DNA of 30,511 bases from a virus, in IMG/VR virus record IMGVR_UViG_3300025305_000089, positions 1-30,511 of that record. One strand, 5' to 3'. Below the pieces are notes generated by a model. That model was not told the origin of the DNA and searched no databases. It saw only the letters and a list, made by a program, of their open reading frames with translations. This document shows positions 1-30,511 of the stretch, one piece after another. Position 1 is the first letter of the stretch. Each line of letters starts with the position of its first letter. A program made the position numbers and the translations under genes.

Positions 1-127
1 CTCTGTCGCTTGATTCTTGACTAAATATTTGTGCCGCCTCGTTCTCATAACGAGCGTACTCCAGTCCAAACAATGCGTTAAGACCAGGTTCTAGCTCTTT
101 GGCGAGCTGGGCTCTATTAATAGCCAT
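1..127 (-). CDS. Major capsid protein, N-terminal fragment
   Basis: Only the first 42 codons lie in the window; the gene continues beyond coordinate 1. It opens with ATG at 127, preceded by a clear AGGAG ribosome-binding site 8 nt upstream. The visible start, MAINRAQLAKELEPGLNALF, resembles the opening of major capsid proteins of marine tailed phages as I remember them. The position supports this: it follows the portal, scaffold-like and decoration-like genes, where the capsid gene is expected. The HK97-type fold itself cannot be seen from so short a piece, so the call rests on context and a remembered N-terminus. Confidence 0.65.
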   Translation of the reverse strand, partial: MAINRAQLAKELEPGLNALFGLEYARYENEAAQIFSQESSDR

Positions 128-143
128 TATTTAATCTCCTAGT

Positions 144-728
144 CTACACGCCCAGCGTACCAGTACCACCCATAAGTTGAGAGTTGTTGATTTTTACGAC
201 AAGAATTGAATTGTTCGCAGTAGTGTTATTACTTGGAACATTGTAAAAATCTATTAGTCTCACTTGAAGAGTAGCAGTAGTGTCCGCTGAACTTGAATCT
301 ATTTCTACGCCAGACACACCCGTAGTGGTATTGCCTGCGCCGAAAATGAGATCCGCATTTTCATTTAGATTGGCTGCAACTATATTACTGACAACAGAAT
401 CCTGCTGAGCAATAAATGTTTGCATTGGATTATCCCATACAAATGCTTTCGCATCCCCTGGAGCTAAGCTCGCAGGAAAATATGGGGACCAGGTTGGTTT
501 GCTTGTTGTAGGGTCCGTATAAAAACAGCCTCCAAACACGCCCAATAGAGGGTTCGTCGCCGCCGCTACTTCAATGGTTCCGTCACTTTTATATTTAACG
601 GGGTCCCCTGTGAAGATAGCTGTGCTTTGAGTGTCTCCGATCGGGTACTGTGATTGTCCACCATTATTATCCGTTTGTCCCTGACATGCAACTGGTATCA
701 GCCCGAAGGCCGCATCAATGTTTGCCAT
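144..728 (-). CDS. Capsid-associated or decoration-like structural protein
   Basis: This 194-residue protein lies directly upstream of the capsid gene, 16 nt away. It opens with MANIDAAFGLIPV and contains the phrase FTGDPVKYKSDGTIEVA near residues 40-54, then a G-V-F-G-G-C-F-Y-T-D stretch. That pattern is familiar from small head proteins encoded beside capsid genes in marine phages. It is rich in Gly, Thr, Asn and Ala, has no transmembrane segment or enzymatic motif, and looks beta-rich. A role as decoration or minor head protein is inferred from position and composition. A head-fibre base or another virion protein is the main alternative. Confidence 0.55.
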   Translation of the reverse strand: MANIDAAFGLIPVACQGQTDNNGGQSQYPIGDTQSTAIFTGDPVKYKSDGTIEVAAATNPLLGVFGGCFYTDPTTSKPTWSPYFPASLAPGDAKAFVWDNPMQTFIAQQDSVVSNIVAANLNENADLIFGAGNTTTGVSGVEIDSSSADTTATLQVRLIDFYNVPSNNTTANNSILVVKINNSQLMGGTGTLGV

Positions 729-769
729 ATTGACATCCTTTTAATAATGTTTGGTGACGCCTTTCCAAC

Positions 770-1240
770 CTATTTGGACTTGGCACCTCCACCAAAAGTT
801 ACTCTGCTTTGCCGTTCTTTTGAGATTGGCATCGCTGGATGCTCGTCTTTCATTAAATCATTCTCAATAGATGCTTGCTGATCGGCAGTGAGATTCTTAA
901 AATAATCATCTCTATCCTGTTTTACTTCGATCGGACATCTCATCAAGATCAATCCTCCAACTCCTATAACACCTTTATACTTACCTTCAGCAATCGCCGG
1001 TAGATCCAATCGATCTGGATATTCACTAGCTTTCACTGGTTCATATCCGCTTCGTATGCGTCCCATGACGTTTTTTTCGTCCTGGGTACCTCGAAACTCG
1101 AATCGTATCCATCGATGATGAAAGCCTTCAGGTGGTTCCGGTGCCTCTAAGTTGGATGGAGGAACCCATCCTCTTTTACGAGCAACCTTTTCACGGGTTT
1201 CAGCTTTGCGTGAGGTTTTCAGTTTTGTTTTTACAGTCAT
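770..1240 (-). CDS. Conserved phage head-region protein of unknown function
   Basis: A 156-residue protein with a strongly basic N-terminus (K/R-rich over residues 1-25), then a Trp/Arg-rich core that includes HHRWIRFEFRGTQDEKN and the phrase GYEPVKASEYP. The middle holds a hydrophobic stretch with GVIGVGGLILMRCP, and the C-terminus is basic and Gly-rich. I have no named family for it, though proteins of this style recur next to scaffold and capsid genes in marine phages. It starts 1 nt after the stop of the scaffold-like gene, so it is almost certainly cotranscribed and translationally linked with the head genes. A virion or assembly role is inferred from context only. Confidence 0.5.
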   Translation of the reverse strand: MTVKTKLKTSRKAETREKVARKRGWVPPSNLEAPEPPEGFHHRWIRFEFRGTQDEKNVMGRIRSGYEPVKASEYPDRLDLPAIAEGKYKGVIGVGGLILMRCPIEVKQDRDDYFKNLTADQQASIENDLMKDEHPAMPISKERQSRVTFGGGAKSK

Positions 1241-1241
1241 A

Positions 1242-2192
1242 TTACGCCTCCTTCACGTGTTTTGCGTATTCTTCCAAGGGCACACCAAGTTTTTTTGCGA
1301 TAGCTACTTGTGAAGGTGTGAGTCTCACAGTGCGGCGCCCAGAAGGCGATGTTCTAACGGCCGAAGCAACTTTTTGTTTCGGCTTTGTTACGGTCCCCCC
1401 ATCAAATTTATGAGGAAATTCTTTTCGTATACGTTTGTCTATCTCACTATAATACTCATCTGTCCTAGGATCAACCCCTTCTTCAACTAATTCCCTATGA
1501 ATATCGTATGCTGTGTAGGTCATTGCATTCTGAGTTCCAAACCAATCATTATTTGATGCCCACTTTTCAGCTTTCAAATCACGGGGAGGAGGGGGTGGTT
1601 GATCCGCACTTCCTCCTTCAGACACTTGAGTGACTTCCTGTTGTTGTTGGGTTTTTCGTTGTATAGCCTTGGCTTTTGATACTTTCAAGCGTTCATCTTC
1701 AATGGTCAAACGAGCAATTTCCTGCTGAGCTGCAACTTGTTTTTCAACATCTTGCGCATTCATTGCGGCCTCAAGAGCTCTTTTTGCAAATTCACGTTGA
1801 TTAGTAAGAGCCTTTTCTCTTTCCGCTAACATTGTGTCCGTTTGAACCAAAGTAGAACTTTTAAGTGTATCAAACTTCTTTTTCGCTGCTTCAGCATACT
1901 CGATAGCGGCGTGTTCGCGTCTTTCCGCTTCACGCATTTTTTTAGTTAATTTATCAATTCGTTTTTTTACCCCCGCGCTGTATTCTTCCAGTTCTTCTTC
2001 TTTAGTTTCTTGGGGCTGTTCTTTTACTTCTACTTCTTCTTTTTCTTCTACTACTTCAACAATAGGAGCATCTTCTTTTGTTACTTCTTCAATACCTTTT
2101 TCTTTATCTTCTTTTAATGTTACATCAACAGAATTACCCGACGTATCAATAGGTACTAATTTTTCTGATGATGATGATGTTGTTTCGGGCAT
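1242..2192 (-). CDS. Scaffolding-like head assembly protein
   Basis: A 316-residue, highly charged protein. Residues about 20-70 are dominated by Glu with runs such as EEKEEVEVKEQPQETKEEE. Residues about 75-195 are rich in K, E, A, Q and R with heptad-like spacing, as in a long coiled coil, then comes a PPPPP run. The C-terminal third is more ordered, with W and Y residues, and ends in a basic tail (about 270-316). An acidic, coiled-coil protein just before the capsid gene is the usual profile of a phage internal scaffold, whose basic C-terminus binds the capsid protein. No protease motif is visible. Function is inferred from architecture and position. Confidence 0.6.
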   Translation of the reverse strand: MPETTSSSSEKLVPIDTSGNSVDVTLKEDKEKGIEEVTKEDAPIVEVVEEKEEVEVKEQPQETKEEELEEYSAGVKKRIDKLTKKMREAERREHAAIEYAEAAKKKFDTLKSSTLVQTDTMLAEREKALTNQREFAKRALEAAMNAQDVEKQVAAQQEIARLTIEDERLKVSKAKAIQRKTQQQQEVTQVSEGGSADQPPPPPRDLKAEKWASNNDWFGTQNAMTYTAYDIHRELVEEGVDPRTDEYYSEIDKRIRKEFPHKFDGGTVTKPKQKVASAVRTSPSGRRTVRLTPSQVAIAKKLGVPLEEYAKHVKEA

Positions 2193-2204
2193 GGTGCCTC
2201 CATG

Positions 2205-2612
2205 TTATAAAATATTGGATGGCAAAATATCCCGTGGATCATCCAGAACAGCGAGTACTTCGTCATCATTAATTATGCGTAGCTCTCCCCCTTCAATCTG
2301 AATGCGTGATCCTGAATACTTGGTAATCAAGACCCAATCTCCTTCTTTGCACCAAGGGCCAGTTGGAAATCGATCTTTATCTTTATATGCTTCAGAACCT
2401 ATTCTTAAAACTTTACAAATATTTGTTGTTATCTGTGCCTGATCAATTGTCTCATCAGTGAGATGAATACCAGAAGAAGTTTTAGAATCCAGCTTTAAGG
2501 GAAATAGTACAATCCTAAACCCACATGGCGTAGGAATTTTATCCAGTTCTTGTTTCTGTTTTTCTAATTTCTTACCGTCCCATACATGTTTGGGTACAAT
2601 TAATTTATTCAT
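2205..2612 (-). CDS. GroES-like co-chaperonin (Cpn10 family)
   Basis: A 135-residue protein matching the chaperonin-10 plan. Residues 29-39 (PCGFRIVLFPL) fit the first strand. Residues 43-57 (SKTSSGIHLTDETID) fit the mobile loop that contacts GroEL. Residues 91-123 (GDWVLITKYSG, then LRIINDDEVLAVL) fit the final barrel strands. It has about 25 extra N-terminal residues compared with a bacterial GroES of about 95-100 residues. Phage co-chaperonins such as T4 gp31 redirect host GroEL to fold the capsid protein, and the location among head genes supports the same job here. The start overlaps the end of the upstream gene by 8 nt. No GroEL is encoded in the window. Confidence 0.8.
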   Translation of the reverse strand: MNKLIVPKHVWDGKKLEKQKQELDKIPTPCGFRIVLFPLKLDSKTSSGIHLTDETIDQAQITTNICKVLRIGSEAYKDKDRFPTGPWCKEGDWVLITKYSGSRIQIEGGELRIINDDEVLAVLDDPRDILPSNIL

Positions 2613-2799
2613 CTTCTAGCTCCGTTTTCTTTAGCAGGTCCGTGAGTTCCTGTTGTTCTTGTTCAAGGGCGTGTAATTTACCAGTCAAATACCGATATTC
2701 CGCCCAATCATTAGCGCCCGTCAATATAGCTTGTTTTACTTGGTCTTGTCTAGCATTTAATTGTTTCTTGTAATAAGTGAAAAAATTCTCAAATCTCAT
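2605..2799 (-). CDS. Small helical phage protein, unknown function
   Basis: A 64-residue protein that looks almost wholly helical. The N-terminus is aromatic and basic (MRFENFFTYYKKQL), followed by RQDQVKQAILTGANDWAEYR and an amphipathic Leu/Glu/Gln tail ending LEDE. It sits between the lysozyme and GroES-like genes, 3 nt after the lysozyme stop, and its end overlaps the GroES-like start by 8 nt, so it is part of the late operon. Short proteins of this composition are common between lysis and head genes in phages, but I know of no assigned role. It could be a virion or assembly accessory protein. Confidence 0.55.
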   Translation of the reverse strand: MRFENFFTYYKKQLNARQDQVKQAILTGANDWAEYRYLTGKLHALEQEQQELTDLLKKTELEDE

Positions 2800-2802
2800 G
2801 TA

Positions 2803-3228
2803 CTACATGCACTGTTTCATTATTTCAGAAAGTTCAGTACATCTTGCTGGCGTCTGTTTAGCCCAACGTGAGTCGAGCATCTGTACGTGGGCCTCAAAAT
2901 AGTCTTTTTCTTCCAACGCCAAAAGCATCTTCTTAAAATTCCGAACGCCCTGGGTGCCCAATTGAAACACCATTTCAATTATGCAATTTTTTGCTTCGAT
3001 ATGCAGTTCCGTTATATGACCAACAAGTTGGTTGGCACCTTCTCGTGCTTTCTCCAGATCCTTATGAAAAAGATTCAGAAGTTCAGGTTTTGTGTATTCT
3101 ATTCCTTCTTCAAAATTATCCTTTTCCGTGATGAGATGGCCGTAGCCTATGGTTTTTTTTCCAAGTGAATCTTTATAAATTTTTTTACGGAATCCTTCAT
3201 GGTCCATGATTCGTTTTTCGAGCATCAT
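2803..3228 (-). CDS. Endolysin, T4-type lysozyme (GH24 muramidase)
   Basis: A 141-residue enzyme that would cleave peptidoglycan between N-acetylmuramic acid and N-acetylglucosamine to release progeny. The GH24 catalytic triad falls at the T4 lysozyme positions: Glu11 (in DHEGF), Asp20 (in YKDSLG) and Thr26 (in KKTIGYGH). The C-terminal helical lobe has the expected F-Q-L-G-x-x-G-V-x-x-F motif near residues 88-98, and an SRW. It is slightly shorter than T4 lysozyme (164 residues). No signal peptide or transmembrane segment is visible, so export would depend on the holin at 3967-4377. The start overlaps the stop of the preceding gene in an ATGA arrangement; a second Met follows immediately. 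Confidence 0.9.
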   Translation of the reverse strand: MMLEKRIMDHEGFRKKIYKDSLGKKTIGYGHLITEKDNFEEGIEYTKPELLNLFHKDLEKAREGANQLVGHITELHIEAKNCIIEMVFQLGTQGVRNFKKMLLALEEKDYFEAHVQMLDSRWAKQTPARCTELSEIMKQCM

Positions 3229-3392
3229 ACGTAGAGTTTCGTCCTTGGCCTTTTTTCCGGAAGCATGCGCCCGAACCCGCGCGGGGTTATGATCACAGGG
3301 CCTCCCTTGTTATATTTCTTTGCCCACCTTTTAGCGATTTCAGGCTTGTTGGCAAATAAAAACTTCTTCTGCTTTTCAGACTTGAAAGGCAT
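3225..3392 (-). CDS. Small basic phage protein (MPFKSEKQ type)
   Basis: A 55-residue protein beginning MPFKSEKQKKFLFANKPEIA and continuing with KRWAKKYNKGGPV. Phage proteins opening with MPFKSE(A/K)QRR and continuing PEIAKRW are common in packaging and head regions and are usually annotated as hypothetical. The protein is very basic, with no membrane segment or metal-binding motif. Its TGA stop overlaps the lysozyme start by 4 nt (ATGA), which indicates translational coupling. A DNA- or virion-associated role is possible but not shown by the sequence. Confidence 0.7.
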   Translation of the reverse strand: MPFKSEKQKKFLFANKPEIAKRWAKKYNKGGPVIITPRGFGRMLPEKRPRTKLYV

Positions 3393-3402
3393 TTTTGCCT
3401 CT

Positions 3403-3816
3403 CTATGAAAAACCTTTGAGCGTTTCCGCTAACCGTGCACGCTGTCCAAGTTTGCCTTTTTTCTTCGCAGCGGAAGCTAATGTTTTCGCTGGAATTGTTT
3501 TTCCTTTTTTAACTCCCAATGACGCACGTAGCGCCCCTGGTTTCTTGATGGCTTTTTGAATCCATTTACCGTCTTTTGCCTTAATGACCGATCCTTCTCG
3601 TGATCCTTTTGCCTTAGGCCCTGAGAGTGTGGATCCTTCTCGTGATCCTCTTACAGTTGCCCCTCTGATGACAGATGTTTCCGCCGAACTTGGGACAACT
3701 TTTCCACCACTCTTATATTTTTTAACCATTTTCTGTCCTGTCGTCTCAGCATGTTTTTTGGCCTTTTTAATTCCTACTTTGGTGTAGGGATATTTTTTAT
3801 TTCCAACTATTGGCAT
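3403..3816 (-). CDS. Lys-rich phage protein with internal GSREGS repeats
   Basis: A 137-residue, extremely basic protein. The opening MPIVGNKKYPYTKVGIKKAK is a signature seen in small proteins of marine phages. Residues about 50-80 contain two copies of (R/K)GSREGS, encoded by a 17-nt direct DNA repeat. The C-terminal half carries KWIQKAIKKPGALRASLGV, then GKTIP and a KKGKLGQRARLAETL tail, a second familiar phage segment. No catalytic residues or membrane segments are visible. It lies within the late gene block and starts right at the stop of the 47-residue gene upstream (TAAATG). A virion or DNA-binding role is likely from charge and position but unproven. Confidence 0.6.
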   Translation of the reverse strand: MPIVGNKKYPYTKVGIKKAKKHAETTGQKMVKKYKSGGKVVPSSAETSVIRGATVRGSREGSTLSGPKAKGSREGSVIKAKDGKWIQKAIKKPGALRASLGVKKGKTIPAKTLASAAKKKGKLGQRARLAETLKGFS

Positions 3817-3960
3817 TTAATCCTCCTCTTCAGAAATTATTTCTTCCATCTTCTCAACTATCTCCTCTTCCTTTTCATGAAGAGCTGCAAGCTTGTCCAA
3901 TAACTTTTGAATTCTTTGAAGGGGTGTTTGTTTCTTTTTCTTAGTTTTTGACGTCATCAT
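3817..3960 (-). CDS. Small charged coiled-coil protein
   Basis: A 47-residue protein with a Lys-rich start (MMTSKTKKKKQTPLQRIQKL) and an acidic helical tail rich in Glu with regularly spaced Leu, Ile and Met, suggesting a short coiled coil. The stop TAA is followed directly by the ATG of the next gene, so the two are likely translationally coupled. An AAGGAG-type ribosome-binding site lies just before the start. The frame fills an otherwise empty 150-nt gap in a tightly packed operon, which is the main support for it being real. No function can be assigned. Confidence 0.6.
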   Translation of the reverse strand: MMTSKTKKKKQTPLQRIQKLLDKLAALHEKEEEIVEKMEEIISEEED

Positions 3961-3966
3961 TTCTCC

Positions 3967-4377
3967 TTATTTGGTTAATCCTTTGGCTTTTTCGAAGGAC
4001 CTCATTCCCGCTACGCCGAGCATTGAAGTGACGATTGCGAGCAAGGGGCCAGTTTGAATCTCCGGGGCTGTTAAGTTTAATCCTGCAAACTTACTGTACC
4101 ATTCTATGCAGGGGGATAGAAGGAACTCGAATCCGAGAGCCAAGGCTCCCATCCAGCCGATCGCGGGCCGCCAGCCCGAAACAAATACGGACCGGTGACC
4201 AGCTTCTTTAGCGTTTACATCCAATTGCTTTTCAGCAAGTTTTTGCTGGATGCGTTGCATCAAAATCTTTTTATCTAATTTCTCTTCCTCTGAAGTATGT
4301 AACTCATCAATCACACCAGAGATTTGTTTTAAGGCTCCGTTTTTACCGCCTAACAATCCACTGATGAGGTTTAACAT
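3967..4377 (-). CDS. Holin, GTA-type three-transmembrane family
   Basis: A 136-residue protein. The first 65 residues are helical and charged. Then RSVFVSGWRPAIGWMGALAL (about 62-81) leads into a hydrophobic segment through GFEFLLSP. A second hydrophobic stretch, TGPLLAIVTSMLGVAGMRSFEK, lies at about 109-130. The S-G-W-R-P-x-I-G-W phrase is a hallmark of the GTA_holin_3TM family (PF11351) known from gene transfer agents and phages of alphaproteobacteria. It would form inner-membrane lesions that let the lysozyme at 2803-3228 reach peptidoglycan. Its start overlaps the stop of the 43-residue membrane protein gene (TAATG), so the two are probably one lysis unit. Confidence 0.85.
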   Translation of the reverse strand: MLNLISGLLGGKNGALKQISGVIDELHTSEEEKLDKKILMQRIQQKLAEKQLDVNAKEAGHRSVFVSGWRPAIGWMGALALGFEFLLSPCIEWYSKFAGLNLTAPEIQTGPLLAIVTSMLGVAGMRSFEKAKGLTK

Positions 4378-4508
4378 TATACAGCTCCTGAAATTTTTCC
4401 TAGAACTACAATTACTATAATGGCGACGATACCGGCTTTAATCCAGTCTTTCATTCCCCATTCGCTCCACTCTTTTAAGTGTTGCCATATATCCTTTAAA
4501 AGTTTCAT
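4377..4508 (-). CDS. Small single-pass membrane protein beside the holin
   Basis: A 43-residue protein with an amphipathic Trp-rich N-terminus (MKLLKDIWQHLKEWSEWGMK) followed by one strong transmembrane helix (AGIVAIIVIVVLG). A GGAGG ribosome-binding site lies just upstream of the ATG. The stop overlaps the holin start as TAATG, a strong sign of translational coupling. By position it could be a holin partner, antiholin or pinholin-like protein; those roles are inferred and the family is not named. Confidence 0.7.
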   Translation of the reverse strand: MKLLKDIWQHLKEWSEWGMKDWIKAGIVAIIVIVVLGKISGAV

Positions 4509-4540
4509 AGAAACCTCCTTTTTAATTGAAAATGAATTTA

Positions 4541-4768
4541 CTAAAAAACGCCCTTAAAAGCAACCTTCTTAATTTGCATCTTACTACGTTGCCCTTTTGG
4601 TCCCTTACCTAAATTATCTACAACCTTTGGTCCAGGTATTGCAACCTGCGCTGTGGATACTTCGGATGTCTTGTTGACATTAGGGCCTGCATAAGGATTC
4701 ATCTCGTTAGAGACAGTCATTTTCGCATTGGGATATTTAGATCCATTTATATATTTTGCTGTAGCCAT
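4541..4768 (-). CDS. Small basic late protein, unknown function
   Basis: A 75-residue protein starting MATAKYINGSKYPNAKMTVS and ending in a Lys-rich tail (KGPKGQRSKMQIKKVAFKGV). It is polar, with many Asn, Pro and Gly, and has no membrane segment or enzymatic motif. It starts 8 nt after the preceding gene and has an AGGAG-like ribosome-binding site. It is part of the late operon between the portal and holin genes. I do not recognise a family; a minor virion component is plausible from the neighbourhood. Confidence 0.55.
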   Translation of the reverse strand: MATAKYINGSKYPNAKMTVSNEMNPYAGPNVNKTSEVSTAQVAIPGPKVVDNLGKGPKGQRSKMQIKKVAFKGVF

Positions 4769-4776
4769 TTTTTCTC

Positions 4777-5073
4777 CTAGTGTATGGTTGGTTTTATCAG
4801 TTCAATAAAATCAGCCACATTGTTATCCATAACTTGCTGTCCCTGTTGCGGTCCTAATGTATCATAATACACAACTCGAGCGACACTCATCATAGCACCA
4901 GCTAAAAGTATACTATCTTCAGCACTTTTGGAAGTTTTTTCTACCATATTGAGTAAATTTTGAAAATAATGCTGTAACCTTAAATCCGCATTAGTCATAA
5001 ACTCATCATTAGATTTATTTACCACTTTTACCTTCCCAACATTAGTTATCAAAACGGACATTTTTCTGAACAT
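4777..5073 (-). CDS. Small helical protein downstream of portal
   Basis: A protein of about 98 residues from the chosen ATG at 5073 (MFRKMSVLITNVGKVKVV). The frame stays open to a TTG at 5106, and another ATG at 5061 is equally possible. All options overlap the portal end (5042), by 20 to 65 nt. The body looks helical, with LRLQHYFQNLLNMVEKTSK and a C-terminal DNNVADFIELIKPTIH. It has no recognisable domain. Position directly after the portal suggests a head-completion, adaptor or assembly protein, but that is only context. Confidence 0.5.
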   Translation of the reverse strand: MFRKMSVLITNVGKVKVVNKSNDEFMTNADLRLQHYFQNLLNMVEKTSKSAEDSILLAGAMMSVARVVYYDTLGPQQGQQVMDNNVADFIELIKPTIH

Positions 5074-7486
5074 CCACTCTTCTTGGACTTTTTTTACTCT
5101 TTTCAATCTCTTTTTGCTTAGTTAAGTTAACATTAGCCCGTAATTGAGCAATATCTTCCTGCGATTGTATCTTGTCTTGTGTTAATCTAGCATCTTGATC
5201 CAATTTATCCTGATCGATACCTATTTTAGCCTCATCGGCGCGAGTTTTTCGATCAATGTCCTGTTCACGAAGATTAATTTCTTGTTGTTTAAGGTCTATG
5301 AGTGGATCTTCTCCTAATACTTCCATCATTTCTTGTTCTTCTGTTACCATTTCCTCAATCATTGAAGCAATCTTCTCGGCTATCTGTTGTTCCATTGCTT
5401 CCTGGAACTGAATTTGCAGTTCTTGAGGTAATTGACCACCATATTGTTGGGCTTGCTCTTGAATTGCTTGTGCATTTTCTTCTTCCACTTCCGCTCTAGC
5501 CTGTAAGCCCACATGTTCAACAATATGACCTTGTAAAATTGACATTACTTGAGGATTATTTTTAACTAAAATAGAAGACATGAACGCACGATGTGCATCA
5601 ATATGAGCTAATTGGTTTTGTTGTCTAAATGCCAAAAGAGGCTCTCCTTTTAAGGAAGCTGCATTTTCTACTGCTGGATCTTTTGGTTGAGGCGGTTCAG
5701 GAACAGGTAAAATAGTATCAATGTCCTTTACTCCTAGTGCCTGATACATACGATGATAGGCTTCATACATATTATGAGCCTGAGGATCGGCTTGTGCTAA
5801 TTGCAACTGTGTCTGTGCCAATGTCACACGCTGGGCCATGGAAAAAATATTTGGATCTGAAACAGGAATAATATCTATTTCATCACTAAAATCTTCTGCC
5901 TTTAAACTTGGAACCGCATCTTTTCCAACTTCATAGGGATACATTGGAGGAAGGGATTCTGCAAATATTTTTGCTAATAATTTAAATTCAATTTTTTGTG
6001 CATAATGTAGGCGCTTATGAATAGCTGACATAATACGAGCACCTCGTTCCATGAGGGCCATTGTAGTTCCGACAGGTGCATTGGATGCAACACTGTCCCC
6101 GATCTTTTGATCAGCAACAGAAGCAAATCGTGTTCCCGCTTCTACAACGAAGCCTAATAAAGCAAATAAGGTTTGGCTTGGTTCTTTATAAGGTAAAGGT
6201 AGCAACCCTTGGCGAAGATCGCCCGAAGGGGCGTCTACATCCCTGAATTCTCCTGGTTGGAGTGGATTGTCATCGTCTTTAATGCGCAGTCCTCGAGCTT
6301 TAAAACCCGCTGGGAGATTGGACAGCGTACCTGCATCGATAAGTTGTCTAAGAGCTGACGTTGCGGTTCTTGATAAACCCCCGAGCATGTGGATAAGACC
6401 AAAACCGTAAAAGCTAAAGCCAGGTAAGAACTTATAATGAACAAAATACTGTTTCTTTTTCTTCTTGGGATCTTCTTCATTGTAATTTCGGTAAATAGAA
6501 AGAACCTGTGCAGATCCCTCATCTAAGGTGACAATGTAAGGAACTTTAATTCCGTCTTCACTATCTATGCCTTCAATGTTTAAATCAACATGCATTTCCA
6601 ATAATTGATAATCCTCTTTTTGATAGGATTTTTTCATTCCTGAAATCTGATCTTCTTTCTCCTGAACTCCTGTTTCCGTGGCGGATACCATGAGATCCAC
6701 ATCGCGGTACAGTCCCGCTACTTGTAATTTTCTTACTTCATTTTTACTTCTACGAATAGTGTGAGTAACACGTTCGCATGACGGCAAGTCCGTTGCTAAG
6801 TAAGGAACATATAAATCATCTGAGGAAATAAATTTTGATACAGCGCGTTCCAGTCCTTCATCATAATAGACTTTTTTAAATGCCGATCCTGACAAAGGTA
6901 AATAAAATAATAATGAATCCAGATCAGGATCATATTCTTCCATAACATGGGAAATTTGATAATTCATATAGTCCTTCACCCGTTGAGCCTGATCCTCTTT
7001 TTGAGTGGTAATGTGTCCTAGAATTTGTGTATTAACCGGTCCTCCTGGTGGCAATAATTCTTTATAGGCTTGCGCTTGGAATTGTGTAATGGCTTCAGAC
7101 AGCATAGGGTGCGTGACACTGCTTGCTCCCGCAAAAGGCATTGTTCGTTCCTGATATTTAAATCCTAAAAGATCCAGTCCCTTTTTGTAGGTGTCTTCCC
7201 AATCCTGTCGTGACGCCTTGTCGTCCTCAAAAGCTTCCCGCAGCTCGTTGGATATTCTTCCCAATTGGGACTCTTCCAGAACTTCAGCCAGATTCATATC
7301 AAAACTGGTTTCAATAGGTCTTTCCTGTTCTCCCACAATAGCGCTTCCATCATCCAACAATTCTATGTCAGGTCGCGTTCCATCCTCTACTTGCATTTCC
7401 ACCATTTGCTGTATCGCTTGTTCCTGTTCTTCAGGAAATCCTGGTGGTGGGTTGGGAGTAAATCCAATAGGTCTGTCAATCGCCAT
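5042..7486 (-). CDS. Portal protein, P22-like type
   Basis: An 814-residue protein forming the dodecameric ring through which DNA is packaged and ejected. The N-terminal half carries portal hallmarks: DDKASRQDWEDTYKKGLDLL, the phrase PFAGASSVTHPMLSEAITQFQ around residues 110-140, then KAYKELLPP-type and LPLSGSAFKKVYYDE sequence. The C-terminal 200 residues are a long Gln/Glu-rich helical region (QAIQEQAQQYGG, LKQQEINLREQDIDRK), matching the helical barrel of P22-like portals and their unusual length. It starts with ATG overlapping the stop of the upstream gene (TAATG). Family membership is judged by motif and length; a podovirus-like morphology is inferred, not shown. Confidence 0.85.
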   Translation of the reverse strand: MAIDRPIGFTPNPPPGFPEEQEQAIQQMVEMQVEDGTRPDIELLDDGSAIVGEQERPIETSFDMNLAEVLEESQLGRISNELREAFEDDKASRQDWEDTYKKGLDLLGFKYQERTMPFAGASSVTHPMLSEAITQFQAQAYKELLPPGGPVNTQILGHITTQKEDQAQRVKDYMNYQISHVMEEYDPDLDSLLFYLPLSGSAFKKVYYDEGLERAVSKFISSDDLYVPYLATDLPSCERVTHTIRRSKNEVRKLQVAGLYRDVDLMVSATETGVQEKEDQISGMKKSYQKEDYQLLEMHVDLNIEGIDSEDGIKVPYIVTLDEGSAQVLSIYRNYNEEDPKKKKKQYFVHYKFLPGFSFYGFGLIHMLGGLSRTATSALRQLIDAGTLSNLPAGFKARGLRIKDDDNPLQPGEFRDVDAPSGDLRQGLLPLPYKEPSQTLFALLGFVVEAGTRFASVADQKIGDSVASNAPVGTTMALMERGARIMSAIHKRLHYAQKIEFKLLAKIFAESLPPMYPYEVGKDAVPSLKAEDFSDEIDIIPVSDPNIFSMAQRVTLAQTQLQLAQADPQAHNMYEAYHRMYQALGVKDIDTILPVPEPPQPKDPAVENAASLKGEPLLAFRQQNQLAHIDAHRAFMSSILVKNNPQVMSILQGHIVEHVGLQARAEVEEENAQAIQEQAQQYGGQLPQELQIQFQEAMEQQIAEKIASMIEEMVTEEQEMMEVLGEDPLIDLKQQEINLREQDIDRKTRADEAKIGIDQDKLDQDARLTQDKIQSQEDIAQLRANVNLTKQKEIEKSKKSPRRVDVQKNVRFDN

Positions 7487-10400
7487 TATGCTGCCTCAAA
7501 TATATCAATTATCTCAGGAGTATACACCATGCCTCCATCTTTTCTATGAGTTTTATGTGGTAATAACATTTCCGGTGTCAACTTTATAGCAAAAGATTCA
7601 GTATATGTATCTGGTCCAGTTTTTACTTTTATTTTTTTTACTTCTGAATTATTCTCTTTGGCCGCGCGTATTAATGCTTTTTCCAATACGGAAGTGTAAT
7701 GTTTTGGCTCGGCCGCTTTTACTATGTAATCAGCTCCTCCTCCAAGTTCATGTGCATATTGTCTTGCCTCGTCTTTGGAAGCGAATTTTCCTTTTATCAC
7801 TCTTCCATCGCGATCCACAATCTGCCACGTCTTTGGCGCCACGGCGTTGGGACCGCCGTAAAACTCATCCATTCCTATTCCTTTCATGTCCTTTGTCCTT
7901 TGGGAAATCGGAACGGAAACGTCTCCTGCCTGACCGTAACGATCTCTAATAAGTTTGCTTGGTGAAATGGCGTACCAGGTTGCCGCATCATCGGCCTTCT
8001 CGACAAACAATCTTTCCGCCGCCTGATACAAGTCGCGCTTGATGAGAGTTTCCCCCCACTCATTTCTGTCCTTGAACGGAACATTGGGTTGTAAGATCTT
8101 CATTGATTCTTCACTCAAGGACTTTTCTAATTCACCCAGCATTTTTGTTTCCGTTACCCGTGCGGCCTCCGCTCGTTTCATCAGCTCCTTGGACGGCCAC
8201 TTTCCTGCCGCCGCTAGCTCCGTGAAAATCTTCTGTGTCTTGGCGAACTCATCCATGAACATCTGCATCTCCTGCGCGGTCTGAAAGATCGGACGAAAGA
8301 TAGTTTTGTTTTTAAGAAAATACTCAGCGACTTCGGGGTTCATGTTGTTGAAGCGTCCTTGATACCCTCTTGACTCTCTCAACATTTCCTGTTCCCTGAA
8401 TATTTTATTCTTGTCTATGAGATCCCCCAAGGCCTCCTTGAACTTTTCCTCCATTCGCTTGGCGTTCTGCAAGACATCGGATTGAATCTCATCGGCGAAT
8501 GTCACGCGGATCTCCTCCCCCTTTGACGCCTGTTTCATTTTATCCAGCTTGAATTTGTCGGCCGTCAGTTTGTCTTCAAACTGCTTTATTTGTTTGAGAA
8601 GGGGTTCGTCCAAAGCTTCCAGATCAAAGGTAAATTGATTAACAGTGTCTTTGATTTCCCTGCTGGTTAATTGATCTATAGGTCGTAGATCAATTTCTCC
8701 TTTTCTAAATAATTTACTGTAGGCCGACGCGTAGAGTCCATTCACCTGACTTTGAACCTTATTCACATTTTTGGAAATAAGTTTCATCTGCTTAGGATCA
8801 ATGGTCGTGGTAATTCCCTTTTCAACGGGAAGCTTCGCCATGCGATCCGAGAGCCGCGACCAACCGATCACGTACCTCTCACTGAAACCATGAGTCGGTC
8901 CTTCAAATGTTGAAAGCTTTCCTGGATCCAGAGGAATGTGCTTAGGATCAAGATACAGAACGGATTCACGGTATGTTCCAGGAATCAATCCCGTCTCCAT
9001 GTTTCCCCCGGCGTACTTCGCCTCCTTGTCTCCAAGCCATCCGTAATTGACGGTTTCCACCTTACGCATCGGGGACTGGCGAATAATTTCCAGCATTTCA
9101 TTCTTGATCAAAGGCGTTCCGTTCTTCTCCGCCATTGCAACGTAGCGCGATAAAATATTGTCCTCCAGTTCCGGTTTGGAAATTCCACGCGTGTGTAAAA
9201 ACTTAAACAATTCGTCGACTGTCGCAAAACTCTCCGGCGTGTTGGGATCCATCATCTTCGCTTCCACATTGGAATAGAACACTGACTCCGCCGCCTCGGG
9301 CGAATCCGAAATAGGCTTCAAGGGCTTTTTCTTCACTGCCGTGGTTGTGGTTGCTATATCCTCGACAACCTCCTCCACAGGCTTTTTAGCTGTTAAGCCC
9401 AGTTTCTCGGTGATTGTCCTGAGAATACCTTGTTCATTTTTAGTTAAATTCTGTGCGAGGATCTTGGCCTTTTCCACACCGCCCACGGCCCAGATAGGAA
9501 CTTTTCCTAAAAGATTGGCCACTTCCACTTCTTCATAGCCCGCGTCCTTCGCCGCTTGAAAAACGTCCCTTTTACTTGGAATACTTGGAATCTTTTTAGT
9601 TTCCTCAAACAAGTCCAAGTCCTGAGGTAATTCAAATGGACTAAGATCCAAATCCAATTCCTTTAAATCAAAATAAGGGTCATCCCCCGCAACCCCTGAA
9701 CTCAATTCCTCGGGATCCCCTCCGTAAGCCAGACCAGGTGGTGGGCCAACAGCAGGTGTTGTGTCTTCACTGTACAGTACAATATCTTCCTTATCCGCCC
9801 ATCCCTTGATGATCTCGTCCACATCTCCAGTTGGTTCTATTGTTTGAGGACCTTCATGACTTTTGGAAGAAATCTCTGCTATATGGTCTGCCATTTTTTC
9901 TAATTCTTCTTCATTAATATTTGCTGTTGACGCCAATGTATGTATCACATTAGCTCTCATTGGGTGTTTTGGATTTGTAAAGAAATTAAGCATTCCTTTT
10001 ACACCGTATCCTTGAACTAACCATAAAGGCTCCAGAACTGGCAAGAACTCCGTAAGAAACTCCGTTGAAACGTGAAGCATTTTTTTCCAGGGAAGCTCTG
10101 TAACTTTAGATTTAAGACGAATGTCTTTAAAATCCTCGCTGGTCAATGCTCCTCCCATCCCTTCATTCATTTCAGCGACCTCTGCTTGTACAATCTCGTC
10201 CGTTGTCATGCCTTCCTTATATTTGTCGCTTCTTTCTCTAAAATGCTGTGCCGTATGACCAAATAGGGCTTCTGAAATATTCAAAAGCAATCGGGGAGAG
10301 GCTTGTGCGTAGGCGGATGCTTTCTGAACAGTAGATGATTCAGGGTCTTCGATAATTGCATCAAGCTCCGCAAATGTTCCTGGATCCCAGTCTTCTCCTG

Positions 10401-10641
10401 CTATTTTTTTAACAGGATTGGCTAGGCCTTCAAACACATTAGCAATACCTGTAGCAACACCGCCCTCCAATGTTTGTCGCGTTTTTTTGGCGTTTTGGTG
10501 TTTTTCCCAATCCGTCAACTCTCTTTGTCCCCAGAACTCGGGTTTTACACGAATGTCCTTTTTCAGCCATTCATTAATTTTTCCCAGTACGCCTGGTTCT
10601 TCCGTAATCTGTTCCTCAAAAATATCTACATCATCCGCCAT
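7486..10641 (-). CDS. Large virion-type polyvalent protein with EIQSD motif
   Basis: A 1051-residue protein between portal and terminase. The N-terminus has VDIFEEQITEEPG, resembling a motif in the next gene upstream. Residues about 300-430 are acidic and low in structure. In the C-terminal half, VTFADEIQSDVLQNAKRMEE is followed by a long coiled region, then VPFKDRNEWGETLIKRDLYQ and WYAISPSKLIRDRYG. In order and wording these resemble an EIQSD-containing domain found in large polyvalent phage and mobile-element proteins. Such proteins are often carried in the head and ejected with DNA. It ends with EIIDIFEAA. No protease or transglycosylase motif was seen. Internal virion or ejection protein is the best guess. 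Confidence 0.55.
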   Translation of the reverse strand: MADDVDIFEEQITEEPGVLGKINEWLKKDIRVKPEFWGQRELTDWEKHQNAKKTRQTLEGGVATGIANVFEGLANPVKKIAGEDWDPGTFAELDAIIEDPESSTVQKASAYAQASPRLLLNISEALFGHTAQHFRERSDKYKEGMTTDEIVQAEVAEMNEGMGGALTSEDFKDIRLKSKVTELPWKKMLHVSTEFLTEFLPVLEPLWLVQGYGVKGMLNFFTNPKHPMRANVIHTLASTANINEEELEKMADHIAEISSKSHEGPQTIEPTGDVDEIIKGWADKEDIVLYSEDTTPAVGPPPGLAYGGDPEELSSGVAGDDPYFDLKELDLDLSPFELPQDLDLFEETKKIPSIPSKRDVFQAAKDAGYEEVEVANLLGKVPIWAVGGVEKAKILAQNLTKNEQGILRTITEKLGLTAKKPVEEVVEDIATTTTAVKKKPLKPISDSPEAAESVFYSNVEAKMMDPNTPESFATVDELFKFLHTRGISKPELEDNILSRYVAMAEKNGTPLIKNEMLEIIRQSPMRKVETVNYGWLGDKEAKYAGGNMETGLIPGTYRESVLYLDPKHIPLDPGKLSTFEGPTHGFSERYVIGWSRLSDRMAKLPVEKGITTTIDPKQMKLISKNVNKVQSQVNGLYASAYSKLFRKGEIDLRPIDQLTSREIKDTVNQFTFDLEALDEPLLKQIKQFEDKLTADKFKLDKMKQASKGEEIRVTFADEIQSDVLQNAKRMEEKFKEALGDLIDKNKIFREQEMLRESRGYQGRFNNMNPEVAEYFLKNKTIFRPIFQTAQEMQMFMDEFAKTQKIFTELAAAGKWPSKELMKRAEAARVTETKMLGELEKSLSEESMKILQPNVPFKDRNEWGETLIKRDLYQAAERLFVEKADDAATWYAISPSKLIRDRYGQAGDVSVPISQRTKDMKGIGMDEFYGGPNAVAPKTWQIVDRDGRVIKGKFASKDEARQYAHELGGGADYIVKAAEPKHYTSVLEKALIRAAKENNSEVKKIKVKTGPDTYTESFAIKLTPEMLLPHKTHRKDGGMVYTPEIIDIFEAA

Positions 10642-12280
10642 TATTATATCCTATCACTTCTTCAATCGAAGCGAAACCCCCATCTGCGTATTCAAATAAT
10701 TGTTTAGCTATGTCTGGAGGTAACTCTCCACCAGCGGCATCAATGAAAGGTTGGTACATCTGACCGACTTCTTCCGCTGTTTTTTCTAGTGATTTTCCAG
10801 CGCTAGGCAGATTCTTCTCATATACAATGAAATCAGTTTCAATGAGTTTTTTAGTAGTATCATCTAATTGCAAATAATCTATCAAGCGTACATTAGAGGC
10901 TGTATTGTCCCCTGTCTTGACTACAACGTGAGGCATTCCAATTCCAAAATCTGTGTTTGGATTTGTTTTTTTAAAATTATTAACAATAGTTTGTATGTCC
11001 TGTTTTATATCCAGTGCTTCTCTGTACTTTTTATTTATTACTAAGTTAATCATTTTTTCATTAAGTTTAAAAACCTCGTCTTCCATAGCACTTTTATTTT
11101 TCACTGCGGCGTTCACTGGTGTCATACCAGGTGCGAGTGTTTCCCCCTTATGGGATCCTTTTATAATCAGTCGTAAATTAGGTTTCTGATTTGTTCCACC
11201 AAAACGAATAGGTGTAATATGATCAATATCAAACCCTCCTGCTACATTTTTCTTAATAGGCTCTAAAAAATCACTTATTATAGGATCACGGTATATGGAA
11301 GATTTAGCGGAATTCCATGTTCCATCAAGATCCAGTAATTGGGTTTTTGCGTGCTTTAAGGCCAATCCCGTTGTCCTGTCCCCTATGGCAGTTTGTTCCC
11401 AAGCAGCTTTATTGGATTGTATGCCTCCTCTGGTTATATCTTTTTGTACACCACTTGCACCATAGCGCAGGGTGGTGGGAAGATGCTCTAGTTTTATATT
11501 GCTTCCTTGAAAGTCAAGCATTAGTTGCGCCAAATCTCTATCAGTCTGATATTTATTACTGCCTCCCGTCCCCTTAAAGGTACCGGGAAATATTTGTTTA
11601 TATTCATTTGCAAATGCTCTACTAAACTCCTGGTCACTCCATTTATAATTTTCTGGTTGTAAAGCTTTGGTATTTTCCAAAATTTCAAGAATCTTTCTTT
11701 TTGTGTGTAGGGAAGGTATTTTCATTACATACCCCGTATCTGGATCTATTCGTTCGGGCGTCAACGCCTTTATAATTTCTTTATTATCTTGAGTTGTACT
11801 TTTAACTTTAAACTCTTGTGAAAGTATACCGCTCTGAGGTTGAGTTTTAATCCAGTCCTTGTATTTTATGCCAGCAGCATTTTCTACGCTCTTCCAATTA
11901 TGACCAACATAACCGAGCTCATTGGCCACCGCTTCTTTTGTTTTTTGACCGGAAGCTATTAACTCAAACTGTTCCAGTAAATGTTTTTGTTTATCTTCAA
12001 CACTTAAAGCGTGCCAGGGTTCTCTTTTCTTTGGATCAACCTTGGCTTTGGCTCTTTGATACTTTTCTTGTGCAGGTGTCTTAATGATTTTTTCTTCAAA
12101 GATATCTACAATATCTTCCGTAGCGGGTTTTGTTTCAACCTTGGTTTTCGCCGGTAATTTTTCCACAGTGGAAGGCTTTTTTTTAAATCCTTTAATTAAA
12201 TCTATTAAAGCATCCAGGCCATGTTTTGCAACCGGAGCAACGGCTTCAACATATTTTAGTAAGGGGTATGGGTTTCCCAT
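10631..12280 (-). CDS. Virion-type protein with HNH-like motif
   Basis: A 549-residue protein directly downstream of the large terminase, overlapping it as TAATG; its own end overlaps the next gene by 11 nt. It has VDIFEEKIIKTPA near residues 58-70, a helical region around 85-140, and near residues 350-375 the phrase GGFDIDHITPIRFGGTNQK followed by NLRLI. D-H-x-x-P-x-x-x-G-G-x-x-x-x-x-N-L is the core of HNH nucleases, so a nuclease domain is possible, although a second metal-binding His was not confirmed. The C-terminus, YADGGFASIEEVIG, resembles Gly-rich ends of internal virion proteins. An ejected or head-associated protein with nuclease potential is an inference. Confidence 0.5.
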   Translation of the reverse strand: MGNPYPLLKYVEAVAPVAKHGLDALIDLIKGFKKKPSTVEKLPAKTKVETKPATEDIVDIFEEKIIKTPAQEKYQRAKAKVDPKKREPWHALSVEDKQKHLLEQFELIASGQKTKEAVANELGYVGHNWKSVENAAGIKYKDWIKTQPQSGILSQEFKVKSTTQDNKEIIKALTPERIDPDTGYVMKIPSLHTKRKILEILENTKALQPENYKWSDQEFSRAFANEYKQIFPGTFKGTGGSNKYQTDRDLAQLMLDFQGSNIKLEHLPTTLRYGASGVQKDITRGGIQSNKAAWEQTAIGDRTTGLALKHAKTQLLDLDGTWNSAKSSIYRDPIISDFLEPIKKNVAGGFDIDHITPIRFGGTNQKPNLRLIIKGSHKGETLAPGMTPVNAAVKNKSAMEDEVFKLNEKMINLVINKKYREALDIKQDIQTIVNNFKKTNPNTDFGIGMPHVVVKTGDNTASNVRLIDYLQLDDTTKKLIETDFIVYEKNLPSAGKSLEKTAEEVGQMYQPFIDAAGGELPPDIAKQLFEYADGGFASIEEVIGYNNGG

Positions 12281-13722
12281 TAGTAATACTGTCTTGGTTC
12301 GATATACATCGGCTCATCCTTGTAGTCGGATTCGAGTTGAACAAAATTTCCCTGACGGAAGCGCAGGAGAGCCTGCGTGGTTGAATCCACTAAATCATCA
12401 TGCTCACCATAAGGGAAAGCGGCGCATTCTTCAATCACTTCCTCCGCCCACCTCTCGTCCGGACACCATATGTGCCCCGCCTCGAAAAGGGGAGCGACCG
12501 AGTTGACGCGGACATGCTTGTCCTGTCCCTTGCTCGGCGTATAGGTCACAACGGGTATGCCCACCTGGCGCAGCTCGTGCGTCAATGGCAGTCCGCTGGC
12601 CTTGGCCTCAATCAGAATTGTTTCGGGTTCCCAGTACTTGTACTGTTCCAGCGCGATCCTTTTCAGTTCGGGAAAATCCCACCTTCCCTTTCGCATCGCC
12701 ACCAGGATCAGGTGAGGCGGTCCGTGCTCCACGGGACGGAAAACACCCCACGTGGTAATGGCACTAAAGTCCGCCGTTTCCTTTTTCGAATAGGCTGTAT
12801 CCAGGCTCTGGATGACATGCACCAAATCGGGAATCTTCTCCCTTGTCCACATCTTCCACCATTCCCGCTTGATGATTGATCCTTCCTCACTCGTCGGAGC
12901 CTGCTGCCACTGGGCTTGCCACTTCTGCTCGGACAGGGACGCTTTCACGCCTTCCAGTTCCTTCAGATTCCAGTACTCAGGCCACATCGGCTTGTCATTA
13001 AGGATGGCCGGAAACTCCACAATCTCCCACTGATCCGCCTTCGGCTCGCTCTGGGCTTTGAGAAGCATTCCCGTCAAATCCTTCATGCTCCATCTCGTCA
13101 TGACAATAACGATGGCACCACCAGGCTGAAGCCTCTGCCTCGGTCCTGAGGTATACCATTCCCATGCGTTGTCCAAAGCTGTCTCAGAAAGGGCATCCTG
13201 CTCGGAGTGGGGATCATCAATGACCAGCAAATCGGCTCCACGACCGGTGATCGCGCCCCCCGTTCCCGCAGCGAAGTACTCCCCGCCCTTGTTTGTCTCC
13301 CAACGGCCCGCGGCCTTGGAATCCTGTGATAAAGTCACACCAGGGAAAACATCCTTAAAATCCTGTTGCTCAAAAAGATTACGCACTTTTCTACCAAATC
13401 GATAGGAAAGCTCTGCGGTATGGGTAGTTTGAATAATTTTTAATTTAGGGTTCAGCCCCATCATCCAACCAGGAAACAAATTAGAAGCAAACTCTGATTT
13501 GGTATGTCTAGGAGGCATATTAACAATTAAGCGTTTAATCTCTCCACGTGAAACAGCTTCAAGTTTTTTTGCAATAACACGATGATGTGAACCTACAATA
13601 AATTCAGGCCATACTTTTTTTACAAAAGTTAAGAAGGAGGAACGGGACTCCTTAGCCACTTTTAGTTGAAGATTCCTTAATTCATATTTTAATAAGTCAG
13701 TTGGAATTGTTTTTGAAATCAT
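12280..13722 (-). CDS. Terminase large subunit
   Basis: A 480-residue packaging motor and nuclease. The ATPase has a Walker A-like loop at residues 68-80 (NMPPRHTKSEFAS), a common variant in phage terminases, and Walker B at 165-171 (LLVIDDP), followed by the coupling region. The C-terminal RNase H-like nuclease shows its acidic residues in SLDTAYSKK (about 310), LIEAKASG (about 370) and HDDLVDS (about 447). Length is normal. The ATG at 13722 has no Shine-Dalgarno sequence, and a predicted promoter places the transcript start at or next to it, so the mRNA may be leaderless. The small subunit gene lies about 4.5 kb upstream rather than next to it. Confidence 0.93.
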   Translation of the reverse strand: MISKTIPTDLLKYELRNLQLKVAKESRSSFLTFVKKVWPEFIVGSHHRVIAKKLEAVSRGEIKRLIVNMPPRHTKSEFASNLFPGWMMGLNPKLKIIQTTHTAELSYRFGRKVRNLFEQQDFKDVFPGVTLSQDSKAAGRWETNKGGEYFAAGTGGAITGRGADLLVIDDPHSEQDALSETALDNAWEWYTSGPRQRLQPGGAIVIVMTRWSMKDLTGMLLKAQSEPKADQWEIVEFPAILNDKPMWPEYWNLKELEGVKASLSEQKWQAQWQQAPTSEEGSIIKREWWKMWTREKIPDLVHVIQSLDTAYSKKETADFSAITTWGVFRPVEHGPPHLILVAMRKGRWDFPELKRIALEQYKYWEPETILIEAKASGLPLTHELRQVGIPVVTYTPSKGQDKHVRVNSVAPLFEAGHIWCPDERWAEEVIEECAAFPYGEHDDLVDSTTQALLRFRQGNFVQLESDYKDEPMYIEPRQYY

Positions 13723-13728
13723 AAAAAA

Positions 13729-13756
13729 GTTATAACATAATCTCTGTTCGTGTAAA
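13729..13756 (-). promoter_or_regulatory. Predicted sigma70-like promoter for the terL late operon
   Basis: On the minus strand a -35-like TTTACA (13756-13751) and a -10-like TATAAC (13734-13729) are separated by 16 nt. Only 6 nt lie between the -10 and the ATG of the terminase gene, so initiation would fall on or beside the start codon. A terminator lies upstream at 13898-13925, so the late operon needs its own promoter. Prediction by eye. Confidence 0.5.
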
Positions 13757-13897
13757 ACTCTCCACTAAAGGGAAACTCTCGAGCGACCAGCTGCATTTAG
13801 GGGGTGTAGGGGTGTTAACATACTGTATTTGGTGTTTGAAGTCGATCGTAAGTACCTAAAGCTCTGGAGGAAGCAGGCGGAGTTGCCTGTTCAGGCA

Positions 13898-13925
13898 TAA
13901 AAAAAGGGCGGATAAACCGCCCTTC
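13898..13925 (-). terminator. Rho-independent terminator after the small membrane protein gene
   Basis: An 8-bp perfect stem (AAGGGCGG with CCGCCCTT, loop of 5) followed on the minus strand by seven T residues. It lies 20 nt after the stop at 13946 and separates the accessory island from the terminase operon. Just beyond it, 13874-13896 holds CAGGC, GCCTG and CAGGC in series, which can form two mutually exclusive small hairpins. The rest of 13723-13897 holds only the terL promoter and two doubtful short frames. Confidence 0.85.
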
Positions 13926-13945
13926 TGCCAGTCCCCTAGAGGAAA

Positions 13946-14113
13946 CTATTCAGTATCGTGTACAAATTCATAGGACTTGATCCAACAAATAGATAAAATT
14001 ATCAACACTACATCATTAAGTAGTGTGTATTTCATAAAGTTATAGTCGGTTAATAGGAAAGCGATCATTAAAGAGCAAACCATTAACATAATCATTTTAA
14101 TATGTTTATTCAT
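13946..14113 (-). CDS. Small two-helix membrane protein
   Basis: A 55-residue protein with two predicted transmembrane helices: residues about 7-22 (MIMLMVCSLMIAFLL) and about 33-45 (NDVVLIILSICWI). Its ATG overlaps the TGA of the upstream gene (ATGA), so it is translationally coupled to the 93-residue protein. It is followed 20 nt later by a strong terminator, so it is the last gene of the cassette transcribed from the promoter at 14416-14444. I do not recognise a family. Small membrane proteins in such positions may act in superinfection exclusion or lysis control, but nothing here shows it. Confidence 0.6.
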   Translation of the reverse strand: MNKHIKMIMLMVCSLMIAFLLTDYNFMKYTLLNDVVLIILSICWIKSYEFVHDTE

Positions 14114-14391
14114 CTGTTTTGAAACTCCCTCATCTTAGCTTGACCATTAGCAATTAAATTCTCTGCCCAAGCCTTAACCTCTGCACTTGCATTGGGGTTA
14201 AGTATTAATTCCTCAACCTCTGACTCTAACCATTTATAGAGTGCTTTCCAATTCAAATTAATAGTAATACTTTCTTGTTGGTTATCAACATCAGTATTAT
14301 TAGGATTAGTTGGTTGAGTGTTTTGTCTTAAACCGATTGTCTGATTTAAAACTGTTAGTCTATTTTGTAAGTCATTATTATTATCTGGCAT
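14110..14391 (-). CDS. Asn/Gln-rich small protein, unknown function
   Basis: A 93-residue protein. Residues 1-40 are polar and Asn/Gln/Thr-rich, probably disordered. Residues about 45-93 form a likely helical domain with NWKALYKWLESEVEELIL and AEVKAWAENLIANGQAKM. A GAGAGG-type ribosome-binding site precedes the ATG. It is the first gene of a two-gene cassette with its own promoter (14416-14444) and terminator (13898-13925). No recognised domain. It resembles the neighbouring island genes in being short, unknown and separately transcribed. Confidence 0.6.
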   Translation of the reverse strand: MPDNNNDLQNRLTVLNQTIGLRQNTQPTNPNNTDVDNQQESITINLNWKALYKWLESEVEELILNPNASAEVKAWAENLIANGQAKMREFQNR

Positions 14392-14415
14392 TTATGACCT
14401 CTCTTTCTATCTACC

Positions 14416-14444
14416 TTATTAATCCCATTACATTTGATAGTCAA
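14416..14444 (-). promoter_or_regulatory. Promoter P1 of the TGGGA family
   Basis: Minus-strand -35 TTGACT (14444-14439) and -10 TAATAA (14421-14416), spacer 17 nt, with the conserved box TAATGGGA ending one base before the -10. It lies about 25 nt upstream of the ATG at 14391. Four other promoters in the window share the TGGGA box. Confidence 0.75.
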
Positions 14445-14513
14445 ACTTTAATTTATCTTTTTTCTTTTTATTTTTTTACTTGACAAAAGTCAGAACGCCG
14501 TGCGGGGAACTTT

Positions 14514-14717
14514 ACTATACTATAGTACTCCAAGTTTCTTGGGTGACAATGGAATGGAGGTCAGCTGCTGCCAGCTGCGCGGGAACACTACTACTATAAA
14601 GCAAGGAATTCCCTGGTTTCAATGGAATGGAGGAACACAATCTTCCACACCCCCTGGGGAAGCCTTAACTATACTAATACCCACTTCCAAGTTTCTTGAT
14701 CGACAATGCAATGGACA
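14514..14717. repeat. Repeat block 1: three box A/box B pairs
   Basis: In the 374-nt gene-free stretch 14392-14765. Box A copies (like ACTATACTATAG, plus-strand reading) are at 14514-14525, 14588-14600 (degenerate) and 14668-14679. Box B copies (like CAATGGAATGGAGG) are at 14547-14560, 14620-14633 and 14704-14717. Start-to-start distances are 33, 32 and 36 nt. The first and third pairs also share CCAAGTTTCTT before box B. CAGCTG occurs twice at 14562-14577. No protein-coding frame of quality lies here. Confidence 0.8.
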
Positions 14718-14718
14718 T

Positions 14719-14750
14719 AAAAAAAGGGCAAAGTTTCCTTTGCCCTTTTT
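14719..14750 (-). terminator. Rho-independent terminator after the 137-residue gene
   Basis: A perfect 13-bp stem (14721-14733 with 14738-14750) capped, on the minus strand, by a GAAA tetraloop and followed by TT. The stem itself ends in five T residues, giving a seven-T run. It lies 15 nt past the stop at 14766. The A-tract on the other side makes it potentially bidirectional. Confidence 0.9.
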
Positions 14751-14765
14751 CACCAGAAAATAATA

Positions 14766-15179
14766 TTAAACAGCTAATTGAAAATCAGATAATTCTCTAG
14801 TTGAGTAACGACCAGAATCTATAGCCACTCGCTTGTCATCTATTGCCATAGCTTGAATAGTTTTATATTGTGTTGGAACTTTGCATTTGTGGTATTCCAA
14901 CTCGCCAAGTTTTTCTTTTACTAAAGCAGTATCAATCTTTGCACCAATCTTTTGAGAGATATGTAAAGAGTAATCTTTGCCATGTAAGAGGTTGGCGTTT
15001 TCGCTGATACCCATATCAATTAATAATTGACGATTTACTTTTAAGAAGTCAGCGATGATCTTTTGCATTATTAACGCTCTGCCATAAGCGTCTGCAATTT
15101 GCATTTTAGCTTTCTTGCTCATATTCTTACCTTGATGAGCTTTTTCTAAAACACTTAATATATTAACAGCTTTTGTCAT
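14766..15179 (-). CDS. Hypothetical island protein, 137 residues
   Basis: A soluble-looking protein starting MTKAVNILSVLEKAHQGKNM. Residues 1-65 look helical (SKKAKMQIADAYGRALIMQK). The C-terminal half has mixed strand and helix character, with YSLHISQKIGAKIDTALVKE and a conserved-looking DDKRVAIDSGRYSTRELSDF end. A GGA-containing ribosome-binding site (AAAGGATAACAA) precedes the ATG. It is a single-gene transcription unit with a promoter at 15215-15243 and a terminator at 14719-14750. I recognise no family. Arrangement and size suggest a moron-type accessory gene. Confidence 0.65.
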   Translation of the reverse strand: MTKAVNILSVLEKAHQGKNMSKKAKMQIADAYGRALIMQKIIADFLKVNRQLLIDMGISENANLLHGKDYSLHISQKIGAKIDTALVKEKLGELEYHKCKVPTQYKTIQAMAIDDKRVAIDSGRYSTRELSDFQLAV

Positions 15180-15214
15180 TTGTTATCCTTTCGACTTTCT
15201 AGTTAATTATATCC

Positions 15215-15243
15215 CTTATATATTATCCCACTTCATTTGTCAA
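15215..15243 (-). promoter_or_regulatory. Promoter P2 of the TGGGA family
   Basis: Minus-strand TTGACA (15243-15238) with a TATAAG -10 (15220-15215) at 17 nt spacing; TATATA two bases upstream is an alternative. The AAGTGGGA box is present but sits four bases closer to the -35 than in P1 and P3-P5, so this copy is the least regular. It precedes the gene starting at 15179. Confidence 0.65.
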
Positions 15244-15298
15244 TAAAATAATTTATTTATTTTTCCAACCGACCTTCCACTCACCTGCTGGGCTTCGG

Positions 15299-15579
15299 TA
15301 TACTATACTAGACGAGGAAATTCACCGAGTTCCAATGGAATGGAGGTAGCTGCGCCCGGGGAAGCACAGTCATCACGCAAATAAGGGCGGAAATCCACGA
15401 ATGTAGCTGATGGAGATGTTCTCTTCATGCCTGGTCGGCGAAGACTCACCATACTAAAGGGCAGAAAACAACGAAACGTGGTCAATGGAATGGAGCGACT
15501 GAAGTGCCGGTTCCCGTGGGCCCATCCTAAACTATACTATAGACAGGGGAAATTCGCCCGATGTACAATGGAATGGAGA
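15299..15579. repeat. Repeat block 2: three box A/box B pairs
   Basis: Within the 468-nt gene-free stretch 15180-15647. Box A is at 15299-15311, 15451-15460 (degenerate) and 15531-15542. Box B is at 15333-15346, 15483-15496 and 15566-15579. Start-to-start distances are 34, 32 and 35 nt. The first and last pairs share a similar linker (AGACGAGGAAATTC and AGACAGGGGAAATTC). A segment at 15500-15530 containing GACTGAAGTGCC recurs before box A in block 4. No convincing coding frame was found. Confidence 0.8.
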
Positions 15580-15588
15580 TATTCTCTT

Positions 15589-15627
15589 TATGCGTGATCC
15601 CGTAAATACTTTTCGGGATCACGCATA
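15589..15627. terminator. Long hairpin after the 46-residue membrane gene
   Basis: A 14-bp uninterrupted stem (15589-15602 with 15614-15627) with an 11-nt loop, about 20 nt past the stop at 15648. It lies where the other island genes have terminators but lacks a T-run on the minus strand, so it may be a processing signal or a weak terminator. Its central 22 nt recur exactly at 19870-19891 beside gcrA. Confidence 0.55.
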
Positions 15628-15647
15628 GGAAATAGTTTACTATGCAG

Positions 15648-15788
15648 CTACGGCGACCAGGGAATCGTAGTCCAGTCCACCAGGTTCATGAGCCCAGCAG
15701 CCAGCAGGATGGTAAACGCCAGGACCGGCTGCGGGAAGCAGAGAAATGCGCCAATGTAAACAATTAAAAGAATGTAGAAGTAATGCAA
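15648..15788 (-). CDS. Small membrane protein, probable TTG start
   Basis: A 46-residue protein from TTG at 15788 that would be almost wholly hydrophobic: residues about 4-18 (FYILLIVYIGAFLCF) and 22-36 (LAFTILLAAGLMNLV) form two transmembrane helices. The TTG is preceded by GGAGG 9 nt upstream and lies 1 nt past the stop of the preceding gene. The alternative ATG at 15836 has no ribosome-binding site and would overlap the upstream gene by 47 nt. Function unknown. It forms a two-gene unit with the 110-residue gene, driven by the promoter upstream of that block. Confidence 0.5.
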   Translation of the reverse strand: MHYFYILLIVYIGAFLCFPQPVLAFTILLAAGLMNLVDWTTIPWSP

Positions 15789-15789
15789 A

Positions 15790-16122
15790 TTAAGTCGCCT
15801 CCACCATATCTTCCAGATGACTCCACGCTTCAGCATGCTGCTGCGGGCTCAGGGTCACCTTAGCACCGTCGTACCAGTCCAGGTACCAGTATTCAATGCG
15901 ATGGACACTCTTATCCGGATTAATGTAGATCCTGAACTCATCGCCAGGGCCTCCCCAGGAGAGCTGCCAACGCCAGTAGCCTTCAAGTTGGTCGTCCCAG
16001 GTCTTCGGCTCCACGTAATCAAAGCAAAGCCCCTCCACTGTCTTGAGATCTTTCAACCTGTCTTCAAATTCTCCTTGAACCAGCTGCGCGCAGCTATGTA
16101 AACGTTTTGTACTTGTGTTCAT
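15790..16122 (-). CDS. Trp/Tyr-rich hypothetical island protein
   Basis: A 110-residue protein, unusually rich in Trp and Tyr in its second half (GYWRWQLSWGGPGDEFRIYI and HRIEYWYLDWYDGAK). The pattern suggests a small beta-rich fold, with a helical tail ending SHLEDMVEAT. A strong AGGAAGG ribosome-binding site precedes the ATG. Base composition looks more GC-rich than in the neighbouring replication and structural genes, hinting at separate origin. It is first in a unit transcribed from the promoter at 16240-16268, with a leader of about 110 nt. No family recognised. Confidence 0.6.
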   Translation of the reverse strand: MNTSTKRLHSCAQLVQGEFEDRLKDLKTVEGLCFDYVEPKTWDDQLEGYWRWQLSWGGPGDEFRIYINPDKSVHRIEYWYLDWYDGAKVTLSPQQHAEAWSHLEDMVEAT

Positions 16123-16239
16123 TCTTTTCCTTCCTGTTTTAATGCGTCCTTTTCACGGTATATTAAACGGTTTCTAGAAGCGGACGCAGTCTCCTGGTCT
16201 TCAGGCCTAGGCTATTAGTGCTCACCTGATCCTGTTACT

Positions 16240-16268
16240 TATATAGTCCCACTTTATCCGTTAGTCAA
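16240..16268 (-). promoter_or_regulatory. Promoter P3 of the TGGGA family, with long leader
   Basis: Minus-strand -35 TTGACT (16268-16263), 17-nt spacer ending AAGTGGGA plus one base, -10 TATATA (16245-16240). The transcript would carry a leader of about 110 nt before the ATG at 16122. That leader contains a 7-bp inverted repeat (TGCGTCC and GGACGCA) whose second arm lies about 20 nt before the ribosome-binding site. Confidence 0.8.
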
Positions 16269-16330
16269 GGGTAAAACCAAAAGAACTTCCGTCACCCCAG
16301 TCAGCTGCTGCGTGCGTTGAGAGCTCCTTA

Positions 16331-16377
16331 ACTATACTATACTAGCCACCGAAGGCGAGCAATGGACAATGGACAAT
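16331..16377. repeat. Repeat block 3: one box A/box B pair
   Basis: In the 310-nt gene-free stretch 16123-16432. Box A is extended here (ACTATACTATACTAG, 16331-16345). Box B has the variant CAATGGACAATGGACAAT (16360-16377), in effect a tandem CAATGGA. Distance between starts is 29 nt. CAGCTGCTGCG lies at 16300-16312, between the repeat and promoter P3. Confidence 0.75.
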
Positions 16378-16405
16378 AAAAAAGGCGAGGATTGACCTCG
16401 CCTTT
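16378..16405 (-). terminator. Rho-independent terminator after the small helical gene
   Basis: A 10-bp perfect stem (AAAGGCGAGG with CCTCGCCTTT, loop of 5). On the minus strand the second arm ends in TTT followed by TTT, a six-T tract. It lies 28 nt past the stop at 16433 and directly abuts box B of the repeat block. Confidence 0.9.
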
Positions 16406-16432
16406 AAGGAGTTAATAGTGAAAAAATATTTT

Positions 16433-16639
16433 TTAGTTTTCGATATAGCCTCCCCCATTTTGAATTTCAGCTTCCCGATTTATTCGGTTGGCTCTGTCTG
16501 CTCCCTCTTTCATGGGAGGAACAACAGAATTATAATGCCCTAGAATCTTTTCCAGCGTTGCATTATTTCTATTGAGAGCTTCGGTAATGCCTTTTAATGT
16601 GGCACATACCATGTCCATATTTTCATCAGATAATACCAT
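16433..16639 (-). CDS. Small helical island protein, unknown function
   Basis: A 68-residue protein from ATG at 16639 (MVLSDENMDMVCATLKGITE). This start is preferred because GGAG sits 7 nt upstream. An in-frame ATG at 16651 would add four residues, but it overlaps that ribosome-binding site and has none of its own. The protein looks helical to about residue 40, followed by a polar tail ending in a Gly-rich stretch. It is a single-gene unit with a promoter at 16670-16698 and a terminator at 16378-16405. No recognised domain. Confidence 0.6.
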   Translation of the reverse strand: MVLSDENMDMVCATLKGITEALNRNNATLEKILGHYNSVVPPMKEGADRANRINREAEIQNGGGYIEN

Positions 16640-16669
16640 ATCTTTCTCCATTTCTGATTATTAGATTTC

Positions 16670-16698
16670 TTTATACTCCCATCTTATCCCATAGTCAA
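16670..16698 (-). promoter_or_regulatory. Promoter P4 of the TGGGA family
   Basis: Minus-strand -35 TTGACT (16698-16693), 17-nt spacer ending AGATGGGA plus one base, -10 TATAAA (16675-16670). It drives the 68-residue gene; the predicted start is about 12-25 nt from its alternative start codons. Confidence 0.8.
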
Positions 16699-16757
16699 GT
16701 TTTATTTTTTTTATTTTTCCTGACTGAAGTGCCAGTCCTGCACAGGGACCATCCCTG

Positions 16758-17165
16758 ACTATACTACAGTAGAGTGGCGAGAAACTCGGGCAATGGACAA
16801 TGGAGATCCCTGACCAGCTGCGCGCTGCTGCGTCCGGATCGTCGCTCATCACCCTTGAAGATGGCGGAAATCAGCCAATGCAAATTCAACAACCACCTGC
16901 TTCCCCGGGAGGGACTGGGCTGGGGAGCTGCACCTAAATAACAAATAAGTGGCGGAAAACGGCGACAATGCGTAATGGAAATGGACACTTCCCGTGCGGC
17001 ATCCTGCCTGGTACGCCGGACTCACCTTATACTACCGCAGTTCGTGGCTGTTTTTCGCCAATGGACAATGGAGAACATCTCCTGACACAGGATGCGCCCG
17101 GAAGACCGTCCCATTTTATTACTGACTAGGACTGGGCTGGGGGAATGGGCAATGCAGAATGGAGG
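16758..17165. repeat. Repeat block 4: degenerate box A/box B copies
   Basis: This covers most of the stretch 16652-17125 and runs into the nuclease gene. Pairs: box A 16758-16772 with box B 16791-16804 (33 nt), and box A 17028-17038 with box B 17059-17072 (31 nt). Unpaired box B variants lie at 16966-16985 and 17150-17163. The segment GGACTGGGCTGGGG occurs twice (16912-16925 and 17129-17142), and CAGCTGCGCGCTGCTGCG lies at 16815-16832. Short open frames here are GC-rich and lack ribosome-binding sites, so I treat the stretch as non-coding. Confidence 0.7.
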
Positions 17166-17539
17166 AAGAGGGACGCCAGCTGCTCCCTGGGCCAGGGAAC
17201 CAGTGGGAATGACCAACTGGGCGTGGCCAATGCGCCTTCGCTCGCAATGGAATGGACAACGGCTCCTGGAAAGACACAGAGTAAGCTCTGAGAGAGGGTC
17301 TGGGCCATGATAAAACTTCTGCCACCACGCAAACTATACTTATAGTTCCACATTATTTGGTGAGGCCGTAAATTAATCTTCTTACTTGTAATTACTTTTA
17401 GTTCCACCCAGAAAGGAATGCTGTCTTTTATTCCATGAACATCAGGAACACCAGGTGTAGCCCAATTCTCAAAACGAGTCCAAAATATATCTGGCATATT
17501 TTCTTTCATCAAATGCCAAAGTTTAGACTCTGGTTTCAT
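17126..17539 (-). CDS. VRR-NUC-type nuclease with repeat-derived 3' end
   Basis: A 137-residue protein from ATG at 17539, overlapping the stop of the upstream gene (TAATG). The PD-(D/E)XK core of VRR-NUC nucleases is visible: PGVPDVHG with Asp33, FWVELKV with Glu46 and Lys48, and PHQIMWNYKYSLRGGR around 59-74. Such phage enzymes cut DNA, possibly junctions, and are small stand-alone proteins. The last 55 residues still fit the family pattern, but their DNA contains box B copies at 17245-17258 and 17150-17163 and is visibly more GC-rich than the first part. The final 11 residues look like an extension made from repeat sequence. No terminator follows. Confidence 0.7.
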   Translation of the reverse strand: MKPESKLWHLMKENMPDIFWTRFENWATPGVPDVHGIKDSIPFWVELKVITSKKINLRPHQIMWNYKYSLRGGRSFIMAQTLSQSLLCVFPGAVVHSIASEGALATPSWSFPLVPWPREQLASLFLHSALPIPPAQS

Positions 17540-17697
17540 TAAAAAATTAAAACTAAAATTACAATAATGACAAAAAGTATTTTCCAGCTGCCCCACATCA
17601 AAGAAGCAATAATCAACGTCCACCACTCCCTGTCAACATCAGCAGTTATTTTATCTTTGCAATCCCCTAAAGGAATTGAATCTCTTTTATCTACCAT
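17539..17697 (-). CDS. Small membrane protein upstream of the nuclease
   Basis: A 52-residue protein from ATG at 17697, chosen because AGGAGG lies 7 nt upstream; an ATG two codons earlier sits too close to that site. The N-terminal half is polar (MVDKRDSIPLGDCKDKITAD). Residues about 27-52 are hydrophobic (WWTLIIASLMWG and ILFVIIVILVLIF), giving one or two membrane passes. It overlaps the end of the upstream gene by 11 nt and the nuclease start by 1 nt, so it belongs to the same operon. No family recognised. Confidence 0.6.
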   Translation of the reverse strand: MVDKRDSIPLGDCKDKITADVDREWWTLIIASLMWGSWKILFVIIVILVLIF

Positions 17698-17881
17698 GCG
17701 CATACCTCCTCTTGTCAATATTCTTGGACAACTCATATAGTTTATCCGTCCACATAGCACAACCAACTACATCACCTACTAATCCTCTGGCTTTTATCAT
17801 TTTCTTTAAACGCTTTACACGCCACCAGAATAACACTTCCTCCTTATCCATAGGGGAAATAATTTTACCATTGGTACTCAT
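17687..17881 (-). CDS. Small basic protein, unknown function
   Basis: A 64-residue basic protein, MSTNGKIISPMDKEEVLFWW, continuing with RVKRLKKMIKARGLVGDVVG and a helical end (WTDKLYELSKNIDKRR). Its start overlaps the TGA of the upstream gene as ATGA, and its end overlaps the next gene. It is probably helical and could bind nucleic acid because of its charge, but no defined motif is present. Operon membership is the best evidence that it is a real gene. Confidence 0.55.
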   Translation of the reverse strand: MSTNGKIISPMDKEEVLFWWRVKRLKKMIKARGLVGDVVGCAMWTDKLYELSKNIDKRRYAHGR

Positions 17882-18096
17882 TTACTATTTGCTCCAACAA
17901 TTTCCTGTGCTTTGGTTAAAGCGTCATTCCAGCCCTTATTGTATTCACTTGTTTTTTGATCTGCTACCATTTTATCGAGTTCGTCTAGCACATTTTGATA
18001 TTCCTCCTCTGGTGTATAATCAGCGTGTGCCCAATTAACCCGAGTATTGGTTTCAAGCATCTCTCTTATTTTTTCAATTATTTCTTTGTCCGTCAT
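17878..18096 (-). CDS. Small acidic helical protein, unknown function
   Basis: A 72-residue protein starting MTDKEIIEKIREMLETNTRV. It looks helical and mostly acidic, ending with KGWNDALTKAQEIVGANSK. The N-x-G-W-N-D-A-L phrase is common in small phage proteins of unknown role. A GGGAG ribosome-binding site precedes the ATG. It is first in a four-gene operon (this gene, the basic protein, the membrane protein and the nuclease) transcribed from the promoter at 18251-18279 through a structured leader. Confidence 0.6.
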   Translation of the reverse strand: MTDKEIIEKIREMLETNTRVNWAHADYTPEEEYQNVLDELDKMVADQKTSEYNKGWNDALTKAQEIVGANSK

Positions 18097-18115
18097 GACT
18101 TTCTCCCTTTTTAAT

Positions 18116-18203
18116 GATGCCTGGCAACAGACTTTGGTCTAGGCCACCCTTGCAGTTTTATCCTAGCTTCATCTAGCTGGGTGCAAAAAAAGTACCAGGC
18201 ACC
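18116..18203 (-). promoter_or_regulatory. Structured 5' leader RNA of the nuclease operon
   Basis: Between promoter P5 and the ATG at 18096. An outer 7-bp stem pairs 18118-18124 (TGCCTGG) with 18195-18201 (CCAGGCA). Inside it are a 4-bp hairpin (AGAC/GTCT, 18129-18140) and a second arm (CACCC 18145-18149 with GGGTG 18179-18183) enclosing a CTAG/CTAG hairpin at 18163-18176. This gives a multibranched fold typical of cis-regulatory RNAs. It matches no riboswitch class I can name. Pairings were read by eye. Confidence 0.45.
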
Positions 18204-18250
18204 GTGTTTACTGTCTTTTTTTTATATGTGCTACAGCTACACATGATTAG

Positions 18251-18279
18251 TATATACTCCCACTTTATTAGATAGTCAA
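18251..18279 (-). promoter_or_regulatory. Promoter P5 of the TGGGA family
   Basis: Minus-strand -35 TTGACT (18279-18274), 17-nt spacer ending AAGTGGGA plus one base, -10 TATATA (18256-18251). The -35 overlaps the TGA stop of the small terminase gene. It drives the operon starting at 18096 through a leader of about 145 nt. Confidence 0.8.
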
Positions 18280-18824
18280 GACTTTTTTTCAACTTTTTTC
18301 ATTTCCTTTAAAACCTCGAAATCAGCTGCAATACTGTACTGTTCTTTAAGCTGTTGCAACTTAGCCTCAACATCATCCCGGCTCATTGAATCAATCGTTC
18401 CTGTAAGAATTTCTTTTTTGTCAACATACAATCCTGCGATCTGACCTCTCCGAGTCTCTGCCGTCACCGCAGCATTCCAATTCCCTGACGTACTGGCCTG
18501 ATCCCTAATTCTTGCTAATGTAGAAAGTGATCTTTCCTGTGTGCATTTGTACCTTTCAACAATGGCCCTTCGCTCATCTTCAATGGCTTTTGCAACCAAT
18601 GGAAACTTCTGAGGATTCTGCAGCTCCGATGCACGAACCACGGCAGATCCTTTTGCGTATCCAGCCTCAATGGCACAATGCATGGCAGTTTTTAATCCCT
18701 CAGAATGGACTAACAATATAATAAATTTTCTTTGTTTCCCTGTAATCTTGGGATCAAACAAAGAATCCGACAAACCAGAGGGAATAGTCACTTCTTTTGT
18801 TTCAGTTTGTTTCTGTTGTTCCAT
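18276..18824 (-). CDS. Terminase small subunit
   Basis: A 182-residue DNA-recognition subunit of the packaging motor. Residues about 27-75 match the Terminase_2 pattern: ITGKQRKFIILLVHSEG, then AIEAGYAKGSAVVRASELQN with the NP and a helix following. A helical oligomerisation region follows, with QASTSGNWNAAVTAETRRGQ and IAGLYVDKKEI, and the tail is Lys-rich. Length is normal for the family. The start ATG lacks a Shine-Dalgarno sequence and lies 11 nt from a TATATA -10, so the leader would be only a few nucleotides. The large subunit gene is 4.5 kb downstream, beyond the cassette island, which is unusual. Confidence 0.8.
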   Translation of the reverse strand: MEQQKQTETKEVTIPSGLSDSLFDPKITGKQRKFIILLVHSEGLKTAMHCAIEAGYAKGSAVVRASELQNPQKFPLVAKAIEDERRAIVERYKCTQERSLSTLARIRDQASTSGNWNAAVTAETRRGQIAGLYVDKKEILTGTIDSMSRDDVEAKLQQLKEQYSIAADFEVLKEMKKVEKKS

Positions 18825-18835
18825 AAAAGCTTATT

Positions 18836-18875
18836 TATATAGGTGTTTTTTACCAGACATTTGCATAAAATGCAA
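18836..18875 (-). promoter_or_regulatory. Possible terS promoter with upstream palindrome
   Basis: A minus-strand -10-like TATATA at 18841-18836 lies 11 nt from the terS ATG. No good -35 is present; instead a perfect inverted repeat, TTGCAT-AAA-ATGCAA (18861-18875), covers the -35 position, as expected for an activator- or repressor-controlled promoter. Confidence 0.4.
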
Positions 18876-19061
18876 AAAATCAAGCTTTCTGTTTTCGGTT
18901 TGCTAAAAAGGATACTTTTGGATACCTCTAATAATTGTTAAAAGTAACCTTTTTTTGGTAGCTGATAAGGGATGACACCTGGATACCTCAGATACCTCTA
19001 TTTCTGGTAAAAAATAAAAAAATATTTTTCTCTCAGTAAAAACAGCTATAGGAAACCCCTA
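18876..19061. other. Gene-free AT-rich stretch with GATACCTC repeats
   Basis: Together with the terS promoter region this is a 237-nt gap. The octamer GATACCTC occurs at 18921-18928, 18982-18989 and 18991-18998 on the plus strand, with a partial copy (GATACTT) at 18911-18917. The last two full copies are 9 nt apart. They may be operator half-sites for a regulator of terS. I see no gene here. Confidence 0.4.
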
Positions 19062-19262
19062 TTATGAAAAGAATACGGGATTTTCCCTTACATTCTGTAA
19101 TAATCTATCTAAAACTTCTCTGCCTTCAGTAAGAATTATTTCCCACTCATTTTTTGTATAGGCGCGGTCGTGGATAGGGTTGTAAAATTTAATGGATATG
19201 GTGCCACACTTAGTGCAGCTAAATATTTTTCTTACCGGGCTGTTTGGTAGGGATGTTGACAT
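19062..19262 (-). CDS. Small protein with single CxxC motif
   Basis: A 66-residue protein, MSTSLPNSPVRKIFSCTKCG, with one C-x-x-C knuckle at about 16-19 and a second half that looks helical (EWEIILTEGREVLDRLLQNV). One CxxC could bind zinc only by dimerising or with the histidine further on. An AGAAG-type ribosome-binding site lies before the ATG. It overlaps the end of the upstream gene by 44 nt, long for this genome, so either this start or the end of the neighbour could be debated. Function unknown. Confidence 0.5.
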   Translation of the reverse strand: MSTSLPNSPVRKIFSCTKCGTISIKFYNPIHDRAYTKNEWEIILTEGREVLDRLLQNVRENPVFFS

Positions 19263-19446
19263 TTAATCTTCTCACCTTGTGTAATGGAAATGGAATAACA
19301 TTGTCAGGCAAATCTTTCCTGAAATACACGGTATCCATAAGTTTAAGAGATTCTTCTCGTTCGCGGTCCGAGAGCCGCGTAGCAAGCATCGTGTCCAACA
19401 AATCCCGCTGGGCTATGCTTTCCAAAATTTCCTTGTTACTTTTCAT
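19219..19446 (-). CDS. Small charged protein, unknown function
   Basis: A 75-residue protein, MKSNKEILESIAQRDLLDTM, followed by a charged helical region with the phrase RLSDREREESLKLMDTVYF and a basic tail. A strong GGAGG ribosome-binding site lies just before the ATG, and a 9-bp stem (19462-19502) lies next to that site. It has its own promoter (19523-19551) overlapping the end of the gcrA-like gene region. No recognised domain. Confidence 0.6.
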   Translation of the reverse strand: MKSNKEILESIAQRDLLDTMLATRLSDREREESLKLMDTVYFRKDLPDNVIPFPLHKVRRLNVNIPTKQPGKKNI

Positions 19447-19461
19447 AACGCCTCCTCTAGA

Positions 19462-19502
19462 TACTGCCCCCCGTAAGATTCTTCATCTGAACAGGGGCAG
19501 TA
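19462..19502 (-). promoter_or_regulatory. Leader hairpin upstream of a ribosome-binding site
   Basis: A 9-bp stem pairs 19462-19470 (TACTGCCCC) with 19494-19502 (GGGGCAGTA) around a 23-nt loop, about 5 nt upstream of the GGAGG that serves the gene at 19446. It lies in the short transcript leader made from the promoter at 19523-19551 and could modulate translation. No T-run follows, so it is not a terminator. Confidence 0.4.
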
Positions 19503-19522
19503 AATTAGAAATGAACGGCGTT

Positions 19523-19551
19523 AGTATAGCCTAAATCCTATTTTATTTCAA
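19523..19551 (-). promoter_or_regulatory. Sigma70-like promoter downstream of gcrA
   Basis: Minus-strand -35 TTGAAA (19551-19546) and -10 TATACT (19528-19523) with a 17-nt spacer. It lacks the TGGGA box of P1-P5. It sits just past the gcrA-like stop at 19555 and would transcribe the genes at 19446 and 19262. Confidence 0.6.
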
Positions 19552-19554
19552 TGG

Positions 19555-19863
19555 CTACATTCCATAGGGGAGACGCCGACGGCATGAATCACAAAACCGA
19601 TCAAAACGGGAATGGATCTTGAACTCCTTGAGACAGATGTTGCAGTCCCTTTTCCCGATGACAGGCCCTTTGTAGACTCGGGCCATGTTGTTTTTTCTCG
19701 TTGTTTTGGGAGCAGTTCCCCACTTGACGCGAAGCCTGTGAATCTTTCCAATCACCGCATTCCTGGACATGGTCAGTTTATCGGCGATCTCTCTGGATGA
19801 GAGTCCCGTGTCCATCAGGTTTTCCAGGTCTTTTGTTTTCTCCTCTGACCAGTTCTCTCTCAT
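19555..19863 (-). CDS. GcrA-like cell-cycle transcription regulator
   Basis: A 102-residue protein. Residues 5-46 match the N-terminal DNA-binding helix-turn-helix of GcrA: NWSEEKTKDLENLMDTG, then LSSREIADKL and SRNAVIGKIHRL, the last being the family's signature. A C-terminal zinc knuckle has Cys74/Cys77 and Cys91/Cys94. In Caulobacter, GcrA works with sigma70 RNA polymerase at promoters carrying CcrM-methylated GANTC sites. A phage copy could redirect host or phage transcription; that is inferred. It is shorter than host GcrA (about 170 residues), lacking most of the sigma-binding linker. The start overlaps the preceding stop as ATGA, and a hairpin sequence precedes it. Confidence 0.8.
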   Translation of the reverse strand: MRENWSEEKTKDLENLMDTGLSSREIADKLTMSRNAVIGKIHRLRVKWGTAPKTTRKNNMARVYKGPVIGKRDCNICLKEFKIHSRFDRFCDSCRRRLPYGM

Positions 19864-20126
19864 GAAGTGTCCCGAAAAGTATTTACGGGATTATGTATGA
19901 TCCTGAGTTTGCGAAACAAGGTATGATCGAGGCACGGGCCGTGGTAGTAGGTCGTTGACCACTTGTTCTTCCAGTTCTTATCCTCATACGTTTGGGAAAA
20001 AAACTTGTCCGCGGGGACTTCTCCCTTGGAGCTGCAGGCCTTGCATTGAGCCGTTGTTTTCTCCGCCTCGAACGTGTGCCTGGTGAAGCCATTTCCCTTG
20101 CAGTTGGGGCAAATCATCTTTGTCAT
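19860..20126 (-). CDS. DnaJ-type zinc-finger protein
   Basis: An 88-residue protein, MTKMICPNCKGNGFTRHTFE, followed by QCKACSSKGEV. The two C-x-x-C-x-G-like modules (Cys6/Cys9 and the pair near residues 28-31) resemble one zinc site of the DnaJ cysteine-rich domain, often found alone in small phage proteins. The second half is rich in aromatic residues (KNWKNKWSTTYYHGPCLDH). Its start overlaps the stop of the 52-residue gene and its end overlaps the gcrA-like start, both as ATGA. A role in binding zinc, protein or nucleic acid is likely; the precise target is unknown. Confidence 0.65.
   Translation of the reverse strand: MTKMICPNCKGNGFTRHTFEAEKTTAQCKACSSKGEVPADKFFSQTYEDKNWKNKWSTTYYHGPCLDHTLFRKLRIIHNPVNTFRDTS
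19870..19891 (-). promoter_or_regulatory. Repeated hairpin sequence before gcrA
   Basis: This 22-nt sequence, beginning ATCCCG and ending CGGGA on the minus strand, is identical to 15597-15618 on the plus strand. Its arms can pair around an 11-nt loop. The GGGA of the right arm lies about 6 nt before the ATG at 19863 and is the only Shine-Dalgarno-like sequence there, so the fold could hide the ribosome-binding site. It also encodes the last residues of the upstream zinc-finger gene. Confidence 0.5.
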
Positions 20127-20281
20127 ATTTCCTTCCTCTCGTAGCGTTTAAACAGTATGCAATGAATGCGGTCATGTCTCCATCGGTCGGCTACCTGGTT
20201 CCAGGTTCGCGGTTCGCGAAGGGCAATCTTGTCCAGCCGAACTTTCTCTTTCTCCAGTCTCTGTCGCAGCGTTCTTTTCAT
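20123..20281 (-). CDS. Small very basic protein (52 residues)
   Basis: MKRTLRQRLEKEKVRLDKIA opens a 52-residue, Arg/Lys-rich helical protein ending ILFKRYERKEI. It has a near-ideal ribosome-binding site (AGGAG, 5-nt gap, ATG), and its stop overlaps the next gene as ATGA, so the gene is well supported despite its size. About 110 nt of it overlap the end of the zinc-ribbon gene in another frame. Charge suggests nucleic-acid binding; no family is recognised. Confidence 0.65.
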   Translation of the reverse strand: MKRTLRQRLEKEKVRLDKIALREPRTWNQVADRWRHDRIHCILFKRYERKEI

Positions 20282-20405
20282 TCTTTCTCCTATTGTAGCA
20301 TCGGATGCAAAACAACAATTCCAGGGATCTGTCCCTTATAAGGTTCTCCCTGATGTATTCCTTTCCACAATCCTCGCACGGTTGTACTTTATCCTCATCA
20401 AACAT
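20172..20405 (-). CDS. Zinc-ribbon protein with overlapping 3' end
   Basis: A 77-residue protein from ATG at 20405 (MFDEDKVQPCEDCGKEYIRE); the frame is open to 20459, but the upstream part reads as non-coding. C-x-x-C pairs at about residues 10/13 and 33/36 (CEDCG and CIRCY) form a zinc ribbon resembling DksA/TraR-type fingers. The last 35 residues are low in hydrophobic residues and lie over the well-supported 52-residue gene in another frame, so they may simply be read-out. The start overlaps the upstream gene by 8 nt. Possible transcription or stress regulator, by family resemblance only. Confidence 0.5.
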   Translation of the reverse strand: MFDEDKVQPCEDCGKEYIRENLIRDRSLELLFCIRCYNRRKNEKNAATETGERESSAGQDCPSRTANLEPGSRPMET

Positions 20406-20667
20406 TGATGACGAGCCTTCGATCGGCGTTCGATCGAGTCCACTTTGACGATGGCACAATGCTCCACATGATGGAATTGTAGTCCTCGTTGTTGCAAAAC
20501 TGCTCCAATGACATCTGCGTTCCTATCTTGTATTTTAGCATGTGCTTGATGCGCGCCTTGGCGGCGTCCTCGCCGTTAAGGGGAGTGGGGAATGCGAGCC
20601 CGTCAACCTTGATGATCGTCATAAAGTCATTCTCATCAATCATCCAGGAAATCTTTCCCGCACTCAC
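20398..20667 (-). CDS. Hypothetical protein in the small-gene run
   Basis: An 89-residue protein, MSAGKISWMIDENDFMTIIK, with a beta-like first half and a helical middle (DAAKARIKHMLKYKIGTQMS). The C-terminus has several Trp and Arg residues. It overlaps the upstream ribbon-helix-helix gene by 4 nt (ATGA-type) and the downstream zinc-ribbon gene by 8 nt. No recognised domain. The compact overlaps at both ends favour a real gene. Confidence 0.5.
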   Translation of the reverse strand: MSAGKISWMIDENDFMTIIKVDGLAFPTPLNGEDAAKARIKHMLKYKIGTQMSLEQFCNNEDYNSIMWSIVPSSKWTRSNADRRLVINV

Positions 20668-20816
20668 GCTGCTCTCCTGCGTTGTCGTTTATCTTCTTTT
20701 TCCACCAGGTGCGTAATTTGCATTCCAGCGGAGCGGTTGTCCTTTTGAGCTAGCTTTTTAAGTATGTTGTATGTCTGAACTCGAACAGCCACCGATTTAA
20801 ATTTTTGAGTATTCAA
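20664..20816 (-). CDS. Ribbon-helix-helix DNA-binding protein, probable TTG start
   Basis: A 50-residue protein from TTG at 20816. The sequence after the initiator, NTQKFKSVAVRVQTYNILKK, then AQKDNRSAGMQITHLVE, matches the short strand and two helices of Arc/MetJ-like ribbon-helix-helix repressors; K-S-V-A-V-R would be the DNA-reading strand. The TTG has a GGCAGGG ribosome-binding site and lies 1 nt past the upstream stop. ATGs at 20837 and 20852 would extend it but lack ribosome-binding sites. Likely a small dimeric repressor acting on a phage promoter or operator; its site is unknown. Confidence 0.6.
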   Translation of the reverse strand: MNTQKFKSVAVRVQTYNILKKLAQKDNRSAGMQITHLVEKEDKRQRRRAA

Positions 20817-20817
20817 T

Positions 20818-21126
20818 TTACCCTGCCTTTCTGACATCGAACTGATTCTCATCAGGCTCGCTGTCAATTATTTTTTCTGGATCCCCGAAATCTAACACGG
20901 GTTGCTCAGGCTCTAGTGCCACCTCTGGGCAAAATTTCCTTCCAGCATTATGAGCGAGATCACTCCATTGTTTTGCAGCTTCGGCATAAAATGTAGCCAT
21001 GACTGTATCGCCAAGCTCCCTTGCATCCTTTGCTTGCGCATATAAGATTTTAGCCCGCACCAAACGCTGGCCGAGCCTAAAACCCTCCTTGAAGGTGCTC
21101 TCAAAATCTTTCTTTAAAAGTGTCAT
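20818..21126 (-). CDS. Hypothetical helical protein
   Basis: A 102-residue protein with a helical first half (FKEGFRLGQRLVRAKILYAQ, then AKDARELGDTVMATFYAEAA) and an acidic, probably disordered tail (EPEQPVLDFGDPEKII). The start overlaps the upstream gene's TGA as ATGA. I recognise no domain. Amphipathic helices with an acidic tail may point to a protein partner rather than DNA, but no role can be assigned. Confidence 0.55.
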   Translation of the reverse strand: MTLLKKDFESTFKEGFRLGQRLVRAKILYAQAKDARELGDTVMATFYAEAAKQWSDLAHNAGRKFCPEVALEPEQPVLDFGDPEKIIDSEPDENQFDVRKAG

Positions 21127-21395
21127 AACTTTCTCCTTTTTAACGGTTTCTTTAATGCTTTAGCCAAGTGTCTTTTTCCTGTTCCTTCTGGCATGTTATA
21201 TTGCATAGGACCCATTCCTCTTTTTTTTGCTAGGTTAGGTATATCTACCAATACATCTCTAGGTTTATTAGCTCCTGGTACCATTTCAATAGGTCTGCCA
21301 TCTGAAGCGTGCGTTTTAGCTATTCTAGTATCATGCTTAAAAGGTTTTAAAATTTCTTCTGGTTGTTTTTTTCTTCTTCCTAAATGCACACCCAT
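21123..21395 (-). CDS. Basic hypothetical protein
   Basis: A 90-residue basic protein from ATG at 21395 (MGVHLGRRKKQPEEILKPFK), chosen because AAAAGGAG lies just upstream; the frame is open to 21446 but lacks a ribosome-binding site there. The body has the phrase GRPIEMVPGANKPRDVLVDI and ends in a very basic tail (AKALKKPLKRRKL). It overlaps the next gene by 4 nt. Function unknown; the charge is compatible with nucleic-acid binding. Confidence 0.55.
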   Translation of the reverse strand: MGVHLGRRKKQPEEILKPFKHDTRIAKTHASDGRPIEMVPGANKPRDVLVDIPNLAKKRGMGPMQYNMPEGTGKRHLAKALKKPLKRRKL

Positions 21396-21461
21396 ACTTT
21401 CTCCTTTTTTGTTAAGTGAGTAGGGGGATTCTTTGACTACCCCCAACCTTTTCCCGACAAA

Positions 21462-21572
21462 TCAACATTCCTGAAGATAACGGTACTTCAGTACCACCCC
21501 CTGGAATATCAGCCATTTGGCCATACTTTCCAGAAAATGTGCCTTACAACTTTGTGATTGTTGTTCAGCCAT
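21462..21572 (-). CDS. Doubtful small ORF (36 residues)
   Basis: A frame opening MAEQQSQSCKAHFLESMAKW in the 223-nt gap between the gene ending at 21619 and the start at 21395. It has no ribosome-binding site. A second frame in the same gap (beginning MADIPGGGTEVPLSSG) also looks protein-like, which suggests either a decayed, frameshifted gene or chance. Listed so that the gap is described. Confidence 0.25.
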   Translation of the reverse strand: MAEQQSQSCKAHFLESMAKWLIFQGVVLKYRYLQEC

Positions 21573-21578
21573 ACTCTA

Positions 21579-21594
21579 CTACTATGCATAGTAG
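21579..21594. promoter_or_regulatory. Perfect 16-bp palindrome, candidate operator
   Basis: CTACTATGCATAGTAG reads identically on both strands. It lies about 25 nt past the stop of the glucosaminidase-like gene and upstream of the small-gene run. With a ribbon-helix-helix protein and GcrA encoded downstream, an operator is plausible, but no -35/-10 pair is clear here. Confidence 0.4.
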
Positions 21595-21618
21595 CTATTT
21601 AAATGGGAATCTACAGTA

Positions 21619-22176
21619 CTAAGCTGGCGTTGTCAAGTGGAAAATAGTGGGATATGTCCTATGCAAGTATGCAACGGTGTCCTTGACCTTGTAGGCGTAG
21701 AATGGATCAATGGCATATTGGCGCAAGGCATCCACCACGTCATCAATGTCCATTTTCCCGGTCATAAACTGTTTTAGTCGCAACTGGCGGTATTCCTTGA
21801 AATTGTCATGGGTGTTGAGAAGGGTGATGTAATTGGCCACGCTTTCACACTTGTCGTTATAGACCTTTATCAGGACGGTGGGATCATCAAGGGCCTTTAT
21901 GTGAGGTTTCTCTGGATTAGACTCAATAATACCGTAGAAGTTATTACCCAATTGAGCAAAGCGTGAGTTACCCCAGTCGGATTCCAGCCCAGCCTGGGCC
22001 ACACTAATGACAATGACCACACGATGCTCGGGAGGAATGACCGCATTAAATGCTTGTGTACACTCCACAATGCCCCTAACGAATTGATCCTGATTGTCAT
22101 ATTTAAAATCAAAATTACTAATAATCGTCTGGCAAAGCAACAGCAACGTCACACAGATACCTGAAATAATATTCAT
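21619..22176 (-). CDS. Secreted glucosaminidase-like peptidoglycan hydrolase
   Basis: A 185-residue protein with an N-terminal hydrophobic signal or anchor (residues 1-20, MNIISGICVTLLLLCQTIIS). The body resembles the Bax/FlgJ glucosaminidase fold: ISVAQAGLESDWGNSRFAQL places the catalytic Glu at 65, followed by GNNFYGI at 77-83 and later YAYKVKDTVAYLHRTYP. These enzymes cleave the glycan strand after N-acetylglucosamine. It lies far from the holin and lysozyme, among replication-side genes, so it may act in host wall remodelling or at entry rather than final lysis. That is inferred from position. Confidence 0.75.
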   Translation of the reverse strand: MNIISGICVTLLLLCQTIISNFDFKYDNQDQFVRGIVECTQAFNAVIPPEHRVVIVISVAQAGLESDWGNSRFAQLGNNFYGIIESNPEKPHIKALDDPTVLIKVYNDKCESVANYITLLNTHDNFKEYRQLRLKQFMTGKMDIDDVVDALRQYAIDPFYAYKVKDTVAYLHRTYPTIFHLTTPA

Positions 22177-22342
22177 ATTTTACAAATTTACACTTTATCC
22201 GGGACAAAGTACAACACACTTTACCGTGTGAATGCTCTTTTTTATTGTATTCTTGTTAAGGTGTAAATAGTGTCAATCTATGGAAGAAACAATCAAGATC
22301 CTGTCAGACATGACGAAAAGGGACGTGGAGAGACTATCTACT
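22177..22342. other. Short intergenic region, no clear gene
   Basis: A 166-nt gap between the oxygenase and the glucosaminidase-like gene. It holds a minus-strand TTGACA (22276-22271) without a well-spaced -10, and a 5-bp hairpin (CACAC/GTGTG, 22215-22230). A promoter for the glucosaminidase-like gene probably lies here, but I cannot place it. A plus-strand frame from 22279 runs antisense into the oxygenase gene and is not supported. Confidence 0.35.
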
Positions 22343-22894
22343 TTAGTGAACCCAACTGATAATGGAATGACGATCCCCTTGATAAATGGGAGTGATCGAA
22401 TGAGGAAAGCAAGGATTACTGGGAAACACTACCGCACTATAAGCTAACCTGGAAATAACATGTTCTCCCCCAAAGAAACTAAAGTTTCCTCCCTGATAGT
22501 CATCATTAAGAAGGAGTGAACAACTTAGAACTCTAGGCTTCATGAACTGAGAATGATCAACATGCTCTTTATATTCATGAGATTCCTCTGCCTTGTAGAG
22601 AAGATGATCATATCCACTGTCCTCCATTTTTAATCCATCAAAGAATTTAAGTTCCTGAATGTATGATTTAAAGAGGTCCTTAAAAATGGTAGAAATTTTC
22701 TCCTTGAATTTTGGTTCAAGCTCTTTGACGTAACAACGGCGTGCCTCATTAGTCTTTCCCCCTCCCGCAGTAGCGGGAAAGAATTTTAAATCAGGTTGCG
22801 TTATGATCTCGTTAGCGAGCTCAGGGGAAATAATATTACGATATTCTTTAACATAGTAGGGTAGCAACAGCTTTAAATGTTTTTCACTAGTCAT
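22343..22894 (-). CDS. 2OG-Fe(II) oxygenase, prolyl-hydroxylase-like
   Basis: A 183-residue dioxygenase that would couple 2-oxoglutarate decarboxylation to hydroxylation. The iron triad is visible as His111-x-Asp113 (EHVDHS) and His165 (CFPHSITP), with Arg175 (GDRHSIISWVH) positioned to bind 2-oxoglutarate. The region between has the expected strands (LSCSLLLNDDYQGGNFSFFG). Length fits the compact phage and bacterial PKHD-type enzymes, common in marine phages; their substrates are mostly unknown. It overlaps the 50-residue gene upstream as ATGA, placing it in the polymerase operon. Confidence 0.85.
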   Translation of the reverse strand: MTSEKHLKLLLPYYVKEYRNIISPELANEIITQPDLKFFPATAGGGKTNEARRCYVKELEPKFKEKISTIFKDLFKSYIQELKFFDGLKMEDSGYDHLLYKAEESHEYKEHVDHSQFMKPRVLSCSLLLNDDYQGGNFSFFGGEHVISRLAYSAVVFPSNPCFPHSITPIYQGDRHSIISWVH

Positions 22895-23043
22895 TTGTTA
22901 ATTTTTCCTTCTGGTCCATTTAAAAAATCTATCAGTTCCTTGCTAGTATATTGACTGTCCTTTTTATTTCTTTTATCCTTTACTATGCGCTTTTGATATT
23001 TTGGTGTGCGCAACTCTTTCGCGACGGGGTTTCGTTTTTTCAT
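22891..23043 (-). CDS. Small basic protein (RNPVAKELRTPKY type)
   Basis: A 50-residue protein, MKKRNPVAKELRTPKYQKRI, continuing VKDKRNKKDSQYTSKELIDF. The phrase RNPVAK-x-LR-x-P-K-(Y/F) recurs in short phage proteins beside replication genes, whose role is not known to me. ATGA overlaps join it to DNA polymerase upstream and to the oxygenase downstream, so it is firmly inside the operon. Highly basic, no membrane segment. Confidence 0.7.
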   Translation of the reverse strand: MKKRNPVAKELRTPKYQKRIVKDKRNKKDSQYTSKELIDFLNGPEGKINK

Positions 23044-24917
23044 TTTCCAGCATCCCCCCAGCTTTTCCCTATTTCTATGTCAACCCTGCTCGGTACTAAT
23101 AGTTCAACAGATGTTTCCATGATCTCTTTTATTCTTTCCTGGTCTTTTTTACTACTGATGGAAAAATCTAGTTCATCGTGGACTTGGATATGCGCCATAT
23201 AGCCCTCTTTAGAGAGCTCCAGCATAGCTTTTTTTGTTTGATCCGCAGCTGATCCTTGAATTAATCTATTGAGAGCCTTATAAGTCCAGGCGCGTTTAAT
23301 CATATGTTCGCCATATTCGTCTTTCGCTTGTTGTAGCGGAAGAGCTTTTGAGCCCCATTCATTAGTTGGTTCCCATAAATCAAAACGGCATCGTCTTCCC
23401 AGAAGTGTGCGTAAGTATCCTTTTTTTCCAGCCTTATACATTGTGTCCTTCATCAATTGCTTAACAAAAGGAACCCTTCCATGATATGTGGCCAGTATTT
23501 CTTCAGCGTCTTCTAAATTAAGGCCTAATTGTGACATCAGTTTTCCTTTTCCCATACCATAAAACAATCCTAAATTAATTGATTTAGCCTGTTTTCGTGG
23601 AATGTTAGCAATGTCAGCGACGAGTTGATGAAAATCCGTTGTGTCATCTTCTTGATAAGCATCCAAGAATTTTGATGCTCCGGAGAATTCTTGCAGGGCT
23701 GCATAGTGGACCACGAGCCGTGGTTCCTGTTGCGAGTAGTCAAATATACCCCACTCACAATCCTGTTCTGGTACAAAAATGGAACGAATTAATGGACCAA
23801 GTATGGCATTGCGAGCGGGGATCTGCTGTAAGTTCGGATTCGAGTAGGAAAACCGTCCAGTGACGGTACCACCCTGATCCGATCTCATTTGGTGTATTTC
23901 TGCGTGAATCCGTGCTTGGTGCGAATGATTGGAGATACTTCCAATGAAGGCTGTTCGCGCCTTGTTGATCTCCCTAGCTTCCACCACCATCTTTGCCAAA
24001 GGGCTTTCATGACTTGATAAAAAGTTTTTATCGAACTTTGGTTTGCCCGTTGGAGTGCTGTCGTAAGGGATACCTTGGGTTTTAAAAGCTTTCGCCACCG
24101 ATGCTGCTGCCCATATTTCCACACTCTGACCTGTGAGCCTCTTAATTGAAGCCAGAATCTTATTCTCTTTAGATAATAAATCATTTTTTATCCTTTCCGC
24201 TTTGTCAAGATCGACCCGTACTCCTTTTTGTTTCATTTTGAACAAAACGGGAAAGAGGTCTATCTCGAGTTCAAAAATACTTAATAAGTTCTGTGATATG
24301 ATTTCTTTTTTAAGGTGATGCCATAGGCGTAGCGTTACAGCCGCGTCCTGTTCTGCGTACTCGCCTACGTGTGAGGCGGGAAGCTTCCACAACTCCGATT
24401 TCGGATTGATGCCCCACATTTTTGCCGCTTCGTAGAGTTGGGTTTCCGATTTCGATTCCTGTAAATAGTCCTTTCCTAATGAATTTAGATCGAAACGAAA
24501 CCTGTTCTCATCTACCAATGGTGCGGCAATCAAAGTGTCGATTATTTTTCCTCGGATGTCAATACCTAAAGTGGATAACCAGCCTACATCATAAAAAGCA
24601 TTGTGAAAGACGTAGTTCATGTATTCGTAAGAACATTGTTTTTTCAACCATTTAGTCACAATTTTTTTATCCATGTTGGGCGGTGTGTCGTGGGCTATGG
24701 GAAAATATCCACACCAGCCATCCACCGCAACGGCAATCCCCACCACTTCTCCGTGTTTGGACACCCATCCTGGACCTAGTGTTTTTAGTCCTGGGTCACG
24801 TGTTTCCAAGTCAATAGCTATTTCCGTATACTCAGAGAGATCGGGAAAGTGATCGGGCATTACCCACTCGCTGGGCATTACATGAACTTTAGGAAACCAG
24901 TTTGGCTGTTCTTTCAT
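23040..24917 (-). CDS. DNA polymerase I (family A) with 3'-5' exonuclease
   Basis: A 625-residue replicative polymerase. The exonuclease carries Asp36-x-Glu38 (AIDLETRD), NAFYDVGWL near 105, and the third motif in GEYAEQDAAVTLRLW near 187-201. The polymerase has motif A (IFDYSQQEPRLVVHYA), motif B residues (KQAKSINLGLFYGMG and LIQGSAADQTKKAM) and motif C (QVHDELDF) near 580. There is no 5'-3' exonuclease domain, as in T7 polymerase. An AAAGGA ribosome-binding site precedes the ATG, and the start overlaps the upstream gene by 29 nt. Length and completeness are normal. Confidence 0.95.
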   Translation of the reverse strand: MKEQPNWFPKVHVMPSEWVMPDHFPDLSEYTEIAIDLETRDPGLKTLGPGWVSKHGEVVGIAVAVDGWCGYFPIAHDTPPNMDKKIVTKWLKKQCSYEYMNYVFHNAFYDVGWLSTLGIDIRGKIIDTLIAAPLVDENRFRFDLNSLGKDYLQESKSETQLYEAAKMWGINPKSELWKLPASHVGEYAEQDAAVTLRLWHHLKKEIISQNLLSIFELEIDLFPVLFKMKQKGVRVDLDKAERIKNDLLSKENKILASIKRLTGQSVEIWAAASVAKAFKTQGIPYDSTPTGKPKFDKNFLSSHESPLAKMVVEAREINKARTAFIGSISNHSHQARIHAEIHQMRSDQGGTVTGRFSYSNPNLQQIPARNAILGPLIRSIFVPEQDCEWGIFDYSQQEPRLVVHYAALQEFSGASKFLDAYQEDDTTDFHQLVADIANIPRKQAKSINLGLFYGMGKGKLMSQLGLNLEDAEEILATYHGRVPFVKQLMKDTMYKAGKKGYLRTLLGRRCRFDLWEPTNEWGSKALPLQQAKDEYGEHMIKRAWTYKALNRLIQGSAADQTKKAMLELSKEGYMAHIQVHDELDFSISSKKDQERIKEIMETSVELLVPSRVDIEIGKSWGDAGK

Positions 24918-25569
24918 TTTTTTCCTTTAATTTAATATAATAATCTTTAACGGCTTCAGATCTTTTCCTAATATGTTCTTCTGATTGTTTTCGTCCTTTC
25001 CAATAATTTTTATATTTGTCTATAAAAGCTTTGGTTTGAGGCCTGCCTGCCATTTTTTTCTTAAATTCTGGGGTTCCTCTTTTTGATCGATTTGCTTCTC
25101 TCTTTTTGGTTACCTCTCCTGTATAACCACGTAAAAGATTATATTCTTTAATGTTTTCTTTAACATAAACTTTATGAAGTGGAAGATTTCTTCTTCCTTT
25201 TTTAATATACTTCCGTGCGAACATTCCTTGTTTTCTTCTTCCTTCAATAGTTGGAGGAATAAGTTCCCCTTTAGCAATTCTTTCTTTTGCATTATCTGAA
25301 TGTATCTCACGTGTTTCATTGCATATTAATGATTTACCCCACAATATACCGTATTTTTTTTTATAATCATTAATACTTGTTTCATGAGATATATTAAGGT
25401 GGACACCAAGTGATCTGTAGTGCTTGCCGCATAGAAGACAGATGATACTGTCTCCAACAAAATATTTCTTGTATTCATCATAATTTTTAAAAACGAAATC
25501 TTTTGGATAGCCTGGCATAACTCGTCTTCTAGCTTCTTTATTCTTTTGTGATGCAAATGGACTAGGCAT
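24889..25569 (-). CDS. MucR/Ros-like zinc-finger protein with NUMOD3-like tail
   Basis: A 226-residue, very basic protein. Residues 40-85 match the Ros/MucR zinc finger: ICLLCGKHYRSLGVHLNISH gives Cys44, Cys47, His57 and His62, followed by SINDYKKKYGI as in that family. The C-terminal half is Lys/Arg-rich and contains KGRKQSEEHIRKRSEAVKDY, resembling NUMOD3 modules that bind DNA in homing endonucleases; no nuclease domain is apparent. MucR proteins regulate transcription in alphaproteobacteria. The protein is probably a DNA-binding regulator or a remnant of a homing-type protein. The start is uncertain: a Met at residue 18 has a better ribosome-binding site. Confidence 0.6.
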   Translation of the reverse strand: MPSPFASQKNKEARRRVMPGYPKDFVFKNYDEYKKYFVGDSIICLLCGKHYRSLGVHLNISHETSINDYKKKYGILWGKSLICNETREIHSDNAKERIAKGELIPPTIEGRRKQGMFARKYIKKGRRNLPLHKVYVKENIKEYNLLRGYTGEVTKKREANRSKRGTPEFKKKMAGRPQTKAFIDKYKNYWKGRKQSEEHIRKRSEAVKDYYIKLKEKNERTAKLVS

Positions 25570-25573
25570 TATT

Positions 25574-25972
25574 TTAATTATGGGGACAAGGTATTGGTTC
25601 TAGTTCATCCTGCAGCTCTTCTGAGGGTGTTTTGTTTAATGATTTAATGTATTCCTCCGTCTTTCTTCCTCGTCGTTCCCCTTCGGATTCAAAAGATTGA
25701 TCTTTCGTTTCACTGCGGGCTTCTATTTCCCCGGCAATGGCGGCGTAGGCAGCCATATCAATGTAGCTGTCTTTTTTATGTTGGTGCATGAGCCGTGCTA
25801 CTTTTACCAAGGCCATGCACACCGCTACGTTATGCGCCGTTATTTTTGTTTGGAGGAAGATCGACCACAACGCAGCGATGTTCTTGTGATTGGTTACCTT
25901 GTCGCCATAGTCCTTATGACGATCGGTACCAATTAAATTCTGTGCTTCTTTTAAAATGTCCTTTGATATCAT
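25574..25972 (-). CDS. DUF6378-like phage protein
   Basis: A 132-residue protein whose first 90 residues look all-helical and match a widespread phage pattern: DRHKDYGDKVTNHKNIAALW, then a T-x-x-x-V-A stretch, then LVKVARLMHQHKKDSYIDMA and AAYAAIA. R-x-x-x-Y-G-x, the Trp and K-x-D-x-x-x-D-x-A-x-Y are the recurring residues. The family resembles helical nucleotide-related proteins in layout, but its role is not established. The tail is charged. The start overlaps the helicase stop as ATGA. Confidence 0.65.
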   Translation of the reverse strand: MISKDILKEAQNLIGTDRHKDYGDKVTNHKNIAALWSIFLQTKITAHNVAVCMALVKVARLMHQHKKDSYIDMAAYAAIAGEIEARSETKDQSFESEGERRGRKTEEYIKSLNKTPSEELQDELEPIPCPHN

Positions 25973-27612
25973 GCTACCTGACTTGCATAGTGAAAGATGG
26001 GTTCATATTCATATGTCCCCTCTGTTCGGTGAATAATATATAGTTCTTCTTTGGCTCTTGTTGCGCCGACGTAAAAAACTCTTGCTTCATCATCTCTTCC
26101 TTGTTGGCTTTCTGTATACGACCTGTAAGGGGCATAGGATAAGTCGGTTAATAACATAACTTTTTGTCTTTCACCACCCTTGGATGCGTGAATGGTTGAC
26201 ACTTCAATACGGGGAATAGCGTCAAGCTTGTTGCCAGATCGCATTACCGCACGTAAATAGGTTTTACGGCGTTGCAATCCCTTGGAATTCAGCATGTCAT
26301 ACCAGGCTATCTCCCTGGTGCTGAGTTCCTTTTCTTTTGATAATTTAATTGTTTCCCGCAGGCCATAATCTTTAATAAGATCTTCCAGGCTATATGTTCC
26401 TTCGGGTTGTCCCTTGAACACTCCGTAATTTCTCTTGATACGCGTACTGTCCATATGATGATAAATGACATCACATACCACTCCTGAGATAGACTTCCCG
26501 TTTTGAAGCGTGGTCCACGCTCTGATGGCCTCGATGTACTTAAAACTGATGGTTGGAAATCCATACCGTTTATAAATCCATCCATATGTTTCCAGTGTCT
26601 CACACACCTGCTTTACAACTTCGTGAGTCCTGCATAAAATTAACCACTCACCTTCCTTCAATCCTTGATGTAAAGGTCTGATATTTAGGACTTTTCTTAT
26701 CCCCATTTCATCTCTTGGTTTGTATTGTTTTGGGATGCGTTGGGATATTGACTGTCCAAGTTTTGTGGCAAGACTGTGAACGCTGATGGGAATGCGATAT
26801 GACTGAGTAAGGGGAATGATGGTATTCAGATTATTTCTGTCCGCCATTTTAATGAAATGTTCAATGTCCGCTCCCGCCCATCTGAAGATGGCTTGATCAT
26901 CATCTCCTGCTATGTAAGTTTCAAGCGCTCCGGATTTCTCCTGGATCATGTCCACTACATTCCACTGTTGTGCGCTCAGATCTTGCGCTTCATCAATGAA
27001 TAGATATTTCAAAGGAGGAGGATTTTGTTTCTTGAGAAAGTTAAAAAAATAATCAACATATTCATACTTGTCTCTGTCTTTTTTAAATTTTCTTAAATCT
27101 AAATCCATTTGTTCAATGAGCTTTCTCGCTCCATAGTTATTTAAGGTGGTGTCTCTAAAAACTTTATATAAACGATCATTGTCATCAGGATATTTAGCGT
27201 ATGCTAGATTAATCAGATCTTGGTATTCACTCTTTGCTGACGGCATAGCAATATCTACACCATTTCCTTTTTTCATTTTATTGACATATTCGTGGCCCGT
27301 GATCCGTGATAACTCCTCATAGTCATAATCGTCCATGATCTGCGCTTGCTGAAGCTGCAGACGACGATATGCCAGGGAGTGTAACGTGGAGAAATAGGGA
27401 TACATAATCTTAACTGTTTCCTTCGTGCATTTCTGCTTAGAGTCCTTGACGATGCGATCACGTATTTCTTCCGCCGCTCTCACGGTGAAACTAAAGTAGC
27501 CTATATCCTTTGGGGTGCATATGCCCGCGTTAAGAAGCTCTTCCACCCTATCTTTTAGATAAGTGGTCTTTCCCGTGCCAGGTGGCCCTATGATAACGTG
27601 TCTATGCATCAA
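25969..27612 (-). CDS. SF1 DNA helicase, UvrD/Rep-like
   Basis: A 547-residue ATP-dependent helicase. Motifs in order: Walker A GPPGTGKTT at 9-17, motif Ia near YFSFTVRAAEEI, motif II FIDEAQD at 205-211, motif III AGDDDQAIFRWAG at 235-247, motif IV LTQSYRIPISV, motif V VSTIHASKGGERQKVMLLTD and motif VI EARVFYVGATRAKEEL. All are intact. It is shorter than UvrD (about 720 residues), consistent with reduced accessory subdomains in phage versions. It lies between the methyltransferase (11-nt overlap) and the DUF6378-like gene, and probably serves as a replication or repair helicase; no DnaB-type helicase is visible in the window. Confidence 0.9.
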   Translation of the reverse strand: MMHRHVIIGPPGTGKTTYLKDRVEELLNAGICTPKDIGYFSFTVRAAEEIRDRIVKDSKQKCTKETVKIMYPYFSTLHSLAYRRLQLQQAQIMDDYDYEELSRITGHEYVNKMKKGNGVDIAMPSAKSEYQDLINLAYAKYPDDNDRLYKVFRDTTLNNYGARKLIEQMDLDLRKFKKDRDKYEYVDYFFNFLKKQNPPPLKYLFIDEAQDLSAQQWNVVDMIQEKSGALETYIAGDDDQAIFRWAGADIEHFIKMADRNNLNTIIPLTQSYRIPISVHSLATKLGQSISQRIPKQYKPRDEMGIRKVLNIRPLHQGLKEGEWLILCRTHEVVKQVCETLETYGWIYKRYGFPTISFKYIEAIRAWTTLQNGKSISGVVCDVIYHHMDSTRIKRNYGVFKGQPEGTYSLEDLIKDYGLRETIKLSKEKELSTREIAWYDMLNSKGLQRRKTYLRAVMRSGNKLDAIPRIEVSTIHASKGGERQKVMLLTDLSYAPYRSYTESQQGRDDEARVFYVGATRAKEELYIIHRTEGTYEYEPIFHYASQVA

Positions 27613-28588
27613 GTGCCTCCAGGATTGAAAGTGCGATACAATAGGGAATGTGCGGGACTAAACTATTCCCTAACGCTTTAAGTCTGTCCACCCTTCTGGG
27701 TATCCCATGATCCACTCTACCCACGTCGGGTTCAACTGCCCACCAACTTTCTCCCCAAGGTTGCCTTTGCCCCTGTCCGTCGTGCTGTCCTTGTACATGA
27801 ACTCTCTGGGTGTCGGCCACATCAAATTGGGATGCTTCACCTGGTCGTTGAGTGATATTGGCATTTTCTTTTTCAATTTTAATTTCATTCTTTTCTCTGA
27901 TGAAGGTCCCCTGTCGCAGTGAGCGTCGGGCGTTCTCCAGAGATTCCATCTTGGTTTCTGATCCTTGTTGGGTGACAGTCGAATCTGCTCCATCAGGGAA
28001 CCAGGAGGAACTGTCGTCCTGCCTATTGCTAGTCTCTTTTTCATTTTTCTTTCCAAGGCTTCCTGACTTCTCTGGTTGATTCCTACTGCCGTTGGCGTTT
28101 GCCACAATCCAGACTCTTTCTCTTTTGTGGTTGGCGCCGATGCTAGCAGCTGAAATACTAAACGTCCTTGTGGCGTAACCTTCACTCTCCAGGTCCGCGA
28201 GCACGGAGTCAAGACCGAGTTTAAGATGTCCACTAACGTTCTCTCCAATGACGAAAGAAGGCCGACACTCTTTGATAAGCCTAAGATACTCTGGCCAAAG
28301 GTGTCGCGGATCTTGCTCACCTTTTTTTCTACCTGCTTGGGAGAATGGTTGGCAAGGATATCCTCCAGTGATAATGTCGATAGATCCAAGTCCATCTGCT
28401 TTGAGTTTGTCATAAGTCAGCTCCTTTATATCTTTATATTGTTTAACATGTGGCCAATGCTTTTGCAGCACTTGCCTTGGAAATTCTTCAATTTCACAGA
28501 ATGCCACCGTTTCAAAACCACCCGTGGCCTCGAGCCCCAAGCTAAAGCCACCAATTCCACTGAATAGATCCAAATGTCTTAGCATCAA
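27602..28588 (-). CDS. DNA C5-cytosine methyltransferase
   Basis: A 328-residue enzyme transferring methyl groups from S-adenosylmethionine to cytosine C5. Motif I is DLFSGIGGFSLGLE (7-20), the catalytic Cys79 is in GGYPCQPFS, motif VI is ENV (116-118), motif VIII is RERVWIVA (156-163), and motif X is the LKALGNSLVPH near 304-314. All core motifs are present. The target-recognition region (about 165-290) is unusual, low in hydrophobic residues and rich in Asn, Gln, Ser and Lys, and a second frame is open across it (27670-28413). No restriction enzyme is seen, so it likely protects phage DNA or alters regulation. It overlaps the primase stop by 4 nt. Confidence 0.92.
   Translation of the reverse strand: MMLRHLDLFSGIGGFSLGLEATGGFETVAFCEIEEFPRQVLQKHWPHVKQYKDIKELTYDKLKADGLGSIDIITGGYPCQPFSQAGRKKGEQDPRHLWPEYLRLIKECRPSFVIGENVSGHLKLGLDSVLADLESEGYATRTFSISAASIGANHKRERVWIVANANGSRNQPEKSGSLGKKNEKETSNRQDDSSSWFPDGADSTVTQQGSETKMESLENARRSLRQGTFIREKNEIKIEKENANITQRPGEASQFDVADTQRVHVQGQHDGQGQRQPWGESWWAVEPDVGRVDHGIPRRVDRLKALGNSLVPHIPYCIALSILEALDA
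27670..28413 (-). CDS. Nested overlapping frame inside the methyltransferase gene
   Basis: A 247-codon frame on the same strand as the methyltransferase, shifted by one base and lying wholly inside it. It begins MTNSKQMDLDLSTLSLEDIL and contains three spaced (L/M)W-x-T-P motifs at about 103-107, 158-162 and 198-202 (LWQTPTA, LWRTPDA, MWPTPRE). It ends with LNPTWVEWIMGYPEGW (227-242). Sequences of this type, W-P-T-P repeats followed by LNPxWVEWLMGxPxGW, are familiar from annotated phage proteins next to or overlapping cytosine methyltransferases. No ribosome-binding site is obvious. It may be a true overprinted gene or a conserved shadow of the methyltransferase frame. Confidence 0.4.
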   Translation of the reverse strand: MTNSKQMDLDLSTLSLEDILANHSPKQVEKKVSKIRDTFGQSILGLSKSVGLLSSLERTLVDILNSVLTPCSRTWRVKVTPQGRLVFQLLASAPTTKEKESGLWQTPTAVGINQRSQEALERKMKKRLAIGRTTVPPGSLMEQIRLSPNKDQKPRWNLWRTPDAHCDRGPSSEKRMKLKLKKKMPISLNDQVKHPNLMWPTPREFMYKDSTTDRGKGNLGEKVGGQLNPTWVEWIMGYPEGWTDLKR

Positions 28589-30111
28589 TACACCTCATCC
28601 GTTTCTTTGAAATCTCTTTCCTTCAGTTCGTATTCAGTCTCTTGAATATCAATTGGTATTTTCCAACAGTGCGTGGAATGTCCCTCAATCTTGAGCTTGT
28701 CTGTTGATCCTTTAAGTTCATTGAATATTTTCATTTGGTGTGTTTCATTTATTTTGGTAAAGCGTTTGGTTTTTAAGAATTCACGAAAGGACTGAGGCTT
28801 AAAATAAAAATATCCTTCGTGCTCATATGTTTGACCCAGACGAATTTCATCACGGTCTTTAGCTCCTTTTGTATTGCCAATGAATGTTTGAAGATGGGAA
28901 AGGAATTGTCCTTTCACTGTCACTTCTCCTGGAAGGATGACATAATCTTTTTTCTCTTTCATTATGGCTAAAAGTTCATCCACTCTTTGCGCCCAAACTA
29001 AAGGGCCGACGGGCCGTGGGCTTGTATCCGCTTGTGCAATACAGGCTTTACGGTAAGCGGGATGATCCGCTAGTTGATCCACATTGAGAATAACGACTTG
29101 TCCGTTATGAGTCAGTTCATACATAGGATTATCCGATACCCATTTCTTCAGGCTGGAAATGTCATCCGTTGCCGAGTTTCCAATTCCATACTTGTGCGTC
29201 TTGCATTTAATTTTCTCACACACCGCTTTAAAAGTAGGTTCCTCGCATCGATAAAAATACTTATCGTCCCCGACTTGTTTACAAATAGTCAGAACTTCAC
29301 GTGAGGGGAGAGGAGGTTTAAAATACTTGGTATTGTACTCATCCAATTTTGCTTCCACTTTATCGGGAAATCGTTCCCGCAAATAGATCCCCACTTGAAA
29401 GAGGCATTGGTTACGGGATCCTTCGCTGAATCCTTGTTCAGCCAAAGTTACGATGCACGGAGGAGCGCCTTTGAAATCTTCTTTGGTATCAACTGTTTTA
29501 GGAATATCAACATTGCTAACTTGCAATATGACTTTTGTTTCATAGTATTCTATAAACTTTCTTAACGTATCTAATGCATTACCTTCATCATCGAACGCAT
29601 ATCTTGTTGGATGTTCTTCATGGTTATAGGGTAAGTTTAAAAAATTACCTGTGGCTTTGGGGTTCAGCTCAATTTGTTTTGGGAATATCTCTGAATCAGC
29701 GTAGCCTAACCATGCAGCTATCTCTGTTAATTTTAGTTGCATATCTTTGGCAGTTGCTGGTTCGCGTACAAATAAATATATATGTGCGCCACCACTTTTT
29801 GATCTACATACAACCAGTGGTAATTTCTTTTCGACAATTTTTTTAATTAATTTCTTGTGGTCTAGACCATCATAGGAGTCAATATCAATAGCTCCCCAAT
29901 TACAGGTATTACCTTCCCGAATAGGAATGATCCCTAGGCTCGGTTCACGACCTTCTAAATGGTCATACCATTTTTCTTTTGTTAATTGTTCTTTTTGAAT
30001 CCAGGACTTGGCTTCAATTTTGCCAGCCTCATTTTTTGCACGACTTTGTGTCTGACCATAGGCTCTTTCCAAGCCACTAAATATTTGTATAAATTTTTCT
30101 TTGTCGTCCAT
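28585..30111 (-). CDS. Archaeo-eukaryotic-type primase (AEP/PrimPol)
   Basis: A 508-residue primase or primase-polymerase. Metal-binding Asp76-x-Asp78 lies in GAIDIDSYD, the nucleotide-binding motif SKSGGAHIY with His110 at 104-112, and the third motif in IELNPKATGNFLNLPY (147-162). Order and spacing match the AEP superfamily, near the TOTE-type and PrimPol-like versions. Residues about 230-320 hold a helical segment (GSRNQCLFQVGIYLRERFPD) and several Cys residues, consistent with a PriCT-like module with possible metal binding. The C-terminal 180 residues are unassigned. It would supply primers for the polymerase at 23040-24917. The stop overlaps the methyltransferase start as ATGA. Confidence 0.8.
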   Translation of the reverse strand: MDDKEKFIQIFSGLERAYGQTQSRAKNEAGKIEAKSWIQKEQLTKEKWYDHLEGREPSLGIIPIREGNTCNWGAIDIDSYDGLDHKKLIKKIVEKKLPLVVCRSKSGGAHIYLFVREPATAKDMQLKLTEIAAWLGYADSEIFPKQIELNPKATGNFLNLPYNHEEHPTRYAFDDEGNALDTLRKFIEYYETKVILQVSNVDIPKTVDTKEDFKGAPPCIVTLAEQGFSEGSRNQCLFQVGIYLRERFPDKVEAKLDEYNTKYFKPPLPSREVLTICKQVGDDKYFYRCEEPTFKAVCEKIKCKTHKYGIGNSATDDISSLKKWVSDNPMYELTHNGQVVILNVDQLADHPAYRKACIAQADTSPRPVGPLVWAQRVDELLAIMKEKKDYVILPGEVTVKGQFLSHLQTFIGNTKGAKDRDEIRLGQTYEHEGYFYFKPQSFREFLKTKRFTKINETHQMKIFNELKGSTDKLKIEGHSTHCWKIPIDIQETEYELKERDFKETDEVY

Positions 30112-30130
30112 AAATCTTTCTCATTCATTA

Positions 30131-30166
30131 AAGAAGGGGCGAGGTTACCACAGATCGCCCCTTCTT
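30131..30166 (-). terminator. Terminator-like hairpin before the primase gene
   Basis: A perfect 12-bp stem (30131-30142 with 30155-30166, AAGAAGGGGCGA and its complement) with a 12-nt loop. It lies between the SSB-like gene (stop 30211) and the primase start at 30111. The T content after the stem is modest, so termination may be partial and allow read-through to the primase. Confidence 0.65.
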
Positions 30167-30210
30167 ATTTTCGAAGATTACACATTCTAAAAGAATATAT
30201 AACTTAAGCT

Positions 30211-30511
30211 TTAGTAAGGAGTTTTTTCCTCAGTGTCAACCTCGTCTTCTTCATGCTTGACTTTTACTTCACCTTTGTCCACGCTTTCCGCAAACGCTTT
30301 CGCTTGGTGATAAATGTTAGCATCTTCAACAGGTCCGACACGGGAAATGTCCCAACCAAACCAATTACCTAAATCATTCGATTCCGCAACCGTTTTCAAT
30401 AGGTAAAGGTGAGAGTACGAAGGAGGAGTAAATAAACCTTTTGTACCCTTCATTTTAAGACCCAGCATCAAAGAGTTCCATCTCTTTGATTTTTTACGCT
30501 GAGTACTTTTC
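30211..30511 (-). CDS. Possible ssDNA-binding protein, C-terminal fragment
   Basis: The frame is open to the window edge, so the N-terminus is missing; about 99 codons are visible. The visible part begins with a basic stretch (KSTQRKKSKRWNSLMLGLKM), then GLFTPPSYSHLYLLKTVAES and NWFGWDISRVGPVEDANIYH. It ends in an acidic tail (EEDEVDTEEKTPY) with a terminal aromatic residue. An acidic tail with a final aromatic residue is typical of phage single-strand binding proteins such as T7 gp2.5, and the gene precedes a primase. That is the basis for the call; the OB fold itself is not recognisable by eye. It could be another replication accessory protein. Confidence 0.45.
   Translation of the reverse strand, partial: KSTQRKKSKRWNSLMLGLKMKGTKGLFTPPSYSHLYLLKTVAESNDLGNWFGWDISRVGPVEDANIYHQAKAFAESVDKGEVKVKHEEDEVDTEEKTPY

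Follow-up and report, generated by a model that had tools for sequence, protein, structure and literature searches.

In the 30,511-nucleotide stretch of viral DNA analysed here (the window), a unit made up of a box A, a box B and a promoter P recurs on the minus strand, and we assign a probability of about six in ten to the reading, drawn from sequence comparison, that it is a control element coupled to promoters, acting probably at the level of DNA, in an island whose genes are transcribed individually, and that it can be compared to the PeSL cassettes of T4-type phages. The latter are reportedly the subject of Arbiol 2010 and Comeau 2014. The window is part of a phage like HTVC023P and DSL-LC04; in fact, its nearest records are the HTVC023P-type pelagiphages and DSL-LC04, so that it does not belong to the T4-type myoviruses. 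The cassettes are placed between the two DNA-packaging genes, with TerS, the small terminase subunit (18276..18824; PHROG 51, E 1.9e-9), as the left border of the island and TerL, the large subunit (12280..13722; PHROG 38, E 5e-114), as the right one; these and all features given below lie on the minus strand. The gene order TerS-NUC-e-g-h-TerL is fixed in over 20 independent contigs, with A, B and P in the gaps of e, g and h.

The gene called NUC (17126..17539) encodes a small nuclease/helicase-like protein (PHROG 2165, E 1e-15; PHROG 93, endonuclease). It is followed by genes d (16433..16651, 72 aa), e (15790..16122, 110 aa), f (15648..15836, 62 aa, overlapping e), g (14766..15179, 137 aa), h (14110..14391, 93 aa) and i (13946..14113, 55 aa). 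The products of d, e, g, h and i are unknown proteins, and any role for these genes is putative; f matches PHROG 29323 (E 4e-4) and i, weakly, PHROG 25713. The structure model of e is good (pLDDT 88) and gave no convincing match against PDB and viral models; that of g is poor (pLDDT 44).

The initial annotation had described a repeated intergenic plan in the four gaps 17125-16652, 16432-16123, 15647-15180 and 14765-14392 (gaps 1 to 4), and we found that gene ends and starts fit these gaps exactly and that the plan is conserved. A promoter is present in 4/4 gaps, a terminator with a T-run in 2/4 and a hairpin lacking one in 1/4, while the first gap is indeed devoid of hairpins. The two strong terminators fold as described, with -16.3 kcal/mol and a T-run after gene d (16378..16405) and -18.2 kcal/mol after gene g (14719..14750). 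The long hairpin reported after gene f (15589..15627, 18 bp) is a strong fold as well (-24.1, z -9), but it has no T-run and is therefore no standard terminator. A further terminator predicted by folding closes the array at 13898..13935, and the sequence from there to TerL contains neither an A/B block nor P.

Promoter P, with the consensus TTGACTAT...RTGGGANTATA, is sigma-70-like and bears TGGGA in its 17-nt spacer; four exact copies occur in the window versus 0 in shuffles. The claim that each gap carries a promoter of one family holds exactly for gaps 1, 2 and 4, where P precedes genes d (16674..16698), e (16244..16268) and h (14420..14444), and in gap 3 by way of a shorter-spacer relative ahead of gene g (TTGACAAATGAAGTGGGATAATATA, 15219..15243, family D2). 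However, a fifth promoter had been missed: the P of the first unit (18255..18279), an exact match to TTGACTANNNNATNNNRTGGGANTA, overlaps the end of TerS and has no A/B block upstream, which means that A/B is not required by every P. A separate promoter serves every gene or gene pair, in keeping with the separate units proposed earlier. Furthermore, 64 copies of P share a single geometry, and in the scored genomes 50 copies were located within the TerS-TerL interval and 0 outside it. We regard this interval as a probable accessory island, the small genes of which would be transcribed individually. In HTVC027P, the island genes gp30, gp33 and gp34, which lie between TerS (gp29) and TerL (gp40), have their own expression clusters (PMC12753301).

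Box A comprises TCCATTSCATTG and variants with tandem CCATT, and box B is TAGTATAGT. When one mismatch is allowed, box A has 8 matches in the window, compared to 0.43 in shuffles (maximum 2); exact A boxes are found on the minus strand only, at 14547-17256, and exact B boxes are confined to 14514-16766. Box A thus exceeds what shuffles give, and the repeats are not limited to the gaps, since they start within the 3' end of the NUC gene (A at 17245-17256), where about 40 C-terminal codons coincide with repeats and homology to relatives ends near 17245. Gap 1 contains an upstream A-type box (TCCATTGTCCATTG, 17059..17072), the A box at 16791..16804 and a B box at 16758..16766, and gap 2 an A box at 16360..16373 followed by two overlapping copies of TAGTATAGT at 16331..16344. 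Three A/B pairs span 15302..15577 in gap 3, with A boxes at 15566-15577, 15483-15494 and 15333-15344 and B boxes at 15531-15539, 15448-15456 and 15302-15310. The block of gap 4 (14514..14715) has A boxes at 14704-14715, 14620-14631 and 14547-14558 and B boxes at 14668-14676 and 14514-14522.

In the window, the last A box lies 106, 105, 101 and 114 nt upstream of the -35 element in gaps 1, 2, 3 and 4, respectively, a regularity that the initial annotation does not mention. Across genomes, 69 of 70 windows upstream of P contained box A, versus 1.4% of shuffled and 0.8% of outside windows, and the distance from A to -35 has a median of 105 in the e slot (IQR 103-107) and 104 in the g slot (101-105), reaching 195 nt in the h slot; the A-B and B-P distances are anticorrelated (r -0.53). 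In each slot from the NUC gene to TerL, the control unit starts with a gene end, in many cases bearing an intrinsic terminator; then come box A and, some 33 nt further, box B, and after these a tract rich in A/T and lastly P. Since the distance by which A precedes -35 stays near 105 bp whatever the gene, A/B most likely represents a promoter-coupled regulatory site on DNA, perhaps for a phage-encoded protein, and we infer regulator binding from this arrangement. The spacing could also persist by shared descent of the slots, without selection. A structured RNA in the A-B unit was considered and dropped because folding of 50 units gave no signal (mean z -0.44). Likewise, box B was rejected as a divergent or T7-type promoter, as neither a -35 nor a conserved recognition stretch is suitably spaced from it, and the A-B pattern as a host repeat, since only three bacterial genomes matched, near a rough chance estimate, and none of them with island genes.

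Over 38 TerS-TerL intervals, 149 A boxes were counted on the coding strand and 1 on the other strand, with 4 outside the interval. Such strict strand specificity would also be expected if box A acted at the RNA level as a Rho-loading (rut-like) site halting read-through before the next promoter, and the A transcript is in fact C-rich and G-poor (C 0.35, G 0.11), unstructured, denser in YC than the TerL coding sequence (0.29 versus 0.09) and positioned at gene ends, about 100 nt ahead of the next promoter. Nevertheless, we hold a rut-like site to be unlikely: the C>G bubble extends over only about 40 to 60 nt and is in many cases surpassed by others in the island, strong intrinsic terminators already precede A in several gaps, and what matters for a termination zone is a minimum length rather than a spacing constant to a few bases.

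The single orientation of the A boxes and their restriction to the TerS-TerL interval are also compatible with sites recognized by TerS (pac/cosB-like) or with iterons of a replication origin accompanied by DnaA boxes and AT-rich B boxes. This interval is also enriched in consensus DnaA boxes (44 inside, 5 outside), and in HTVC023P tandem repeats come directly after TerS and again after the nuclease gene. However, the DnaA boxes, too, keep a fixed place relative to the -35 element, ending 16 to 18 nt before it in 20 of 21 scored cases, and A boxes are tied to the promoter in all e, g and h slots, with none between TerS and NUC. The GC skew of the window, moreover, shows no lasting polarity switch across the island, and we consider a packaging or origin function unlikely. 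Sister phages carry a consensus DnaA box 16 to 18 bp upstream of -35, which at about -58 occupies the position of a class-I activator, and under a promoter-coupled control element it would join their control unit.

The two halves of the island differ in gene turnover. In the A-rich half from NUC to TerL the genes are nearly fixed (e in 15/17, g in 17/17 and h in 17/17 genomes of the clade), whereas turnover is high in the half from TerS to NUC; all 104 A boxes of the 17 genomes fall in the former and 0 in the latter. Gene exchange, which the initial annotation suggested, was supported. Gene d is present in 4/17 clade genomes, in its slot only in the closest relatives, with distant homologues in L068/L076; an unrelated DUF7222 gene (k3) takes the place of e in contigs L085 and L093; and the sister clade has k4 in the g slot. 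Profile comparison rejected k3 as a diverged e (probability 0.2%) and k4 as a diverged g (0.8%); a defence-gene library searched with the island genes returned nothing except two weak matches for k4. The nucleotide identity of k3 to the sister donor clade is 0.88-0.92, compared to 0.57, 0.58 and 0.67 for the backbone genes TerS, NUC and TerL. In this swap, mapped in one slot of two closely related contigs, the left junction is placed within the AT tract ahead of the promoter, past the recipient's own A/B block, and the local A/B block and the local f gene are kept. Cassette exchange does occur, and the relatives demonstrate that a gene can be swapped while the repeat boxes of its switch remain; in the mapped exchange, promoter and gene moved together and left the A/B block stationary.

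The same data bear on the earlier view that the A/B blocks are recombination sites bounding mobile cassettes. That one slot can hold different genes (k3 for e, k4 in the sister-clade g slot, d inserted) agrees with it, as does the variation of repeat number among close relatives: L002 has one A/B pair in gap 3 where the window has three, and lacks about 230 nt of repeats found at window positions 15346-15578. Such copy-number change in tandem is the sole exchange between boxes that we observed. The comparison of relatives did reveal a different gene beside a retained A/B block, as anticipated, but with the breakpoint outside the block; every A box falls in the half whose genes are conserved, leaving the half of high turnover devoid of them; unit likeness within a genome (0.698) and between genomes (0.688, p 0.15) gives no homogenisation between slots; and a fixed distance from A to the promoter would not be expected of such a site. 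A role of the blocks as recombination substrate is therefore not supported and appears very improbable.

Upstream of gene e, the leader (16123..16240) corresponds to module M7 in the window phage. Gene e leaders hold a covarying RNA motif without an Rfam entry; a search of Rfam with the window gave no match at gathering, and a relaxed threshold only chance-level matches.

The initial annotation recognised no described phage system with this plan, overlooking the PeSL (promoter/stem-loop) cassettes of T4-type phages (cited in PMC4503421 and PMC3950731), which are reported to combine an intergenic stem-loop terminator and an early promoter preceding small genes in a region of gene exchange. With these the window shares intergenic promoter units before small genes and a region of gene exchange. 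Different from PeSLs, its core is an A/B pair at a fixed distance upstream of an island-only promoter in HTVC023P-related phages, some gaps have no stem-loop, and, where a shared unit sequence is reported to mediate shuffling in PeSLs, the blocks here do not track turnover and the mapped junction, from one slot only, is outside A/B. Morons, defined by their own promoter and terminator and by recent single-gene transfer (PMC2147016), resemble gene d, which has its own P and terminator and is absent between the same neighbours in some relatives, and k3, which has its own promoter and is present or absent among relatives; genes e, g and h are kept in the whole clade and therefore are no morons by presence/absence. 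The start-associated sequences (SAS/ESAS) of cluster K mycobacteriophages (PMC3203893) are likewise short repeats tied to a gene set, in one orientation and with the same gene families, but SAS is located at the translation start (ribosome-binding site) with inverted repeats, whereas A/B is direct and about 105 bp upstream of the promoter. Closest at hand, HTVC023P-type pelagiphages and DSL-LC04 have a TerS-TerL interval with sparse small genes. The cultured relative HTVC023P presents the same plan and promoter type, with a nuclease gene behind which come tandem repeats and promoters that contain ATGGGATATAA; its intergenic repeats differ, those of HTVC023P and DSL-LC04 being unrelated to A/B, and DSL-LC04, a GC-rich phage, has TGTTTGT-ACAAACA palindromes instead.

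It is possible to hypothesize, more tentatively than for the control element itself, that all small island genes stand under a dedicated promoter class (TTGACTAT...TGGGA...TATA), that a two-box element about 105 bp upstream, replaced in sister phages by a DnaA box of the host at the class-I position, ties their expression to a phage regulator or to the host replication initiator, that genes are exchangeable under a fixed control address, and that a new structured RNA motif (M1) often opens the leading-slot mRNA. P together with box A provides a sequence signature for finding individually switched genes in uncultured relatives, and two candidate regulators, an A/B factor and host DnaA, may be tested. 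The island also illustrates how gene trading under a fixed control address can take place.

The window, an IMG/VR virus record of 30.5 kb with a GC content of 42%, is closest, in its large terminase (TerL) and DNA polymerase, to the Pelagibacter phages HTVC023P and HTVC027P, phage 023Pt_psg01, and DSL-LC04. The repeats are located between the genes for the small terminase (TerS; 18276 to 18824) and TerL (12280 to 13722), both on the minus strand, which border an island whose genes all lie on the minus strand. All the elements described by the initial annotation were found in the window, and folding agreed with the two strong terminators claimed, while the hairpin at 15589 to 15627 is without a T-run. 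Exact copies of the short repeat box A (TCCATTSCATTG) occur in the window on the minus strand only, at 14547 to 17256, and exact B boxes (TAGTATAGT) fall in the same stretch; with one mismatch allowed, box A gave 8 matches versus 0.43 expected. The downstream promoter, P, has four exact copies versus none in shuffles, and a relative lies at 15219 to 15243 (minus strand). As measured on the window sequence, the distance from A to the -35 element is 106, 105, 101, and 114 nt in gaps 1 to 4. At 17126 to 17256 (minus strand), the C-terminal codons of NUC, the gene for a small nuclease/helicase-like protein, extend through repeats, an A box among them, and homology to relatives is lost there.

Scanning viral contigs for A, a gap, and then B returned 22 stretches, all coding for one common phage protein set and carrying the boxes in the TerS-TerL interval; three bacterial-genome matches to the A-B pattern contained none of the phage genes. 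Across 38 intervals, 149 A boxes were on the coding strand, 1 was on the other strand, and 4 were outside (1.04 versus 0.014 per kb, inside versus outside). In the scored genomes, P occurred 50 times inside the island and 0 times outside, and all 64 collected copies have one exact geometry in common. The repeated plan is genuine and conserved, has a narrow localisation, and is coupled to promoters. In the positions (slots) of the small genes e, g, and h, box A precedes P in 69 of 70 windows, compared to 1.4% of windows after shuffling and 0.8% of windows taken from outside. Its distance to -35 is 105 nt (IQR, 103 to 107) in the e slot and 104 nt (101 to 105) in the g slot, with a wider spread in the h slot, where several relatives have a DnaA box. 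The A-B and B-P distances are anticorrelated (r = -0.53), as if the total A-to-P distance were kept. It is mainly because this total looks maintained that we prefer a promoter-coupled role of the A/B blocks, the main caveat being the shared descent of the slots.

The initial annotation had proposed that genes could be exchanged by recombination between the blocks. What it had itself named as counting against this view, an unchanging gene order in related phages, is largely what was found for e, g, and h: across the clade, TerS is followed by NUC, e, g, h, and TerL in a fixed order. When the islands of 17 genomes of the clade were split at NUC, the TerS-NUC half had 0 A boxes in 12.8 kb and 20 gene families, each in at most 7 of the 17 genomes, while the NUC-TerL half had 104 A boxes, with e in 15 genomes and g and h in 17 each. 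Since the A-rich half keeps its genes and the A-free half varies, A boxes are not markers of turnover. Gene exchange itself does occur: in L085 and L093, from separate metagenomes, k3, a DUF7222 gene unrelated to e, occupies the e slot. The k3 of L093 shares 0.88 to 0.92 identity with that of L055, L057, L061, and L062, versus 0.57 to 0.67 for TerS, NUC, and TerL. The left junction of the swap falls in the AT tract ahead of the promoter, past the recipient's own A/B block, and the f gene downstream is of the recipient type. Between L085 and L093, identity is 0.98 to 0.99 in NUC and TerL but drops to 0.87 in k3, and of the two only L085 has the extra genes k10 and k11, in a changed order; these differences suggest that exchange has happened more than once. 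The number of tandem repeat units within a gap is also variable, about 230 nt being missing from L002.

A small structured RNA motif, M1 (core UACCGAAUCCGUUUNGAAG set in covarying stems; e.g., L004 at 1783 and L035 at 6749), often precedes e in relatives, where the e mRNA probably begins with it. Among 10 sequences, pairing is kept in 97% of pair cells and both sides have changed in 6 pairs, which 0 of 500 shuffles equalled; the five inner P1 pairs, of several pair types, are intact in 199 of 200 cells across 40 distinct copies. An exact-core scan found 60 distinct contigs, 47 with M1 before e, and a few copies lie ahead of other genes. The window lacks M1 and has another module as its e leader, and an Rfam scan of eight related contigs, several with M1, M2, or both, matched neither module. 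Leaders of e in L008, L020, L082, L090, and L096 hold further modules (M2, M3, M4, and M5) in mosaic-like combinations, and M4 is present in the divergent L022 too. L100 (reverse complement, about 3985 to 4290) has an A-B-P unit followed by M2 and M3, with no open reading frame, and may encode a noncoding transcript. L090 has a manA RNA (RF01745) match at 5586 to 5771 (minus strand), whose score of 34.6 bits (E, 2e-5) does not reach the gathering threshold. In the window, a long leader behind the TerS-end promoter (18100 to 18245, minus strand) is predicted to fold strongly (-39 kcal/mol; z, -1.8). The stretch just before TerL (about 13800 to 13880, minus strand), distant from A boxes, is in many islands the strongest in C over G.

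In a second clade, box A is CTCCATTCTCCATT, and a consensus DnaA box ends 16 to 18 nt before the -35 of a different promoter. DnaA boxes are strongly limited to the island (44 inside versus 5 outside). In L029-L065, L051, and others, consensus boxes (TTATCCACA) lie upstream of TerL, at about 550 and 1150 nt, and 16 to 18 bp before an island-promoter -35, a position that suggests DnaA regulation of these phage genes. The cultured pelagiphage HTVC023P has the layout of the window but other repeats, and its promoters end in ATGGGATATAA; three 33-nt tandem repeats after TerS (L108, 13049 to 13145) and three 58-nt repeats after the nuclease gene (10523 to 10694) bear no sequence relation to A/B. 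In HTVC027P, three genes of the TerS-TerL interval are in expression clusters of their own (PMC12753301). The island resembles moron cassettes and the T4-type promoter/stem-loop cassette (PeSL) in its private gene promoters and swappable genes, but our tests do not class it as a PeSL. The proposal of gene exchange is partly right, but the A/B blocks, whose regulator we infer, as we do the functions of the island genes, make better sense as control elements than as sites of recombination.
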